Shown in pieces: positions 1-64,000 of a stretch of DNA of 64,000 nucleotides (position 1 is the first letter of the stretch; every line of letters begins with the position of its first letter). The notes under the pieces were generated by a model that saw only the letters and a program-made list of their open reading frames with translations, did not search any database and was not told the DNA's origin. Source of the stretch: Candidatus Baltobacteraceae bacterium. GTDB lineage: Bacteria; Vulcanimicrobiota; Vulcanimicrobiia; Vulcanimicrobiales; Vulcanimicrobiaceae. The stretch covers positions 1 to 64,000 of the forward strand of contig DASXGW010000001.1 of the NCBI GenBank assembly GCA_036488875.1. The letters run 5' to 3'. Both the position numbers and the translations under genes were made by a program.

Positions 1-109
1 GACGCTGTTCGCGCAGCTGTCGGAGTTGACTGATAGCGGCAAACGCCGTCACCACGATCACTAGGCCCGTAAAGGCCGTGCTCAGCGCCCCTACCGCTTC
101 CCAGCTCAT
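1..109 (-). CDS. Partial small membrane protein, N-terminus only
   Basis: The reading frame starts at an ATG at 109 and runs off the left edge of the window, giving 36 visible residues. They comprise a short lead (MSWEAVG), one hydrophobic segment and then a charged stretch with QLRQLREQR. This resembles the start of the next gene on the same strand, which has a TM followed by QLRHAR, so the two may be related single-TM proteins of the DUF4760-like type. Function is unknown. The real extent cannot be judged from here. Confidence 0.5.
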   Translation of the reverse strand, partial: MSWEAVGALSTAFTGLVIVVTAFAAISQLRQLREQR

Positions 110-161
110 GGTTCCATCCTTAATGGAAGCCTATGCGACGCATCGCGGAGAGCGCCTGCAT

Positions 162-181
162 TGTCACATTTTGTCACGGAC
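162..181. repeat. 20-bp direct repeat, copy 1
   Basis: A 20-base sequence built on a doubled TGTCAC/TTGTCACGG motif occurs identically at 162-181 and 937-956, in the same orientation. The two copies flank the minus-strand gene at 258-854. This could be a duplicated promoter or operator segment, or the footprint of an insertion. The sequence alone does not decide. Confidence 0.7.
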
Positions 182-189
182 GGGTCGGA

Positions 190-246
190 AACGATCGGTA
201 TCGGCTGGAATCCCCAAGTGAGGGTTCGAGTCTCCGGCCATCCCAA
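190..246 (+). repeat. tRNA-3'-end-like element, copy A
   Basis: This intergenic stretch ends in a T-loop-like GGTTCGAGTC followed by CCGGCCATCCCA and an A-run, like the TPsiC arm and acceptor of a tRNA. No D-arm, anticodon arm or matching 5' acceptor strand precedes it, and the T-stem pairing is poor, so it is not a functional tRNA. It shares about 50 bases of near identity with copy C at 5771-5826 and its 3' part with copy B at 2497-2527. A remnant of a tRNA-directed attachment site is an inference. Confidence 0.5.
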
Positions 247-257
247 AAGATGTGCTC

Positions 258-854
258 TCAACTCTGTGCGAGCGAGGCGGCGTATTCCTTGTCGGCTTCG
301 AGCCAATCATCTTTGAGGCCAATGCGCCGTACGTCCGTTGGATAGGCGCCGTTGGGATGCGCCGCCATCCAGTCCTGTGCTAAAACCGCGAGATATTCGA
401 AGTTCTCGAGAAGCCCGTCACCCATTGTGCGGCGCTCTATAGCAGTAACCGGCGCGAGCTTGTTCCAAACAGAGAGAATGACGTCGCACCACATTTCTAA
501 AACGAGTCTCTTATCGACGAGTCCCGCCTTGGCAAGAATTCCCATGATTTCGAAGTGGTTCCCGACCTTATTTATCTTTGACTTGAGATCGCGTATCTCG
601 TCCCTTTTCTTGTCGCCCACCGCGATTTGATGCCGAAACGGCGGATCTTGTAGCCGTACAGGCAGGTCTTGCATCACAAATTGCTCGGCACTTACGAAGT
701 CCGGCTCAGCTCTCACTTCTTCAAGCTCATTGATAGCAGCAATTTGGTTGCTGCTGCGAGCGTGGCGGAGTTGAACAATGGCGGCGCCGGCGGTTGCCGC
801 AATAACGATGAACGTACCGAGCGTGGCAAATGTATTGATGAGCGCCAAAGACAT
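258..854 (-). CDS. Single-TM protein, DUF4760-like, unknown function
   Basis: The ATG at 854 is preceded six bases upstream by GGAGG, so it is preferred over an in-frame start 75 bases further out. The 198-residue product begins with one hydrophobic segment (about residues 4-26). A QLRHARSSNQ stretch follows, then a soluble, mostly helical domain with motifs such as NHFEIMG and EMWCDVILSVWNKLAP. This layout matches small membrane proteins annotated as DUF4760, whose role is not known; the assignment is from memory of the family. The gene lies between two copies of a 20-bp direct repeat and next to a tRNA-3'-like element, in what looks like accessory DNA. Confidence 0.65.
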   Translation of the reverse strand: MSLALINTFATLGTFIVIAATAGAAIVQLRHARSSNQIAAINELEEVRAEPDFVSAEQFVMQDLPVRLQDPPFRHQIAVGDKKRDEIRDLKSKINKVGNHFEIMGILAKAGLVDKRLVLEMWCDVILSVWNKLAPVTAIERRTMGDGLLENFEYLAVLAQDWMAAHPNGAYPTDVRRIGLKDDWLEADKEYAASLAQS

Positions 855-936
855 AAATCCCTCCGAAAAGCGCACTGCTGATGAAGGGCTTTGTCGCTCC
901 CGTTGTCCCGTCCCTTGGGCATCGCCCACCAGGCGG

Positions 937-956
937 TGTCACATTTTGTCACGGAC
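937..956. repeat. 20-bp direct repeat, copy 2
   Basis: This is the second identical copy of the sequence at 162-181. It lies about 80 bases upstream of the start of the minus-strand gene at 258-854, so it could act as an upstream control element there. Confidence 0.7.
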
Positions 957-1198
957 TCCCAAATAGTATTCGCTTTATTTCACGAGGCTCCGCGCCCCTT
1001 TCGTTGTAGACGTGTAGACAAGCCTGAGAGCTCTTTGCGGCGATATCATCGCCGGTGACCACGAAGAATCGCTCGTCGCAGCCGCCGATCAACACGGCGA
1101 TGCAAACACAGGGGCATGCGCGCCCCGCGATCCATGGTGCCCGGCGCAGCGCGTAAATCGGACTACCGCTTCGTCAAAGGCGTCGGCCGATAGGACGC
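957..1198. other. Non-coding stretch, nothing recognised
   Basis: I see no reading frame with a plausible start, ribosome binding site and family signature in this stretch. One open frame on the minus strand has no ribosome binding site and an atypical composition. The right end leads into the promoter at 1199-1226. Confidence 0.4.
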
Positions 1199-1226
1199 TT
1201 GAAATTCGTCTTTTGCGTCGTACAAT
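1199..1226 (+). promoter_or_regulatory. Sigma-70-type promoter for the NHL-like lipoprotein
   Basis: TTGAAA at 1199-1204 and TACAAT at 1221-1226 are separated by 16 bases. This gives a likely transcription start near 1233, about 50 bases before the lipoprotein start codon. Confidence 0.55.
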
Positions 1227-1284
1227 AGCACTGCAATTCACAATACGCCGGAGTCGCCCCTTAGGATGGATGGAGCATGCCATC

Positions 1285-2424
1285 GTGAAACGTTATCTGT
1301 CTTTTATCGCCGTTGCGGCGATGATTGCGTCGGCGGCCTGCGCATCCCACAACGCAATCCCATCTCTTCAAGGAAGCGCTCGGACAGACTGGGCGGTGCC
1401 GAACTTTAAAGTTTCGGGCGACGTCTACGTCTCGATGGCGAGTCAGATTGCGGTCTTCGGGCCGACCGGAAAAGCGCGCGTCGCAACGATCTCACAACCC
1501 GGGAGAACGCCAACGGCGCTTGCGTTCGATCGCGCAAGCAACCTCTACGTGGGGGCTGCAAGAATCGTAGGCAATACGTGCGGCGTTGGTTCGGTTACTC
1601 GCTATCCGGCCGGTTCCATAAAAGCCAAGGCCGCGATCGACAGGGGGGTCGTTTGCCCGGTGGCGCTGGCGTTCAATAAGCACCTCTACGTCCTCAATGC
1701 CGACGACCAGATCGCCGTCTATAATCCGGCAACCCGCAAGCTGCTCTATACGATCACCGCCGGTTTGCACGTGCCCACGGCGATGGCCTTCGATCATAAT
1801 GGAAACCTCTACGTCGCCAATAATACGAGCTCCAATTCGAGCAGCGCCGGAACCGGAAACGTAACTATGTATCCGCGCAAAGCCAAGGCGCCGACGCTTA
1901 CGATTTCCTTCAGGAATTCGATACCGCTGTCGCTCGCCGTCGACTCGCATAACAACCTGTACGTAGGGAGCACGGCGAATCTTCCGTTCAGTTGTTCGAG
2001 CAGTTCTAGCAGTTCTTCAGCACCCGTGGGGTTGATGACTGAACTCGCGCCCAGGAGCACGACCGTGGTGCGTAAAATCGCACCACTTCTTCCGGTTACT
2101 GCCGTTACGATCGATTCATCCGATAATCTTTATGTGGCCGGAGCTACCGTCGCCAACGCGTGCTCGTCGTCGTCGGGAAGCGCGGAATTCGACGGAGCGG
2201 TCGCGGTTTTTCCGCCGGGAACCACGACGGCGAGCCGCACGATCGTCATGAACGATCCGTTTCTGATGGCGCTCGACGACTCCGAGAATCTCTACGTTGC
2301 GGATTGCGTAATCTCGACGTGTTCCACTACGTTCGTAATTCGAGAAGTCCGAGCGCACGGCGCGAGGATCCTTCGCAACCTCCCCGCGTTCTCACAGCCC
2401 ACCGCGCTGGCCGCGGAGCCGTAG
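1285..2424 (+). CDS. Lipoprotein with NHL/SMP-30-like beta-propeller repeats
   Basis: The GTG at 1285 has GGAG nine bases upstream and puts a Lys-Arg n-region directly before the hydrophobic core and lipobox (SAAC), so I prefer it to ATG 1270. The 379-residue product carries six copies of an 'ALAFD..GNLYVAN' motif spaced about 45-60 residues apart. The clearest are SNLYVGA, GNLYVAN, NNLYVGS, DNLYVAG and ENLYVAD. This is typical of NHL/SMP-30-type propellers, which usually bind ligands or proteins. Several loops contain runs of six to eight serines. It is probably an exported, membrane-anchored binding protein; the ligand is unknown. A tRNA-3'-like element follows the stop. Confidence 0.75.
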   Translation: MKRYLSFIAVAAMIASAACASHNAIPSLQGSARTDWAVPNFKVSGDVYVSMASQIAVFGPTGKARVATISQPGRTPTALAFDRASNLYVGAARIVGNTCGVGSVTRYPAGSIKAKAAIDRGVVCPVALAFNKHLYVLNADDQIAVYNPATRKLLYTITAGLHVPTAMAFDHNGNLYVANNTSSNSSSAGTGNVTMYPRKAKAPTLTISFRNSIPLSLAVDSHNNLYVGSTANLPFSCSSSSSSSSAPVGLMTELAPRSTTVVRKIAPLLPVTAVTIDSSDNLYVAGATVANACSSSSGSAEFDGAVAVFPPGTTTASRTIVMNDPFLMALDDSENLYVADCVISTCSTTFVIREVRAHGARILRNLPAFSQPTALAAEP

Positions 2425-2496
2425 ATCGGTCTAATGCCGTCGGCCCATAAGCGCGCCGTCGAGTAATAGGGCCCTTCGCCCTCGTACCGGGCAACA

Positions 2497-2527
2497 CGAG
2501 TTGTGGTTCGACTCCCGGCCATCCCAA
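2497..2527 (+). repeat. tRNA-3'-end-like element, copy B
   Basis: This is the shortest of the three copies. It carries GGTTCGACTCCCGGCCATCCCAA just downstream of the lipoprotein gene, in the same orientation as copies A (190-246) and C (5771-5826). The body upstream of the T-loop is not conserved here. Confidence 0.5.
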
Positions 2528-2638
2528 AATAATTGCATCTAACGCGTCATTCTCGTACGAACGATAATTGGGGAAGGGCTGCGTTCAGTCCGCAACGATC
2601 CTTGAGGGATTGAGCGCATAGGTGTTGAAGCCGCGACC

Positions 2639-4363
2639 ATGGTGCGGTCCGCGAAACTTGCGGTTTTAGCCCTGGGCATTGCCTCTATCGTGCTGGCGTT
2701 ATATAACGTCGTGACGCCGGGCCGGAATTATCTCTATTTGCTCGGGCGCCTCTCCGGGACGCCGCAGGTTCTTCTCGCCGTACCAAACGGCGGCCCCGCC
2801 CAAGCGGCAGGCTTGCGGACCGGCGACGTGCTGGACATCGCCAAGACGACCTTATCGCAGCGCATCGACATCTTCGCAGCTGCCGCCAAAGGCACCCTAT
2901 CGGTTCCCGTCGTTCGCGCCGGAAATCCGCGCGTCGTCGACGTTTCGATTCAGGAGGCGTGGCCTTCGCCATCGCGCTTTTTCGACTTAGCGCTCGTCGT
3001 TATCGAAGTCGTTTTCGGCTTTATCGTTATGCTTAGAGCCGGACATCTGCCCCTCGCGCGTATGGTCGTGTGGCTAGCGGTCGCTGAGGAAATCGGCACG
3101 GTGGGAGCCGATTTTCAGGCGGTGGGACCGACGCCGGTCTTAGCCTTCACAGTGGGAATGGTTTTCCAACTGTTCGTGCAAGCGGCGACCACGATGTTCG
3201 CGTTGATGGCCGTCGCGCAGCTACCGGCGGGAATGCGGCGCGCGCGAGTAGCGCTTCTTTGGCTTTCGCCGATTCTCGGCATGTTGTCCACGCTCGATCC
3301 CGTCTTGTTCGGCAGCATCATAAGCGTCTTCGCTCCGGCATCCCCCTTAGCGTACGTCGAGGTGCTAAACGTTGGTGCCGTGGTCACGAGCCTCAGCTTG
3401 ATGGTGCTCGTCGTGGCGATCGCGCTGAGCAGCCCGGTAGAACATCGCGCGCGGTCGATGTGGTTCGTATCGACTATTGCCTTCTGCTGGCTTTTGGGTG
3501 CCGCGATCGGCTCGGCTACTCCGCTCTGGTTCGGCGAACAGCAATGGCTTATCGGGCTCGTCTATTATTTTCTCCTCAGTTGCACGCTCATCGGTCCGAT
3601 CTACGCGACCCTACGTCATCGCGTCGTCGATCTCAACCTCGTTATTTCGCGATCGACCGCGTTTGCCGCAATTTCTATGTTGATGCTGGGTGGCTTTATC
3701 GGGGTCGAATGGTTGGCGGGAAAACTCGCAGACGGCATTCTCGAGGAAGGTTTGTGGCGCGGCGTTTTTACCCAGGCGGTCAGCTTCTCCGCGGCGATCT
3801 TCATGGGCATCTACTTACGGAGCTTTCACGCCAAGATCGAACGCTGGGTAAACTCCGTGCTGTTTCGCGAGCAGAATCGCAGGCTATCGCTACTCGAGAG
3901 TTTCGGGCGTGAAGCCGATTTAGTTCAGACGAGATCGGAGCTGTTGCTCGCGACGTTCGAAGCGCTTCGGGAGTCGCTCGATACCGACGAGATCGCGATC
4001 TTCACGAACGTGGGCGGTAATTTGATTCTCGTGCATGCATCGAATCCGAGCACCCCAGCCTTGCTCGAGCGCAGCGATCGCGTCGTCTTGCAATTGTGCG
4101 AGCGCCACCGTCCATTCGTCAGCGAGGTTAAGTCACTTCGCGGCTGTACGATCGTCCCGCTTTCGGTGCGCCGCGACCTGGTGGGCGCCATCATATGCGG
4201 TCGCAAACGCGATCGTACGGAGTATCTTCCGGAAGAAACGCGCATACTACTCTACGTGGCACAGCACGTCGCGACGTCATACGCGCTGCTTCCTCCCGTT
4301 TTACCTGGGAGCGCAAGCATGTCGTCGGGACAAGCGCTAAAGCCCGGGACCCGTCCGGGCTAA
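2639..4363 (+). CDS. PDZ-like / multi-TM / GAF membrane protein, paralog 1
   Basis: The 574-residue protein starts with one TM helix (about 7-25). A PDZ-like segment follows (about 45-105), with NGGPAQAAGLRTGDVLDI, the typical carboxylate-binding-loop region. Next come about eight hydrophobic helices (about 115-390) and a cytoplasmic GAF-like domain (about 415-555). A conserved linker, HRVVDLNLVISR, precedes the last TM pair. No histidine kinase, GGDEF or other output domain follows, so it looks like a sensor input module acting through a partner. Two paralogs with the same order lie at 5842-7641 and 7758-9578. The start codon is the first ATG; no strong ribosome binding site is visible. Confidence 0.7.
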   Translation: MVRSAKLAVLALGIASIVLALYNVVTPGRNYLYLLGRLSGTPQVLLAVPNGGPAQAAGLRTGDVLDIAKTTLSQRIDIFAAAAKGTLSVPVVRAGNPRVVDVSIQEAWPSPSRFFDLALVVIEVVFGFIVMLRAGHLPLARMVVWLAVAEEIGTVGADFQAVGPTPVLAFTVGMVFQLFVQAATTMFALMAVAQLPAGMRRARVALLWLSPILGMLSTLDPVLFGSIISVFAPASPLAYVEVLNVGAVVTSLSLMVLVVAIALSSPVEHRARSMWFVSTIAFCWLLGAAIGSATPLWFGEQQWLIGLVYYFLLSCTLIGPIYATLRHRVVDLNLVISRSTAFAAISMLMLGGFIGVEWLAGKLADGILEEGLWRGVFTQAVSFSAAIFMGIYLRSFHAKIERWVNSVLFREQNRRLSLLESFGREADLVQTRSELLLATFEALRESLDTDEIAIFTNVGGNLILVHASNPSTPALLERSDRVVLQLCERHRPFVSEVKSLRGCTIVPLSVRRDLVGAIICGRKRDRTEYLPEETRILLYVAQHVATSYALLPPVLPGSASMSSGQALKPGTRPG

Positions 4364-4461
4364 AACATTTTCTAACGGAGCGGTTGGAAACCCAAATTTG
4401 CCGGACGAGTAGGACGTCCCGAGAGTTTTTGGGCCTGATGGAGTCGCTTCGGAGCCCCTTA

Positions 4462-4470
4462 TGCTACAAT
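4462..4470 (+). promoter_or_regulatory. Possible extended -10 promoter
   Basis: TGCTACAAT fits an extended -10 element (TGn-TACAAT) about 36 bases before the ATG at 4506. No convincing -35 box lies at the right distance, which extended -10 promoters can tolerate. Confidence 0.4.
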
Positions 4471-4505
4471 CAATCTCTCTGGTGGGGCTTGAGACAAGGG
4501 GTCAC

Positions 4506-5003
4506 ATGCGCTTTTTCTACTGCGTTTTTCGTCCATTCGCACTGCTGGTTGCCGTGACGCTCGCGGTCTGCGCGCCGGGCGTCGCTACCGCGACGACGCA
4601 AAGACCGCATGTTGCCAATTTTAACATTGAGGTTGTGCTTTTGAACATGACCGGTCACTACGTATGGATAGTACCCCGATGGAGCTACGTCCTCAAAGCA
4701 GACTGGAGTGTTGAGCGCGGGGCGATTAAGTGCATGGCGCCCGGCGAGAACAGTATAGTAGTGATTGGATACGACGTCCCCCCGGAGCTTGCCGGTAATC
4801 CGCAGATTTGGATACAGGGAGCGGTGACGACCTCGCCGCAGTGCATGGGTAACGTAGTGTTTTTCGGGGACATCTTTACTGAAAAATGCACCGTGAATCC
4901 CCATGGGTCCAGCCCCCGGGCCCATGTAGAGATCATTCCGAATTTCATCGGATACGCTTTTACGCCCATGCTCAACAACCCCTATAAGAGTATTTGCACA
5001 TGA
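4506..5003 (+). CDS. Secreted protein of unknown function
   Basis: ATG 4506 is preceded by AAGGGG and starts a classical signal peptide: MRFFYCVFRP, a hydrophobic core to about residue 25, then an Ala-rich cleavage region. The mature part is about 140 residues and rich in beta-type sequence. It has four cysteines (KCMAPG, PQCMGN, EKCTVN and the C-terminal ICT) that could form disulfides in the periplasm. I do not recognise a family. Its stop overlaps the next start as ATGA, so the two are translationally coupled. This stretch is less GC-rich than the rest of the window. Confidence 0.6.
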   Translation: MRFFYCVFRPFALLVAVTLAVCAPGVATATTQRPHVANFNIEVVLLNMTGHYVWIVPRWSYVLKADWSVERGAIKCMAPGENSIVVIGYDVPPELAGNPQIWIQGAVTTSPQCMGNVVFFGDIFTEKCTVNPHGSSPRAHVEIIPNFIGYAFTPMLNNPYKSICT

Positions 5004-5635
5004 AACTGCATACGCTTGCGATCGCTCTCGGCTTGGTTGGAATTGCCGCAGTCGCGGCCGGTTGTCGTGGGGGCAGCGACGACTTCACGCGGTCCGGATC
5101 GTCGCAGTCCTCGGTGCTCCAGCCCAAGGACTTGGGGAGCTCGACCTGTCCGGGTACGTCCGGAAATGCCCCCGGTCCGTATACGGTGTTTCAAGCTACC
5201 GGAAATATCAAGAACGGTGCCTTCACGCTGTCGGCCGAGAGCGCCAAGTATTTCGTTTTCCGTATGACTCCGGACGGCTCGAACCCGCCGAAGCCAGCTC
5301 CGCAGTCCGCGACGAAGACCGGCCCCACTCCGCGGCCGACACGCACGTACTTTGGGACGTTCACCTTGAATCGCGGCACCAGCGGATGCGTCGTCTTGTT
5401 AACCTCGGTGAACGGGACGCCGATCGCGCGCGGCGTGAATGCGGTGTTAACCGCCGTTCCGAACATTGCCGCAGAGCCTTCGCGCTGGAAATTGCTGGCG
5501 AGTGGACCGATGAAGCTAACCCTCAACGGATTTCCCGCAACGGGCTCCGACGGCTCGTTCACTTTGCTGACGAAGTCGGGGAAGCGGTATCGTACCGGCA
5601 GTATCGAGTTCTTTGGGTACGTCGTCGATCCTTAG
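5000..5635 (+). CDS. Lipoprotein of unknown function
   Basis: The ATG at 5000 overlaps the preceding stop by four bases (ATGA). The 211-residue product begins MKLHTLAIALG and has a lipobox VAAGC at about residue 21, so it should be lipid-anchored. A Pro/Lys/Thr-rich linker (PPKPAPQSATKTGPTPRP) sits in the middle, flanked by two beta-rich segments, the second ending EFFGYVVDP. I recognise no family. Coupling to the secreted protein upstream suggests the two act together on the cell surface. Confidence 0.6.
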   Translation: MKLHTLAIALGLVGIAAVAAGCRGGSDDFTRSGSSQSSVLQPKDLGSSTCPGTSGNAPGPYTVFQATGNIKNGAFTLSAESAKYFVFRMTPDGSNPPKPAPQSATKTGPTPRPTRTYFGTFTLNRGTSGCVVLLTSVNGTPIARGVNAVLTAVPNIAAEPSRWKLLASGPMKLTLNGFPATGSDGSFTLLTKSGKRYRTGSIEFFGYVVDP

Positions 5636-5770
5636 AACGATAGCGACGCGCAAGGTAGCACCGCGAAAAAGAACGCTCAAATAGCCGAGGAAGGTCGGAA
5701 ACGGTCGGGATCGGGGGCCATTCGCGAGCTAGTGTGACGGAACAGCCTTACGGAATAACACTTTTCGGTA

Positions 5771-5826
5771 ACCGTCGGTATCGGCTGGAACCCCCGAGTT
5801 GTGGTTCGAGTCCCGGCCATCCGAAA
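5771..5826 (+). repeat. tRNA-3'-end-like element, copy C
   Basis: Shares the sequence CGGTATCGGCTGGAA, then GGTTCGAGTCCCGGCCATCC, with copy A at 190-246. It lies between the lipoprotein gene and the convergent paralog-2 gene. The T-stem does not pair well and no 5' half is present, so it is not a working tRNA. Confidence 0.5.
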
Positions 5827-5841
5827 GAAAAGCTCCTCATG

Positions 5842-7641
5842 TTATCCGCCTTCAACTCGTCTGAGTGCGGACGTTTCGCGCCCAAGCCTTGCAATAGCAT
5901 CCGCCATTGCAGCCATCGACGCGCGAAGTTCGACGATTGAGTCGTCGCGCGCGCTGACCAGAACGTCGTACGCTGAACCGACACCGTGGGTGAACTGTGA
6001 GAGTGCTTCGATTTCATCGGGCGCGTACGCTTCGCCACCGCTGCGCTCGCCAAGAACGATCAGGCCGAGAAGCCGGCCGCGAGCGAGCATAGGTGCGGCA
6101 AGCGCGCCCCGCATGGCACCAGAATAGCGATGCGGGTCAAGTGGTTTGTGCCACGTCTTGAGGGCGAGAATCGCGGGATCGTTTTCATCGATGGCTTCAA
6201 TGGTGCCGTTTCCAAACGAGCGCGCCGCGACGAACGCGCCCTCTGCTTCCAGGAGGATTGCGGCGTCGCGTGCGTCAGTGTGTTTCGCAAGCCTTTCGGC
6301 AGCCTGATCGAGCAGCGCCTGCGAATCGGTGACGTACGCCGCCTCTTTCGAGAAGTCCAGTAGGGCTCGCTCGTTCTGGTGCCGCTTGTGGAAGAAGGAG
6401 GATTCAATGAACCGGTCCACGCGCTTGTGGATCGGATTGAGCGAAAGTCCTAGCACGAGTGCCAATGCACCGTTAGCGATCAGCCCCGTTGCATGGCTGA
6501 CGCCCGCGAGCGTCGTACCGAGCAGCCATTCGAGCAGTACGAACGACGCGACGACGATTGCCGACACCGCACCAACGACGAGTGCGCGACTTAGCACGAA
6601 CTCGAAATCCAGTACACGCCGCTTCAATAACGCGTACGTGACAATCCACGCACCGGCGAGCCACGTCGCGTTGACGAATGCCGACTCGCCGACGATGGCA
6701 AACCACGACGAGCCGACGATGAGCGCGCCGAGGGTGCCAAGTGATGAAAATGCGAGTATGGCAATTGGGAGCGGCATGAGCGTCCACGCAACTCGTGGCC
6801 GGTCGGGCGCCGCGGAAGACGAAATGGCCATCACTGCGGCGAGCACCGTCAACAGGCTAGCTGGAATGCCGAACATTCCCGGAACGGGACTTATCCGGTC
6901 AACGAATGGCGTCGGGTCGAACCAAAGCGTGGCAATGCCGACGGACGCCGCGACGGCGCTCAAAAAGAACAACCCGACGAAGCCGCGGCCCAGCCACTCT
7001 ATCCAAGTGCGAGCGGCGCTGCGCTCGCCGAACCGGGACGAAAGCGCAATGAGCAGGATCAAAGCTGCGCAAAGGGATGCCTGCGATCCCACGAGGAGGA
7101 CAAGATGCAGCCAGGTCCACGGGACGACGAAAAACGTTGGATTCAGTTGGAAGCCGGTGATGAAAAGAAGCACCAGCGCGAGTGTCGCTGCGTCACGTCG
7201 CTCGTGGCGGCGCAAAACGACGAGAAGCGCACAGCCAACGAACCAGAGGTTAGCTATTGTAACGGACAGCATCACGGCGAGCTTCCAAACCCATGCACCC
7301 TCCCATATGGTGCTCCCCGTTACGTCGAGTCGCACCGCCGAAGTTCCGCGTTCGGCCAAGAGCGTCACGGGCTGCGTTCCCATGAGCTGATAGAGCACCG
7401 CGAACCGAGCGTCGGTGTTTTGCTTGCGCAGATCGACCACGTCGCCGTTACGCAGTCCCCCAAGCGCCGACGCGCCTCCGGAAACGGGCGCGCCGATACC
7501 GACGGTAAAAGCGCGTATCGGATGGAAGTTCGAATCCCACCAGCCGTACCACGGCCGGCCGCCGAGTCCGAACTTATCCGCAGCGGCGAAAAACGTGATC
7601 GCAAACGCTAACGCACACAGAAAGAGCAGCCAACCCTTCAT
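5842..7641 (-). CDS. PDZ-like / multi-TM / GAF membrane protein, paralog 2
   Basis: ATG 7641 has AAGGGG eight bases upstream and begins directly with a TM helix (MKGWLLFLCALAFAITFF), so longer in-frame starts are rejected. The 599-residue product has the same layout as its neighbours: first TM, PDZ-like region with SALGGLRNGDVVDLR, a block of TM helices, the linker RVLDFEFVLSR, a last TM pair, and a GAF-like domain near residues 420-560. A short coiled-coil-like tail (SMAAMADAIARLGRETSAL) ends it. No enzymatic output domain is present. It is divergent from paralog 3, with 116 bases between the start codons. Confidence 0.7.
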   Translation of the reverse strand: MKGWLLFLCALAFAITFFAAADKFGLGGRPWYGWWDSNFHPIRAFTVGIGAPVSGGASALGGLRNGDVVDLRKQNTDARFAVLYQLMGTQPVTLLAERGTSAVRLDVTGSTIWEGAWVWKLAVMLSVTIANLWFVGCALLVVLRRHERRDAATLALVLLFITGFQLNPTFFVVPWTWLHLVLLVGSQASLCAALILLIALSSRFGERSAARTWIEWLGRGFVGLFFLSAVAASVGIATLWFDPTPFVDRISPVPGMFGIPASLLTVLAAVMAISSSAAPDRPRVAWTLMPLPIAILAFSSLGTLGALIVGSSWFAIVGESAFVNATWLAGAWIVTYALLKRRVLDFEFVLSRALVVGAVSAIVVASFVLLEWLLGTTLAGVSHATGLIANGALALVLGLSLNPIHKRVDRFIESSFFHKRHQNERALLDFSKEAAYVTDSQALLDQAAERLAKHTDARDAAILLEAEGAFVAARSFGNGTIEAIDENDPAILALKTWHKPLDPHRYSGAMRGALAAPMLARGRLLGLIVLGERSGGEAYAPDEIEALSQFTHGVGSAYDVLVSARDDSIVELRASMAAMADAIARLGRETSALRRVEGG

Positions 7642-7757
7642 AGCGTGCCCCTTCGAGAGAGGCGCAACTTGACCATCTCGCTCGAAGTGGAAGTGTTGTG
7701 CTCTCGATATTCGTGCGAGGGTGCGCGGCCCGGCGGTCACGAATCGACTGCAAGTCA

Positions 7758-9578
7758 ATGACACCTCAGCACTGGCGTCGCCTTTTACTCGCTGTTTGCG
7801 CGTTCGGCGTAGTTCAGCTAAGCTACATGGTTTTCACGGACCTTGCGAGCGTTGCCGCGGTCCCTGGTCTCATCGCCGCCGGTATGCCCGGCCAGAGCGC
7901 AGGCGAAGAAAGCACCGCAACACCCTTGGTCCACCGATTGACGTTCGAACCCTCGAACCCCCTAGCCCAGGTTGGCCTCCGGAGCGGGGACCTTATCAAC
8001 CTTCGAGAGCTTTCGCTGCCCGAGCGTTATCGATTTTTCACGCGCTGGTGGTGGCTGGGCGAGCGCGCCGATCTTCCCGTCGCTCGTGGCAACAGCGTAC
8101 GGATGATCGCGCTTCGACCAGTACGCTACGAATTTCCGCTCGAGTGGTGGCTGGCGACGATCGGTCAGTACTGGGTATTGATCTTCGCCGGGATTGTCTC
8201 GTGGCGACGGTCCGACCTTGCGTCGGTGCGCGTCCTTGCGCTGTGCTTACTGTGTTGGGAAATTGGCCTGATGTTTCAGAGCCAGAATTCGATAACACCT
8301 TTTCCACTGCTCGATGCGGTATTCAACTCTGTCTTCGGCTTTTTCTACTATGGCGGGATCGCGTTGCTCGCAACGTACACGACGCTCTTTTCCGGCGCTG
8401 GGCTCTTGTGGCGACGCTTAGTCGTTTGGCTGAGCTATGCCGCGGCCGCCGCCGCATCGATACAATCCCTGTTGCTCGTTGTGGGTGCGTGGACTGCGCT
8501 TTGGGATGTGCTTGGCGGGTGGCTTTCGGCGACGGCTGTTGCGGATGCCATCCAGGCGTTACCTGGCCTCCTTTCTATGGCCAGCGTCGTTCTCACGATC
8601 GCAACGTGCTCGCCTGCCGAACGCGCGCGCGTCACTTGGGCATCGCTGCCAATGGCAATCTTCTTTGGAACGGAGGGCGTGACGAACGGAGCGCTTTCGC
8701 CAACCGTGCCGTACGTTATCTCGCATGGCGCGGAGCTCGTCGTCAACTACATGATTTTCCTCGCGCCCTTGGGGTTGGTTTATACCGTTCTCAATCGCCG
8801 GCTTCTCGACGTAGGATTTGCCGTAAACCGGGCGATGGTCTATTCGGTCGTGTCGTTGGTCGTGGTGGGCATCTTCATTATTTTCGAATGGGCTCTCAGT
8901 GAGTGGCTGGGTGGCGCAAGTCACGCCGCAAACCTAGCCATTAGCGGCGGGTTTGCGCTGCTGCTGGGTCTATCGATTCGAGCTATCCATCTGCGTGTCG
9001 ACCGGACGCTCGATTCACTGTTCTTCCGAAAGCGGCATGAAGACGAAAAGGCCATACGGGAATTCGCGCGGGAAGCAGGATACATTACGGACCCACGAGT
9101 TGTTATCGAACGCGCGGCCGATGTTTTACGAGATCACGCCGATCCCGTTACGGTTGAGTTTGCCTTAAATAATGGCTCCGACCACTACGGCGCAGTCAGT
9201 GAGAATGATCCGGCAATCATCGCATTACGGGCGCGCCACCATATCGTGGATTTGCATGATGTGAGGACGGAACTGCAAGGCGAGTTCGCATTTCCGATGG
9301 TCGCGCGCGGCCGCCTAGTTGGTGCACTCGTACTTGGAGCAAAACGCTCGGGCGAGCCGTACGCTCCAGACGAATCCGACGCAATCCTGCAACTGGCGCA
9401 CGGCGTCGGAACAACCCTAGACGTTCTTACTTCAAAAGACGGAACGGGTGCCGGCGAACTCCTCAGATCGCTGCAGGAGCTGACCAGTGCCGTGCACGCC
9501 GGTTTTCGAATGATTGCCGACCGTCTGCCGATCCAGGATTATCCGCAATTCGGCACGGACGCCTCGGAGCGCTCGTAA
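7758..9578 (+). CDS. PDZ-like / multi-TM / GAF membrane protein, paralog 3
   Basis: ATG 7758 starts MTPQHWRRLLLAVCAFG, which leads straight into the first TM helix. The 606-residue protein then shows a PDZ-like part (NPLAQVGLRSGDLINLR), a series of TM helices, the family linker RLLDVGFAVNR, a final TM pair (IFIIFEWALSEWLGG) and a GAF-like domain with FPMVARGRLVGALVLG. The C-terminus ends in a short helical tail, as in paralog 2. The three paralogs are clearly diverged and so form an old family, not a recent duplication. The phosphoesterase gene starts one base after its stop and may be co-expressed. Confidence 0.7.
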   Translation: MTPQHWRRLLLAVCAFGVVQLSYMVFTDLASVAAVPGLIAAGMPGQSAGEESTATPLVHRLTFEPSNPLAQVGLRSGDLINLRELSLPERYRFFTRWWWLGERADLPVARGNSVRMIALRPVRYEFPLEWWLATIGQYWVLIFAGIVSWRRSDLASVRVLALCLLCWEIGLMFQSQNSITPFPLLDAVFNSVFGFFYYGGIALLATYTTLFSGAGLLWRRLVVWLSYAAAAAASIQSLLLVVGAWTALWDVLGGWLSATAVADAIQALPGLLSMASVVLTIATCSPAERARVTWASLPMAIFFGTEGVTNGALSPTVPYVISHGAELVVNYMIFLAPLGLVYTVLNRRLLDVGFAVNRAMVYSVVSLVVVGIFIIFEWALSEWLGGASHAANLAISGGFALLLGLSIRAIHLRVDRTLDSLFFRKRHEDEKAIREFAREAGYITDPRVVIERAADVLRDHADPVTVEFALNNGSDHYGAVSENDPAIIALRARHHIVDLHDVRTELQGEFAFPMVARGRLVGALVLGAKRSGEPYAPDESDAILQLAHGVGTTLDVLTSKDGTGAGELLRSLQELTSAVHAGFRMIADRLPIQDYPQFGTDASERS

Positions 9579-9579
9579 G

Positions 9580-10920
9580 GTGTTCCGCCTCTTTGTGCTG
9601 CTGTCGATCGGAGCCTTGGCCGGATGTGCCGGCGTGCCAAACGGTGCATCGTCCCCGGCCGTTCCCGCCGTCCTGACCGAACCGGCGGCGCTCGCGCCTG
9701 GAAACTACATCAAGCACGTTGTCGTCGTCATTCAAGAAAACCGCAGCTTCGACAACCTCTTCGACGGATTTCCGGGTGCCGATACGTCGCCTTACGGCTA
9801 CCTCCACAACGGAACGAAGGTGAGGTTGCAGCAGATTCGGTTTGTAGTCCGCGACATGGACCACTATTTCTCGACCGGCGTCATGGACTGGGATCACGCA
9901 AAGATGGATAGGTTCGATCTCAACCCGGCGGCCGCGGGTGGGACTATCGGAAGATTTGCGTATTCCTATTTGAAACGCAGTGCCGTCGCGCCCTATTGGA
10001 CGATTGCGCGCCGTTACGTATTAGCCGATCACATGTTCCCCACCATGTTCGGACCAAGCTTCACCGCGCACCTCACGTTAATCGCCGGTACCGCCGACCT
10101 CAATCCGCGTTTGTCGGCGGCAGATCTTCCGACGGGCTCGCCATGGGGCTGCGATTCGCCGTCCGGGACGGTAACGGAAACGGTGAATATCGATCGTCTC
10201 ATCCGCGACGGCCCGGCGCCCTGCTTCACGCAGTTTCGCACGATGGCCGATACGCTCGACGCAGCCGGCGTTTCCTGGAAATACTACGCGCCCTCAATCT
10301 CAGGAAACAACGGGGGGCGGTTGTGGTCGTCCTTCGATGCAATCTCGAGCGTCCGCAACGGCCCGGATTGGGGAGCGCACGTCGTCAGTCCGCCGCAACG
10401 GATCTTGGCCGACGCCAAAAGCGGCGCTTTAGCGAACGTCTCGTGGGTCGTACCAGATGCGCTATGGTCGGATCACCCGTACATCGGAAAGCCGTACGGG
10501 CCGTCCTGGGTCGCGTCCATCGTCAACGCGATCGGAGAATCTCCGGCCTGGAAGTCGACAGCGATCGTGATCGTTTGGGACGATTGGGGGGGATTCTACG
10601 ATAACGTCCCGCCGCCGCAGCTCGATTTCCGCGGGTTGGGCATTCGAGTCGGTTGTCTGATCGTATCGCCATACGTCTCACCCCACGTCGACCACACGGT
10701 CTACGAGTTCGGCAGCATTTTGGAGTTCATCGAGCAGACGTTCAAGTTGCCGGCGCTGGGCTCGTTAACTGCCGGATATACCGACCGCAGATCGGCGAGC
10801 ATCGTTCAAAGCTTCGACTTCAGCCGCCGCCCTGCGGAGTTCACGGCGATTCCGGCACCCTACCCAGCCTCGTTTTTCTTACAACATGCTCCTTCGTTGC
10901 GGCCTCCCGACGACCAATGA
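9580..10920 (+). CDS. Phospholipase-C-like phosphoesterase lipoprotein
   Basis: The 446-residue protein belongs to the alkaline-phosphatase-superfamily phosphoesterases (phospholipase C / acid phosphatase AcpA type). The family signature HVVVVIQENRSFDNLF lies near residues 46-61, with later metal-site motifs VWDDWGGFYDNV and LIVSPYVSP. The chosen start is GTG 9580, which has GGAG ten bases upstream, gives a short signal sequence with lipobox LAGC, and follows the preceding stop by one base. It should hydrolyse phosphomonoesters or phospholipid head groups outside the inner membrane. A homolog of the same length sits at 17932-19272. Confidence 0.85.
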   Translation: MFRLFVLLSIGALAGCAGVPNGASSPAVPAVLTEPAALAPGNYIKHVVVVIQENRSFDNLFDGFPGADTSPYGYLHNGTKVRLQQIRFVVRDMDHYFSTGVMDWDHAKMDRFDLNPAAAGGTIGRFAYSYLKRSAVAPYWTIARRYVLADHMFPTMFGPSFTAHLTLIAGTADLNPRLSAADLPTGSPWGCDSPSGTVTETVNIDRLIRDGPAPCFTQFRTMADTLDAAGVSWKYYAPSISGNNGGRLWSSFDAISSVRNGPDWGAHVVSPPQRILADAKSGALANVSWVVPDALWSDHPYIGKPYGPSWVASIVNAIGESPAWKSTAIVIVWDDWGGFYDNVPPPQLDFRGLGIRVGCLIVSPYVSPHVDHTVYEFGSILEFIEQTFKLPALGSLTAGYTDRRSASIVQSFDFSRRPAEFTAIPAPYPASFFLQHAPSLRPPDDQ

Positions 10921-10953
10921 CGACCGAGAGCATCGTAGAGCCCCGAACGCTTC

Positions 10954-11619
10954 CTAGGAAATCGTTAACGTAAATGAGACGACTGCATGGTTGTTGCGAT
11001 CTGCGGTCCAAAACCGCTCGCCGTCGTACGCTACGCTACGCGGATTAAACGGAAACGATTGCAGCGTTTCGATCGATGACGCGGCGGCATCGATGCCGAG
11101 CCGCTGGAGCTGACCGTCGACCCAATCTTCGTTAACGGTCGCCAAATAGAACGCGCCGTCAACAATCGCCATACCGACGGGGCGCCTTTCGAGGCCCACT
11201 TCGCGCACGGGCGCTCCGTCTTCGTTGAGCTCGATCAGCTTCTTATCCCACGCTTGTGAGAGATACAATGTCCCGTTTGCATACGCTAGGAACGATCCGG
11301 AGAAATCTGGGCATGGGAAGCACGCGGCGAATCCCGCATCGGGCGTAAACGAATAAACGTACCGCCGGTCCTTCTCCAGATCGGGCTCCTCAATCGCTGG
11401 AGCGAGTATCAGCCGAAAGTCCGCCCCAGTGTAGGTCACACCTAAGGATTCGCACGGCGGAACGAATTCGTGTCGAATGTCCCACGTCTTGGGATCGAGC
11501 GCATACAAACGACCGTTCGCGGCGCTCGTCACCCACATCGACTCGCCATCCCAAGCCAGACCCTGCGGACCTTGCACCGGCGACGGGTAGCGGACGAGGT
11601 CGCTCATACCGTTCTGCAT
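10954..11619 (-). CDS. Cytoplasmic beta-propeller-like protein
   Basis: The 221-residue product has no signal peptide. It shows blade-like repeats such as GPQGLAWDGESMWVTSAANGR, FLAYANGTLYLSQA, RPVGMAIVDGAFYLAT and NPRSVAYDGERFWTADRN, typical of Vgb/SMP-30-like propellers. Length would allow about five blades. A cluster of cysteines (ACFPCPDF) lies in the middle. The start could also be the ATG four codons later (MSDLVRY); neither has a clear ribosome binding site. Function unknown. It converges on the phosphoesterase gene. Confidence 0.6.
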   Translation of the reverse strand: MQNGMSDLVRYPSPVQGPQGLAWDGESMWVTSAANGRLYALDPKTWDIRHEFVPPCESLGVTYTGADFRLILAPAIEEPDLEKDRRYVYSFTPDAGFAACFPCPDFSGSFLAYANGTLYLSQAWDKKLIELNEDGAPVREVGLERRPVGMAIVDGAFYLATVNEDWVDGQLQRLGIDAAASSIETLQSFPFNPRSVAYDGERFWTADRNNHAVVSFTLTIS

Positions 11620-11757
11620 CCGAGCATCTTACGTGTATTCGTCGCGAGTGGCGGAAACTCCCGACACGTCGTTTTAGTCCCGGCAGCCTCGTTAATGAAG
11701 CGCCGGTGCCAAGGTCGTAAATCTCTTGCGGCGTAAGGAACGCGTCTGAAAGACAGC

Positions 11758-12030
11758 ATGAACAGCGCACTATCAGCTCTACTCGAAGTGGCCTTCGCTA
11801 TTTGCTCTGCGATGACCGGCGCATTTATGTTTTTTCGTACGGATGATTTCTTCCGGTTTGAGGATCGCTGGGGATTGCTGACTGTCGACGCAAACTCGGA
11901 GTTCTGGCGAACTAATACACGAATCGTGGGTGGTTTCTTCATCGCGTTCAGCCTGCTGTTGTTCTTGCTGTTCCTCGTAGAGAGCGTTGTCCGGCTAATC
12001 CCCGTCCGGTCCGTAGGGCCAACGCCTTGA
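11758..12030 (+). CDS. Small two-TM membrane protein
   Basis: A 90-residue frame with two hydrophobic segments (about 6-26 and 57-80), separated by a charged loop with FFRTDDFFRFEDRW. It looks like a small integral membrane protein of unknown family. A purine stretch (AAGGAA) lies rather far upstream, so the start is only moderately supported. It converges on the GloVer gene downstream. Confidence 0.45.
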   Translation: MNSALSALLEVAFAICSAMTGAFMFFRTDDFFRFEDRWGLLTVDANSEFWRTNTRIVGGFFIAFSLLLFLLFLVESVVRLIPVRSVGPTP

Positions 12031-12033
12031 AGT

Positions 12034-12122
12034 CTAGGGGGCTAATGCAAAGACGAGACCGCAGCCGTTGGTGCATCCGCTGCCTTGGACCGTGTAAAAG
12101 GTTGTGCCGTACAGCGTGCCGC
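12034..12122 (-). pseudogene. Out-of-frame C-terminal GloVer repeat of the next gene
   Basis: Read one frame over from the GloVer protein at 12123-13307, this stretch continues the missing repeat. From about 12134 it encodes LVAMSGTLYGTTFYT, then a Cys-containing turn and GLVFALAP before a TAG at 12034-12036. That is the normal ending of this family; the sister protein at 14311-15477 ends GTVYSIAP. A one-base deletion (or sequencing error) near 12135-12139 puts it out of frame. Confidence 0.75.
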
Positions 12123-13307
12123 TCATCGCGACCAGGGTGTTTTAGGGTACACGCCATTTGATTTGAGCGTAAAACGATGGAGCACCTCGAACGCGCCGCC
12201 CGTTTTTACGCTGTAGGCAACTCCATAACCGGATCCCATGTCCGTCGTACCGTATAGGGTGCCTTCCACGTCGACCAAGGCCACCGTGGGAAAACATCCG
12301 CTGCCGGCGTGAAAACTGTGCAACACTTTCTCTACGCCGGTCGTGGTCATGCTAAAAACGGTGCCGCAGCCGGTCCATCCCCTTTTCGCGGACCAGCCAT
12401 CTCCCCCGGAGGAAGTCGTGCCGAACAGCGTGCCATTGAGGTTGGTTAAGCTCGCCAGCGGGCCATATCCATCGGGGCCGTTGAAGCTGTGCAGCACCTT
12501 CTCCGCGCCGGCTGTACTTATGCTGTAAACGGTCCCGCATGAATCACCGCTGCTATAACAAGTGAAGGCACCCCCCGAGCGGGTTGTACCGTACAGCACG
12601 CCTTTGACGTAGATTAAACCCGCTTCCGGGTCGAAGCCGTCCGAGCCACCGGTAAATGTATGCAGCACTTTCTCCGCGCCGGTCGTGCTTATGCTGTAAA
12701 CCGTTCCTTTGTCGGACGAACCTCCTCCCGAAGTCGTGCCGTACAGCGTGCCGTTCACGTTGACCAGGCCCGCCGTTGGCGTTGCTCCGTCGGCGCCGCC
12801 AGTGAAACTGTAAAGCACCTTTTCCTTATCGCTCAAACGGATGCTGTAGACGGTTCCTTTATTGGAGGAACCGCCGCCCTGAGTCGTACCGTAGAACGTG
12901 CCGTTCACGTTAATCAGGCCGCCCGATGGGGCCACCCCGTCGGGACTCCCGCGGAAGCTATGCAAAACGTTCGTCGTGCCGGCTGCGGTTATGCTGTAAA
13001 CGGTCCCGCAGCCGCCGCTGCATCCCAAACCACCGGCCCACGTCGTGCCGTAAAGTACATCATTCACGTTGACTAGGTTGCCGTCAGGGTATGCACCGTC
13101 GGAGTGTGTGAAGCGATGCAGCACCTTGAAGGACGGCGCAGGTAGCGTGGCGTTTGCGATAGCCCGAGCTGCCGCGGCCGCGGGTGCTTGCGGTAGCTCT
13201 CCCGATACGTTGGTTGTTGCCCGCGTTTCGCCGCACCCCGCAAGCAATGCAGTTGCTGCACAAAAGGCGATCGCGCAACGGTCGGTCGCTGAAGTTTTCA
13301 TTGGCAT
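12123..13307 (-). CDS. GloVer tandem-repeat lipoprotein, C-terminus frameshifted
   Basis: The product is a lipoprotein (lipobox LLAGC) with about seven tandem repeats of roughly 45 residues of the pattern 'KVLHSFTGGSDG..P.AGLINVNGTLYGTT..GG...GTVYSI'. This is the choice-of-anchor GloVer repeat, presumably a beta-propeller exposed on the cell surface. The start ATG at 13307 has AGGA six bases upstream. The protein stops early at 12123 after VYPKTPWSR, but the last repeat continues in another frame to 12034, so a single-base loss truncates it by about 30 residues. It lies 14 bases after the gene at 13322-14173 and probably shares its transcript. Confidence 0.8.
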   Translation of the reverse strand: MPMKTSATDRCAIAFCAATALLAGCGETRATTNVSGELPQAPAAAAARAIANATLPAPSFKVLHRFTHSDGAYPDGNLVNVNDVLYGTTWAGGLGCSGGCGTVYSITAAGTTNVLHSFRGSPDGVAPSGGLINVNGTFYGTTQGGGSSNKGTVYSIRLSDKEKVLYSFTGGADGATPTAGLVNVNGTLYGTTSGGGSSDKGTVYSISTTGAEKVLHTFTGGSDGFDPEAGLIYVKGVLYGTTRSGGAFTCYSSGDSCGTVYSISTAGAEKVLHSFNGPDGYGPLASLTNLNGTLFGTTSSGGDGWSAKRGWTGCGTVFSMTTTGVEKVLHSFHAGSGCFPTVALVDVEGTLYGTTDMGSGYGVAYSVKTGGAFEVLHRFTLKSNGVYPKTPWSR

Positions 13308-13321
13308 TGATTCCTATTACC

Positions 13322-14173
13322 TTAGGGCTCGACCAGCGTCGTGTCGGTCATTGCGGGCGTTATTAGCGGCCGGTCGAAAATCGACGTTTCATCCGCCCGA
13401 ATGTTCTCGAAGGCGATCGTCGCTTCGCGAACGACCCGACGATGTGGAAGGTAAAGCGTGGCGGCCGCTGCTTCTCGCACGACTAACGGCACGGAATCAA
13501 CCACCGCGAAGTCGATCGACCAGGGCACGTCGACAAGCGGTGCCGTCGTAAAGTTTCCCGCAATAAAAGCTTGCCGAGGCAGATAGTCGCTCATTCCCAC
13601 CCATAGCTCGCGCAGACGATTGTCGTGGGGCTTGCGAAGCGGGACCAATCGCAAATGGTAGCAAGGCGTTTGGTCTACGACCGGCGTGTCGACCAGGATG
13701 ACGCTGTAGTCCTTTGTCGCCGTCGAAACCACGGCAATCGTACGCAGGCCGGACGCATCGGCCGTCGGGGGCGCCGTGAGCGTCGTTTGCGGATACTTTA
13801 GGCCGAACATGTACGTCGGCGCAATGAGTGGGACGCCGATTAAATCGGCCGATGGCGGTGGTGGACCGAGCGGAATGACGATGGCCGCGCCATAAAAGCC
13901 GGCCGAAATGCTGACGTTTATTCCGTGAGGCACCCGGGGCGATGCGGCTTCTTCTAGGCTAATGGGCGCAACCCTAATCGTTCCATCCACGAGCGTGCTG
14001 GCGCGATAATGGTTCGTCACCGGTGTTTTCCCGGCCAAGCCGCTGATCGCAATTGTATAGTCCATACGGCCCGGATACTGCACGGCGCTTACTGCGGAAC
14101 GTGCGCGCATGAAGATTCCGTAGGCGTCCTGCGCGGAGGACGCCGTAACGGGCGCAGCTTGTGCGAAAAGCAT
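13322..14173 (-). CDS. Exported protein of unknown function, short signal
   Basis: A 283-residue protein whose start (MLFAQAAPVTASSAQDA) looks like only the end of a signal peptide. A TAG stop sits directly before the ATG, so no longer frame exists; the export signal is either shortened or damaged. The body, with DAYGIFMRARSAVSAVQYPGRMDYTI and a C-terminal beta-rich part, recalls outer-membrane lipoprotein-sorting (LolA-like) folds, but I cannot assign it. It is followed after 14 bases by the GloVer lipoprotein, suggesting a two-gene transcript. Confidence 0.55.
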   Translation of the reverse strand: MLFAQAAPVTASSAQDAYGIFMRARSAVSAVQYPGRMDYTIAISGLAGKTPVTNHYRASTLVDGTIRVAPISLEEAASPRVPHGINVSISAGFYGAAIVIPLGPPPPSADLIGVPLIAPTYMFGLKYPQTTLTAPPTADASGLRTIAVVSTATKDYSVILVDTPVVDQTPCYHLRLVPLRKPHDNRLRELWVGMSDYLPRQAFIAGNFTTAPLVDVPWSIDFAVVDSVPLVVREAAAATLYLPHRRVVREATIAFENIRADETSIFDRPLITPAMTDTTLVEP

Positions 14174-14242
14174 CTAAGGCGGTTATTCGTCACCGCCGGC
14201 GACGAGCCATCGCCAAATCTGGCGCTCGGTTGCTGCGGGGTG

Positions 14243-14279
14243 AGCGGGCGCCCGCTTGAGCTTGAGCGGGGTGTATAAT
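14243..14279 (+). promoter_or_regulatory. Promoter with palindrome over the -35 position
   Basis: A consensus -10 TATAAT lies at 14274-14279, 31 bases before the GloVer start. The place of the -35 box (about 14251-14256) lacks a TTGACA-like sequence. It is instead covered by a perfect 14-base palindrome, AGCGGGCGCCCGCT, at 14243-14256. A regulator binding the palindrome, as activator or repressor, would fit; a hairpin is the alternative. Confidence 0.45.
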
Positions 14280-14310
14280 CGAGTGGCTACCTGTCGTGCG
14301 GAGGTGCGCT

Positions 14311-15477
14311 ATGCGTACGTTGGCGGTTTCCATTTTCGCGCTGCTGCTCGTGAGTTGTTCTCGCGCGTTCACTTCGTCACCATTACCGGCGCCGGCGTTT
14401 CGAAACGCGACGATGCCGTTTGCGACCGAAGGAACGATATTCTCGTTTAGCGGCCCGCAGGGGGAACATCCGGAAGCCGATTTGATCGCGGTAAAAGGCG
14501 TGCTTTACGGCACGACGTATGGCGGTACGAACGGCACCGGCACGGTCTTTAGAATCACGCCGACGGGTGCCCTCAAGGTTCTCCATCAGTTTGGAAAGGG
14601 CACCGACGGCTCGCAGCCGGGTACCGGTCCGCTCATTTTCGTCAAAGGCGATTTCTACGGCGTTACGACGTACGGCGGTAACGGCGATGGAGCGGTCTAT
14701 AAAATCTCGCCGAACGGAAAAGAACGCGTCGTCTACCGCTTTGGCAATCCGCCCGACGGCGACGCCCCCTACGGGAACCTAACGTTCGTCGACGGCAATC
14801 TGTACGGCACGACGACCGAAGGCGGCCAAAACGATTACGGCACCGTTTTTCGGGTCTCGCTTTCCGGCAAAGAAAAGGTGCTGTATTCGTTCAAAGGCGG
14901 AAATGACGGCCAAGCGCCGTTCGGCGGCTTAACGGCCGTTGGCCACACGCTGTATGGGACGACGAGATCGGGCGGTGGCGGTTCCAGCCTTGGCACCGTT
15001 TTTAAAATCTCGCTTACCGGACACGAAAAAGTGATTCACCGATTCGGCGGGACGGTGCACGGCGACGGGGCCGCGCCTTGGTCAGGGCTGACGTTGGTCA
15101 AGGGGCAGCTTTACGGCACCACTGAGGCGCAGGGTGCTTCGGGACGCTGGGGCGCCGTGTATACAATCACCACGTCGGGCAAAGAACGTGTGCTGCATTC
15201 GTTCACCGATAATCCCGACGGGGGAACCCCGCTCTACGCGAATCTTATCAACGTGCACGGTACGTTATACGGCACTACGCAAGTCGGGGGTACTGGTCCG
15301 GGGACGGTGTTCAAAATTACAACGAGCGGCAGCGAAAGCGTCGTCTACAGCTTTCCAGGCGGTAGCGGCGGCGAGTTCCCCTACGGAGGCGTGGCGTTCT
15401 TGCGCGGACGGCTCTACGGCACGACCTATCAAGGCGGCAACTCGGATTACGGGACCGTTTACTCGATCGCGCCTTAG
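14311..15477 (+). CDS. GloVer tandem-repeat lipoprotein (intact)
   Basis: ATG 14311 has a perfect GGAGG six bases upstream. The 388-residue product has a signal with lipobox LLVSC and about eight GloVer repeats containing 'LYGTTYGG', 'GTVFKI' and 'KVLHSF'-type blocks, each about 45 residues. It ends in a complete repeat (GTVYSIAP). Such proteins are probably surface-anchored propellers; the ligand is unknown. It is the intact counterpart of the frameshifted gene at 12123-13307 and is divergent from it. Confidence 0.85.
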   Translation: MRTLAVSIFALLLVSCSRAFTSSPLPAPAFRNATMPFATEGTIFSFSGPQGEHPEADLIAVKGVLYGTTYGGTNGTGTVFRITPTGALKVLHQFGKGTDGSQPGTGPLIFVKGDFYGVTTYGGNGDGAVYKISPNGKERVVYRFGNPPDGDAPYGNLTFVDGNLYGTTTEGGQNDYGTVFRVSLSGKEKVLYSFKGGNDGQAPFGGLTAVGHTLYGTTRSGGGGSSLGTVFKISLTGHEKVIHRFGGTVHGDGAAPWSGLTLVKGQLYGTTEAQGASGRWGAVYTITTSGKERVLHSFTDNPDGGTPLYANLINVHGTLYGTTQVGGTGPGTVFKITTSGSESVVYSFPGGSGGEFPYGGVAFLRGRLYGTTYQGGNSDYGTVYSIAP

Positions 15478-15484
15478 CGCCGGC

Positions 15485-17581
15485 CTATTTTACGAGCGCC
15501 TGCGACGCAATCGCGCGCGCCTTAAGCTTGTCGACCGGTTCGTCGAAGTCGGCCGCTTTTGCGGCCATGCCCTTGTGTTGGAGATGGGCGAAGACCTCGC
15601 GCCCCAGGATGTGCTCGACGATGGCCAGGCGTTGGGCGGTGGCCTTGAGATCTTCGGGCGTACGCGGCAGCTTTTCTAGGGTGCGGTAGTGTTCTGCATG
15701 TCCGTGGAGCTCCGCCGCTAGTTCGTTCGCGCCGAGAGCCGCTGCCAGACGAACCGCCGCATCGTGGTAGAGTGCTCGGTAGGCGGGATGCGGCTGCTCG
15801 CGCAGCGCCTGCTTTGCCGCCGCCAAGTGCGCGTACGCCTTGGTGCGGTCACCGGTGACGATGAGATATTCGGTCAGCGCGATCGACTGCCAAGCCAACT
15901 GCGCGCGTTCTCCGAGCGGTTCGTAAATCGCGATGGCTTCGACGGCTTTCTGGATCGCACCGGCGTGCTGTTGCTCGAGCGCGTCGAGTGCGCCAAGATT
16001 CGCAATCGCATCGGCGAGCGCGCGCGACGGCGCTTCTTGCCGGAGCAACCCGACGGCTTCGTCGAAGAATTTGCGTGCGGCAACGCGTTCGTTATGCCGT
16101 TCGGCGAGCACTAAACCGAGATGATAGAGCGCGTTAGCGGTTCGCCGGCCATCGCCGGCTTTGCGGAACTCGTCGAGCGCTCGCCGGTAGAGCGTCTCGG
16201 CTTCACCGGTATCGTTGAGATCGGCCTTCGTCGTTCCCAGCAAAATGAGCGCTTCACCCAGCGCAACGCCATTGCCGCTGCTCTCGAGCAGCTGCACGAG
16301 CTGTTTTCCCAGCGTTGCCGCGTGCTGCAGTTCGCCGGCGCCTCGCGCGAGCGTCGTCGCCTCGCGGAGAAGTTCGGCGCGCAGTGCCGGTTCGGGATCG
16401 GGTGGCTCCAGCGCGCGATCGACGCTGCGGCGCGCCTCGTTCAACAGATCGCACACCAACCAGTATCGTCGCAGCGAAACGACCATTTCACGCGCCGCCG
16501 CGAGCTCGTTCTTGTCATCGAAGAGCAGATGCAGCGTTCCGGTAACGTTTGCGTGTTCGTCGATGAGCCGCCGCAGCGCCGCTTTCTCGTCGGTGACCTT
16601 CGAGAGATCCAGGCGCTGCGCGAGCTCGCGGTAGTGCGTTGTGTATCGGCGCACTGTGGCGGTGCGTTCGCTCGGATTCGCCTTGAGCTGCTTTTGCGCG
16701 AAGGCGCGCAGTTCGTCGTTGAGGATGTACCGCTGCGGCTGGTGCGCGGAAAGCGAGCGCGAGACGAACCACTGACTGACGAGGGTGTGAAGCACTTCTT
16801 GAGCGCCGGCCGCGATCTCGGCGTCGTGTGCAACCGCCGCGCAATCCTCTTCGTCGAAACTGCCGTCGAAAACGCCAAGACGTGTGAAAAAGCGTTGCTC
16901 GTTCGGGCCGAGCCGGTCGAATGCCCAATCGATCGGTCGATCGAAGGCCTGCACCCAGTCGGTTTTATAGGGACCCGCCTCGAGATCGGCAACCAACTTG
17001 GCCGACTGCGCGGCCACGAGTTCGATGGCCAGCGGATTTCCGTGCAGGCGCCGCACGATCTGCTTGGCCATTTGCGTGAAGGCTTCATCGAACGCGAGGT
17101 TCGGTGCCTCGGTGTGGACGCGGTCGGTGAAGAGGCGCAACCCGTCTTCCAGCGGCGGCACACGAAAGACGGCGCCCGCGAGATTGGGCGGCGTGCGGCT
17201 CGTAATCAGCACGTGCAGATGGTGCGTGGTTTGGTAGAGTCGCCATGCCACGCTGGCCACGCCGTTCGGCGCAGCCTGCGCGTGATCGAGGATCACGAGT
17301 CCGCGTACCTGCTCGAGCGCGTCTGCGATCGTGTGTTCGAGCGGTGAGCCGTGGACGCTCCGTACGCCGATCGCCTGCGCTACCAACGCCGGCACGAGGT
17401 CGTCGTCGGCTCCGGCGATCGGTACGAACCAGACGCCGTCGGGAAAGGTTTGACGCAATTCGGCGGCGAGCGCGAGCGCGAGCCAGGTCTTGCCGATGCC
17501 GCCCTCACCGACGATGGAGAGGGTGCGGTTACGCGCGAGCAGATCGGCCAGAGTGCCGAGCTCGCGCTCGCGCCCGGTCAC
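15485..17581 (-). CDS. STAND-type ATPase with TPR repeats
   Basis: GTG 17581 has GGAG eight bases upstream. The 698-residue protein begins TGREREL, then a Walker A motif GEGGIGKT near residues 25-32, a Walker B-like VILDHA near 95-100 and the sensor-type ITSR near 127. HGNPLAIELVA near 180 is the GxP motif of NB-ARC/AfsR-type STAND ATPases. The C-terminal half (about 340-690) is helical TPR-like. There is no N-terminal DNA-binding or effector domain, so it must signal through a partner. Its start is 67 bases from the end of the SemiSWEET gene on the same strand. It converges closely on the GloVer gene. Confidence 0.8.
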   Translation of the reverse strand: MTGRERELGTLADLLARNRTLSIVGEGGIGKTWLALALAAELRQTFPDGVWFVPIAGADDDLVPALVAQAIGVRSVHGSPLEHTIADALEQVRGLVILDHAQAAPNGVASVAWRLYQTTHHLHVLITSRTPPNLAGAVFRVPPLEDGLRLFTDRVHTEAPNLAFDEAFTQMAKQIVRRLHGNPLAIELVAAQSAKLVADLEAGPYKTDWVQAFDRPIDWAFDRLGPNEQRFFTRLGVFDGSFDEEDCAAVAHDAEIAAGAQEVLHTLVSQWFVSRSLSAHQPQRYILNDELRAFAQKQLKANPSERTATVRRYTTHYRELAQRLDLSKVTDEKAALRRLIDEHANVTGTLHLLFDDKNELAAAREMVVSLRRYWLVCDLLNEARRSVDRALEPPDPEPALRAELLREATTLARGAGELQHAATLGKQLVQLLESSGNGVALGEALILLGTTKADLNDTGEAETLYRRALDEFRKAGDGRRTANALYHLGLVLAERHNERVAARKFFDEAVGLLRQEAPSRALADAIANLGALDALEQQHAGAIQKAVEAIAIYEPLGERAQLAWQSIALTEYLIVTGDRTKAYAHLAAAKQALREQPHPAYRALYHDAAVRLAAALGANELAAELHGHAEHYRTLEKLPRTPEDLKATAQRLAIVEHILGREVFAHLQHKGMAAKAADFDEPVDKLKARAIASQALVK

Positions 17582-17648
17582 GGTTGCGGCTCCATGGCCT
17601 AACAGTTTGGAAGGCGCCGCAAAAATGCCTCGTCCTTCAGAGTTGTAC

Positions 17649-17897
17649 TTAACCGTGGCGTAGCTTGGCGCCGAGAATCCCGAGATTCAGGGCTAACGTG
17701 ATGATATTCCAGACGATGATCGGAAGCGAGTGGATGAGGACGCCGTAGGCGATCCATAGGGAGACACCGATACTAAATGCTACGATCGTGAGCAGCGACA
17801 GATCGCGCGTCGATCGCGTTTGCCACGCGTGCGCGACCTGGGGTACGAATGCGGCGGTTGCAAAAAAGCCCGCAAGAAACCCGATCGCTTGTGCCAT
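17649..17897 (-). CDS. SemiSWEET/PQ-loop-type transporter
   Basis: The ATG at 17897 gives an 82-residue protein with three TM helices and the PQ-loop signature FVPQV near residue 17. This is the layout of a SemiSWEET, which dimerises to move small sugars down their gradient. A longer in-frame start exists but its extra residues are low-complexity Ser/Thr/Arg and not family-like. No clear ribosome binding site is seen; instead a strong inverted repeat lies just before the start. Neighbours on the same strand are a phosphoesterase upstream and a STAND ATPase downstream. Confidence 0.8.
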   Translation of the reverse strand: MAQAIGFLAGFFATAAFVPQVAHAWQTRSTRDLSLLTIVAFSIGVSLWIAYGVLIHSLPIIVWNIITLALNLGILGAKLRHG

Positions 17898-17898
17898 A

Positions 17899-17929
17899 GA
17901 GCCGGCTTTGTCACCGGCTAGGCCGGCTC
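17899..17929 (-). promoter_or_regulatory. Hairpin directly upstream of the SemiSWEET start
   Basis: GAGCCGGC at 17899-17906 and its perfect complement GCCGGCTC at 17922-17929 can form an 8-bp stem in the mRNA, ending one base before the ATG. There is no T-run, so it is not a standard terminator. It could hide the start site or end the upstream phosphoesterase message. Confidence 0.4.
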
Positions 17930-17931
17930 CC

Positions 17932-19272
17932 CTAGTTGGTGTCGACGGGCTTGTTCGACGGCGGCTGGTGCTCGAAGAACGAGCGGGAATATTTTGCAGC
18001 GATTGGCCGGAACTTGCGGGGCTTCCGTTTGAAGTCGAAGAGGTCGCCGATACTCTGCGCGCGTTTGTCCGTGCTGAGTTGTAAGCGCCCCAGCTTCCAG
18101 TTGTTCTCCACGAAGCGGATGATGCTTCCGAACTCGTATTGCTTGTGCGAAATCGTGCCGCGATCGACATAGGGAGAGATCACCAGCATCGGCACGCGGA
18201 ACCCGAGACCGGCGTAGTCGAGTTGCGGCGGCGCGACGTGATCGTACCAGCCGCCCCAATCGTCCCAGACGACGAGGATCGCGGTCGTCTTCCAGTATGG
18301 GCTTTGACCGATCGCGTTGACCACTTGAGTTACCCACGAGGGACCGGTGTCCGAACCGGCTGCGGGATGATCGGAGTTCGCAAAATCGGGAATCACCCAC
18401 GAGACGCTCTGCAGTCGATGGTGGGAGATATCGGTGAAGATATTCTTTTCGGGCGTCGACATGTTCGTCGACCACTCCGGACCGTACCGCACGGCATGGA
18501 TCGCATCGAACGCATTCCAAAGGCCGCCGACGTCGACGCTTTCGCCCGGTAAATAATATCTCCACGAGATGTGTGCGGCGTCGAGCAGATCGCGCAGCGT
18601 ATCGTAATTAAAACACGGAAACGGACCGGTAACGGACTTGCCGTTACTGGTGATGACCGGCGTTATCGTGCCCGCGGGCGCATCGCACCCCCACGGCTCG
18701 CCATTGGGCTCGTCGATAAGACTTTGCGATGAATCGAGCGCGGTGTTGCCGCGAATGAGATCTTGGTGACCGATAAAGCTCCCGCTGCCTTCTGTTTGGA
18801 ACATGTGGTCGGCCAGCGCATACTCTTTGGCGAGCTTCCAATAAGGCCGTATCTGCGCGGGATCGACATACTGATAGACGTACGTGCTGCCCGCTGGTTG
18901 ACCCCCGACCGGGACCGTGTCGAAACCGTCCATGTTGCCGCCGTCGTAATCTTTGACGAATGCGGAGTGACCGTTTTGGCCGTCGGTGGCGCTAAAGAGG
19001 TTGCCCATATGGAGTGCTACGGCTTGACCGGTGTGCGTCATGCCGCTCGTGGTTCCGTCGGCGCCGGGAAACGTCGAAAACAGATTGTCGAAGCTGCGAT
19101 TTTCCTGAATCATGATGACGACGTGATCGATGTAGTTTCCACTCAAACCGGCCGGCCGCGCTTGGGGTAAAATTGACGACGCTTCCGGGCCTCCGGGAGT
19201 CCCTGTCCCAGCGCACGCCGCAATAGCGATGACGGCAGAAATAGCGAGAGCGAATCGGGCAATGCGGCGCAC
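17932..19272 (-). CDS. Phospholipase-C-like phosphoesterase lipoprotein
   Basis: This is a second member of the alkaline-phosphatase-superfamily phosphoesterases, with HVVIMIQENRSFDNLF near residues 51-66, VWDDWGGWYDHV and LVISPYVDRG. The GTG at 19272 yields a basic n-region (VRRIAR), hydrophobic core and lipobox IAAC, and makes the protein 446 residues, the same as the homolog at 9580-10920. Expected activity is hydrolysis of phosphoester bonds in lipids or small molecules at the envelope. It is divergent from the gene at 19373 and may head a unit with the SemiSWEET and STAND genes. Confidence 0.85.
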   Translation of the reverse strand: MRRIARFALAISAVIAIAACAGTGTPGGPEASSILPQARPAGLSGNYIDHVVIMIQENRSFDNLFSTFPGADGTTSGMTHTGQAVALHMGNLFSATDGQNGHSAFVKDYDGGNMDGFDTVPVGGQPAGSTYVYQYVDPAQIRPYWKLAKEYALADHMFQTEGSGSFIGHQDLIRGNTALDSSQSLIDEPNGEPWGCDAPAGTITPVITSNGKSVTGPFPCFNYDTLRDLLDAAHISWRYYLPGESVDVGGLWNAFDAIHAVRYGPEWSTNMSTPEKNIFTDISHHRLQSVSWVIPDFANSDHPAAGSDTGPSWVTQVVNAIGQSPYWKTTAILVVWDDWGGWYDHVAPPQLDYAGLGFRVPMLVISPYVDRGTISHKQYEFGSIIRFVENNWKLGRLQLSTDKRAQSIGDLFDFKRKPRKFRPIAAKYSRSFFEHQPPSNKPVDTN

Positions 19273-19372
19273 GAGCCAAGCGTAATCGGTCCCGTGGGCC
19301 GGGCGACAGTTACGATAAGGTCCGTGCCCGGGGGCTTTCCGTCCTAGTACCACGAACCTGACGGCTCGTTGC

Positions 19373-20038
19373 ATGAGTCGAGAGCTCCACGTTCATTCGG
19401 TCCCCACTCGCGCCGAGCAGATCCGGACGGCCGTAGAGATCATCGCCATCGTTGCGGCGGGCCTATGGGCGCTCTACACGTTCGTGTACGAACAGCGCAT
19501 CAAACCGCTGGCCGAGCCCCCGGAGTTTTCGCTTCCGACGACGGTGGACCAGGGGCCGACGATCGACGGTGTCGCGTTCCTCACCATTCACAAGCGCGTC
19601 GAGAATACGGGCGACGTCGGCGTCGACATCGCGGCGGAGTCGCTCAACGTGTACGGCGAAAAAATCGGACTGCCGACGGGCGGCGTCAAACGCATCGATA
19701 CACCAACGTACGTCAAGATCAACGCCGACGTACCGCGCGAACCCGTGGCGCTGCTCTTTTCGATTGTAAAACTGCGCGCCGGCACGGTAACCGGAAATCA
19801 AAAGACCAATTTTTACACGCCGCCGCATAGCTCTGACGAGGAGACCTATCTCGTGGCCGTTCCGGCCAAGACCTATCCCGTGATTAAGATCGATCGCGTG
19901 GACTACATCGCCAAAGCTCCAATTATACCGAAGATGCCCGTTGCGATCGTCAAGACGCGGCTGGGCGGCTACATCCTACGTTCGTCAGTCATCAACGGCG
20001 AGTTCGATAGCTCGACGGAATACGCGATCCGTCCCTAG
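19373..20038 (+). CDS. Single-TM protein with extracytoplasmic domain
   Basis: The 221-residue protein has a short N-terminus, one TM helix (about 19-40, EIIAIVAAGLWALYTFVY) and a beta-rich domain of about 180 residues with no cysteines. Motifs such as HKRVENTGDVGVDI resemble Ig-like or NEAT-like beta domains only loosely. I do not recognise a family. It is divergent from the phosphoesterase, with 100 bases between starts, and precedes the etf operon by about 110 bases. Confidence 0.55.
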   Translation: MSRELHVHSVPTRAEQIRTAVEIIAIVAAGLWALYTFVYEQRIKPLAEPPEFSLPTTVDQGPTIDGVAFLTIHKRVENTGDVGVDIAAESLNVYGEKIGLPTGGVKRIDTPTYVKINADVPREPVALLFSIVKLRAGTVTGNQKTNFYTPPHSSDEETYLVAVPAKTYPVIKIDRVDYIAKAPIIPKMPVAIVKTRLGGYILRSSVINGEFDSSTEYAIRP

Positions 20039-20148
20039 TGGATGGGCGCCTCTAGCAGGCAGGCAGGCCTAGCAGGTAGCATCCCACCCTTGTGCCAATA
20101 GCGCCGGGTTCCGCTCCCGAATCCCCCTTGCCAGGAGGTCATATCCAC

Positions 20149-20937
20149 GTGAAGATCGTGGTGACAGTCAAGCTCGTCCCGGATCCGAACTCTGAGAAGA
20201 AGATCGATCCGAGCACGAAGCGGCTCGTGCGCACCGGCGTCGAGACGGTACTCAATCCCTACGACGAGTACGCTCTCGAGGCCGCGCTTCAATTAAAGGA
20301 ACGCGCCGGCGGCGATACGACCGTGACCGTCTTCACCATGGGTCCCGAGGGGCTGCGCGAGACGCTTCGCAAGGCGCTGGCCATGGGTGCCGACGACGCC
20401 GTCATGCTCAGCGACGCGGGGCTCGAGGGCAGCGACGTGTGGGCCACCGCCTACGCGATGGCGCGCGGACTGCAAAAAACGGGATTCGATTTGCTCATCG
20501 TCGGCGGCTTGACCGACGACGGCAGCACCGGCGCCGTTCCCGGCGCGCTGGCCGAACATCTCGGCTTGGCGTGCGTGACCAACGCGCGTAAAGCCGACAT
20601 TGCCGACGGCAAGCTCCAAGTGGAACGCGAAACCGATACGGGCCATCAAATCGTGCACGTCGCGCTGCCCGCGCTGTTGACCACAGCGCTGACGTTTGGC
20701 GAACCGCGCTACGCTTCGCTCAAAGGCATCATGGGCGCCAAGAAAAAGACGATCGCGACGTTGACGCTCGGCGATCTCGGGTTGGAGACTGCGGTCGGCA
20801 CCGACGGGTCGAAGACGCAGCTGTTGAACTTCGCGCCGCCGCCGGTGCGGGGAAAAGGCAAGACCGTCGAAGCCGCCGACGGCGCCGCCGGAGCGCAAGC
20901 CATTTTTGCTTTCCTCAAAGAGAAGAAGCTGGTATAA
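20149..20937 (+). CDS. etfB: Electron transfer flavoprotein beta subunit
   Basis: EtfB, the AMP/FAD-binding small subunit that moves electrons from acyl-CoA and related dehydrogenases toward the quinone pool. The GTG at 20149 has AGGAGG ten bases upstream and gives VKIVVTVKLVPDPNS, the normal EtfB start. The 262-residue length is usual. Family motifs visible include ETVLNPYDEYALEAAL, the nucleotide-binding GLTDDGSTGAVPG and the signature LPALLTTALTFGEPRYASLKGI near 180-200. It lies seven bases upstream of etfA. Confidence 0.95.
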   Translation: MKIVVTVKLVPDPNSEKKIDPSTKRLVRTGVETVLNPYDEYALEAALQLKERAGGDTTVTVFTMGPEGLRETLRKALAMGADDAVMLSDAGLEGSDVWATAYAMARGLQKTGFDLLIVGGLTDDGSTGAVPGALAEHLGLACVTNARKADIADGKLQVERETDTGHQIVHVALPALLTTALTFGEPRYASLKGIMGAKKKTIATLTLGDLGLETAVGTDGSKTQLLNFAPPPVRGKGKTVEAADGAAGAQAIFAFLKEKKLV

Positions 20938-20944
20938 CGAGCCG

Positions 20945-21937
20945 ATGAAAGACGTCATCGTTTACGCCGAACACCGCGGCGGTCAAAGTAAAAAAGTTAC
21001 GTTCGAGATGGCCACCGAGGCGCGCCGTCTCGCCGACGCGCTCGGCGGTAAAGCGCACGCGGTCGTCGTCGGCGGCGGTGCGGCGCAGCTTGCCGAGCAG
21101 CTCAAGGCCTATCCCCTCGACGTCATCCACGTCAACGAGGATGCCGACGTCGACAAGTTTCTGCTCGATCCCGTCGTCGACTACCTCGAAAGCGCGGCGA
21201 AGGCGATCGGTCCGTCGCTGATCATGATTGCGAACACGCTGTCGGGACGCGACGTTGCGGGTAAGCTGTTGGCGCGGTTGGGCGCGGGCGTCTGCGCCGA
21301 CGTTACCGATTTCAAAATCGAAGGCGGTAAGGTCGAGTGCGTGATGCCGAAGATGGGCGGCGCGCTCGTAACGACCTGCGAACTCAAGTCGGGCAATCAC
21401 GCGATCGCGACGATTCGTCCTAACGCGTTTGGGGTGGGTGCCGGCGGGGCCGGCGCGCAGATCGCGCAGCTCGAAAAACCCGCGGGCAAGACCTACCCAG
21501 CGGTCATCGATAAAGACGTCGACGAAGAGAGCACCGGTGAACTGGCGCTCGAAGAAGCGCCGGTCGTCGTCGCCGGCGGACGCGGCCTCGGCGGACCCGA
21601 GCCGTTCGACACCCTGCTCAAGCCCCTGGCGCACGCGCTAGGCGGCGCGGTCGGCGCGTCGCGCGCGGCGGCCGACGCGGGCTGGGTCTCGTACAGCCTG
21701 CAGATCGGGCAAACCGGTAAAACGGTCACACCCAACCTCTATATAGCCGTTGGAATCTCGGGCGCCATCCAACACAAGGTCGGCATGCGTTCGGCTGGGA
21801 CGATCGTTGCCATCAACAAAGATGGGTCGGCGCCCATCGCCGAGTTCTCCGACCTCATAGTCGTCGGCGACGCCTTCGCCATCGTACCCGAGCTGACCAA
21901 AATGGTCGAAGCTGCCAAAAAGGAAGCCGTAAGTTGA
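20945..21937 (+). CDS. etfA: Electron transfer flavoprotein alpha subunit
   Basis: EtfA, the FAD-binding partner of EtfB. The 330-residue protein has an N-terminal Rossmann-like domain and the C-terminal FAD domain. The latter shows GGRGLGGPE (about 217), [21 protein letters not shown] (about 260-280) and a final [20 protein letters not shown]. The ATG at 20945 is seven bases after etfB. Its stop overlaps the TTG of the next gene by four bases (TTGA), tying the TPR protein to the same message. Confidence 0.95.
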
Positions 21938-23466
21938 AGCGTATCGTTCTCACTCTTCTCGTCGCGCTGGGTTGCGCCGTCGCATCGTTCGCGGTAACGA
22001 CGCCGAGCGCGCAAGCCGGCCTCTTTAGCGGTAAGGCCAAAACGACGCCGAGTCCGTCGCCTTCTCCCTCCGCGCTTCCGACGGCCAGTCCCGAGCCTCC
22101 CAGCGTCGCCATTCCGCGACTGCAGGCTAAGCTCAAGGCCAATCCCGGCGACCAGCAAAGCGCCGCCCAACTCGCAGCCGAATACCTGCAGGTAAACCGA
22201 CCCGACTTGACCTTGCAGATCACGCAGAAGCTGCTGCAAGCCGGCGATAAGACGGCGCAGGTGTATTACTACGACGGTTTCGCGGCAGAGTCGATCGGAA
22301 ACATTCCCGCAGCGCTGTACGATCTCGAACAAGCCTCCGATCTCGATCCCACCAACATGGGCGTGCTCTCGCAGCTCGCGGACCTCTATATCAAGACCAA
22401 GCGCGACAGCGACGCCGAGCGCGTTGCCAAGCGCGCCGTGACGTTTAATAAAACCGAGCCCATGGCGCTCGAAACGCTCGGCAGCGTGTACGCCAACGAA
22501 GGCTACTACGACAAGGCCCGGGCGCAGTTCGAAGCGGCGTTCGCGCTCGAGCCCAAAGACGTCGGGCCGCTCTACCAGATCGGTACGACCTACGCGCAGC
22601 AAAACAACATTCCGATGGCGCTGCAGACCATCGACCGCGCGCTGGCCATCGACCCGAAGAACGTGCAAACGCTGACCTACAAGGCTTCGCTCTACGCCGA
22701 CCAGCACGACGATGCCAAAACGTCGGCGGCGTACGACGATGCGGTCGTCGCGGCGGCGACCGACGACCAAAAAGTGTCGATCATGATGCGTAAGGCGACG
22801 TACTTCATCGCCGAGAAGAAGTTTGCCGAAGGCGAAGCGATTCTCAAGCAAGCCACGACGGAGTTTCCCCACGTCGCGCAAGGGTTCTCGGAGTACGGAC
22901 GGTTTTTCGCAACGCAGCATCAGTGGGATAAAGCCAACGCGGAATGGCAACAGGCGCTCGCGATCGATCCCGATAACGCTGGGACGCTGTTGATGCTCGG
23001 CACGGCCGCGCAACAGAACGGCCATACCACCGAGGCCATCAGCTATCTCAAACACTACACCCAAGTCTCTCCCGACGCGCAAGGCTTCGCGATGCTCGGA
23101 CAAGTGTATTCGCAGGTGCACGATTACTCCGGCGCGCGCGACGCGTGCGGCAAGAGCTTCGAGATTCAAAAGAATCCCGACACGCTCAGCTGCGTCGCCG
23201 GCGCCGATTACGAGCTGAAGAACTATAGGGAAGCCGCGCAGATATTCGACGTGCTCGACCGCTTTGCGCGGGGCTATCTCGACCAAAACGCGCAGATGCT
23301 CTTCATCGCGGCAAAGTCGTATTCGGCGCTGAGCCAATGCGCGAAATCGCACGACGCGTTCAAGCGCCTCATGAACATGCCGGGATTGAAGCAAGACTCC
23401 AAACAGTACGCAATCGTGAAAAAAGCCGCGTCCGATTCCTGTAAGAGTGCCAAACATTCCGGCTAA
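21934..23466 (+). CDS. Exported TPR-repeat protein
   Basis: A 510-residue protein starting at a TTG that overlaps the etfA stop. A signal peptide ([19 protein letters not shown]) is followed by a Ser/Pro linker and then by about ten TPR units from residue 60 to the end. Typical units are YYDKARAQFEAAFALEPKD and NIPMALQTIDRALAIDPKN. Such proteins scaffold periplasmic or outer-membrane complexes. There is no catalytic domain. Coupling to etfBA and to the deacetylase downstream is by position only; I know of no shared pathway. Confidence 0.8.
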   Translation: MKRIVLTLLVALGCAVASFAVTTPSAQAGLFSGKAKTTPSPSPSPSALPTASPEPPSVAIPRLQAKLKANPGDQQSAAQLAAEYLQVNRPDLTLQITQKLLQAGDKTAQVYYYDGFAAESIGNIPAALYDLEQASDLDPTNMGVLSQLADLYIKTKRDSDAERVAKRAVTFNKTEPMALETLGSVYANEGYYDKARAQFEAAFALEPKDVGPLYQIGTTYAQQNNIPMALQTIDRALAIDPKNVQTLTYKASLYADQHDDAKTSAAYDDAVVAAATDDQKVSIMMRKATYFIAEKKFAEGEAILKQATTEFPHVAQGFSEYGRFFATQHQWDKANAEWQQALAIDPDNAGTLLMLGTAAQQNGHTTEAISYLKHYTQVSPDAQGFAMLGQVYSQVHDYSGARDACGKSFEIQKNPDTLSCVAGADYELKNYREAAQIFDVLDRFARGYLDQNAQMLFIAAKSYSALSQCAKSHDAFKRLMNMPGLKQDSKQYAIVKKAASDSCKSAKHSG

Positions 23467-23469
23467 CGT

Positions 23470-24495
23470 GTGAAGTTCGTTCTCGATCCGATCTACGGCG
23501 ACCATCTCCGCGGCGTCGGGCATCCCGAATCGCCCGACCGCGTGGAGGTGGTCGCTTCGCATTTACAGCGGCTCGGAGCGATCGGCGAAGCGCTGCCCGC
23601 GCGCGACGCAACCGACGACGAGCTCGAACGCGTCCACTCGCGCCCGTATCTCGAGCTGGTCAAAAGTGAAACGTCGCGCCTGCACGGCCCCCGATATCTT
23701 TCGACCGGAGACGTCGTCGTCGACGAGCGGTCGCTCGCGGTGGCGCGCCGTGCGGCCGGCGGCGCGATTGCCGCGCTCGACGCGAGCGTTCGCTATGGCG
23801 AACCGGTCTTCGCGTTGGTGCGGCCGCCGGGACATCACGCGGAGTCCGCGCGCGGCATGGGATTTTGTCTGTTCAACAACGTCGCGGTCGCGGCGCGCGC
23901 GTTTCAAGCGCAGCATGGCGGTAACGTCCTCGTGCTCGACTTCGACTACCACCACGGCAACGGAACCGAGGCCGTTGCGGGCGACGGGCTCTCCTACGTC
24001 TCGACGCACGCGTACCCGGCGTATCCGGGAACCGGCGCGGCCAGCTATGCCGTCGAGGGCGGGGCCGTGCTCAACGTTCCGCTGCCCGTCTCCGGGGTCT
24101 CGACCGAAGCGTTCGTCGCGATCTGGGAGTGGCTTGCGCGCGAAGCGGCCCGGCAACTGCGGCCGGACGCGATCGTGGTTAGCGCCGGCTTCGACTACGT
24201 GGCCGGCGACCCGGTCGGAGATCTCGGCGTCGAGGTGGGGGCAGCTGCCTCGCTGGCGGCCGCGATCGACGGCGTTGCGTGGGAGTTTTGTCACGGCCGC
24301 GCCGCCTATGTTCTGGAGGGCGGTTACGATCCGGTGATGCTGTTCACGTCGATCGCCGCCGTTGCGGACGCCGCCGACGACCGTTTGGTCGCCGTGTCCG
24401 GGGCCGAGCTGGCGGCAGCCCCTTCCCAGGTTCAAGGACTTCTCTCTCAGGTCTCAGGATTTCTTCAAGGAAGCCAGCCCAAGGGTGCGAACTAG
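23470..24495 (+). CDS. Histone-deacetylase-family amidohydrolase
   Basis: A 341-residue zinc hydrolase of the HDAC/acetoin-utilisation/acetylpolyamine amidohydrolase family, starting at GTG 23470, three bases after the TPR gene. The active site is complete: RPPGHHAE (His122-His123), DFDYHHGNGT (Asp159 and His161 as zinc ligands), GFDYVAGDP (Asp242, third ligand) and LEGGYDP (Tyr286, transition-state tyrosine). Natural substrates in bacteria are acetyl-lysine, acetylpolyamines or similar amides; the sequence does not say which. Placement with etfBA might link it to acyl metabolism, which is inference. Confidence 0.9.
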   Translation: MKFVLDPIYGDHLRGVGHPESPDRVEVVASHLQRLGAIGEALPARDATDDELERVHSRPYLELVKSETSRLHGPRYLSTGDVVVDERSLAVARRAAGGAIAALDASVRYGEPVFALVRPPGHHAESARGMGFCLFNNVAVAARAFQAQHGGNVLVLDFDYHHGNGTEAVAGDGLSYVSTHAYPAYPGTGAASYAVEGGAVLNVPLPVSGVSTEAFVAIWEWLAREAARQLRPDAIVVSAGFDYVAGDPVGDLGVEVGAAASLAAAIDGVAWEFCHGRAAYVLEGGYDPVMLFTSIAAVADAADDRLVAVSGAELAAAPSQVQGLLSQVSGFLQGSQPKGAN

Positions 24496-24503
24496 CGTTC
24501 TTA

Positions 24504-24542
24504 GACAAGTCGACGGGAGGCCCGCGCGCGGGCGTCCTTGTC
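24504..24542 (+). promoter_or_regulatory. Leader stem-loop before the TonB receptor
   Basis: GACAAG (24504-24509) pairs with CTTGTC (24537-24542) around a perfect 14-base palindrome of G and C at 24520-24533. No T-run follows immediately. It could end the etf-deacetylase message or control the receptor that starts at 24576. Confidence 0.4.
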
Positions 24543-24575
24543 GTCTTGTCATATCAGCTACCTGAGGAGGTACGA

Positions 24576-27500
24576 ATGATCCGGAGATCCCTCCGGCACG
24601 GCCTCACCGCTGTGATTCTCCTCGTCGCAATGCTTAGCCAGGGAACATGGGCACTGGCTGGCGTGACGGGCGGTCTCACCGGTGTTGCAGTCGATGCCGA
24701 TACTTCGGCGCCCGTTGCAGGTGCGACGGTGACGGCGAACTCGCCGTCCCAAAGCGCAACCGTAACAACGGACGCCTCCGGTCACTTCACGTTTCTGACG
24801 TTATCGCCAGATACGTATACCGTGACCGTCACGAAGAGCGGTTTTCAAACGGTCAGTGCTCCAGGCCAAATCGTTTTCGCCGACACGGTGCAAACGGTTA
24901 CGGTGCGCCTGGTCAAAGCGCTCAAGACCATCGCTCACGTCACCTCGACGGGCGCCGGCGCGCTCGTCAAATCCGGTACTACGAACGACGTTTACTCGGT
25001 AAACGCCGCGGCAATCGGCGCGACGCAGGCCCTGGGTGGTGGCGGAAGCCTCAACTCGGCGTACTCTGCGATTTCGTCGGTTCCCGGTGCGTACGTACCG
25101 CCGAACCAAATGGGTTACTATCAAACGGTCGTCATCCGCGGTGGTGACTATGACCAGGTTGGCTACGAGTTTGACGGCGTTCCCGTCAACCGCTCGTTCG
25201 ACAACTATCCGTCGAGCTCGGCCTCGTCGCTTGGTAACGCCGAAGTCCAGGTTTACACTGGTTCGGCCAACGCCAACGCCGAGAGCCAAGGTCTCGCCGG
25301 CTACATCAACCAGGTCATCAAGTCGGGAACGTATCCGGGCTATGCCGACGGCGAACTCGGTATCGGCACGCCCACGTTCTACCACAAGGCTCAAATCGAG
25401 ACCGGTGGAGCGACCCCCGATCGTAATCTGTCTTGGTACGTCGGCGTTGCCGGTTACAACCAAGACTTCAACTACGTGACCCAAGACAACAATCAGGCCA
25501 CCGACAACTTTGCCGGTGCGCCGATTGCCCCCGTCGGCAACCCAGGTTACGCGGGTGGCGCGTTCTATGCGATGGGTCCGTTCAACTACGCGGCGCTCTC
25601 GAACCTACAGGTTCGTGACACGGTAGCAAACGTGCACATCGGAATCCCGCATCACAACGATGCGGGTCGCGACGACGTCCAAGTTCTGTGGGACAGTGAA
25701 ACGATTCACAACCTGTTCTACAGCACGACCAACGACATCACGGCCACGAACGGCTTATGCCCGGTCGGCGGAGCGGCTTGCGCTACCAGCCTCCTTGGTT
25801 CTCCCCCGGTCTATGTCGACGGCCTGCACTACACGGGTCCGGCGTCGAACATCGGCTCGACGTTCAGCGCATCCGGCCTTAACTCGCTTGCTGGGGACGT
25901 CAAGACCTACTACTTCCCGAGCAGCGTGAATCGCACGGCGCCGAACAATGTGATTCCGAATACGGCGAGTGACTCGATCTGGAACGATCAAGAGATCGTC
26001 AAGCTGCAGTACACGAAGAACATCGGTTCGACGTCGTTTCTGCGGCTGTACGGCTACACGTACTACAGCGACTGGCTGCAGAACGGGCCGCAGACGACCT
26101 TTGCGGCTTACGCCGGATGCTGTTCGCCGGACTACGAGCTGACCTCGCACACGCGCGGCCTCAGCTTGCAGTACCAGAACCAGTTCAACGCACAGAACCT
26201 GCTCTCGTTCGAGTCCGGGTTCACGACGTCGAGCACGGTTCGTGACAATAACGCGTTCTACGGTGTCGGCAGCGGCGCGGCCGTGGTCGTCAATGCGGCA
26301 GATCCGCTCGACGGCTACTGTTTCACGCCGGGCTCTACCAAGACGCAAAAGCCGGTGGCTTGCACCGGTCCGAACGGGAACTACCAGAACACGGTCTCGT
26401 TCGGCACCATTCAGAGCGGCGGAGCTCCGGCATTGCCGGGCAAGTGCGTCGATCCGAACGTGGCGTCGACGGCGTGTACGTATCTCATGGCTGAAAACGG
26501 CCTGAGCCGCACGTACAACGCGGTAACGCCGCGATTCTTCTCGTCGTCGTTGACCGACGAATTCCGACCGAGCGACCGTTGGTTGCTCAACCTCGGCCTT
26601 CGTCTCGACGACTTCACGTACATCGGCCAGAACACCAATACCGGCTTGTACGCCGGCGAAGGGCCGAATGCTCGGCAGTTCTGGGTGAACTCCTACAACC
26701 TGAACACCTGCTTCAACACGGTCACCGGACAGCCGTATCAACGGACCTCTCCGGGCGCACCGTGCGGAGACGAACCCAATACGACGAATCCGGGCACGCC
26801 GTCGTACTTCTCCAACTCGCAGGGCGCGTTCACGTTCCCGATCTGGCAGCCGCGTGTCAGCGGCACCTACACCATCAATCCGGACAACGTGCTGCGCTTC
26901 TCGATGGGGCGGTACACGCAAGGTCCGGTGACGGCGTTCCAACAATACAACCGCGCGCAGGACAACGTTGCCTCCTACGACTGCAACACGTTCTGTAAGT
27001 TCGGTCGCTTCGCACCGATCGGTGCGATTCTGCCTGCGAACTCGCTCAACTCCGACTTCTCGTGGGAGAGCCACCTCAAGGGCACGGACTGGTCGTTCAA
27101 GCTGACGCCGTTCTTGCGGCAAACGCAGGACCAGAACCAGGAGTTCTTCCTGGATCAGAAGACGGCGTTCGTTTCCGGTCTCGACGTCGGCGGCCAGCGC
27201 AGCCAAGGCGTGGAGTTCCAACTGTCGAAGGGCGATTTCTCGCGTAACGGCCTTTCGGGACAGCTCTCCTTCGCCTACACCAACTCCTACATCAAGTACG
27301 GTAACCTTACGTCCGGCTTGTACGGTACGAGCGTGTTGACGACGATCAACCAAGCCATGTCGCAGTACAACGCCTATACGGCGGCGTGCGCGCCTGGCGG
27401 GAAGTTCGTCGGCAAGCTGGGTCCCAACCACGTCCCGTTCTGCGGTGTGACGAGCTCGGGTGCCGCAGCGGCTCCGTGCTACACGCCGTTCAACCGGGCA

Positions 27501-28253
27501 ACCGGAACCGGCGGCGCCGCGGTGTACAAATGTACCCCCGGTGATGTTGGAAACCCGTACTGGAACGATCCGCAGACGCTGTGGTCGTTGGATGCCAACT
27601 ATCCGACCTACAGCATCTTCCCGGGCGCGATGCAGTCCTCGAACGCTGGCTTCGGCGCTCCATACGTAGCGACGTTGCTGCTGAACTATAAGCACGACAA
27701 GTTCGCCGTTACTCCGTCCTTGCAGTTTGAAGGCGGAATGCGGTATGGTGCTCCGCTGGTCAACCCGGGTATCGACCCGGCCGGCTGCTGGCACACCCTC
27801 GCGGGTGCGGCTGGTGCAAACGGGGGCGGTCGTTACGACGCAGCCGGATGCGGCCAGTTGAGCGCGATTCCCGACACGTACACGAATCAGTTCGACGGTT
27901 TGGGATCGTTCGTCCAACCCAACAACATCGCCATGAACCTCCAGCTGAGCTACGACGTTAGCCCGCGCATCAACCTAACCGGTGTGCTGGCCAACCTCTT
28001 CAACACCTGCTGGGGCGGATCGGTCGAGCCGTGGACCTACAACAACGGTTCGATCTGCTCGTACGATCTCGGCGGTTTCGCCGGCGAGATTCTCCCTGTT
28101 GGAAACGTGTACAACCCGACCCACTTCGGGCAATCGCGGATTCAACCGTTCGTGAAATACCCGTATGGACCGGTCTTCGGACCGTTCAACCAGGACGGCA
28201 ACTCGACGTCGAGCCCGTTCAACTTCTTCGTGACGGCGACGGTCAAGATCTAA
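24576..28253 (+). CDS. TonB-dependent receptor with carboxypeptidase-regulatory-like domain
   Basis: ATG 24576 follows GAGGAGG by five bases and starts a signal peptide ending near ALA at 27. The 1225-residue protein then has a carboxypeptidase-regulatory-like Ig fold (about 30-110, GLTGVAVDADTSAPVAGATV), a plug domain (VVIRGGDYDQVGYEFDGVPVN near 190) and a beta-barrel to the end. It lacks an obvious TonB box beyond the N-terminal region. Several extracellular loops are cysteine-rich (AGCCSPDYE, CFTPGS...VACTGP). Such receptors import large or scarce ligands using TonB; the substrate is unknown. It has its own strong terminator. Confidence 0.9.
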   Translation: MIRRSLRHGLTAVILLVAMLSQGTWALAGVTGGLTGVAVDADTSAPVAGATVTANSPSQSATVTTDASGHFTFLTLSPDTYTVTVTKSGFQTVSAPGQIVFADTVQTVTVRLVKALKTIAHVTSTGAGALVKSGTTNDVYSVNAAAIGATQALGGGGSLNSAYSAISSVPGAYVPPNQMGYYQTVVIRGGDYDQVGYEFDGVPVNRSFDNYPSSSASSLGNAEVQVYTGSANANAESQGLAGYINQVIKSGTYPGYADGELGIGTPTFYHKAQIETGGATPDRNLSWYVGVAGYNQDFNYVTQDNNQATDNFAGAPIAPVGNPGYAGGAFYAMGPFNYAALSNLQVRDTVANVHIGIPHHNDAGRDDVQVLWDSETIHNLFYSTTNDITATNGLCPVGGAACATSLLGSPPVYVDGLHYTGPASNIGSTFSASGLNSLAGDVKTYYFPSSVNRTAPNNVIPNTASDSIWNDQEIVKLQYTKNIGSTSFLRLYGYTYYSDWLQNGPQTTFAAYAGCCSPDYELTSHTRGLSLQYQNQFNAQNLLSFESGFTTSSTVRDNNAFYGVGSGAAVVVNAADPLDGYCFTPGSTKTQKPVACTGPNGNYQNTVSFGTIQSGGAPALPGKCVDPNVASTACTYLMAENGLSRTYNAVTPRFFSSSLTDEFRPSDRWLLNLGLRLDDFTYIGQNTNTGLYAGEGPNARQFWVNSYNLNTCFNTVTGQPYQRTSPGAPCGDEPNTTNPGTPSYFSNSQGAFTFPIWQPRVSGTYTINPDNVLRFSMGRYTQGPVTAFQQYNRAQDNVASYDCNTFCKFGRFAPIGAILPANSLNSDFSWESHLKGTDWSFKLTPFLRQTQDQNQEFFLDQKTAFVSGLDVGGQRSQGVEFQLSKGDFSRNGLSGQLSFAYTNSYIKYGNLTSGLYGTSVLTTINQAMSQYNAYTAACAPGGKFVGKLGPNHVPFCGVTSSGAAAAPCYTPFNRATGTGGAAVYKCTPGDVGNPYWNDPQTLWSLDANYPTYSIFPGAMQSSNAGFGAPYVATLLLNYKHDKFAVTPSLQFEGGMRYGAPLVNPGIDPAGCWHTLAGAAGANGGGRYDAAGCGQLSAIPDTYTNQFDGLGSFVQPNNIAMNLQLSYDVSPRINLTGVLANLFNTCWGGSVEPWTYNNGSICSYDLGGFAGEILPVGNVYNPTHFGQSRIQPFVKYPYGPVFGPFNQDGNSTSSPFNFFVTATVKI

Positions 28254-28290
28254 TCTCGACCTGAACCCCTAACGAATAAGGGAAAGGAAA

Positions 28291-28316
28291 GGCCCCCGCA
28301 ACCGCGGGGGCCTTTT
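28291..28316. terminator. Bidirectional rho-independent terminator
   Basis: A 9-bp perfect GC stem (GGCCCCCGC / GCGGGGGCC, 28291-28299 and 28304-28312) with a 4-base loop is followed by TTTT on the plus strand and preceded by AAAGGAAA, giving a T-rich run on the minus strand. It serves the receptor gene and the convergent RseB-like gene. Confidence 0.9.
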
Positions 28317-29332
28317 CATATCGAGGACGCTATCCGTTTAAGCTCTGCGAGCTCGAGTTCGCCGACCAGCGCGTAACGCAGACCGCGATCGCGCCACGCG
28401 AGCAAGGTCGTCGGTCCGCTCTCGGCATAATCGGCGGCGCTGCCGCCGATGGTCGTTGGTTGCGGATGAAACCGGCCCATGTTGACGGTTGCCGACGCGT
28501 CGTTTTCGAACAGCGAGACGGTACGCAGTCCGTCGGAGTAGAGGACGTGCAGCGTCCGCACGCCGTGCAAGGTGACGATGCTTCCCTCGACCGGCGAAAA
28601 GCCGTCGGGCAAAAACCTCGGTTCGCGGGCGGCGAAGCCGGCGTTTGCGGTTACCGCGTGCGGGTCGTCCGACGGCGTGGCGAAGCTCGGCCCGGAAACG
28701 TTGGCATAGCCGCGCGGAAGGGCGAAATCCGCGTCGGGCATCGGCGCGCCGAAGCGCACTTCTTCGAATCGCGTTTCGGCGAGCAGCGAGCCGTCGCCGG
28801 CAAACTGTTGCTTGTCGAGCACGATCTTCGTCGCGGTGTCGATTTTCACGATCACCGTCGTCTGACGCGTGTAGCGACTGACCAGCGCGACGTCGGCGAC
28901 CTCACGGCCGTCGACCGTTTCGGCGCCGCGCTTGACGGCGCGGTAGTTCTGCCGGAGCAGCAGATAGTTGTTGTCGATCGCGATCTGATCGTTGACGGCG
29001 TCGTTCTTTCCGGCGACCACGCGGCGGCGTTTCACGTCGACGGAATACGACGCAACGCCTTTGGTGATGACGTAGTCGCCGGCGAGCGTCGAAGGCGTCG
29101 TATAACGGCGCATCGTCATATTGGGGGCGCGGTGCTCGATGCGGAAGACCGACGCTTGCGAACCGGCGTTGCCGATGCGCACCATCTGGACCGTTCCGGC
29201 GTATGAAATCGTCGCGGGCGCCGCCATCGCGTCGTAGACGAGCGCGTCGGCGGGCTCCTCACCCGTCGCGCCGGCGGAAGGGATCCCGGCGACCAACGCC
29301 CCGCAGCAGGCCAGCAGCGCGACGGCCTTCAC
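28316..29332 (-). CDS. RseB/MucB-like sigma-factor regulatory protein
   Basis: GTG 29332 overlaps the anti-sigma stop by four bases and gives a signal peptide (VKAVALLACCGALVAG). The 338-residue protein matches RseB: an N-terminal lipoprotein-sorting-like domain (SYAGTVQMVRIGNAG, RIEHRAPNMTMRRY) and a smaller C-terminal domain with PRFLPDGFSPVEG and LHVLYSDGLRTVSLFEN. RseB binds the periplasmic side of the anti-sigma factor and senses envelope lipids or LPS. Together with the two upstream genes this forms a sigma/anti-sigma/RseB module. Its end touches the bidirectional terminator. Confidence 0.8.
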   Translation of the reverse strand: MKAVALLACCGALVAGIPSAGATGEEPADALVYDAMAAPATISYAGTVQMVRIGNAGSQASVFRIEHRAPNMTMRRYTTPSTLAGDYVITKGVASYSVDVKRRRVVAGKNDAVNDQIAIDNNYLLLRQNYRAVKRGAETVDGREVADVALVSRYTRQTTVIVKIDTATKIVLDKQQFAGDGSLLAETRFEEVRFGAPMPDADFALPRGYANVSGPSFATPSDDPHAVTANAGFAAREPRFLPDGFSPVEGSIVTLHGVRTLHVLYSDGLRTVSLFENDASATVNMGRFHPQPTTIGGSAADYAESGPTTLLAWRDRGLRYALVGELELAELKRIASSI

Positions 29333-29817
29333 CGTGCGTCGTCCTGTTCCGACGCGAATGCCGCCGGCTGGATCGCGCTTTCGGAGAACGGCATGTCGGT
29401 CGCGAGCGCGGCGTGATTGTCGAGGTACGTCGCCGCATCGATCGTCGCCATCTGAACCGTGCCTTGGTGCGGGCCGCCAACCACGAAATAGACGATCAGC
29501 GCGATCGCCACGAGCGCCGGGATGGCGATCGCGGGGCGCAACGCACGCGTCAGGGCTTCCCACCAGGGCGCGCCTTGCGGTTGCGATGCAATTGCCGCCT
29601 CGACGATGCGCTGCGCGAAGCCGGGCGGCAGGTCGCGTTCCGTGGCGCGCGCGTGCTCGCGAAGCACTTCGCCTAGCCGCGCTTCCGTCTCGAGCGCTTC
29701 GGAGCACGACGCGCAGCTGCCGAGGTGCGCGTGGACGTCGGCATCCCGCTGCGCCGGCAGCTCGCCGCGCACGTAGTCGTTCAACTCTTCGAGCATAGGA
29801 TGTTCGTTTGTTTTCAT
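29329..29817 (-). CDS. Zinc-finger anti-sigma factor
   Basis: The ATG at 29817 overlaps the sigma stop (ATGA). The 162-residue protein has a cytoplasmic zinc-binding anti-sigma motif (HAHLGSCASC near residues 29-38), a single TM helix (about 95-112, AIAIPALVAIALIVYFVVGG) and a short periplasmic tail. It should hold the ECF sigma factor inactive at the membrane and release it on an envelope signal, with the RseB-like protein as cofactor. Its 3' end is coupled to that gene by GTGA. Confidence 0.85.
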   Translation of the reverse strand: MKTNEHPMLEELNDYVRGELPAQRDADVHAHLGSCASCSEALETEARLGEVLREHARATERDLPPGFAQRIVEAAIASQPQGAPWWEALTRALRPAIAIPALVAIALIVYFVVGGPHQGTVQMATIDAATYLDNHAALATDMPFSESAIQPAAFASEQDDAR

Positions 29818-30386
29818 GATGAAGACGATTTCATGTACCGGGTGACGAGTTTTTTTAGTTGGCCCCGCGCGCGGTGCAGCCTCGAACGAACGGTACCGAT
29901 CGAGCATCCGACGATTTCTGAGATCTCCTGATAACTACACTCCTCAATGTCGGCGAGGACGACGATTTGCCGCTGTTCCGGTGCCAGTGCCGCAAGTGCC
30001 TTGGAAACCGGTTCGCTGAGCTGGGCCTCGACGTATTCGTCGATCGGCGTGATCGCCAGAGGCCGCTCGGTTCCGTAGCCTTGAGGCTCGTTGTCTTCCG
30101 GAATCTCTTCTTGATAACGTCCTTTTCGCCGTCGAAGTTCGTCGCGGTGCAGATTGGTGACGATGCGATAAATCCAGCTCAGGAACGACGTCCCGGGCTT
30201 GAAGCTGCGCCAGGCCCGATAGACGCGAATGAAGGCCTCCTGCGTGAGGTCGCGCGCGTCGGCCTCGTTGTGGGTCAAGCGAAGCGCGAAGTTATAGGTC
30301 GCCTTGCCGTATTGCTCGACTGCCGTTTCCAAGAAGGCAACCTGTTCGGGGGTTGCCGGTTCGAACGGCTTGCGCGGCGCGGCCAC
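29814..30386 (-). CDS. ECF RNA polymerase sigma factor
   Basis: A 190-residue sigma-70 factor with only regions 2 and 4. Region 2 shows LTHNEADARDLTQEAFIRVYRAWRSF and TSFLSWIYRIVTN; region 4 shows LAPEQRQIVVLADIEECSYQEISE and the helix-turn-helix VGCSIGTVRSRLHRARG. GTG 30386 is the first start after the SCO stop and gives the usual ECF length; no ribosome binding site is clear, so translation may depend on the SCO gene. It is followed by its anti-sigma and RseB genes. Linkage to copper-delivery SCO proteins suggests it might respond to copper or envelope stress. Confidence 0.9.
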   Translation of the reverse strand: MAAPRKPFEPATPEQVAFLETAVEQYGKATYNFALRLTHNEADARDLTQEAFIRVYRAWRSFKPGTSFLSWIYRIVTNLHRDELRRRKGRYQEEIPEDNEPQGYGTERPLAITPIDEYVEAQLSEPVSKALAALAPEQRQIVVLADIEECSYQEISEIVGCSIGTVRSRLHRARGQLKKLVTRYMKSSSS

Positions 30387-30387
30387 G

Positions 30388-31344
30388 CTAGTGCGAGCGG
30401 GCCCAGAGCACGCGACCCACGGCCCAGAGGGTCGTCGCCACGATGCCAAAGATCGCGAAGAACATGACGGTCTCGAGCAAAGTGATGCCGGCCGATTGAC
30501 TGCCGCCGCACAACGCAACGACGCCGGCGATGAGCGAAAGCCGCCAGCGCTCGAATGGATTGCTGGACAAGCCGGCGACGGCGCGCGCTTGGGCGATCGC
30601 CGCCTCGGGATCCCAGCCGGCCGTCTGCACGACGTCGGCAACCCGGCCTCGCGGCGAAACGATGTAGAGGCGGTCGTTATGAATGTAGTTCGACGTGCTC
30701 ACGCGCATCGAATCGATGCCAAATTCATCGAGCACGTGTTGGACGATCGATCCCTTTCCGGTCATCATCGTCCAGATTCCCGGGCGCGCGCCGTATTGCG
30801 CCGCATAATCGCGCAGCACCGCGGGCGAGTCGTAGGGCGGATCGAGCGTAATTTCGGCCAGTGCGAACCGATTGGGATCGAGGTGCTGCTGCATGTACGC
30901 GAACTTCCCGCTGATCGCCGGGCAGAGCGTGCGGTCGGGGCAGCGCGTAAAGACGAACGATAGCAGCAGCGTCTTGCCCGCAAACGCGCGATCGAGCGTA
31001 ACCATGCGGCCATCCTGATCGACCAGCTCGGCTGCGGGCAGCGAAGCGTTGACGTCGACGGGAACGACGCGGCCGCGATCGGGCAGTCCCGGCGCGAATG
31101 CCGGCGCGGGCGCGGCGTTACGCAGGGTCCACGGCGTCGTGGAACGATCGAGATAGGCGTCGATCGAAACGCCCGGCTCGACGCGAACGTTCGGCGCCAG
31201 CCGATAGCGGCGTATCAGCGGCGGTAACGTCAGCGGCACCGCTTCGGTGCGAACGATCGCCTCGCTCGGCGACAGCGCGTCGACCACGACCCCGTGAACG
31301 GGTAGCACGGAAAGGGCGGCGGCCGCTAGCAAGGCGTGGAGCAT
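30388..31344 (-). CDS. SCO1/SenC-family protein with CusF-like N-domain
   Basis: A 318-residue protein. After a signal sequence come about 50 residues resembling a CusF-like copper-binding fold (GVVVDALSPSEAIVRTEAVP, VEPGVSI). A SCO thioredoxin-like domain follows (about 100-250), with LVDQDGRMVTLD and the metal site RCPDRTLCP (Cys135, Cys141), plus a later His in SNYIHNDR. The cysteines are five residues apart instead of three as in classic SCO1; this wider variant also occurs in other SCO proteins. One or two TM helices end the protein. It likely delivers copper to a cytochrome oxidase or handles thiols there. Its start overlaps the previous stop by one base (TGATG). Confidence 0.8.
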   Translation of the reverse strand: MLHALLAAAALSVLPVHGVVVDALSPSEAIVRTEAVPLTLPPLIRRYRLAPNVRVEPGVSIDAYLDRSTTPWTLRNAAPAPAFAPGLPDRGRVVPVDVNASLPAAELVDQDGRMVTLDRAFAGKTLLLSFVFTRCPDRTLCPAISGKFAYMQQHLDPNRFALAEITLDPPYDSPAVLRDYAAQYGARPGIWTMMTGKGSIVQHVLDEFGIDSMRVSTSNYIHNDRLYIVSPRGRVADVVQTAGWDPEAAIAQARAVAGLSSNPFERWRLSLIAGVVALCGGSQSAGITLLETVMFFAIFGIVATTLWAVGRVLWARSH

Positions 31345-31910
31345 CAGCTTTGCGCTTCGCGAAGGGCTGCGGCCAGCACTGCATCGGGATCGTCGTCGTC
31401 GTGTACGCTGCGCGTGACGCCGTTGCGGTCGATGAAGAAGACCACCGCGCTGTGCGCGACGTCGTAGGCGCCGTGCGGCTGCCGGCCGGGAATGCGCTGC
31501 GCCCAGACGTGATAGGCGCGCTCGACCGCATCGATCTGATCCGGCGTCCCGGTCAGCCCGACGACGCGTGCGTTTGCATCGCCAAACCGCGTGACGAAAC
31601 GGTGCATCGCCGCGACGGAATCGCGCTGGGGGTCCACGGTCACCAACGCAATCTCGACCGGCGTCTTAGCGCCCGGCCCGACGGCCAGCCGTGCGAGCTT
31701 TGCCAAGATGGCGGGACAGGTATCGGCACAATGCGTGAAACCGAACGTCAACACGACGGGCGTTCCGCGCTGCGACGCTAAGGCCCAGGAGCTGCCCGTA
31801 TCGTCGGTCAGCGTGAAACCGGGAGCCGCCGGCGCCCGGCTGCACGAGCAAAGCAACAGTGCCGCGGCTAGCGCTGCGGCAAGGTTCTTCACCGGGGGCG
31901 AAAGGGACAT
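31344..31910 (-). CDS. SCO1/SenC-family copper chaperone lipoprotein
   Basis: A 188-residue classic SCO protein: lipobox LLCSC at about residue 21, FTLTDDTG, the copper site THCADTCP (Cys61, Cys65), TVDPQRDS, and the third ligand His in YDVAHSAVVFFID. SCO proteins insert copper into the CuA site of cytochrome c oxidase. Start ATG 31910 lies only 28 bases from the divergent MauE-like gene. It begins a minus-strand run of two SCO genes and the sigma/anti-sigma/RseB module. Confidence 0.9.
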   Translation of the reverse strand: MSLSPPVKNLAAALAAALLLCSCSRAPAAPGFTLTDDTGSSWALASQRGTPVVLTFGFTHCADTCPAILAKLARLAVGPGAKTPVEIALVTVDPQRDSVAAMHRFVTRFGDANARVVGLTGTPDQIDAVERAYHVWAQRIPGRQPHGAYDVAHSAVVFFIDRNGVTRSVHDDDDPDAVLAAALREAQS

Positions 31911-31938
31911 CGGCTTTATTTATGACACTCGTTGGGTC

Positions 31939-32379
31939 GTGAAGGCTGCCGTTTTCGTCGTTCGGATTCTGGTCGGCGGATTGCTGCTGGCGACCGGGAT
32001 CCTCAAAGTGGGCCACCCGGCCGAGCTGGCGGCCGCGATCGCGGGCTTCCGCCTGCTGGGCGCCGGCGCGATCGGCCCGATGGCGCTCGCACTGCCGTAC
32101 GTCGAGCTCCTGTTGGGAATCTATCTCATCGTGGGACTCTTTACGCGGATCGTCGCCATCGTGTGCGCGGCGCAGTTCGCGGTGTACGCAGCGGCCATCG
32201 GCTCGGCGGTCGTGCGTCACATTCCCGCCGCCTGCGGATGCTTCGGACCCGGCGACGCCGCGGTTGCCGATTGGCCGCACGTTGCATTCGATCTGGTTCT
32301 CGCGTTTGCGAGCGCCTTCATCGCGTACGCTGCACCCGGCGCGTTGTCCGTCGATCGGAGGCTCGTAAAAAGCTCGTGA
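31939..32379 (+). CDS. MauE/DoxX-family membrane protein
   Basis: GTG 31939 gives 146 residues with four TM helices. Family motifs are FVVRILVGGLLLATGILKVGHP at the start and AFRLLGAG-like text after it, as in MauE/DoxX proteins. Near residue 98 HIPAACGCFGPG supplies a Cys-x-Cys typical of MauE-type proteins that work with a thioredoxin. It overlaps the TlpA-like gene by four bases (GTGA), which supports a joint role in thiol or disulfide transfer at the membrane. The gene is divergent from the SCO gene. Confidence 0.8.
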   Translation: MKAAVFVVRILVGGLLLATGILKVGHPAELAAAIAGFRLLGAGAIGPMALALPYVELLLGIYLIVGLFTRIVAIVCAAQFAVYAAAIGSAVVRHIPAACGCFGPGDAAVADWPHVAFDLVLAFASAFIAYAAPGALSVDRRLVKSS

Positions 32380-32963
32380 ATCGGCGTCAACTCGCCATCG
32401 CAACGATCGGCATCGTCGTTCTCATCGTCGCCGCGGCGGTTGCGTGGTACGTCACGCATCCGTCGCGGCAGTTGCAGAACGCTTCGCAATCCCCGATCGT
32501 CGGCAAAGCAAAAGTCGGTCAAATCGCGCCCGAGTTTCAAGCGTCGACCACCGGCGGTTTCTTCGACTTAGCAAAAACCGATAAGCCGGTCTTTCTCGAA
32601 GTCTTTGCGACGTGGTGTCCGCACTGTCAGCGCGAGACCGCGGTTCTCGACAAGCTCTATGCCGCCTATGGCTCGCGCGTCGCGTTCGTGGCCGTTTCGG
32701 GCAGCGACACGGCGATGGACAATACGTCCGAATCGTCGCCGCTCGACGTCTTGAACTTCGCGAAGCAGTTCAACGTTCGCTATCCGATCGCGTACGATCC
32801 GCTCATTCGCGAACCCAACAATCCTGAATCCGTCGCGAACCTGTATCTGCAAGGTGCCTTTCCCACCATCGCCGTCATCGGCAAAGACAAGAAAGTCACC
32901 TATCTCGAAACGGGCGAAATCTCGTACGACGATTTAGCCGCCCAAATCAAGAAAGTGCTTTAA
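32376..32963 (+). CDS. TlpA/ResA-like membrane-anchored thioredoxin
   Basis: A 195-residue protein with an N-terminal TM anchor (about 5-25) and a periplasmic thioredoxin domain bearing WCPHC (Cys81, Cys84) and the cis-Pro region GAFPTIAVIG. It starts at a GTG inside the stop of the MauE-like gene. It should reduce disulfides outside the membrane, for example in apocytochromes or the CuA site served by the neighbouring SCO proteins. Its stop overlaps the convergent gene by four bases. Confidence 0.85.
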   Translation: MNRRQLAIATIGIVVLIVAAAVAWYVTHPSRQLQNASQSPIVGKAKVGQIAPEFQASTTGGFFDLAKTDKPVFLEVFATWCPHCQRETAVLDKLYAAYGSRVAFVAVSGSDTAMDNTSESSPLDVLNFAKQFNVRYPIAYDPLIREPNNPESVANLYLQGAFPTIAVIGKDKKVTYLETGEISYDDLAAQIKKVL

Positions 32964-33700
32964 TCGCCCGCTGGGAAGATGTAGTTCGGCGGGGGCACGA
33001 CGGGTTTGCCGACCTCTAAGACGATTTGCTCGTGGGAGGTCAGCGGAATATCGTGCAGATCGCCCGTGTACGGTTGTCCGTTGACGTAGGCGGTGACCGG
33101 TCCCGTGAAGCCGGCAACGCCGTTGGGTCCCAGCGGTTGGCCCCAAATGTCGAACATGTTGCCAAGCGTGTAGAAACCGTTGCCCTCGGGCGCGACGATT
33201 TGCGGCGCTTCGACGTGAATGATGCCGCTCGCGTCGTGCGTGTGAATCCAGTAGAGGCATACGCCCTGCGATTGGGACGGCGTCGCGCCCAATAGCTTGG
33301 GAACTTGATACTGTTTGCCGTTGGCGAAGAGCGCGAGATGCGCGTGAATGTGAAGGGCACCGCCTTCCATTCCTAAGCACTGGATGCCGTCGACCGGATC
33401 GCCGTGTCCGCCGGCCGGTGTGTTGCCCATTTGAAAGTGCGGCGCGCCGATCGTGCCGCCGTCCTTGAGCCGGATCGGCTTGGGCGAAGGCGACGGCCAT
33501 GGCGACGGTGTCGCGACGTCGATCTTGGTAATGCGCTCCTGTTGCGCGTTTTGCTGCCAGCGCATGATTCCGAACACGGCGACCACGGCGACGATGACGA
33601 CGCCGACGCCGATGTAGATGGGGCGCATGGGATCGCGCGGCGGCGGCGTAGCGGTCTCGCCGCGGCCTTGACGGCGGCGATCGGCGCGAGAGTTAGACAA
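32960..33700 (-). CDS. Membrane-anchored His-rich protein, unknown function
   Basis: TTG 33700 has GAAGG five bases upstream and overlaps the end of hldD. An ATG at 33628 is the alternative start. The 246-residue product has a basic N-terminus, one TM helix (about 28-45), a Pro/Ser linker and a periplasmic domain. That domain has conserved-looking histidine motifs HIHAHLALF and YWIHTHDASGIIHVEAP, plus MGNTPAGGHGDP. The histidine pattern suggests a metal-binding site, perhaps copper given the neighbours. I do not recognise a named family. Confidence 0.65.
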   Translation of the reverse strand: MSNSRADRRRQGRGETATPPPRDPMRPIYIGVGVVIVAVVAVFGIMRWQQNAQQERITKIDVATPSPWPSPSPKPIRLKDGGTIGAPHFQMGNTPAGGHGDPVDGIQCLGMEGGALHIHAHLALFANGKQYQVPKLLGATPSQSQGVCLYWIHTHDASGIIHVEAPQIVAPEGNGFYTLGNMFDIWGQPLGPNGVAGFTGPVTAYVNGQPYTGDLHDIPLTSHEQIVLEVGKPVVPPPNYIFPAGD

Positions 33701-34700
33701 GAATACCTTCTTTCGGATCGAGACAGCGTTGCGGCACGAGGTAGTTGGTGACGTAATCGGTGACGGCATCGGCCAGTGCCGCCGGCGCCCGGTCGTATCC
33801 CGTTGCGCGCAGCCGGTCCGTGCGCGCGCACGTCGAGTATTGGTACTTGCCGCGCAAGTGGGCGGGCATGTCGATGAACTCGATGCGCTCGGGCAGCTCG
33901 AGTGCGTGGAAAATCGGACGCACGAGCTCCAGCCAGGTCTGCGCTTTTCCGGAGCCGGCGTTGAAAATGCCGGTCGCACCGCACTGCGCGAGATGGATCG
34001 TGATGTCGACGGCGTCCTTGACGTAAATGAAGTCGCGCCGCTGCTCGCCGTCGCGAAACTCCGGGCGATAGCTCTTGAACAGGCGCACCGAGCCCGAGTC
34101 GCGGATCTGTTCGAACGCCTTGTGCACGATGCTGCGCATGTCGCCCTTATGGTCTTCGTTGGGGCCGAACACGTTGAAGTACTTGATGCCGCAGGCGCGC
34201 CGGTCGAGGCCCGTACGATGCGCGTAGAGGTCGAAGAGCTGCTTTGAGTAGGCGTACATGTTGAGCGGGCGCAGCGTGCGCAGGTCGAGCTCGTCGGAGA
34301 GATCGTCTTCGAGCGCGCCGTAGGTCGCCGCCGACGACGCGTAGACGAAGCGCACGTCGTTGGCGTCACTCCAGGCCGCGAGATGCTTCGTGTACTCGTA
34401 GTTATTGCGCAGCAAATAGTCCGCGTCGGTTTCGGTGGTCGACGAGCACGCGCCGAGATGAAAGAGCGTGCGGACGTTCCCGAAGTCGTCGCCGTCGATC
34501 GCGCGCTTCTCGAAATCGTCGGCGTCGATCAGATCGGCGAAGCGCAGCGGCACCAGATGCTTCCATTTTTCGGACGAGTCCAGGCGGTCGACGACGAGGA
34601 TGTCATCGATGCCGCGCCGGTTCAACGCCCAGATCAGGGCGCTGCCAATAAGGCCGGCGCCCCCGGTGACGACGATCGTGCCGCGGTCGAGTTCGTGCAT
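33693..34700 (-). CDS. hldD: ADP-L-glycero-D-manno-heptose 6-epimerase
   Basis: HldD converts ADP-D-glycero- to ADP-L-glycero-manno-heptose, the precursor of LPS-core heptose, so the cell makes an LPS-type outer membrane. The 335-residue protein is an extended SDR enzyme. It shows the nucleotide-binding VVTGGAGLIGS near 10-20, the catalytic YAYSK with SSAATYG before it, and family motifs FHLGACSSTTE, KYFNVFGPNE and RDFIYVKD. Start ATG 34700. It is divergent from a TonB receptor (64 bases apart) and overlaps the downstream His-rich gene by eight bases. Confidence 0.9.
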   Translation of the reverse strand: MHELDRGTIVVTGGAGLIGSALIWALNRRGIDDILVVDRLDSSEKWKHLVPLRFADLIDADDFEKRAIDGDDFGNVRTLFHLGACSSTTETDADYLLRNNYEYTKHLAAWSDANDVRFVYASSAATYGALEDDLSDELDLRTLRPLNMYAYSKQLFDLYAHRTGLDRRACGIKYFNVFGPNEDHKGDMRSIVHKAFEQIRDSGSVRLFKSYRPEFRDGEQRRDFIYVKDAVDITIHLAQCGATGIFNAGSGKAQTWLELVRPIFHALELPERIEFIDMPAHLRGKYQYSTCARTDRLRATGYDRAPAALADAVTDYVTNYLVPQRCLDPKEGILV

Positions 34701-34763
34701 GCTGCGGAGGCCTCTATTAAGGGCAGCAGGGGCGCACCCCTATTCCGCGAATCGTTCGCAAAT

Positions 34764-37100
34764 ATGATTTGGGAATTGTTTGCAAATATGCTGCTGGGCG
34801 TGGCGTTCGCCGGCGTCTTGACCGGGACCGTCGTCGGTAGCGACGGCGTCCCCGCCGCTCTGGCGACGGTTACGGCAAGGGGCCAGAATCTGAGCCTCTC
34901 CACCCGAACCGACGAGCGCGGACGGTTCGCCTTCTCGACGCTGGCGGTCGGCGAATATGACTTGCTGGCGGCCAAGGGTGACCTGCGGGCGCTGGCACGC
35001 GTGGAGTTGACGACGTCGGGCACCGATGTGCGGTTGACGCTGATGCCCCTGACGACGATTCACCAGACCGTCGTGGTCCGGCCGGCGGCGCCTCCGGTTC
35101 GCGGATCGGGCACGGATCTGACGCTCAATCAGACGGTACTCGCTCACTCGCCGGCGTCCACGAACTTTCCCTCCCTGTTGGCACAGCTGCCGGGAGCCGC
35201 TCGTGGCGCCAACGGCGTGATTCACATCAACGGCGATCACGGCGATATCAACTACATCGTCGACGGTGTGTCCATTCCGCAAGCGATCAACCGCGAAGTC
35301 GGCAGCGAGTTCGACGTGGCCAACGCCGCCTACGTCGACGTAATGGAAGGCGCGTATCCCGCGCAATACGGGGGCCGGTTCGCGGCCATCATCGACATCG
35401 GGACCCGCGCCGGCGCTACGACACCTGGATTTTCCGGGTACGCCGAGGGTGGTTCGTTCGGAACGTTCGATTCCTCGATGGAGTATCACACCCCGATCGG
35501 TCCGGGTTCGCTCGTGATCGGCACTCACGCCGGACAGACCAACTACGCGCTCGATCCCCCCGATCCGGCGTCGCAGCACAATAACGGCAGCAACACCAAT
35601 CAATTTCTGCGCTACACGCTTCCCAGCGCGTCCGGCGATTACGTCAACTTCACGCTTAGCCACTCGCTGCAGACGTTCCAGATTCCCAACGATATCGCCG
35701 GCGGCGAACCGCCCGGCACCGACGACAACGAGATTCAAAACGACACCTTCGTGGCGCTGCAGTATCACCACGCCATCGGCGACCACGGGACGCTCACCTT
35801 CGGTCCGTCCTACAAACGCTCGAACATTCTCGATTACGGCGATCCGTACAACGATTTCATCTACGGCGAAGCCGTCAACATCGCTAACGGCGGCACGCCG
35901 AGCGATTGCGCGACTGCCGTTAAGACCGGAAACTATTCGCCGACCACCTGCGCGTTTTCGCTCTACGGAAACTCGCTGGCTAGCGACGTCGCCTTCAATG
36001 GCGACTACGATCTGCGCAGCGAACGCCACGACGTACGAATGGGCGGGAACTACGACCTAACGCTCGTGCCGAAAACGTATGCCGTCACCTTGCAGCCGAT
36101 GAATTTCTTGGCGCCGATATACACGCCCCAGACGCCTGGAGCCGCATACACCGTCACCGACAACGCGCCAAACGTCGGGCACACGGAATCGCTGTACCTT
36201 CAAGACAGTTGGCAGATGGGCAGCGATTACGAACTCGATTACGGGTTGCGCGAAGACGCGTTTGGGCTCTTCTCGACGCAGTTCCAGCGCGGGTTCTCCC
36301 AGCTGAGCCCCCGCGCCAAGTTCACGCGCTTCTTCGGCAAGCGGGCGAGCGTCTACGCTTTTTACGGGCGATTCTTTACGCCGTTTAGCTTCCAAAACGT
36401 TTCGCCGGAGGCCGCATATCTACTGAACTTGCCGCTGCAGCGCACGCCGGCGTCGTTCGATCTAAAGCCTCAGCGGGATTCCGACTACGAGATTGGGGGG
36501 CATCTGCCGGTCGGGAGCGGCGATCTCGGGCTGCGCGTCATGCAGAAGAACGCCACCGATCTCATCGACGACACGCAAGTGGGCGTTACGGCGTTTCACG
36601 AGGACATCAACTACGCGGAGGGCCGCATCGCCACACAGACGGTATACTATCAGTTGCCGCTGGCGCGCAACGGTCGCGTCTACGTTTCGGCCAATCACAC
36701 GTATTCTGAGAACAAGGGCTGCGAGACTCAGCTATTAGCACCGTGTTTCGGTTCGCCGACGGATTGGACGCCGGCCAATCACATGCAACAGTGGGGCGCG
36801 ACCTCCGGCGCAATCCTCAACGATGCCCGCGGCGGCTGGTTCTCAGTCGACGGCGAGTACGGCAGCGGCCTATCGTCGAGTGCTTGCGCCGCGACGCTGC
36901 AAACGCTTCAATGTGCGTACACACCTCACATCGTCTTCGACGCGGAGAAGGGTATCGCGCTGGGACCCAACGTCGCGCTCACGATGCGCGTGGGTAACCT
37001 TTTGAACGACCGGTACTTCGTTACGTTCGAGAACGCACAGGGCAACCACTACGCACAAGGCCGAACGTTTGCGCTCGGCGTGCGCTTCGCGTCACCGTGA
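34764..37100 (+). CDS. TonB-dependent receptor with regulatory-like N-domain
   Basis: A 778-residue outer-membrane receptor. A short signal (MIWELFANMLLGVAFAG) precedes a carboxypeptidase-regulatory-like fold (LTGTVVGSDGVPAALATV). A plug follows (HINGDHGDINYIVDGVSIPQ, AYPAQYGGRFAAI), then a beta-barrel ending in FALGVRFASP. ATG 34788, eight codons later, is an alternative start; neither has a strong ribosome binding site. The promoter region is shared with divergent hldD. The substrate is not evident. The 3' end overlaps the convergent gene by nine bases. Confidence 0.85.
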   Translation: MIWELFANMLLGVAFAGVLTGTVVGSDGVPAALATVTARGQNLSLSTRTDERGRFAFSTLAVGEYDLLAAKGDLRALARVELTTSGTDVRLTLMPLTTIHQTVVVRPAAPPVRGSGTDLTLNQTVLAHSPASTNFPSLLAQLPGAARGANGVIHINGDHGDINYIVDGVSIPQAINREVGSEFDVANAAYVDVMEGAYPAQYGGRFAAIIDIGTRAGATTPGFSGYAEGGSFGTFDSSMEYHTPIGPGSLVIGTHAGQTNYALDPPDPASQHNNGSNTNQFLRYTLPSASGDYVNFTLSHSLQTFQIPNDIAGGEPPGTDDNEIQNDTFVALQYHHAIGDHGTLTFGPSYKRSNILDYGDPYNDFIYGEAVNIANGGTPSDCATAVKTGNYSPTTCAFSLYGNSLASDVAFNGDYDLRSERHDVRMGGNYDLTLVPKTYAVTLQPMNFLAPIYTPQTPGAAYTVTDNAPNVGHTESLYLQDSWQMGSDYELDYGLREDAFGLFSTQFQRGFSQLSPRAKFTRFFGKRASVYAFYGRFFTPFSFQNVSPEAAYLLNLPLQRTPASFDLKPQRDSDYEIGGHLPVGSGDLGLRVMQKNATDLIDDTQVGVTAFHEDINYAEGRIATQTVYYQLPLARNGRVYVSANHTYSENKGCETQLLAPCFGSPTDWTPANHMQQWGATSGAILNDARGGWFSVDGEYGSGLSSSACAATLQTLQCAYTPHIVFDAEKGIALGPNVALTMRVGNLLNDRYFVTFENAQGNHYAQGRTFALGVRFASP

Positions 37101-37925
37101 CGGCGGCGTCTGCAGGCGGAAGAGCGTTTCGCGCTCCGTCGTGCGGTACTGGCCTAAACTGACGGTTTTCTGAACGAGCGTCTCGTCGATTATCGTCGGA
37201 ACGGCTCGCGCGACGTCGTATGTGAACGTCGAGCTGCTGTCACCGGTGCTGTACGGCCCGGCTTCACCCTTGGAGCTGCGCCGCTCGTCGATCGTCATCA
37301 CGCCGGCCGCATTATGCAGAACCGCGAACGTCGCCTGAAACGACGACTGCGGGCCGCCGTCTTCGAGCTTCCAGTGCGTCTGATCGCCCTTCGAATCCAC
37401 CACGCCGGGCGAAAGGAAGCGCAGCAACGTTACTTCCTCTAACGAGATGGGTTTGCTCGGATCGCAGATGATCGCGGTGGTCGGAGAGACGACGCAGGTT
37501 ACCGATGAAGCGTCACGCTGGTCGTGTGCTTCGGTCACCTGCACGACCAAACTGCCGTCGGTCTGTTTTCCGATCATGCCAATGGTGATCGAGCCGCGAT
37601 CGCGCGGGGCGTCTGCACCAACGTGATAACCAAAGCCGCCTTTGCAGTCGACTTGAAACCAGTCGATGCCGCCGTTGCCGATGTCCATTCCGCCGCTCAT
37701 TTTGCCGCTTACCTTAAGGCCGCCGCTTAAACAATCGTCGGGACTGATCTCGCCGATCGGGTCGCCGTACCCGCCATTATCCGGATGACCGGTGGCGCCG
37801 GGCCCGGAGCGGGACTCGTACCCGTAGACGAGCGTGCGTACCGGCGCCGGCGTTTGCGCCGGTGTCGCGAGCGGGAAGCCGCCGGCAAGCAGGCCGACGC
37901 AGAACACAGCAACTCGTGCGCGCAC
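37092..37925 (-). CDS. Secreted protein of unknown function
   Basis: GTG 37925 starts a 277-residue protein with a signal peptide (RARVAVFCVGLLAGGFPLATPAQ). The mature part is beta-rich with four cysteines (DDCLSG, VDCKGG, VTCVVS, IICDPS) and glycine-rich turns such as SGKMSGGMDIGNGG. I recognise no family. It follows the minus-strand TonB receptor by 44 bases and is probably the last gene of the copper operon, which would make it a periplasmic or surface helper. Confidence 0.6.
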   Translation of the reverse strand: MRARVAVFCVGLLAGGFPLATPAQTPAPVRTLVYGYESRSGPGATGHPDNGGYGDPIGEISPDDCLSGGLKVSGKMSGGMDIGNGGIDWFQVDCKGGFGYHVGADAPRDRGSITIGMIGKQTDGSLVVQVTEAHDQRDASSVTCVVSPTTAIICDPSKPISLEEVTLLRFLSPGVVDSKGDQTHWKLEDGGPQSSFQATFAVLHNAAGVMTIDERRSSKGEAGPYSTGDSSSTFTYDVARAVPTIIDETLVQKTVSLGQYRTTERETLFRLQTPPSR

Positions 37926-37969
37926 CTTTACAGGAGCGCGGCACGAGCTGCCGTTGTGACGAGCCTACC

Positions 37970-40369
37970 TCAGAATGGCGCGGTTAGGCGCAACAGTACC
38001 GACGTTCCGTTGGCGATCTGCGTGGTGTTGAAGCCGTTGGCCACCTTGATCGGATACTGATGATTGAGGACGTTGAGTAGTTGCAGCTGGATTCCGAGGC
38101 CCTGGTCCTGCCCAGCACGTCCCGGCGTCACCGTACGGCCGAGTGAAAGGTCGACGGTCGTGTGCGCAGGTAACGTTCCCGCCAAGTTGACGTTGGCATC
38201 CTCGAACTGAACGGGGAAGCCGCTGCCGTAGTTGCCTTGGATCGTTGCAAACCACAGCTTCTGCGGGCCGCCGAACCGGTGCGTGTAGCCGGTCGTTGCA
38301 GCGACGGTTTCACTATGATCTTCTAGCCCGAGCTGCGCTTGGCACGAGATACCCGTGGGGTTGGGTGGGAAGAGGAAGGTTGCTCCCGAGATACAGGCCG
38401 CGTACGAACCGGAAATCGTCGACGTAAAGAACCACTGGTCGCCGTCGAGCATGCGGTCCTGCAGGCGGAACTCGACGCCATTGTTGGTCCCGATCGAGTT
38501 GTTATAGACCGCGAACAGCGGCGTGTTGAGGAACTGCGTTGTGTCGAGAATGTTCACCACGCTTTTGGTGAAGACGTTGAACGATCCGGTGAAGCTCGAG
38601 TTGAACGAATGAACCATTCCGACCTCGAAATACGAATCGCTTTCTGGCTTGAGGTCGTAGGCGGGGTGCGCGGTAGCGCAGGGGCTCTGTTGCGAGAGCG
38701 CGACGCAATCCTCACGGACGTCTTCGAGAAGGGGCGCGGCGTAGAAACGGCCGTAGTAAACGTGCCCGACGTTACGACCGCCGTCCCACAAGGTCACACC
38801 GATGCGCGGACTGATTTGGAAGCCGCCTACGTAGCCGGTCGAATGATCCCAGCGCAGCCCGTAGTTCCAGGTGACGTTCGGACCCATTTCCCACTTGTCT
38901 TCGGCATAGACGCCGATTTGGGATCCGGCTTGGCCCTGAGGAACCGCCGGCGACGCGAAATACGGGTCGGCGATTTTTCCGCTCGCTTTACAATCGACGT
39001 AATAACAAGCGAAGAGCTGATTGCTGATCGCGGTTTCCCGGTTGACGTCGAAGCCGATTTTCCACGAATGGTGCTCGGTTGCGCGAAAGTCCGACGCGCG
39101 CAATCCAAGGTATTGTGCGTACGTGTTCTGCTGCAAGCCGATGCCATGGATGGTGTTCGCGCACGTCGGCGGACAGACCGAGAAGTCGGGTGAGGTGGCC
39201 AGCACGTCGAGCGGCAGGTCGCCGTCGTAATCGATGGTGGTGTCGCGCCACCAGGGAATGACTTGGAAGACCCCGTTGCCGTCGCGCGAGACCGTCGTCC
39301 AGTTGAGATTCGAGAAGTGATCGTACTCGCGCTGCGTGTCCAGCGTTCCGGGAGCGCTGACGATAGGATCGTACGGGTTGGTCGTGCTGGTATTAATTGG
39401 AACTTGATATTGCGAAAGTTGATTGCCGTAATCGAATGCCAGCGTGCTCCGCGGCGATAGCTGCGTGATGGAGCGCAGGAACTGATCGCTGTCACTGCTC
39501 TCGTCGTTGATCGCATTGAACGTCGGTGCGTCGATGCCGCGGTCGCTCGTATCGGAGTTCGCATTTAGAAAGACTTCCGTCGAGCCCGACCGCGACGACA
39601 GCGAGAGACCTCCGGTGGACTGTCCTTGGTTGCCGAAGCCGCCGGTGAGCGATCCGAAGACGCCTTGGGGGATGTCGGTCGGCCGATTACTGATGATGTT
39701 GACGACGCCGCCCATGCGGTCCCCGCCATACTCCGCCGGGATGGCTCCCGTCAACACTTCGATCGAGTCGACGTCTTTCGGATCGATTATTTCGGCGAAG
39801 TTCGACGTTGTGGCTAACGGCAAGGGAGCTCCGTCGATGTTATACGTTACGCCGTGAAAGCCGTTAATCACCGGCTCGTTGTACGAGAACTGAATAACGC
39901 CGGGAAGGGTGGCAATAACCTTGTCGAGGCTATTGTTTACCGGCGACGTCTGGAGAGCAGCGCGATCGATGATGTTGACCGAGGGCGGGTTGCTCTCCAC
40001 GCCGCTTCCCGTTGCGGTCACCGTGGTATGGGCGATTTCCGCTAGTTTTGTCGTCAACGCGATGTTTATCGTCGCAACCGAATCGCTCGTGACCGTCAGG
40101 AGCGACTGCAGGTCGTGAGCACCCTTCGCGTGCGCAATGAGACGATAGTTTCCAAATGGGACCTGTGCAAAAGCGTAGGCGCCGTCCGGTTTTGTCGTTG
40201 TCGTAAACTTCGACCCCTCGCCTTCGAGGGTGACGGTGGCCCGCGGAGCCGGGCGGCCGTCGAGGGTGATGGTTCCGCGCACGATGCCGATCGAGTCGGC
40301 GCTTGCGGGTACGCAAAGGAAGAAACACGTCAAAAACGCGGCCGCAATCGCCGCAGCAATACGAAACAT
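37970..40369 (-). CDS. TonB-dependent receptor, copper-operon-linked
   Basis: A 799-residue receptor with a perfect AAGGAG seven bases before ATG 40369. Domains are a signal peptide, a regulatory-like Ig fold (GTITLDGRPAPRATVTLEG, about 30-110), a plug (INGFHGVTYNIDGAPLP, IPAEYGGDRMGGVVNIISNRPT) and a beta-barrel ending in the C-terminal Phe typical of outer-membrane proteins. It sits directly downstream of the copC/copD block, so uptake of copper or a copper-chelate is a reasonable guess. The extracellular cysteine pairs (CYYVDC, CVALSQQSPC) could stabilise loops or bind metal. Confidence 0.85.
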   Translation of the reverse strand: MFRIAAAIAAAFLTCFFLCVPASADSIGIVRGTITLDGRPAPRATVTLEGEGSKFTTTTKPDGAYAFAQVPFGNYRLIAHAKGAHDLQSLLTVTSDSVATINIALTTKLAEIAHTTVTATGSGVESNPPSVNIIDRAALQTSPVNNSLDKVIATLPGVIQFSYNEPVINGFHGVTYNIDGAPLPLATTSNFAEIIDPKDVDSIEVLTGAIPAEYGGDRMGGVVNIISNRPTDIPQGVFGSLTGGFGNQGQSTGGLSLSSRSGSTEVFLNANSDTSDRGIDAPTFNAINDESSDSDQFLRSITQLSPRSTLAFDYGNQLSQYQVPINTSTTNPYDPIVSAPGTLDTQREYDHFSNLNWTTVSRDGNGVFQVIPWWRDTTIDYDGDLPLDVLATSPDFSVCPPTCANTIHGIGLQQNTYAQYLGLRASDFRATEHHSWKIGFDVNRETAISNQLFACYYVDCKASGKIADPYFASPAVPQGQAGSQIGVYAEDKWEMGPNVTWNYGLRWDHSTGYVGGFQISPRIGVTLWDGGRNVGHVYYGRFYAAPLLEDVREDCVALSQQSPCATAHPAYDLKPESDSYFEVGMVHSFNSSFTGSFNVFTKSVVNILDTTQFLNTPLFAVYNNSIGTNNGVEFRLQDRMLDGDQWFFTSTISGSYAACISGATFLFPPNPTGISCQAQLGLEDHSETVAATTGYTHRFGGPQKLWFATIQGNYGSGFPVQFEDANVNLAGTLPAHTTVDLSLGRTVTPGRAGQDQGLGIQLQLLNVLNHQYPIKVANGFNTTQIANGTSVLLRLTAPF

Positions 40370-40420
40370 AAGAACTCCTTCGGTGGAAAAAGCGAACGAA
40401 AAGGACGCGCGTCGTGCGCG

Positions 40421-40978
40421 TTAGGCGTTCGCAGTCACCGGAGGAGCGCGGAGAAGCCGTGCGCGCCACACCGTGTCGCGTGCGATGTTAAGAGGTGGGG
40501 CGCCACGCGCGATTCCGAGCTTGCCGAGGGACAGGTCGATAACGCGGCACGCAGTCGCGATTGCAAAAACGATTCCGGCCAGCGCCCGGAGCGCGGCGGA
40601 CACGAAGCGGAGCATTATCCACGCGGTAAGCGCCAAGATCACGACGATCGCGAGCAACGGGGCGCCGGCGTGCGCGGCTTCGAGGCGCTCGCCAAGCGTG
40701 AACCACGCGGCTCCCAACGTCGCAATGCCACCCCAGCTGGGCAGCATCGAGCGAACGCGCGCCGCTAGCACGGTGCCGTCAGCGGTACAGCGAGCCCCCG
40801 ACCATAGCAACGCTCCGGCGGCCGACGTGAGGCCGGTCACCGCCGCAAGGGTAAGCTCTATGAACGTGCTATGATAGGCGCCGCCCCAAGCGTGCTCTTT
40901 GCCGAAGAGAACGGCGTGAGTCACAAGGGCGGCTACTAAACCGAGGACTATCGCGCCGGGAATCTGCCGCAGAGTCAC
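40421..40978 (-). CDS. Five-TM His-containing membrane protein, copy 1
   Basis: GTG 40978 gives 185 residues starting VTLRQIPGAIVLGL, matching its paralog at 44111-44674. About five TM helices are seen. Conserved between both copies are THAVLFG.EHAWGGAYHS (three histidines), ADGTVLAAR.RS and LE.AHAGAPLLA. The membrane-embedded histidines and the place next to the CopD fusion suggest a copper-related role, but no family name is known to me. It starts four bases after the CopD stop and is followed by the TonB receptor. Confidence 0.65.
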   Translation of the reverse strand: MTLRQIPGAIVLGLVAALVTHAVLFGKEHAWGGAYHSTFIELTLAAVTGLTSAAGALLWSGARCTADGTVLAARVRSMLPSWGGIATLGAAWFTLGERLEAAHAGAPLLAIVVILALTAWIMLRFVSAALRALAGIVFAIATACRVIDLSLGKLGIARGAPPLNIARDTVWRARLLRAPPVTANA

Positions 40979-40982
40979 AGCG

Positions 40983-42791
40983 CTAGCCGCCGTGACCGGC
41001 GTGATTTGCCGCCGCAACCGGAATACTCTTAACCCGCGCTGCATCACTGAGAAGGGTGCTGGGATCGGCAAGACCGCCCGCCCCACTCGCCATCCAGCGT
41101 GCGCGAATGTTGGCGCCTCGATCGAGCATCAGCTCCGTCTCTCCGCCGTCTGCGGGCGAGTCGAACAACTCGAGTGTCTCACGAACGTCTTGCGACACGT
41201 CTACGATCAACGGGTTCTTCTCCGTTGACGGATGTAACGCAACGGCAATCACGTGTAGCCCGGCGGCAGCAAGACGGGGCTGCAATTTCGCTAATTGCTC
41301 CAGCCGCGCACGCGGTGCGTGCCCCGCGAACAAGACGACCAGGGCCGGTCCGTTCTTGAGCGTCTGACTCAGTGTATTTTGCGCACCGTTTTGCTCGAAG
41401 GCGAAATCCGGCAGTGGAACCGCCGCTGCCGTGCTGATTTGCGAACCGGTGTGTTGCGTGAGGTCGCCGGCCGCGCGCGCGAGCACGAAGTTGATCACGT
41501 CCCACCGTTGATCTGGAGACAGCTTGTCGGCAAAGCCAGGCATAACCCCGTTGTCGGTGCCGTGGCCGATCCACCAGAACATCTCGCCGACCTTGTGCGC
41601 GAACAGGTGCGGTTCGGTCAAATTTGCCGGCCGAACGGAAAGCTTGCCGGCAAGCGGACCGTCGCCGCGTCCGCCGGCTCCGTGGCACACGACGCAGTTC
41701 TGCGCGTACAGCGGTGCGCCGCGCGCTATTGACGGCGCCGCATAGGGCTGCGTCGACGCGTAAAAACTCGTCGGGTACGCGCGAACGAATCCTTCGCTTA
41801 GAGAAAACCGGAACGGGAGCGGCCAGCGCGGCTCGGTGTGCAGTCCAGGCGGCAATATGCCGATGATGCCGACGATGGCAAGTACGAAGACGCCGAGACA
41901 CGCCTCGATCGTCGCGTTGCCGAATACCCGCCGGCTGATTTGCAAGCACAGGCTGTCATCGGTCGCGCTGTCGGCGAGGTGGGGGAGGAGCCGCCGCTGA
42001 TTGATACCGGCGACACCAATCATCGCCGCAAAGAGCGCGATCTTCAGCAGTAGGAGTTGACCGTACAGCGTTCCGAGGAGCGCCGGAACGCTGCCGGCTA
42101 AGAACCACGTGTTGACGACGCCGGTAACGATCAGCGTCCCTACGGCCGAGAGACCGAGCACCGAGAAGCGCAGCGTTGCGATCCGCGCGACCGCAACCGC
42201 TTGCGAACTCATGTCCCGGCAGGCTTGAACGAGAAATATGACGAGCGGTAAGAGCGCGCCGAGCCACGCGCCTGCGGCCAGCAAATGCAAGATGTCGGCC
42301 GGCGCATGAAGCGCGTCGAACGGAACGTCTTCTGTCGCAGCGCCGTGGCCCGCCCATGCGAGCGAGGCGACGAACGCGGACGCGGCGAGCAAACCAACCC
42401 AGCCCACTGCGTGACTGCGCGTTCGTGCCTGCAGCGCGAGGCAGATCGCTATCGCGACGGTGAGTCCGGCGCGAACGATCCAGTCGATGCCGAAGTGCGT
42501 TTGCGTCAGGACGATCCCGAGAACGCTGCCCTGAAGAGCCGATGCGAGCGGCATCCCGCTCATGTTCGATGCGACGATGACGAGCCAACCGGCGCCGCTG
42601 ACGATTGCGACGAGCAGGCTTACCCAAGCGAGCGCAAAGAGCCGTCGATCCAGCCGTTCCCGCAGCGCATGCGCTGCCGGCGTTCGCGCAAACGCCGGCC
42701 ACGCTATCATGCACCAGAAGACGAAGGTGCCTTCGAGCAGGGCGCTCGCCGCGTAGTGGAGCAGACGCGTCGACGATAAGAGCGGGTCGAT
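40983..42791 (-). CDS. CopD-cytochrome c-thioredoxin-fold fusion
   Basis: A multi-TM CopD domain (first 300 residues) is fused to a class-I cytochrome c domain with the heme site NCVVCHGAGG and axial MPGF. A C-terminal thioredoxin-like region (ALVVLFAGHAPRARLEQL) lacks active cysteines. CopD domains move copper across the inner membrane; the heme domain suggests electron transfer coupled to it. The first canonical start is ATG 42710. However, 27 in-frame residues upstream, including STRLLHYAASALLEGTFVFW, are the expected first CopD helix. They are reached only from an ATC at 42791, which lies behind GGGGAG, so a non-canonical start is proposed. copC ends five bases upstream. Confidence 0.8.
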   Translation of the reverse strand: MDPLLSSTRLLHYAASALLEGTFVFWCMIAWPAFARTPAAHALRERLDRRLFALAWVSLLVAIVSGAGWLVIVASNMSGMPLASALQGSVLGIVLTQTHFGIDWIVRAGLTVAIAICLALQARTRSHAVGWVGLLAASAFVASLAWAGHGAATEDVPFDALHAPADILHLLAAGAWLGALLPLVIFLVQACRDMSSQAVAVARIATLRFSVLGLSAVGTLIVTGVVNTWFLAGSVPALLGTLYGQLLLLKIALFAAMIGVAGINQRRLLPHLADSATDDSLCLQISRRVFGNATIEACLGVFVLAIVGIIGILPPGLHTEPRWPLPFRFSLSEGFVRAYPTSFYASTQPYAAPSIARGAPLYAQNCVVCHGAGGRGDGPLAGKLSVRPANLTEPHLFAHKVGEMFWWIGHGTDNGVMPGFADKLSPDQRWDVINFVLARAAGDLTQHTGSQISTAAAVPLPDFAFEQNGAQNTLSQTLKNGPALVVLFAGHAPRARLEQLAKLQPRLAAAGLHVIAVALHPSTEKNPLIVDVSQDVRETLELFDSPADGGETELMLDRGANIRARWMASGAGGLADPSTLLSDAARVKSIPVAAANHAGHGG

Positions 42792-42795
42792 CGCC

Positions 42796-43167
42796 TTAGC
42801 TCCCCTTGACCTGGAACGTGAAGTCTCCTTGGGTCGTGTGCGTATCGACCGACAAGGCGTGCCATTTCACCGTGTACGTGCCGGCCGGCAGCGATTTGAG
42901 CTTGATGTCCATCTCTTGTTTGTTGTCCGGATCGACCCCGGACGTTCCGTCGCTCACGGACGCTCCGGATTTATCGGTGACTTGTATCCAGCTAAAAGCC
43001 GGCTCGAGCTCCTGCGTGAACCAGATATGCATGGTCGCGGGTGCGGACGGCACCGTGCTGCCGACCGCCGGATCGGAATGGTCGAGGAACGCGTGCGCCC
43101 GAACCGCTGCGGGTGCGAACACCATTGCGACGAGGAGAAAGAATGCAGTGATTGTACGCATCGTCAT
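42796..43167 (-). CDS. copC: Copper-binding protein CopC
   Basis: A 123-residue periplasmic CopC: signal peptide, then HAFLDHSDPAVGSTV, the His-containing N-terminal copper site and family signature. IWFTQELEPAFSWIQV and the C-terminal HALSVDTHTTQGDFTFQV follow, the latter holding further copper-ligand histidines. CopC binds periplasmic copper and passes it to CopD. ATG 43167 overlaps the previous stop (TAATG) and has GGAAA four bases upstream. Confidence 0.95.
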   Translation of the reverse strand: MTMRTITAFFLLVAMVFAPAAVRAHAFLDHSDPAVGSTVPSAPATMHIWFTQELEPAFSWIQVTDKSGASVSDGTSGVDPDNKQEMDIKLKSLPAGTYTVKWHALSVDTHTTQGDFTFQVKGS

Positions 43168-44072
43168 TATTTCCAGAGATTCGTCTTGATGATGGGTTTG
43201 CCGAACCAGCTTTTATAGAAGGTGTCGAGAAACACGTGATACTGAAGGATGAATCCCGCGCCTTGCCCTTGCGACGTCGCTTTCGTGGCCGGGAACACTG
43301 CCTCTCCAGCCAACTGCCACGTGGGTGCGTCGTATAAGAGGCCGGGAGCGATCGTTCCGGTCGGCGTACCTTGATCCGGGCTAGTCCACGACATTTCGAC
43401 GAGTGGCGTCAGACGCGTAAACCACGGCGTGATGTTCTGCGCTTTGACGTTCTGCTGTAGATAGGGCATCGAATACTGCAGCGAAAACGCGTAATTCCAC
43501 GCGTTGGGGTCTTGGCTAGGCGTGTCGGAAAACGAGCGGCTGATCTCACCGGTAATCGCGAAGGGGCGCAAATACGGGCTTGCCGTCCCGAAGCCTTTGC
43601 CGAAGTAGAACGTCGGTGAAGTGTTTCCGACGCTGCCGATTGCGCCCGCGTTGCGCAGTTGCGCCGAGCCGGTTCCCGGTATCTCGCGTACTAGCCCCAC
43701 CGACCACACGAACTCCTGATGCGGGTGAACGTCGCTGCAGGGATGCTGATCTTTAAGCGTTAGCTGGACGTTGTCCCAACCGGCTAAATGCTGACCGGCG
43801 CCGCGCTGCGTGACGTAGTCGTCGTTGATCGCGAAGGTCACGTCTTCGGTGATGGATTTATCCCATTCGAATCCGTAGCTGTTGCTTTGACCGCCCGGTG
43901 TGGGAGTCCAACCGATCGTGGGCAGCGACACTTCATCGCCGACTCCGGGATCGTCCATGGTCAGTGTCGTGGGAAAGACGCGGTCTCCGCAGACGACGTG
44001 CGCCTGAGCGGTCGAACGCATCACAAGCATGCAGGTAAGCACGGCGACGAGCGCCGCAACGAAGCGGGACAT
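43167..44072 (-). CDS. Outer-membrane beta-barrel-like protein of the copper operon
   Basis: ATG 44072 has GAGG six bases upstream and begins a signal peptide (MSRFVAALVAVLTCM). The 301-residue protein is rich in amphipathic beta strands and ends KPIIKTNLWK. Motifs such as HVVCGDRVFPTTLTMDDPG and DQHPCSDVHPHQEFVWSVGL include a His/Cys cluster that might bind metal. It looks like an outer-membrane channel or anchor. Coupling to copC by TAATG supports a role in the same copper path. No precise family is recognised. Confidence 0.65.
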   Translation of the reverse strand: MSRFVAALVAVLTCMLVMRSTAQAHVVCGDRVFPTTLTMDDPGVGDEVSLPTIGWTPTPGGQSNSYGFEWDKSITEDVTFAINDDYVTQRGAGQHLAGWDNVQLTLKDQHPCSDVHPHQEFVWSVGLVREIPGTGSAQLRNAGAIGSVGNTSPTFYFGKGFGTASPYLRPFAITGEISRSFSDTPSQDPNAWNYAFSLQYSMPYLQQNVKAQNITPWFTRLTPLVEMSWTSPDQGTPTGTIAPGLLYDAPTWQLAGEAVFPATKATSQGQGAGFILQYHVFLDTFYKSWFGKPIIKTNLWK

Positions 44073-44110
44073 AGGTACCTCAGGTTGGAGACGGGAGTGC
44101 TTTTGCGCGA

Positions 44111-44674
44111 TTACGCGCGTGTTAAAGCAAACTCGACCGGAGGAGGACGGGTAAAGCGGCGCCACGCTTTGTCATCTTGAGCGTAGCGCGGCGCGATGCG
44201 CCGAGTGAGTTCAAAGGCCACGCGCCGCTGACGCTGGACGTCGAGCAAACGCACGACCAAAAGGACGATTTCAGCGAGCGCGCGCAGCGCGATCGCCGCA
44301 AAACGCAAGACGAGCCAGGCCGAGAGCGCGACGATAGCGAGGACGGCCAGTAGGGGTACCCCAGCGTGCGCCGTTTCGAGGCACTCACCGAGTACGTACC
44401 ATCCGGTACCGCAGACGGCCACGGAGAACCAGCCCGGCAGCAGCGAGCGCATGCGGGCGGCCAGTACGGTTCCGTCGGCCGCACACGCGGCGCCCGTCCA
44501 GAGCAAGGCTCCGGCGGCCGCCGTGAGGCCGGTCACCGCCGCGAGGGTAAACTGAAGGAGGGCGCTATGGTAGGCTCCGCCCCACGCATGCTCGCCGCCG
44601 AAGAGGACGGCGTGGGTGACGAGGGCGGCGACCAGTCCGAGGACGATCGCGCCCGGAAGGCGGCGCAGGGTCAC
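44111..44674 (-). CDS. Five-TM His-containing membrane protein, copy 2
   Basis: GTG 44674 gives 187 residues. The first about 130 match the copy at 40421-40978 very closely (VTLRRLPGAIVLGL, THAVLFGGEHAWGGAYHS, LETAHAGVPLLA), and the DNA is also similar, so the duplication is fairly recent or maintained by conversion. The C-terminal about 50 residues have diverged. It is the first gene of the minus-strand copper run; the other copy sits after CopD. Function unknown, probably a membrane metal-binding component. Confidence 0.65.
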   Translation of the reverse strand: MTLRRLPGAIVLGLVAALVTHAVLFGGEHAWGGAYHSALLQFTLAAVTGLTAAAGALLWTGAACAADGTVLAARMRSLLPGWFSVAVCGTGWYVLGECLETAHAGVPLLAVLAIVALSAWLVLRFAAIALRALAEIVLLVVRLLDVQRQRRVAFELTRRIAPRYAQDDKAWRRFTRPPPVEFALTRA

Positions 44675-44822
44675 GCCTTCTTGTTGGCCACGGGGGGCCG
44701 GGCGGCCTTCGAACAGGCGTTCGTAAGAGATTCGCGCCGGACCGCGAATCCCTGGGCCTTGCTTCCCGTTTATGGGGTGGGATAGAAGCCCGAAGGGGCT
44801 GGAGGAGCGACTAGTTCTTGTT

Positions 44823-45374
44823 ATGGGCACGCACGCGTTGGTCGAAAATGCCGATACCGTGAGTCTGGTCTGCGCACTGCTCGTGCGCTTTCCGGAGCTC
44901 GCGTCTATTCGGTCCATGCCCGCCGATCGCACCATACGGTTAACGTATGCGCTGCGGCATCGTTTGGATCGCGCCAAGCAGTCTGCGGTTGCCGAGGCGA
45001 TCGAAGACCACGTGGCCAGCTTTCTCGTTCTCGCCAAAGACGAAGCCGAGACCTTACGAGTCGAGTGCGAAAGCGACCGCGGCATGACCTTCGTGCATGT
45101 TACCCGCGATCTTGAGAGTTTCACAAAGGAAGAGCTGGAGCTGCAGACCGCACTCTTCACCGAACGCTACGCCGACGCGCTGGTACGCAATCCCGTCCCC
45201 GACGATCACTTCGACGCCGATCCCGCGGCGCAGGACGAAGCGGCGCTCTACGCCATCGAGGCGCTCCGCGATCCCGCGCAATCCAAGAGCCTGGTGGGTT
45301 TCCGCGAAGAGAAGCGCGTACTGGTGTACTTTCTGAAATCCCAAAAGAAAGCCAAGGCGTCGGCTCGCCGATAA
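44823..45374 (+). CDS. Conserved-looking cytoplasmic protein, unknown
   Basis: A 183-residue soluble protein from ATG 44823. A GGAGGAG sits 15 bases upstream, which is longer than usual. The sequence is mostly helical and acidic (SVAEAIEDHVASF-like, EELELQTALFTERYADAL) and ends KSQKKAKASARR. I recognise no family. It directly precedes the YmdB-type gene and overlaps its proposed start, so the two are probably co-translated. Confidence 0.6.
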   Translation: MGTHALVENADTVSLVCALLVRFPELASIRSMPADRTIRLTYALRHRLDRAKQSAVAEAIEDHVASFLVLAKDEAETLRVECESDRGMTFVHVTRDLESFTKEELELQTALFTERYADALVRNPVPDDHFDADPAAQDEAALYAIEALRDPAQSKSLVGFREEKRVLVYFLKSQKKAKASARR

Positions 45375-46171
45375 CACACGCGACCTTCAATATACTGCTC
45401 GTCGGAGACGTCGTCGGCTCCCCCGGGCGCGAAACGCTGAAACGATGCGTCGCGCTTGCCCGCGAACAGCACCACGTCCGCGCCTGCATCGCCAACGGTG
45501 AGAACGCCGCCGGCGGCTTCGGCTTGACCGCCCAGACCGCCCAAGAGATGTTCGAGTCGGGCGTCGATTTCATCACGAGCGGAAACCACATCTTCGACAA
45601 GCGCGAGTTCCGCGAGTACCTCGAGGCCAGCGACCGCGTCATCCGTCCGGCGAACTATCCGCCCACCGTTCCCGGCCGCGGGATGGGCACGTTCGCGGTC
45701 GACGGCGTGACGGTCGGCGTGCTCAACATTATGGGCAGAACCTTCATGCCGCCGGTCGACGATCCGTTCCGCTGCGCCGACGCGCTCGTGTCGGACCTGC
45801 GCGCGAAAACGCCGGTGATCGTCGTCGACGTGCACGCCGAAGCGACGTCGGAGAAGGTGGCCATGGCTCGCTACCTCGACGGACGCGTGTCGGCGATTTA
45901 CGGAACGCACACGCACGTGCAGACGGCCGACGAACACGTTCTTCCCGGCGGCACCGCCTACATTACCGACGTGGGAATGACCGGACCCACTGACGGCGTC
46001 ATCGGCATGGACGCCGGTCCGGTACTCGACCGGTTCTTAACCAGCTTGTCGGAGCGGTTCTTCGTGCAGAAAACCGGCACGAAACAGTTCTGCGCGGCGG
46101 TTGTCGCGATCGATCCGCAATCCGGCAAAGCCAGCGAAATCAAACGCATCTTCCAGCGAGGGATCGCCTAG
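45371..46171 (+). CDS. YmdB-type (TIGR00282) metallophosphoesterase
   Basis: A calcineurin-like phosphodiesterase of the YmdB/TIGR00282 family, which hydrolyses cyclic nucleotides. Motifs are LLVGDVVGSPGRETLK, NGENAAGGFGLT, SGNHIFDKRE, VDVHAEATSEK and YGTHTHVQTADE, supplying the two-metal site. The first canonical start is a TTG at 45524, inside the NGENAAGGFGL motif. That would delete the first metal ligand Asp, so translation must begin upstream. The in-frame ATA at 45371 overlaps the previous stop and gives 266 residues, the normal family length; a CTG within the LLVGD region is another option. Confidence 0.85.
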   Translation: MTHATFNILLVGDVVGSPGRETLKRCVALAREQHHVRACIANGENAAGGFGLTAQTAQEMFESGVDFITSGNHIFDKREFREYLEASDRVIRPANYPPTVPGRGMGTFAVDGVTVGVLNIMGRTFMPPVDDPFRCADALVSDLRAKTPVIVVDVHAEATSEKVAMARYLDGRVSAIYGTHTHVQTADEHVLPGGTAYITDVGMTGPTDGVIGMDAGPVLDRFLTSLSERFFVQKTGTKQFCAAVVAIDPQSGKASEIKRIFQRGIA

Positions 46172-46983
46172 TGCGAGTCGACTTCCACTCACATAGCAAC
46201 ATGAGCGACGGAACGCTCACGCCACAGGCGCTGGCCGATTTCATGGGCGAGCGCGGCGTCGAGATTTTCTGTATCTCCGACCACGACACGCTGGGCGCGT
46301 ACGGCGCGTTCGAGGCGCCCAAGGGTTCGCGCTACGTCACGGGGATCGAGATCAACACCACCTGGCGCGCCAACGAAGTGCACGTACTCGGTTATAACGT
46401 GCCGCTGGGTCCGTCGAAGATCAACGATCTCCTCGAGTACAATCAGGAGCAGCGCCGCAAGCGTGCCGAGACGATGGTCGCTCAGCTCAACGCCGGCGGG
46501 TATCCGCTGACGTACGCACAGGTTTTGGTGGAGTCCGACGGCGCCCACGCGGTCGGTCGCCCGCACGTCGCTAAAGCGCTGATGCGCGCCGGCATGACCG
46601 AGAACATCGACAGCGCGTTTCGCGATCTCCTCGGGCGCGGGAAGCCCGGCTACGTTCCACAGATTTACACGACGCCGCAGCAGGCGATCGAAACGATCGC
46701 GGCGGTCGGCGGAATCCCCGTGCTCGCGCATCCCGGACGGCTCAAGGATTACGTGCTGATCGACGAACTGGCCGGCCACGGCTTGGTGGGGCTCGAGGTG
46801 TTCTATCCGCTCCACGACTCCGACGACGTCGCGCTGTTCCGCGAAAAGGCGAAACAGTACGATCTCGTGATGACCGCCGGAATGGATTTCCACGACATCC
46901 GCTATCACACCAAAGGCGTGGGGATGGACGTCGAACCCGCCGACATTGCGGCGTTCCTAGAGTTGGCTGAAGTCTTCGCCTAG
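46171..46983 (+). CDS. PHP-domain phosphoesterase
   Basis: A 270-residue PHP protein starting at GTG 46171, which overlaps the YmdB stop by one base. Metal-site motifs are complete: DFHSHSNMSDGTLTP, ISDHDTLGAY, a mid-chain EIN in GIEINTTW, LAHPGR and MDFHD. Relatives include the 3',5'-nucleoside bisphosphate phosphatase and trpH-like enzymes acting on nucleotide or RNA ends. With the YmdB phosphodiesterase just upstream, a joint role in nucleotide turnover is plausible. The 3' end overlaps the convergent gene by 27 bases. Confidence 0.85.
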   Translation: MRVDFHSHSNMSDGTLTPQALADFMGERGVEIFCISDHDTLGAYGAFEAPKGSRYVTGIEINTTWRANEVHVLGYNVPLGPSKINDLLEYNQEQRRKRAETMVAQLNAGGYPLTYAQVLVESDGAHAVGRPHVAKALMRAGMTENIDSAFRDLLGRGKPGYVPQIYTTPQQAIETIAAVGGIPVLAHPGRLKDYVLIDELAGHGLVGLEVFYPLHDSDDVALFREKAKQYDLVMTAGMDFHDIRYHTKGVGMDVEPADIAAFLELAEVFA

Positions 46984-48819
46984 CCGAAAGCGCTGTTCGA
47001 TCACGATCCGCGTACCCGTATAACGCGGAGGCAGCGGAAAACCCGCAATCGGCACGCCGTCGTCGAGGTAGCGCCGCCACTCCGCGACGAGCGTCGAGTT
47101 GTGCCCGACGTCGACGTTCGCGCCGGCGAAGTAGACGCGCTGCGCGACGTCCACGTCGCTCGACCCGCAGAGCGCGTAGCAGCCGAAGATCCCGAAACGC
47201 CCTTCGCCGATCGCATAGACGGCGCCGGGAACCGATCGGCTCAACGTCAGCGTCGTTTGCGGGATGTCGAGATCGATCGCTTGGCTCGGTTGGCCGGGCG
47301 CCGCACCGCGGTGCACGAGATCTTCGACGGCATCGAGCGAGAGCGCGTAGTTCGAGAAGCGCCAAGCGAGGACTCCGCCATATTCCTTGACGATGCCGCG
47401 ATAGCTCAGCGTCGCGTCCTGCAGCGACGTAAAGAACGGATCGGTGAACCCGGGAAGATACGCGGTCGTCGCGTTGTACGGCGTCACTTGGGCGAACTGC
47501 GAATAATAGAGGTTGCCGCAGAGATGCGCGCGCGCGAAGTCGTACGCGGCTTTAAAACCCTGACGATTGACCGAGACGTCGTCGTTGGCGACGCTCTGAT
47601 AATCACCCTTGAGCCAGCTCGACGGCCACGACCACGCGACGGGCCAGTCGTTTAGCACGTTTCCGTAGGGCAGCACGTTGGGAGCGTACGTCGGCTCAAA
47701 GCGATAGAGGTCGAGCGACACGCCGTTGCCGCGCGACCAATCGCGCGTCACGCCGGCGTGATAGTAGCCGCCCGGTGTCGGCCGTCCGGGCGCGCTGATG
47801 TACTGCGCCGAAAACCACGAACGGCCGTACTCCGCCGTCAGCACGGTTCCGGCATTGGGGTGCAGCACGGCCTGCACGCCGGCGACCGTGGCGTGTTGTC
47901 CGAAGACGTCGCTTTCCGGCTGCGGTCCTTCGGGTCCGACGTACGTCTCGAGACCTTGACCCCACAGGACGCCCGCACTTATCGGATTGATGCCCCCTAG
48001 CGTCCCCTCGCCGACACGCGCGGTTTGCACGGCGAAGCGATCGCCGCGCGGCGTCGTAAACGATACGGAGAGGGATGCTGCGCGTGCGAAATCGTTGAAC
48101 GTCGAATCGTAATACACGGCCGGCAGCGCGCCGTCGAAGAACTCCAAAGACGCCCGGCCGACCCGCGCCGTTGCGTCGATGCCTTGCAGGGGAAGTGCGG
48201 GGCCCGGCGTCGCCAGCTCCGGGATTTGCGGAGCGATTGCGGGGATCGCGTTGGGCACCGGCGGCGGCGCAAACACGAACGGCAGGCTCTGCGCCGGGAG
48301 AAACCATCCGCCTTTGAGGTTCCACGAGCCGTCGGCCGCACCGATCCAGCCGCTGATTATCGACGAACGCTGCAGATTAACCGGGTCGGTCGCTCCCAGA
48401 TACGTTTGAAAGAGCATCGATCGCGAGCTGACGAATGGATTGAGCTCCGGCATCGACGGTTCGCCCAAGTACAGAACGTTGGTCGTATTGCCGGCGACGC
48501 TTTCGCCGGCGGCGTTGAAGCCTAACGCGAGGCGCCCGGTCCGATACGCCGCACCGAACTGGAACGTTTGCTGAAATCCCGATCCCGTCGAGCCGGGTGT
48601 GCTGGAAAAGAATTCGTACGGCGTTTGCGGATCGTACGAAAAGTGCAGCGTTCGCGGGAAGACCGCGCCGGGCCCCGACGCACTCTGCGATACGTAGAGC
48701 AACGATGCGCCGGCGTAAACCGTAAGGCGCGTACGCGTTCCCCGCGCGCCCGGTGCGGGCGATGGGCTAGGCGATGCTAACGCACTGACGGTAATCGCCG
48801 GCGCGATGCCGAGCAACAC
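46957..48819 (-). CDS. Large outer-membrane beta-barrel-like protein
   Basis: GTG 48819 opens a 620-residue protein with a signal sequence (LLGIAPAITVSALA) and a Ser/Pro linker. A long series of amphipathic strands with many aromatic belts follows (GGYYHAGVTRDWSRGNGVSLDLYRF, RIVIEQRFRLGEDF). It ends SQL, not in an aromatic residue. It resembles porin-like or carbohydrate-channel barrels, but I cannot name a family. A Pro/Ala-rich loop (FAPPPVPNAIPAIAPQIPE) is unusual. It overlaps the convergent PHP gene by 27 bases. Confidence 0.6.
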   Translation of the reverse strand: MLLGIAPAITVSALASPSPSPAPGARGTRTRLTVYAGASLLYVSQSASGPGAVFPRTLHFSYDPQTPYEFFSSTPGSTGSGFQQTFQFGAAYRTGRLALGFNAAGESVAGNTTNVLYLGEPSMPELNPFVSSRSMLFQTYLGATDPVNLQRSSIISGWIGAADGSWNLKGGWFLPAQSLPFVFAPPPVPNAIPAIAPQIPELATPGPALPLQGIDATARVGRASLEFFDGALPAVYYDSTFNDFARAASLSVSFTTPRGDRFAVQTARVGEGTLGGINPISAGVLWGQGLETYVGPEGPQPESDVFGQHATVAGVQAVLHPNAGTVLTAEYGRSWFSAQYISAPGRPTPGGYYHAGVTRDWSRGNGVSLDLYRFEPTYAPNVLPYGNVLNDWPVAWSWPSSWLKGDYQSVANDDVSVNRQGFKAAYDFARAHLCGNLYYSQFAQVTPYNATTAYLPGFTDPFFTSLQDATLSYRGIVKEYGGVLAWRFSNYALSLDAVEDLVHRGAAPGQPSQAIDLDIPQTTLTLSRSVPGAVYAIGEGRFGIFGCYALCGSSDVDVAQRVYFAGANVDVGHNSTLVAEWRRYLDDGVPIAGFPLPPRYTGTRIVIEQRFRLGEDFSQL

Positions 48820-48828
48820 GCCATGGTA

Positions 48829-49449
48829 CTACCCACGAAGTGCGGCGCCGACGCCCCGGCGCAGCTCGTTGAGCAGCGTCGAACACTCGTTTTCGTAGCG
48901 TACCAGCGTCTTGGCTTGCGCGTCGATGGCGCCGGCATCGCGCATGTAGCGGTGGTTGACGCGCACGTTGTACGCACACGCCGCCAGAGCGGCCGCACCA
49001 AACTCGGCGGCGCACCCCAAATCGCTGGCGAGCGACCGGTTGGGAATCAGGGCGGCTTGCGCCGCCAGCCGAAGCACGTCGATGCAGAACTCGCACGACT
49101 TCAGCGGCACCTCGGCCGCATCGCGCAGGGCGGTCTCGAGCACGCGTGCTCGGGCGGCTTTCTCCTCATCGGTCGTTCGGGGCAGGCTCTGAGCGTTGAC
49201 CACCCGGCCGAAGGCGCGTTCGTCGCGGTCGCGGGCGTTGCCGAGTTCGGCCCGAACGCGATCGGCCGCTTCGGCGATGCGGACGGCCGAGCCGTGGTGT
49301 TCGGCGTACTTCGGGTTGCCGGCGTCGATCCGAGCGACCATGGCGACCAGCGCGGCTCCCAAGGCTCCCACGACCGTCGCCGCGCTCCCGCCGCCAGGGG
49401 TCGGATTGGCCGAAGCTAGATCGTTAAGGTAGCGCTCGAACGATTCCAC
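48829..49449 (-). CDS. Cyclodeaminase/cyclohydrolase-family protein (FchA-like)
   Basis: A 206-residue helical protein of the formiminotransferase-cyclodeaminase C-terminal family (methenyl-THF cyclohydrolase FchA type). The signature is FERYLNDLASANPTPGGGSAATVVGALGAAL near the start, followed by LAAQAALIPNRSLASDLGCAAEF. Start GTG 49449 follows a purine-rich AAAGGGGGG; a GTG eight codons upstream is possible. It would interconvert folate one-carbon units. It is divergent from ahcY-metK, which fits a one-carbon/methyl-cycle neighbourhood. Confidence 0.85.
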   Translation of the reverse strand: MESFERYLNDLASANPTPGGGSAATVVGALGAALVAMVARIDAGNPKYAEHHGSAVRIAEAADRVRAELGNARDRDERAFGRVVNAQSLPRTTDEEKAARARVLETALRDAAEVPLKSCEFCIDVLRLAAQAALIPNRSLASDLGCAAEFGAAALAACAYNVRVNHRYMRDAGAIDAQAKTLVRYENECSTLLNELRRGVGAALRG

Positions 49450-49549
49450 GGGCCCCCCTTTGGCTACGACCACAGGCCTGGCCTTGAAACCGGACCTATG
49501 GTAGTCTGCATCGAAGTGGGCGCAGCCCCTATCTAGCAGCCCTTCATAA

Positions 49550-50842
<1,293 letters not shown>

Positions 50843-50843
50843 C

Positions 50844-52067
50844 GTGGCCTACAGACGGCTGTTCACCAGCGAGTCGGTAACCGAAGGTCACCCCGACAAG
50901 GTCGCCGACCAAATCTCCGACGCCGTTTTGGACGCGCTCCTCAAAGAGGACCCGATGTCGCGCGTCGCGGTCGAAACGTTTGCGATCACCGGCCAGATTC
51001 ACATCGCCGGCGAAGTCACGACGAAGACCTACATCGACATCCCGCGCATCGTGCGCGAGACGATCGCCGACATCGGCTACACGAAATCGGCGGTCGGTTT
51101 TGACGCCGAAACCTGCGGCGTGAGCGTGTCAATCGACGAGCAGTCTCCCGACATCGCGCTCGGCGTCGACAAGTCGCTGGAAGCCAAGGCGGGCGACGAC
51201 GACGAGTTCGAGCTCACGGGCGCGGGCGACCAGGGCATGATGTTCGGGTACGCGTGCCGCGAGACCGACGAGCTGATGCCGCTCCCGATCGTGTTGGCGC
51301 ATAGCCTCACGCGTCACTTGGCGGCAGTGCGCAAGAACGGCGACATTCCGTACCTGCGTCCCGACGGTAAGTCGCAAGTCACCGTCGAGTACGACGGCGA
51401 CAAACCGGTTCGCGTCGAGGCGGTCGTCGTTTCGACGCAGCACGATCCGGAGATTCCGCTCGAGGTCATCCGCAACGAAGTCACCGAACGCGTCATCAAT
51501 CACGTCATTCCGGCGTCGATGCACGACAAGAACACGCGCATCTACGTCAATCCGACCGGCCGTTTCGTCATCGGCGGACCTAAAGGCGACGCGGGATTGA
51601 CCGGGCGCAAGATCATCGCCGACACGTACGGCGGTATGGCGCGTCACGGCGGCGGCGCGTTCTCGGGTAAGGATCCGACGAAGGTGGACCGTTCGGCGGC
51701 GTACGCCGCGCGCTGGGCCGCCAAGAACGTCGTGGCGTCCGGTTTGGCGGAGCGCTGCGAAGTGCAGGTGGCATACGCGATCGGCGTCGCCCAGCCGATG
51801 AGCATCCTCGTCGAGACGTTCGGGACCGCCAAAATCCCCGAAGAGCAAATCGCCAACGCCGTCATGGAGGTCTTCGACCTGCGTCCCGCGGCGATCATCC
51901 ACTACTTGAATCTGCGCCGTCCGATTTACAAGCAAACCGCGGCATACGGTCATTTCGGCCGGCCGGATCTGGATCTGCCGTGGGAGCGCGTGGATCGAGT
52001 CGAGGCGCTGCGCAAGGCGACTGGGTTCACAGGAGAGGCGCTGAAAGTTCCCAACTTCGCAAGGTAA
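50844..52067 (+). CDS. metK: S-adenosylmethionine synthase
   Basis: MetK makes S-adenosylmethionine from methionine and ATP. The 407-residue protein shows all family blocks: [19 protein letters not shown] at the start, [12 protein letters not shown] near 125, [12 protein letters not shown] (ATP loop) near 248, and [22 protein letters not shown] 50844 is one base after the ahcY stop, with GGAGGG eight bases upstream, so both are made from one message. Confidence 0.97.
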
Positions 52068-52089
52068 CCGTTTGCAAGGGGGAGTCTTG

Positions 52090-52701
52090 GTGAAGCGTTA
52101 TTCGATATTGGCGATGCTCGTTTCGGGCATCGCCGTTTTCTTATCGTCGTTGCCCGCGTCTGCCGTCACGACGGTTTCGCGAACCGTTCCGGCAGGGACG
52201 AAGCTGCACTGCGTGCTGGCCGACAACATCGACTCGCGAACGCTGATCGCGGGCACCGGTTTTCTGTTACGCGTCGACGATCCGTCACAGGGGGCGCTCG
52301 ACGAAGCTTGGATCAAAGGTCACGTCACCGACGTCGCTCAACCGCAAGGCCTCGACCGGGCGCGCATCGGCTTCGTGCTGAGCAACATCCGGTTGCGCAA
52401 CGGCGAGCGAGCGGGCATTCACGCCGAAGTCCTCGGAGAAAACATCACGCAGATCGACATGGCGGCGGTCAAGCGCGAGCGGGAGAAGTTCTTGCTTCCC
52501 GCGATGCCGCGAGGCACCGTGACGCCGGGACCGATTGCGTTTCAAATCACGTTCCGCGAGGGGAGCAAGCCCTCGGTCACGCCGCCGCCGAGCGTTGCCA
52601 ACGGCGGATACATTTACGCAGCAAAATCTAATGAGAATATCGTTATGCCGGCGGGTACGCCGGTTACGATCAAGCTAACGAGCAACCTCGTTCTTCAGTA
52701 G
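52090..52701 (+). CDS. Exported protein of unknown function
   Basis: GTG 52090, five bases after AGGGGGAG, begins a signal peptide (VKRYSILAMLVSGIAVFL). The 203-residue product has a beta-rich body with RTVPAGTKLHCVLADNIDSRTL at the start and NENIVMPAGTPVTIKLTSNL at the end. These 'PAGT...V.L' turns also occur in the next gene, so the two are probably related in fold. It follows metK by about 20 bases. I recognise no family. Confidence 0.6.
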   Translation: MKRYSILAMLVSGIAVFLSSLPASAVTTVSRTVPAGTKLHCVLADNIDSRTLIAGTGFLLRVDDPSQGALDEAWIKGHVTDVAQPQGLDRARIGFVLSNIRLRNGERAGIHAEVLGENITQIDMAAVKREREKFLLPAMPRGTVTPGPIAFQITFREGSKPSVTPPPSVANGGYIYAAKSNENIVMPAGTPVTIKLTSNLVLQ

Positions 52702-52709
52702 GAGAAAAG

Positions 52710-53306
52710 ATGTTTGTGAAAAGCCTGGCCGCGATGGCGCTGGCAGTCGTCTTTGCCGCAACGACGGCGTCGGCGCTCGCGCAGAACACCGTGACCTTGT
52801 ACAACGGAACGGTGATCAACGCGCGGTTGAACGAACAGCTTGATAGCAGCAACGCCAACGTCGGCGATACGTTTACCATGACCGTGATCCCGCCGTATCC
52901 GAGCGGTAACCCGCTCTTTCAAGGCGCGACGATCAGCGGCGTCGTGACGAAGGTCGTGCGTGCGGGCCAAGGCCGCAATCCCGAAATCGTGATTCATCCA
53001 CGTTACCTGCGTCTTGCCGACGGCAGCATGGCGACGGTGTACGGCGATGTGTCCAGCATTGCGGCAAACAAGAGCACGAGTAACACGGCCAGCAAAGCGG
53101 TTGCGGGTGCGCTCGTCGGCATGCTCGTCGGCAACGCGATCGGCAAGACGATCTTTCACGCCGGCGGGGGCGGGGCCGTCGGTTTGATCGGCGGCGCCAT
53201 GCTCGGCGCTAACAACAAATCGAACTTCATCATTCCCGCCGGGGCCAATGCGACGGTCCAGCTCAGCCAGACCGTCACGGTGCGCAGGCAGTCTTCGCAC
53301 CCTTAA
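52710..53306 (+). CDS. Exported glycine-zipper-like protein
   Basis: ATG 52710 follows AGGAG by eight bases. The 198-residue product has a signal peptide (MFVKSLAAMALAVVFA), then NTVTLYNGTVINARLNEQLDS and a glycine-rich membrane-like hairpin (AVAGALVGMLVGNAIGKTIF, GGGAVGLIGGAMLG). The end IIPAGANATVQLSQTVTV echoes the upstream protein. It is probably an envelope protein with a membrane-inserting glycine zipper; function unknown. It lies eight bases after that gene. Confidence 0.65.
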   Translation: MFVKSLAAMALAVVFAATTASALAQNTVTLYNGTVINARLNEQLDSSNANVGDTFTMTVIPPYPSGNPLFQGATISGVVTKVVRAGQGRNPEIVIHPRYLRLADGSMATVYGDVSSIAANKSTSNTASKAVAGALVGMLVGNAIGKTIFHAGGGGAVGLIGGAMLGANNKSNFIIPAGANATVQLSQTVTVRRQSSHP

Positions 53307-53316
53307 GGCGCCGCGT

Positions 53317-53493
53317 TTAGCGAACGCCGACGAGGTTGGGGGCGATCCGATGGGGCCGTGCCGTGACCACTGCGATGGTCTTCGGCGCGGCCATCCCGTC
53401 GTGAAAGGCGGGGAGGGTGAACGAGCCGGCCACGGCGTTAAGGCCGGCCACACTGAACAGGGACGCGAGGGCGACGGCGATTCCGAACTTCAC
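53317..53493 (-). CDS. Small secreted peptide, 58 residues
   Basis: GTG 53493 has GGAGGAG five bases upstream. The 58-residue product starts with a clear signal peptide (VKFGIAVALASLFSVAGLNAVAG), leaving a mature part of about 35 residues (SFTLPAFHDGMAAPKTIAVV, ending PNLVGVR). No cysteines are present. It has its own consensus promoter at 53535-53563 flanked by inverted operator-like arms, so this is a regulated gene and not noise. No family is recognised; it could be a signalling or accessory peptide for the envelope. Confidence 0.65.
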   Translation of the reverse strand: MKFGIAVALASLFSVAGLNAVAGSFTLPAFHDGMAAPKTIAVVTARPHRIAPNLVGVR

Positions 53494-53508
53494 GGGGCTC
53501 CTCCAAAG

Positions 53509-53578
53509 CTCTTAAATCATTAGTTGGTGAGATCAGTGTAGCGCCGGAACGTCGCGTTGTCAACTAATGTTTTAAGAG
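53509..53578. promoter_or_regulatory. Inverted operator-like arms around a promoter
   Basis: CTCTTAAATCATTAGTTGG (53509-53527) and TCAACTAATGTTTTAAGAG (53560-53578) are inverted copies matching at 17 of 19 positions. One overlaps the -35 box, the other starts just past the expected transcription start. A MarR- or TetR-like repressor bound to both could control the small peptide gene; this is inference. Confidence 0.7.
53535..53563 (-). promoter_or_regulatory. Consensus sigma-70 promoter of the small peptide gene
   Basis: On the minus strand TTGACA (53563-53558), a 17-base spacer and TACACT (53540-53535) form a near-perfect promoter. The predicted start near 53528 is about 35 bases before the GTG at 53493. 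Confidence 0.8.
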
Positions 53579-53583
53579 ATCGC

Positions 53584-54750
53584 TTAGAGAAAGAACGGGA
53601 TGGCCGCGAGCTGCAGCAGCACGGAGAAGATGGCCAAGGCCACCACAGAGTGATCCAGGAGCACCCCACAGACCGCGCTTCCGGCGAACCACGCGACGCC
53701 GAAGATGAGATCGAAGAACCCGAACGTCGTGGCTCCCCGACGCTTCGTTATAACGGATGCAATGAGGGCAAGAAGCAGCGCGTCGACGACGGCGGTCCCA
53801 AAGCCCCAGAGGGCCGCGCCGGCTAATGCGACGCCGCCGGTGCCGAGAAACGCCAACGGCGACGCGACGGCCGAGAGCGCGACGCCCACGGCAATGACGC
53901 CGCCGCCGAACCGGTCGTAGAGCTTGCCCAGAACCGGCGCGGCGATCGCCGCGACGAACATCGCAACGGCAAACCAGACCGATACGCCCGCGGCTCCGAC
54001 GATGTGGTCGCGCGAGAAGCGCAGCGAAATCAGCGCGAAGTCGACGAATCCCGCCGCCATCAGCGCGCCGCCGATGAGGTAGCGCCGGAATGCGGCCGGG
54101 TCTTTGAGCGCCGGTTCGTCGGCGTCTCCCGGCGTCGGAACGAGATGCCGGCCCAGGGCACTGGCGGGTAGCAGGCAGAGCAAGGTGATGACTGCCGGCA
54201 CGATGAGGACGCCGAAACCGAGGCTGTAGCCACCGCCGCGAACCATGGCGTATGCCACGACGAGCGGTCCGACCGTGGCGCCGAGCTGATCGAGGAACTC
54301 GTTAATGCCGAAGGCCAGGCCTCCGCCGCCCATGTCGCGCCCCGCCTGCGCGATGATGGCCGACATGACCGGCTTTCGGATCCCGCGTCCGACGCGCTCG
54401 CCCACGACCAGACCGGCGGCCGCCGGCCACGCGCCTACCAGCGCCAGCGCCGGCACGCAGAGCATATTGATGGCGTACCCGACCCAGGCGTCGATCCAGT
54501 AGCGGCCCGTGCGGTCGGCGATCGCGCCCGACACGGAGCGAATCGCGTATCCGGCCAGCTCACCCCCGCCGGCGACGAGCCCGACGATCGCGCCGCTCGC
54601 GCCGAGGTGCCCGAGGAACTCCCCGACGATGCCGCGTCCGCCTTCGTACGTAAAATCCGCGAACAAGTTCACGGCGCCCATCATTAATACAAAGCGGAGG
54701 GCAGCGCGCGCCGCGGGGTCTCGTTTCATCCTTGCGAAGTACCCCGCCAT
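53584..54750 (-). CDS. MFS transporter
   Basis: A 388-residue major-facilitator protein with about twelve TM helices and the usual loop 2-3 pattern (GAIADRTGRYWIDAWVG). Loop 4-5 shows VGERVGRGIRKPVMSAII, as in MFS-type exporters of the tetracycline/macrolide kind. The N-terminus is short (MAGYFARMKRDP). The substrate cannot be told from sequence. It ends just before the operator-bearing promoter of the small peptide gene and might be controlled with it only if transcription reads through. Confidence 0.85.
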   Translation of the reverse strand: MAGYFARMKRDPAARAALRFVLMMGAVNLFADFTYEGGRGIVGEFLGHLGASGAIVGLVAGGGELAGYAIRSVSGAIADRTGRYWIDAWVGYAINMLCVPALALVGAWPAAAGLVVGERVGRGIRKPVMSAIIAQAGRDMGGGGLAFGINEFLDQLGATVGPLVVAYAMVRGGGYSLGFGVLIVPAVITLLCLLPASALGRHLVPTPGDADEPALKDPAAFRRYLIGGALMAAGFVDFALISLRFSRDHIVGAAGVSVWFAVAMFVAAIAAPVLGKLYDRFGGGVIAVGVALSAVASPLAFLGTGGVALAGAALWGFGTAVVDALLLALIASVITKRRGATTFGFFDLIFGVAWFAGSAVCGVLLDHSVVALAIFSVLLQLAAIPFFL

Positions 54751-54760
54751 CCGTTACAAT
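54732..54760 (+). promoter_or_regulatory. Promoter of tRNA-Asn
   Basis: TTGCGA (54732-54737) and TACAAT (54755-54760) with a 17-base spacer place the transcription start near 54767, just before the tRNA. It overlaps the start of the divergent MFS gene. Confidence 0.6.
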
Positions 54761-54772
54761 CCCGTAGTCCGT

Positions 54773-54848
54773 TCCCGGTTAGCTCAGTTGGTAGAGCAGC
54801 TGACTGTTAATCAGCGGGTCGCTGGTTCGAGTCCAGCACCGGGAGCCA
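54773..54848 (+). tRNA. tRNA-Asn (GTT)
   Basis: A complete 76-base cloverleaf. The acceptor TCCCGGT pairs with ACCGGGA, followed by discriminator G and an encoded CCA. The D-loop region reads AGCTCAGTTGGTAGAGC. The anticodon arm GCTGA-CTGTTAA-TCAGC has anticodon GTT, and the T-arm carries GGTTCGAGTCC. A terminator follows. Confidence 0.95.
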
Positions 54849-54853
54849 TTTGC

Positions 54854-54885
54854 GAAACCCCGGCTCTAGACCGGGGTTTCTTTTT
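54854..54885 (+). terminator. Rho-independent terminator after tRNA-Asn
   Basis: A 10-bp perfect stem GAAACCCCGG / CCGGGGTTTC (54854-54863, 54871-54880) with a 7-base loop is followed by TTTTTG. Confidence 0.9.
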
Positions 54886-55019
54886 GCTTTGTGTTTGCGT
54901 GCGCACGCTTGCTCGGCTTGGCCAACTTATAAAAAGTATGCGCAGGTGGGCGTCTAGTTGCTTCGCGAATCTATCATGCCCTTAGCCTCATACCGTTGCT
55001 CGTTCAGGAGACAGGTACA

Positions 55020-58000
55020 GTGAAGCGTTGGATTGCCGTTTGTATCGCCCTCATTTTCGTTGCCGGTTGCAGCGGTATGGGAGGCGGCGCTAACCGCTTC
55101 CTTCCCGGTGTCGGCAGTCCAAACGGGATGTCGAGCGATAACACAATGTCGCGCGATAGCGGAACGTACGGTATCGCTCCCGAGGGAAGCGGTCGACATC
55201 TGCCCGTTATCGTTCGGATGCGCATTCCGAGACATCAGCGCGGCGAACGCACGCCGATTCATCCTTCAACGATTTCGTCGCAGACGCAATCCGTAAGCTT
55301 TGCCGTCAACGGCGGCAAAGCGCAAGTCTTCAACGCCAACGCTGCATCACCGAACTGCACGAGCGGCGCGAGCGGCAGAACGTGTACGTTCATGGTCGGC
55401 GCACCCTCGGGTTTGGACACGTTCGTCGTGACGACGTATAGCGCGACCGGCGGCACCGGTACGGCACTCAATCGCGGCACCGCGAAGTTCAACATCGTCA
55501 AAGGAAAAGCAAACGCGCCGAAGATCACGCTCGGACCGCTCGTCAGCACGACGGCAGATACCGGAATGGGATCGCTGCGCTACGCGGTCAGCACGGCGAA
55601 CTCGGGCGACACGATCGTCTTCGCGCTGCCCGCGAGCTCGCCGGTGCAGCTGACTACGCCGATCACGATTTCAACGAACGTCAACATCGCGGGCGCCGGC
55701 GTCACCAAGGCCGATCGTCCCCGCCGCAACCGTCACGGTCTCCAATCGAACAGCACTTTTACCGGAACGACGGTCAGCGGCAAAGACGCCAATCAGATCT
55801 TCATCATCAAAACCGGCGTGAACGTGACGATTAGCGGCATGGTCATTACGGCCGGTAAGGCGTCCGTCGCCACTCAGCCGGGCGGCGCTATTTCGAATCT
55901 CGGCAATCTCACGCTCAGCGGCGACGCGATAACCGACAACACCTCGGTGGTAACGACCATCGCGCGCAGGCCGCACGCGCGGCGTGCTCAGCGTGCGCAC
56001 AAACCGTCGCACCACAAACACCCGGCGCAGAAGGCACCGAAGGTCGCTCACAACGATAAGAATGCGACCTTGCACCCGCACGCGTGCACGGCGACCGCCC
56101 AATACGGCGGCGCCATGTACAACAACGGCACCGTGAACATTATTGGTACGACCTTCGACGGAAACAGCGTCGCCAACACGTGCACCGAGGCCAACGGAGG
56201 CAGCGGCCTTGGCAACTACGGTGAAGGCGGTGCCATCTATAACGATGTCGACGGCTCGCTGTTCATCAGCGGCGGCAGCGTCTTCTCGAATAATGCGGCT
56301 TCAGAGGGCGGCGCGATCTACAACGACGGAACTTACGGTCAAGTCAGCGTCGACTCGTCGCAGTTCGCCGCCAACTCGGGTTGCGGGTCGGCTAACGGTT
56401 GCGCCCCGTATAACTGCAGCTTAGGCAACGGCTGCAGCGTTTACGCGTTCGGCGACGGCAGTGCGATCTACGACGTCAGCGGGCCCGGTGTAACGATTAC
56501 CAACAGCGCGTTTACGAATAACGTTGCCGGCGGCAAGTCCGAAGACAGCGAAGGCTACGGCGGCGCCCTCGACCTCGAGGGGACCGCGCCTCTCATTACC
56601 GGCAGCACGTTTAGCGGTAATCTCGCCGGCGGCGGTACGAACTGCTCCGGCGGCCAGGGCGGCGCGATTTACGAAGAGGCGAGCAGCCCGCTGGAACTCG
56701 ACAACAACAAATTCCTCAACAACACCGCTAGCGGTGACGAGGGATTCTCCATGTACATCTTTCTCCACACCCACTACGTGATCGCTGGTGGGGCTATCTT
56801 CAACTACTCTGAGCCGGACCAAGGCAGTAATAACACGTTCACCGGTAATTCAGCGGTCGCTACGGGCGGTCCGTGCGAAGAGGAGCCCTATGTTATCGGC
56901 GGTACGATCTTTGCCAACTACGGCATCTCCATGAGCAACAGCACGTTCAGCAACAACTCCGCGACGTCGGCCTACGACATCGACGGCGGACTTATCTACT
57001 CGGACGATCCGTCGGTTCTCAACAACGACACGTTCACCGGCAACGTCGCGATGACGACCTCGGCCACCGACGAGGACGGCTATCTCTACGGCGGTGTCAT
57101 CGAGAACAACGACGTGCTGAAGCTCACGAAAAGTACGTTTACGTCGAATGCCGCTAAGGCGGCCGGTGCGTACGGCTACGAACTCTACGGGGGCACGATC
57201 GCGAGCTATTCGACGCTTACTTCGAGCGGCAATACCTTTACGTCGAATACCAGCGCGACAACGTATCCGGGGGATGCCTACCTCTACGGCGGGGTTATCT
57301 ATCTGGAGTACTACGCCTACGCGCCCGCCCTGATCTCGACCGGCGACACGTTCAAGTCGAACGCGGTCACCCCGATTTCGCTGACGCAACCGGTGTATGA
57401 AGTGGAAGGCGGGGTGATCTACAACTACTACAGCGGTGCCATGAGTCTCAACGGTGATACGTTCACCTCCAACAGCGTCGACGCGCAGTACTGCGACGGC
57501 GGCGCGGTCGGCACGGAGGCTGAATACGGTCCCGAAACGATCTCGAACAGCACGTTTACCGGCAACCGCTGCGGAGTCAATAACAACGAGCAGGGCTACA
57601 GCGGCGCGGTGGAAGCCGACAACTACAGTACGCGATCCTATCCGTTTACGATCAGCGGAAGCACCTTCACGAACAACACCGCGACCGCCGGTGGGGGCGC
57701 GATCGGCGACTACAGCTACAACGGCGTGACAATCCAGAACTCCACGTTCACGGGCAACACGGTTCCAGCCGGGCTGGCCTACTACGGTGGCGGCGCGATC
57801 GGAACGTATACAAGCAACGGCCTCACGTCGGTGACGAACTCGACGTTTACCGGAAATACCAATACCGCCGTGCAGTTCATCTCCGGCGGCGGTGCGATCT
57901 CCAACGCCTACGGGATCAGCCTATCGGGCGACACGTTCTCGGGCAATAAATCCCTCGGGTCGATCGACGGCACGGGCGGCGGCGCGATCTTCGACTACGA

Positions 58001-58679
58001 CGGCGGCGCGACGGTCGTCAACAGCACCTTCAACGGCAACAGCTCGTCAGTCGACGGCGGTGCAGTGCTCGAGTACCCGGACAGTTTCGACTCGTACTAC
58101 ACCAACGTCACGTTCTCGAAGAATGCAGCCACGCGCAACGGCGGGAACATCGAGAACAACGATTACGTCTATCTCTATAACACAATTGTGGCCGGCGGTA
58201 CGGCCGGCGGACAAGGCAAGGACATCGATAACGCGGGCGGTGTCGTCTACTCCGAGGACTATAACCTCGTTCAAACGACGCCCGCCGTCAATCCGATGGT
58301 AACGCCGAATCCCGATCACGACATCATCGGCAAGGACCCGGTGCTGTTGGCGCTGACCAACAACGGCGGCCCGACGTTTACGATGGCTGACACCTCGACC
58401 AGCCCGGGACGCGCGGTCATCCCGTTTACCGGCAGCAACTGCGGCAGCAATGCCAGTCCGCCGGTTAGCGTCGATCAGCGCGGCTTCGCGCGTGGAGCCG
58501 GCAGCAAGTGCGACATCGGCGCCTACGAATACGCCGGTGTAGCAAGCGCGATCCGCGTGCACGCAGCGCCGCATCGACTCGGGCCCGCCCGCCGCCATCA
58601 CCCGATCCCGCAGCGGGTGCCCAAACATAAGCGACACGACCCCCACGAGAAGCATCATCCGTCGACCGGAGGCAAATAA
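55020..58679 (+). CDS. Giant beta-helix lipoprotein with His/Arg-rich insert 1
   Basis: GTG 55020, nine bases after AGGAG, opens a 1219-residue lipoprotein (lipobox VAGC). A beta-sandwich-like domain (about 60-185) is followed by a long right-handed beta-helix of the choice-of-anchor Q / Pmp type, with dozens of 'GGAIYN..GT..ISNSTFTGNSA' rungs. Near residues 315-360 the helix is interrupted by a His/Arg/Lys-rich insert (ARRPHARRAQRAHKPSHHKH, then LHPHACTAT). The last 40 residues form a similar tail (PHRLGPARRHHPIPQ). The protein should sit on the outer surface; inserts may bind metal, LPS or polyanions. The next gene is a tandem paralog. Confidence 0.85.
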   Translation: MKRWIAVCIALIFVAGCSGMGGGANRFLPGVGSPNGMSSDNTMSRDSGTYGIAPEGSGRHLPVIVRMRIPRHQRGERTPIHPSTISSQTQSVSFAVNGGKAQVFNANAASPNCTSGASGRTCTFMVGAPSGLDTFVVTTYSATGGTGTALNRGTAKFNIVKGKANAPKITLGPLVSTTADTGMGSLRYAVSTANSGDTIVFALPASSPVQLTTPITISTNVNIAGAGVTKADRPRRNRHGLQSNSTFTGTTVSGKDANQIFIIKTGVNVTISGMVITAGKASVATQPGGAISNLGNLTLSGDAITDNTSVVTTIARRPHARRAQRAHKPSHHKHPAQKAPKVAHNDKNATLHPHACTATAQYGGAMYNNGTVNIIGTTFDGNSVANTCTEANGGSGLGNYGEGGAIYNDVDGSLFISGGSVFSNNAASEGGAIYNDGTYGQVSVDSSQFAANSGCGSANGCAPYNCSLGNGCSVYAFGDGSAIYDVSGPGVTITNSAFTNNVAGGKSEDSEGYGGALDLEGTAPLITGSTFSGNLAGGGTNCSGGQGGAIYEEASSPLELDNNKFLNNTASGDEGFSMYIFLHTHYVIAGGAIFNYSEPDQGSNNTFTGNSAVATGGPCEEEPYVIGGTIFANYGISMSNSTFSNNSATSAYDIDGGLIYSDDPSVLNNDTFTGNVAMTTSATDEDGYLYGGVIENNDVLKLTKSTFTSNAAKAAGAYGYELYGGTIASYSTLTSSGNTFTSNTSATTYPGDAYLYGGVIYLEYYAYAPALISTGDTFKSNAVTPISLTQPVYEVEGGVIYNYYSGAMSLNGDTFTSNSVDAQYCDGGAVGTEAEYGPETISNSTFTGNRCGVNNNEQGYSGAVEADNYSTRSYPFTISGSTFTNNTATAGGGAIGDYSYNGVTIQNSTFTGNTVPAGLAYYGGGAIGTYTSNGLTSVTNSTFTGNTNTAVQFISGGGAISNAYGISLSGDTFSGNKSLGSIDGTGGGAIFDYDGGATVVNSTFNGNSSSVDGGAVLEYPDSFDSYYTNVTFSKNAATRNGGNIENNDYVYLYNTIVAGGTAGGQGKDIDNAGGVVYSEDYNLVQTTPAVNPMVTPNPDHDIIGKDPVLLALTNNGGPTFTMADTSTSPGRAVIPFTGSNCGSNASPPVSVDQRGFARGAGSKCDIGAYEYAGVASAIRVHAAPHRLGPARRHHPIPQRVPKHKRHDPHEKHHPSTGGK

Positions 58680-58682
58680 CCG

Positions 58683-61600
58683 ATGAAACGCGCGATTGCG
58701 CTTGGCGTAGCGCTCACCTTCGTTACGGGCTGCAGCGGCGGCGGAATCAACGGCGGCAACCTCTTACCGGGGATGAGTCCTAACGTTCGCGCGCCGGGCG
58801 GCGGTTTAACGACCGACGGCCGGCACCGGGTACTCGACGTGCACGTGACGATGCGCATCCCCAAGCGCCATCGCCGCGACCACGCCGATCTTCATCCCGC
58901 GACGATCTCTCCTTTGACCCGGTCGGTCGGCTTCGTCATCAACGGGGGAGCCGCGCAGATCTTCAACGCGACGACGAGCTCCTCGAACTGCAAGGCGACC
59001 ACCAGCGGGACGCTCTGCACGTTCTCCGTGAAAGCGCCGCCGGGAAGCGATAGCTTCATCGTGACGACCTACAGCTCGACGGGGGGCGCCGGTACGGCGC
59101 TCGACCGCGCGGTTGCAAAGATTACGATTACCGCCGGAAAGGCGAACGCCCCGACGATCCGGCTGGGTCCGGTCGTGAGCGTCGCCACCGACTCCGGCGC
59201 CGGCTCGTTGCGCTACGCGATCGCGACGGCCAACTCCGGCGACACGATCCTGTTCACGATTCCGTCGACGTCGAAGATCACGCTGGCGTCATCGTTGACG
59301 CTCAATGCGAACGTGACCATTGCGGGCCCGGGCACCACGACGACGGCTCGCCCGCATAGCGACTCGCGCCATCCCGACCTAACCAGTGCCGTGAGCGTGA
59401 GCGGTCTTCAAATCAGCGGTGCCGGCACGCAGCAGATCTTCGTCGTCAACGGCGGCGTGAACGCAACGATCTCGGGCCTGGTTCTCACCGACGGTTTGGC
59501 CACCACGACGAATCAGCCGGGCGGCGCTATCTACAACGCGGGCAGTCTGACGTTGCACAACGACGGGTTTACCGATAACGGCTCGCAAGTGAGCACGTCC
59601 TACATCCGAGTTCATCCGCACGCGCGGCGGCATCGCGACCGTCACCCCGAGCAGCCGCATCGTCTTCGCCCGCACGCTTGCACGATCGGTACGCAGTACG
59701 GCGGCGCGATCTACAATCACGGCAATATCGTCGTGAGCGGCTCGACGTTTGCCTCGAACGTGCTGCAGAACTGCTTCAATTCCGTCTACTCGTACGGCGG
59801 CGCCATCTACACCGACGAGTACTCGACCTTGACGTCGAGCGGCAATATCTACAGCGCCAACGCGGCATACTACGGCGGCGCGGTCTACGTCAATACGACG
59901 TATGGCGAAGCGTCGTTCACCAGCGATCAATTCATCGCAAACACCGGTTGCGGCACGAGCACGGGTTGTCCGAGTTCGGGCTGCTCGACGCTCACTGCGA
60001 AGTGTACGACTTCGTATCCCGAAGGCTACGGCGGCGCGATTTACGACGGCGAAGGACCCGGTATTACCGTAACCAGCAGCACCTTCACCAGCAACCTCGC
60101 CGGCGGGACGTCGGCGAGCTCTTTCGGCGAGGGTGGCGCGATCAATCTCGAGACCGGATCGCCGGTTATCACCGGCAGTACGTTCACCGGTAACAAAGCC
60201 GGCGGCGGCACCGCGAACTGCTCGTACGGCGAGGGCGGAGCCATCTACGAAGACGTCGGCAACGCCATCGAGCTCGACAACGACACCTTTACCGGCAACA
60301 TCGCCGGCGGCGACGACGATTCGTATGGGGGTGCCGTCTACAACGACAGCGATCCCGACAACGGCAGCGGCAATAAGTTCACCTCGAACCAGGCATACGC
60401 GACCGGCAGCGCGTGCGAGACATACGGTGAAGCCGCGGGCGGTGCCCTCGAGGCGGACTACGGCATCACGATGAGCAACAGCTCGTTCACGAGCAACGTG
60501 GCAAAGGGGAGCGGGGAGGCTTATGGCGGTGCCATCGACACCGACACGAGCGGCTCGGTGTTGCTCAGCAAGGACACGTTTACGAGCAACAGTGCGGTCG
60601 GGACCGGCCTGCACGGCGCGAGCGATGCCGAAGCGTACGGCGGTGCGATCTACACCGATCTCAGCACGCGGCTTACCGGCGACACGTTTAGTACCAACGG
60701 AGCGGTTGCGCAGACCGCGATCGGTGACTATGCGTACGGCGGCGCGATCTACAGTGACGGCACCCTGATCAGCAACGGCAATACCTTCACGAGCAATAGC
60801 GCCACGATCTCATCGGCAACGGCTTCGACGATCGTTTACGGGGGCGCCGTGTATACCGACAGTTCCTACTATTCCAACGGCGACAAGTTCAGCTCGAACA
60901 AGGCGACGGGTAGGACGTCGGCAAACGGCGGTGCACTCTACGCCGATTATAGTACCTTTGGAATAACCAACGGTACGTTCAGTTCCAATACGGTTACGGC
61001 TAGCGCGGGCAAGGCGTTCGGCGGCGCCTTGAGTTTGAGCACGCACTCATCGGGAACGCTTTCGGGCGGCTCGTTCAGCGCGAACAAATCCACCTCGACG
61101 GGATATACGAATGTCTACGATCACGGCGGAGGTGCGATCGACGCCGAAACCAGCGTAACGATCAGCGGCATCACGGCTACCGGCAATAGTGTTGTCGGCG
61201 GCGCCGGCGGGGGCATTTATGGAGATGGGGACGTGGTAACGATCAACAACTCCACCGTTTCAGGCAACAGCGCATCGGGTGCCGGCGACTACGGCGGCGG
61301 TGGTGGTATCTTCAACGACTACGTCATGTCGATTACGAATACGACGGTTTCGGGGAACGCGGCGGCCGTGAACGGCGCCGACGCCGGCGGGGGAGGCATC
61401 TACGTCGACGACACCTTTACGATGTCCGGCTCGACGGTTTCCGGCAACAAGGTCACCGGCACCGGGACGCATTCCGGAGGCGGCGGTATCTTCAGCTACG
61501 ACTCCGGAACGTATACCAATGACACGATCAGCGGCAACAGCTCGTCGATCGACGGCGGCGGCTTCGATGAGTACGGCGCGTATGCGGCGTTCCTCGATAA

Positions 61601-62156
61601 CGTCACGATGTATCAAAATAAGGCGACCGGCAAGGGCGGCAACATCTACAACGATAACAACACCTCGCCGTACGTAACGCTCGCGAACACGATCGTTGCC
61701 GGTGGGACCGCCGGAGCCGCCGGTGGCGCCGACGTCTATAACAGCGGCACGATGACGTCGATGGGATACAACATTCTGCAGACGGCGCAGGTCGGCGGCG
61801 GAACGTTTACCCCGGCGACCGGCGACAAGACCGCTAATCCGAACCTGCTCGCGCTCTCGAATAACGGCGGCCCGACGTTCACCAACGCCGACCAGTCGAC
61901 GAGTCCCGGCAAAGCGTATATCCCGTGGACGTCCGCATCGAACGGAACGTGCGGCACGGTCACGGATATGGGCTTCGATCAACGTGGCTACACGCGCGGC
62001 GGCGGGAACAAGTGCGACGTCGGCGCGTACGAACTCTCGGGCTCGCCATACGCCATCAAGGTTCGTCCGCACGCGAAGCTTCGGCCGGATCCGCGTAAGC
62101 CTCGCCCTCATCCGCACGCGCGGCACATTCCACCGCACGAACGCGGAAAATCGTAA
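58683..62156 (+). CDS. Giant beta-helix lipoprotein with His/Arg-rich insert 2
   Basis: ATG 58683 lies three bases after the previous stop. The 1157-residue protein has the same plan: lipobox VTGC, N-terminal domain with MRIPKRHRRDHADLHPATIS, beta-helix rungs such as YGGAIYTD and STFTGNKAGGGT, and the metal-like insert VHPHARRHRDRHPEQPHRL near residues 305-325. A His/Arg/Pro-rich tail closes it (HAKLRPDPRKPRPHPHARH). The insert sits at the matching rung of both paralogs, which suggests a conserved function. A strong terminator closes the pair. Confidence 0.85.
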   Translation: MKRAIALGVALTFVTGCSGGGINGGNLLPGMSPNVRAPGGGLTTDGRHRVLDVHVTMRIPKRHRRDHADLHPATISPLTRSVGFVINGGAAQIFNATTSSSNCKATTSGTLCTFSVKAPPGSDSFIVTTYSSTGGAGTALDRAVAKITITAGKANAPTIRLGPVVSVATDSGAGSLRYAIATANSGDTILFTIPSTSKITLASSLTLNANVTIAGPGTTTTARPHSDSRHPDLTSAVSVSGLQISGAGTQQIFVVNGGVNATISGLVLTDGLATTTNQPGGAIYNAGSLTLHNDGFTDNGSQVSTSYIRVHPHARRHRDRHPEQPHRLRPHACTIGTQYGGAIYNHGNIVVSGSTFASNVLQNCFNSVYSYGGAIYTDEYSTLTSSGNIYSANAAYYGGAVYVNTTYGEASFTSDQFIANTGCGTSTGCPSSGCSTLTAKCTTSYPEGYGGAIYDGEGPGITVTSSTFTSNLAGGTSASSFGEGGAINLETGSPVITGSTFTGNKAGGGTANCSYGEGGAIYEDVGNAIELDNDTFTGNIAGGDDDSYGGAVYNDSDPDNGSGNKFTSNQAYATGSACETYGEAAGGALEADYGITMSNSSFTSNVAKGSGEAYGGAIDTDTSGSVLLSKDTFTSNSAVGTGLHGASDAEAYGGAIYTDLSTRLTGDTFSTNGAVAQTAIGDYAYGGAIYSDGTLISNGNTFTSNSATISSATASTIVYGGAVYTDSSYYSNGDKFSSNKATGRTSANGGALYADYSTFGITNGTFSSNTVTASAGKAFGGALSLSTHSSGTLSGGSFSANKSTSTGYTNVYDHGGGAIDAETSVTISGITATGNSVVGGAGGGIYGDGDVVTINNSTVSGNSASGAGDYGGGGGIFNDYVMSITNTTVSGNAAAVNGADAGGGGIYVDDTFTMSGSTVSGNKVTGTGTHSGGGGIFSYDSGTYTNDTISGNSSSIDGGGFDEYGAYAAFLDNVTMYQNKATGKGGNIYNDNNTSPYVTLANTIVAGGTAGAAGGADVYNSGTMTSMGYNILQTAQVGGGTFTPATGDKTANPNLLALSNNGGPTFTNADQSTSPGKAYIPWTSASNGTCGTVTDMGFDQRGYTRGGGNKCDVGAYELSGSPYAIKVRPHAKLRPDPRKPRPHPHARHIPPHERGKS

Positions 62157-62172
62157 ACCGACGATAGAGAAG

Positions 62173-62196
62173 CCCCGGGCAGCGCCCGGGGTTTCT
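62173..62196. terminator. Rho-independent terminator
   Basis: CCCCGGGC and GCCCGGGG (62173-62180, 62184-62191) form an 8-bp stem with a 3-base loop, followed by TTTCTTT on the plus strand. It ends the beta-helix pair and lies at the end of the convergent NrfD-like gene. Confidence 0.85.
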
Positions 62197-63069
62197 TTAT
62201 GTTTGCGCGGCGATGATGTATTTCGGATCTTTGGCGGATTGCTTTCCGGCGTGGTACACCGCGAAGCGTTCGGCTAGGCCGCCCGCGAGAAGAAGCGCAC
62301 CGCCCGCCTTCGCCAACCCTTTGCCGCGGGCGGCGGCAATCGTGCCCGCGATGTTGAGTGCTCCAGCTAGGAATGCGAGCATTCCCGCCCGACCTTTTTC
62401 ATACGGCTCCGCTTGGGTTTTTCCGAGCTCGTGATGCAGGCGCTTGAGCGCGAACCGAACGGCGATCGCGCCCACCAACGCCAGCCGTCGTGCAGCGCCG
62501 TTCTCGTCGGGCGGCGCGCAGCAAAGGCCGACCGCGCCTGCCGTCGACGCCGACGTTGCGGCGAACAGCAGTGGAAGCGATTCCCGGCCGTGGAGCCACG
62601 CAGGCATAGCCGTATCGCTGATGAGCACGGACGTGTAGACCGACATCACCGGTCCGACGAGTCCCGCGATCGTTTCGAACGCGCGTCCCAGCGGCGTTGC
62701 GATGCCCGTGAGCTCGGAGGCGGCCGCAGCCATGGACGATCCGCCGAATATCGAGAACACGTACACGCCGACGCTCATTGGCGACGTGGGCTTGAAGACG
62801 CGCAGCATGTTCGCAAAGCGCGACGGTTTCTTGAGGTCGGCAATTAAGCAGAAACCGCTAAGCGCGCTGCCCGCGGCCGCGGCGAGTGTCATCGTGCGTG
62901 CGAGCCCATGCTTTTTGCGAACGCGCGAAACGAGTCCCAGCGCCGCACACGCGCCGGCCAAGCCGCCGGCCCAAAAGTACGTTGGAATCAGCGGCGTCCA
63001 CTCCGGCGGCTTGACGATCGGCTTGCCGTAATAGCCGCCGATCGCGCCGTTTGCTGATGCGGTCTTCAC
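62197..63069 (-). CDS. NrfD/PsrC-like membrane anchor
   Basis: GTG 63069 overlaps the Fe-S subunit stop by four bases. The 290-residue protein has about eight TM helices and the NrfD/PsrC pattern GKPIVKPPEWTPLIPTYFWAGGLAGACA at the start. These subunits bind quinone and pass electrons to or from the Fe-S partner. With the two upstream genes it forms a formate-dehydrogenase-type complex. An unusual feature is the long soluble-looking helical section near residues 190-240. Confidence 0.85.
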   Translation of the reverse strand: MKTASANGAIGGYYGKPIVKPPEWTPLIPTYFWAGGLAGACAALGLVSRVRKKHGLARTMTLAAAAGSALSGFCLIADLKKPSRFANMLRVFKPTSPMSVGVYVFSIFGGSSMAAAASELTGIATPLGRAFETIAGLVGPVMSVYTSVLISDTAMPAWLHGRESLPLLFAATSASTAGAVGLCCAPPDENGAARRLALVGAIAVRFALKRLHHELGKTQAEPYEKGRAGMLAFLAGALNIAGTIAAARGKGLAKAGGALLLAGGLAERFAVYHAGKQSAKDPKYIIAAQT

Positions 63070-63914
63070 GGTCCGATACTCGCTGCGATGATCGCCGCCA
63101 GCAGTGCCGCCGCTGCTACGCCGGCGGCGCGCCACATCTGCGGGAGATATTTCGTCGGCACGACGGGATTCGGCGGCAATCCATAGACCTCGGGACGATC
63201 GAGAAGAAGAAATATCGAGCCTCCGCCGCCGATGCCGTCCTTCGGATCGTCGAGATACAATCGCGCGTCCGGAAAGCGATCCACGACGTCTTGCACGCGC
63301 GCCTGCGCTCGCTCGCGCAGCTCTTCGACGTTCCCGTATTGGATCGAGTGCGTCGGGCAAGCTTTGGCGCACGCAGGCTCGTCACCCACCTTCAACCGGT
63401 CGTAACAAAGCGTGCATTTGCCCATCGTTCCGCGGCCGCTCGTCTCGCCCCGAGGAGAAACTTCGTCGACGCGCTGGCTGATGACGCCGAAGGGACAAGC
63501 CACCACGCAGTAGCCGCAGCCGTTGCAGACGTCATCCTGCAAAACGACCGTGCCGAACTCGGTGCGAACCAGGGCGCCCGTCGGACAAACGTCGAGGCAG
63601 GCCGCATGCGTGCAGTGTTTACAGACGTCCGATTCCATGAGCCACCGGTTGTCGTCCATCTGCTCGACGAACGCGACGTGCCGCCACGTCGAACCGCTGA
63701 GTTCGCCGGTGTTGTCGTACGACATGCCGGTAAACGTATAGCCGTCTTGCGGCAGCTCGTTCCATTCCTTGCACGCCACCTCGCAGGCTTTGCAGCCGAT
63801 GCAGAGCGTCGTGTCGGTGAAGAAACCTTTGCGATCGCGCTCGGAGGAACCGTAGGTCGCGGCTTGTGCGGCCGCCGACGTTTGGGCGATCAAGTCCACA
63901 AAAAACGTACTCAC
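63066..63914 (-). CDS. 4Fe-4S subunit of a formate-dehydrogenase-type complex
   Basis: A 282-residue ferredoxin-like subunit with four cysteine clusters: CIGCKACEVAC (about 38-48), CKHCTHAACLDVCP (about 97-110), CNGCGYCVVACP (about 129-140) and CTLCYDRLKVGDEPACAKACP (about 166-186). This is the FdhB/DmsB layout. A C-terminal TM helix (about 262-280) anchors it. GTG 63914, seven bases after AAAGGAG, overlaps the catalytic-subunit stop (GTGA). It carries electrons between that subunit and the NrfD-like anchor. Confidence 0.9.
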   Translation of the reverse strand: MSTFFVDLIAQTSAAAQAATYGSSERDRKGFFTDTTLCIGCKACEVACKEWNELPQDGYTFTGMSYDNTGELSGSTWRHVAFVEQMDDNRWLMESDVCKHCTHAACLDVCPTGALVRTEFGTVVLQDDVCNGCGYCVVACPFGVISQRVDEVSPRGETSGRGTMGKCTLCYDRLKVGDEPACAKACPTHSIQYGNVEELRERAQARVQDVVDRFPDARLYLDDPKDGIGGGGSIFLLLDRPEVYGLPPNPVVPTKYLPQMWRAAGVAAAALLAAIIAASIGP

Positions 63915-64000
63915 GATCGCTCCTTTGCGCGCGCCCGGCCCTGCACGGCCGACAGATACTCGCGCATCTCAACGCCGTGCGGCCGGCGGCCTGGCTGAAT
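63911..64000 (-). CDS. C-terminus of the catalytic subunit (partial)
   Basis: Thirty residues in frame from the window edge to a TGA at 63911. They end HGVEMREYLSAVQGRARAKERS and overlap the Fe-S subunit start by four bases. The position suggests the molybdenum/tungsten catalytic subunit of a formate dehydrogenase or related molybdopterin enzyme. The visible part is too short to prove which. Confidence 0.5.
   Translation of the reverse strand: MQPGRRPHGVEMREYLSAVQGRARAKERS

Follow-up and report, generated by a model that had tools for sequence, protein, structure and literature searches.

Two copies of a small membrane protein, encoded among the copper genes of a Candidatus Baltobacteraceae bacterium, are probably cis-acting, membrane-inserted arrest leaders that sense metal and control access to the start site of the gene behind them. 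Here, the window denotes the whole stretch of DNA analyzed, 64,000 nt in length (assembly GCA_036488875.1, contig DASXGW010000001.1, positions 1-64,000). A sequence-only reading had described this locus as a copper operon that could form a complete path for copper or another metal, with the duplicated protein as a new membrane component. The link to copper is borne out, but the role as a path component is unsupported; the anatomy observed is that of a cis-acting regulatory leader, and the duplicated protein is most likely not part of a transporter.

Locus, proposed leader family, and candidate metal

The tight minus-strand order proposed earlier (membrane protein, OMP, CopC, CopD fusion, membrane protein, TonB receptor, and secreted protein) was confirmed (Table 1). 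Both CopC and CopD pass the Pfam cut-offs; for the CopD fusion, the NF033808 score is barely above its cut-off, and the same open reading frame runs on into the cytochrome c domain. Leader A begins with a GTG at 40978, 4 nt past the CopD stop. No Pfam family was found for the OMP. Most relatives pair the leader with the TonB receptor, and the secreted protein is not conserved at the corresponding place.

Table 1. Features of the leader-copper locus (positions within the window)
Feature	Position	Strand	Remarks
Leader B (membrane protein copy B), 187 aa	44111..44674	-	GTG start 44674; ends RPPPVEFALTRA, then stop; precedes OMP-CopC-CopD cassette
RPPP codons of leader B	44138..44149	-	CGT CCT CCT CCG; anti-Shine-Dalgarno strand
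Junction hairpin B (predicted)	44078..44149	-	OMP Shine-Dalgarno GAGG (44078-44081) with RPPP codons
OMP, secreted beta-rich protein, probable outer-membrane barrel	43167..44072	-	model of low confidence, pLDDT 55
CopC, periplasmic copper-binding protein	42796..43167	-	PF04234, 1.5e-23
CopD fusion with cytochrome c and a tail weakly resembling thioredoxin	40983..42710	-	NF033808, PF00034
Leader A (membrane protein copy A), 185 aa	40421..40978	-	ends RAPPVTANA, then stop; precedes TonB receptor
RAPP codons of leader A	40439..40450	-	CGC GCT CCT CCG; anti-Shine-Dalgarno strand
Junction hairpin A (predicted)	40374..40447	-	receptor Shine-Dalgarno AAGGAG (40375-40380) with RAPP codons
TonB-dependent receptor	37970..40369	-	plug and barrel present
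Secreted protein, no family assigned	37092..37925	-	start 37925 or 37907

The two leaders show 61% identity across 181 aa (E 8e-70) and have in common the motifs THAVLFG.EHAWGGAYHS and LE.AHAG.PLLA. They are sister sequences in the tree, and the duplication is therefore local. Where five transmembrane helices had been claimed, the AlphaFold2 model (pLDDT 89) gave four membrane helices, at residues 3-25, 33-62, 82-98, and 108 onward, and one short helix. Neither leader matched a Pfam family at E ≤ 1 or any NCBIfam model, and no solved fold was matched at E ≤ 0.001; GlpG and Psb35 were rejected as identities, their weak matches lying far below the cut-off. Within one Candidatus Eremiobacterota family of uncultured soil bacteria, 71 of 99 genomes encode leaders. 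A direct scan of genome contigs with the leader returned no match, and a search for additional kinds of leader in the genome to which the window belongs gave marginal matches only (E about 0.007). His21, His29, Glu97, and Glu100 are invariant among 22 aligned leaders, whereas His36 and His103 are not; no Cys is conserved across the same alignment, the leaders have no conserved Met, and the CXXC/CxxxC copper motif is absent. The spacing from the E..E pair to the C-terminal motif is 72-78 residues in 72 of 74 leader copies.

A leader is nearly always the immediate upstream, same-strand neighbor of a metal cassette, with one copy per cassette. The cassettes comprise a TonB receptor, OMP-CopC-CopD, a cytochrome-porin/multicopper oxidase, a CopC-CopD fusion, SCO1, or CusF. 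The family and neighbor search called for in the sequence-only reading returned homologs that do adjoin copper genes, directly preceding CopC/CopD, multicopper oxidase, SCO1, and CusF in other genomes. Leaders arose before the OMP-CopC-CopD set at least four separate times, and are about 37-43% identical across sets whose OMPs are 71-73% identical.

An arrest leader tuned to a signal other than copper is possible, if rather unlikely; the signal could be another metal, such as zinc, nickel, or cobalt, or else the state of membrane insertion, which MifM and ApdA monitor. Given that two relatives, L035 and L044, have genes for ZnuA, ABC-3, and FUR near the receptor, the metal is not certain, and these genes point to zinc in some lineages. 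The lack of conserved Cys and Met would also suit another signal, as would the His-only CutF-like clusters that precede HupE/UreJ genes (PMC9973294). Against a signal other than copper, the non-receptor cargo (CopC, CopD, multicopper oxidase, SCO1, and CusF) is mostly copper-specific, and no Sec/YidC genes were found behind the leaders examined.

Junction RNA and the C-terminal motif

The Shine-Dalgarno sequence of the gene behind a leader pairs with the motif codons or with the mRNA just past them. A minimum free energy of -36.7 kcal/mol was obtained for junction hairpin A (z -4.6; 0 of 200 shuffles equally low), and junction B is weaker (-21.7 kcal/mol, z -2.2). No Rfam family of known RNA switches reached its gathering score. 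RNAalifold found no consensus structure in a gapped 23-row junction alignment, and permutation, synonymous-codon, and named-structure tests were therefore used. The helix through the Shine-Dalgarno sequence measured 7.1 bp in real junctions versus 5.6 bp with permuted partners (0 of 2000 permutations), with no excess in 182 control junctions (5.03 versus 5.03). Similarly, the real leader-junction duplex energy was reached by none of 2000 permutations, and the real pairing by none of 100 synonymous-codon nulls, which it exceeded in 29 of 32 genera. CCT occupies the third motif codon in 48 of 75 cases, against a background of 5.8%. Compensatory changes were also evident (0 of 500 shuffles), with 79% paired versus 28-43% when slid. 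Raw duplex energy gave a moderate separation, 84% of leader junctions versus 58% of other gene junctions lying at or below -12 kcal/mol; the Shine-Dalgarno-specific helix test is the sharper of the two. Thus, as in masking of the SecM/CutF type, the helix between the leader 3'-end and the Shine-Dalgarno sequence exceeds chance and covaries.

It is improbable that the junction works by transcription attenuation or Rho-dependent termination in place of Shine-Dalgarno masking. CruR works via Rho (PMC9426467), and one weak terminator-like stem was seen at junction A (40421-40405), but the pairing is specific to the Shine-Dalgarno sequence, and the gaps between leader and next gene are short, mostly 26-69 nt, compared with 162 nt in cruR-bfrG.

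The tails of leaders A and B both carry an arrest-type motif. All 76 leaders with an intact C-terminus have R[P/A]PP, positioned 1-10 residues before the stop (17 in one case), and RPPP is the majority form. Among 825 other proteins used for comparison, R.PP occurred 12 times, nearly always in other leader-like proteins. Non-leader proteins contained R[P/A]PP twice in 264,262 residues, where 30 shuffles led to an expectation of 7.7 (sd 2.9, lowest value 2), and RGPP not at all, against 3.7 expected. The trend is in the direction of motif avoidance elsewhere in the proteome, although these are small numbers. Arg-x-Pro-Pro close to the C-terminus of a small membrane or exported protein is the arrangement of RxPP arrest peptides. 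The leader motif resembles that of such ribosome-arrest peptides and suggests that arrest may occur here. In two arrest peptides tested, RPPP, with Pro at position 2, was reported to be only partly active compared with RAPP (PMC12992588). The arrest-type motif and the Shine-Dalgarno pairing of both copies had been overlooked in the sequence-only reading.

Simple translational coupling, in which a translating ribosome briefly opens the helix and R[P/A]PP is a by-product of anti-Shine-Dalgarno codons (CCTCC giving Pro-Pro), with neither arrest nor sensing, is very unlikely. CCT-rich Pro codons do pair with the Shine-Dalgarno sequence in most junctions, but in 27 of 75 the longest helix falls outside the motif codons, and R[P/A]PP is retained there with prolines encoded by CCG or CCA. 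Moreover, position 2 is Ala or Pro only, the Arg is invariant though usually outside the junction helix, and both the His/Glu residues and the spacing are conserved. Little probability attaches to a trans-acting component of copper handling, such as a transporter, chaperone, or partner of the TonB receptor and CopD: four predicted helices with conserved His/Glu residues next to metal genes would be in keeping with it, but a copy for every cassette would be needless, the protein sits nearly always directly upstream, and the C-terminal motif and paired Shine-Dalgarno sequence would be left unexplained. The finished leader protein may have a second function in trans besides its proposed cis role.

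Proposed switch and its significance

For an arrest leader, the following minimal scheme can be proposed. The nascent chain would insert its four predicted helices into the membrane during synthesis. His21, His29, His36, Glu97, Glu100, and His103 are predicted, from the model and charge pattern, to face the periplasm, and the probable ligand of the conserved His/Glu residues would be a transition metal, with copper the likeliest. If, as the motif implies, the ribosome can arrest at the C-terminal R[P/A]PP, it would cover the anti-Shine-Dalgarno strand and leave the next Shine-Dalgarno sequence free, allowing translation of the TonB receptor behind leader A or of the OMP-CopC-CopD set behind leader B. 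When 26 nt under the stalled ribosome were removed, predicted Shine-Dalgarno pairing fell from 0.89 to 0.73, a small drop because other pairings form. With no arrest, the ribosome would finish the leader, the helix would re-form, and the downstream gene would be off. Metal binding would tip this balance; by analogy with CruR-bfrG, copper may release arrest and shut off the uptake receptor. The leader would be duplicated because each copy acts only on the gene right behind it and so gates its own cassette.

The known cases of metal-gene control by nascent-chain arrest are a few DUF2946 leaders of proteobacteria, along with Streptomyces candidates. It appears reasonably likely that the leaders form a four-helix Eremiobacterota family without sequence kinship to DUF2946, in which the same codons serve as arrest peptide and anti-Shine-Dalgarno strand and His/Glu residues of the membrane domain as metal sensor, and which acts as a transferable translational switch before at least five kinds of metal cassette, twice in tandem here. 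If true, the leaders would be an independent family whose sensor is a polytopic membrane protein, and arrest-based metal control would have evolved or diversified more than once. The host phylum is mostly uncultured, and its genome family is without qualifying DUF2946 members. The leader reading would explain the puzzling duplication of a membrane protein and mark which metal cassettes are controlled; leader, RAPP motif, and junction helix are amenable to direct reporter testing.

Comparison with known arrest leaders

The DUF2946 family of CruR and CutF (PF11162) was above cut-off in 0 of the 99 family genomes; weak matches in G012 and G078 were rejected, as their reading frames were interrupted by stops or ran antisense to called genes. 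The leaders share with DUF2946 proteins a C-terminal RAPP-like motif and a place at the head of metal/copper operons, but neither the Pfam profile match nor the CXXC/CxxxC motif. CruR of Bordetella pertussis (BP2923, DUF2946) is likewise a small membrane/exported protein with a C-terminal RAPP, is under copper control, and heads an operon with the TonB receptor gene bfrG (PMC9426467). By contrast, leaders A and B have four predicted helices and His/Glu residues in place of a DUF2946 match or CXXC, and a short gap with a masked Shine-Dalgarno sequence in place of the 162-nt Rho terminator region of CruR (PMC9426467). CutF of Rhodobacter capsulatus also precedes a copper gene, that of the multicopper oxidase CutO, and combines a C-terminal proline motif with a stem-loop over the next Shine-Dalgarno sequence; unlike the leaders, it is secreted, shorter than 150 aa, and has CxxxC (PMC9973294). 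Given that the published search for CutF-like proteins dropped those longer than 150 aa and kept only proteins whose signal peptide is cleaved (PMC9973294), the leader A/B family would be missed by it.

In SecM-secA, arrest near the C-terminus similarly opens a stem-loop hiding the next Shine-Dalgarno sequence (PMC10987492), but SecM senses Sec export through the motif RAGP, whereas the leader cargo is metal genes. ApdA and ApdP share the RAPP-type arrest motif, but the genes they precede are related to Sec/YidC and not to metals. SLIV_18480 of Streptomyces lividans, compared by description, differs in being actinobacterial with a His/Met site and a Cys pair, and resembles the leaders as a four-helix RAPP/RGPP arrest peptide with conserved His upstream of a metal gene (PMC12992588).

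The duplicated membrane protein, a proposed leader, and its operon

The coordinates of all seven genes bear out the minus-strand order given in the sequence-only reading (membrane protein, OMP, CopC, CopD, membrane protein, TonB receptor, secreted protein), with 4 nt separating the CopD stop from the leader A start. The two membrane proteins, leaders A and B, are indeed duplicates: they are 61% identical and group as sisters, with 99/89 support, in a tree of 77 rows, and the duplication therefore arose within the window's lineage. The five transmembrane helices ascribed to each copy were not recovered, the predicted structure containing four membrane helices and a loose C-terminal tail. No Pfam/NCBIfam family and no solved fold matched either leader. 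The ancestral leader site lies between the divergent conserved gene and a sugar epimerase gene, in the order leader, TonB receptor.

Features of the leader operon and its flank
Feature	Coordinates	Strand	Remark
Secreted protein	37092-37907/37925	-	
TonB receptor	37970-40369	-	
Leader A	40421-40978	-	membrane protein
CopD-cytochrome c fusion	40983-42710	-	weakly thioredoxin-like tail
CopC	42796-43167	-	
OMP-like protein	43167-44072	-	
Leader B	44111-44674	-	membrane protein
Divergent conserved gene	44823-45374		beside leader locus

Long CopD ORFs homologous to that of the window also occur in the other OMP-CopC-CopD cassettes. A second TonB receptor in the window (34758-37097, +) has no leader; a related receptor adjoins a FUR-family gene at L103, L110, L116 and L136 in related genomes.

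The arrest-like motif and pairing with the Shine-Dalgarno

A C-terminal motif is present in every one of the 76 leaders whose C-terminus is intact, RPPP in 63 and RAPP in 13, with 1-10 residues from motif to stop in all except one (17); four further leaders, truncated at contig ends or interrupted by an N run or a broken frame, were left out of this count. A conserved E..E pair is 72-78 residues from the motif in 72 of 74 copies, and His21, His29, Glu97, Glu100 and R.PP are invariant. The structural model assigns His29 to the first loop, has Glu97 closing helix 3 and puts Glu100 in the loop that follows, all on the same side of the membrane. If the basic N-terminus, the middle loop and the tail are cytoplasmic, this side would be the periplasmic one. 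Among 846 non-leader proteins, R[AP]PP has just two occurrences, whereas shuffled sequences lead one to expect 7.7; the direction agrees with the avoidance of arrest motifs described in the literature (PMC12992588), although the numbers are small. Arrest is reported to be partly retained with proline at motif position 2 (PMC12992588).

The RNA from the Arg codon to just beyond the stop is predicted to form a helix with the next gene's Shine-Dalgarno. The junction of leader A with the receptor gene folds at -36.7 kcal/mol (z -4.6; 0/200 shuffles as low) and that of leader B with the OMP gene at -21.7 kcal/mol (z -2.2). For the longest helix that includes the Shine-Dalgarno, the mean over 32 genera is 7.1 bp, compared with 5.6 bp for permuted partners (0/2000); at 182 other gene junctions, own and permuted values are both 5.03 bp. 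Redrawing synonymous codons at background usage gave 5.1 bp, the observed mean of 7.5 bp being reached in 0/100 redraws, and the real helix exceeded this null in 29 of the 32 genera. The third motif codon is CCT in 48 of 75 cases, CCT making up 5.8% of Pro codons overall. Across 23 sequences, 79% of cells in the named helix are paired versus 28-43% when slid, with 20 double changes versus 8.9 in shuffles (0/500); RNAalifold predicted no structure from the same gapped alignment. When the 26 nt covered by the ribosome were removed, the predicted pairing of the Shine-Dalgarno was still 0.73, down from 0.89.

Given that the peptide motif and the helix are conserved separately, the evidence argues against the prolines being a mere by-product of RNA pairing. 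The motif Ala/Pro codons lie outside the longest helix in 27 of 75 junctions, and several genera (g25, g2, g34, g20 and g30) encode most of the prolines as CCG or CCA and form the helix at later codons or the stop, but still keep R[P/A]PP. In 73 of 75 junctions, no more than 27 nt separate the start of the helix from the Arg codon, a position that, going by the usual size of the ribosome footprint, falls inside or beside the region covered by a ribosome arrested at the motif.

Distribution and the genes behind the leaders

Relatives of the window's genome (a 3.7 Mb assembly) are Candidatus Eremiobacterota MAGs, several of which, judging by isolate names, come from palsa and bog samples. A profile search found the leader in 71 of 99 family genomes. 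Outside the family, within the phylum, there were four weak, divergent matches. Three are convincing small membrane proteins with FKRPPP or FNRPPP ends, found ahead of a cytochrome-porin/oxidase set (L152) or of a TonB receptor (L153, L154); the other is a short fragment (L155). Two more leader groups match the profile in profile-profile comparison (97.0% over 162 columns; 95.8% over 91 columns). The leader superfamily extends beyond the family analysed here: small membrane proteins with NRPPP or KRAPP ends, at L153:3126-3797 (-), L038:12821-13396 (-), L048:6846-7436 (-) and L047:6493-7137 (-), precede TonB receptors or SCO genes, with the Shine-Dalgarno predicted to be masked behind most of them.

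The search for relatives and neighbours proposed with the sequence-only reading placed leaders ahead of CopC/CopD, multicopper oxidase, SCO1 and CusF, on the same strand in every leader with a called neighbour. Leaders precede OMP-CopC-CopD (L033, L062, L063, L065, L068, L070, L071), at L068 in the receptor's place; cytochrome-porin plus multicopper oxidase (L131, L140, L143, and one uncalled leader ORF each at L130 and L141); CopC-CopD fusions (L047, L108); SCO1 (L048); and CusF followed by a receptor (L043). The operon at L131 2000-12000, likewise with two leaders, is arranged like that of the window but carries other cargo: leader, cytochrome-porin, multicopper oxidase, leader, TonB receptor, permease. 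The tree requires at least four separate origins of OMP leaders, and at L033, L062 and L063 the OMP is 71-73% identical to the window's while the leaders are only about 37-43% identical. The leader was thus re-acquired or replaced locally beside a conserved cassette, which fits a cis-acting element. At L035 (227-7936) and L044 (5506-9378), ZnuA lies behind the leader-receptor pair, together with ABC-3 permeases or a FUR gene, pointing to zinc as a possible metal in those lineages.

At L047:7814-9826 (+), CopC, CopD and a signal peptidase S26 domain are fused in a single ORF. The OMP-CopC-CopD cassette of genome G020 stands away from the usual locus, near a transposase-like ORF (L033:376-1731, +), a possible sign of mobility. 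The protein at L030:10572-12251 (+) and its relatives carry CxxCH at either end in addition to a cytochrome c domain; they are usually encoded beside a multicopper oxidase and give the impression of porin-cytochromes.

Proposed mechanism and known leaders

From the observed anatomy, motif, helix, covariation and gene contexts, we infer that the ribosome would arrest at R[P/A]PP, with the next gene on during arrest, and that the leader would bind metal and act in cis, copper being the probable signal. By analogy, the leaders may work like the DUF2946 copper leaders CruR and CutF; the tests run rejected their own membership of DUF2946. The survey of CutF-like proteins would exclude this family, because it dropped proteins of >150 aa and demanded a cleaved signal peptide (PMC9973294), and Eremiobacterota are named in none of the main texts searched. 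Since the copper responses of CruR (PMC9426467) and CutF (PMC9973294) are opposite in direction, the response here could have either sign. Precedents exist for Shine-Dalgarno masking in SecM-secA (PMC10987492) and CutF-cutO (PMC9973294), for a TonB receptor controlled by a RAPP copper leader in CruR-bfrG (PMC9426467), and for a four-helix leader in the Streptomyces lividans arrest peptide SLIV_18480 (PMC12992588).
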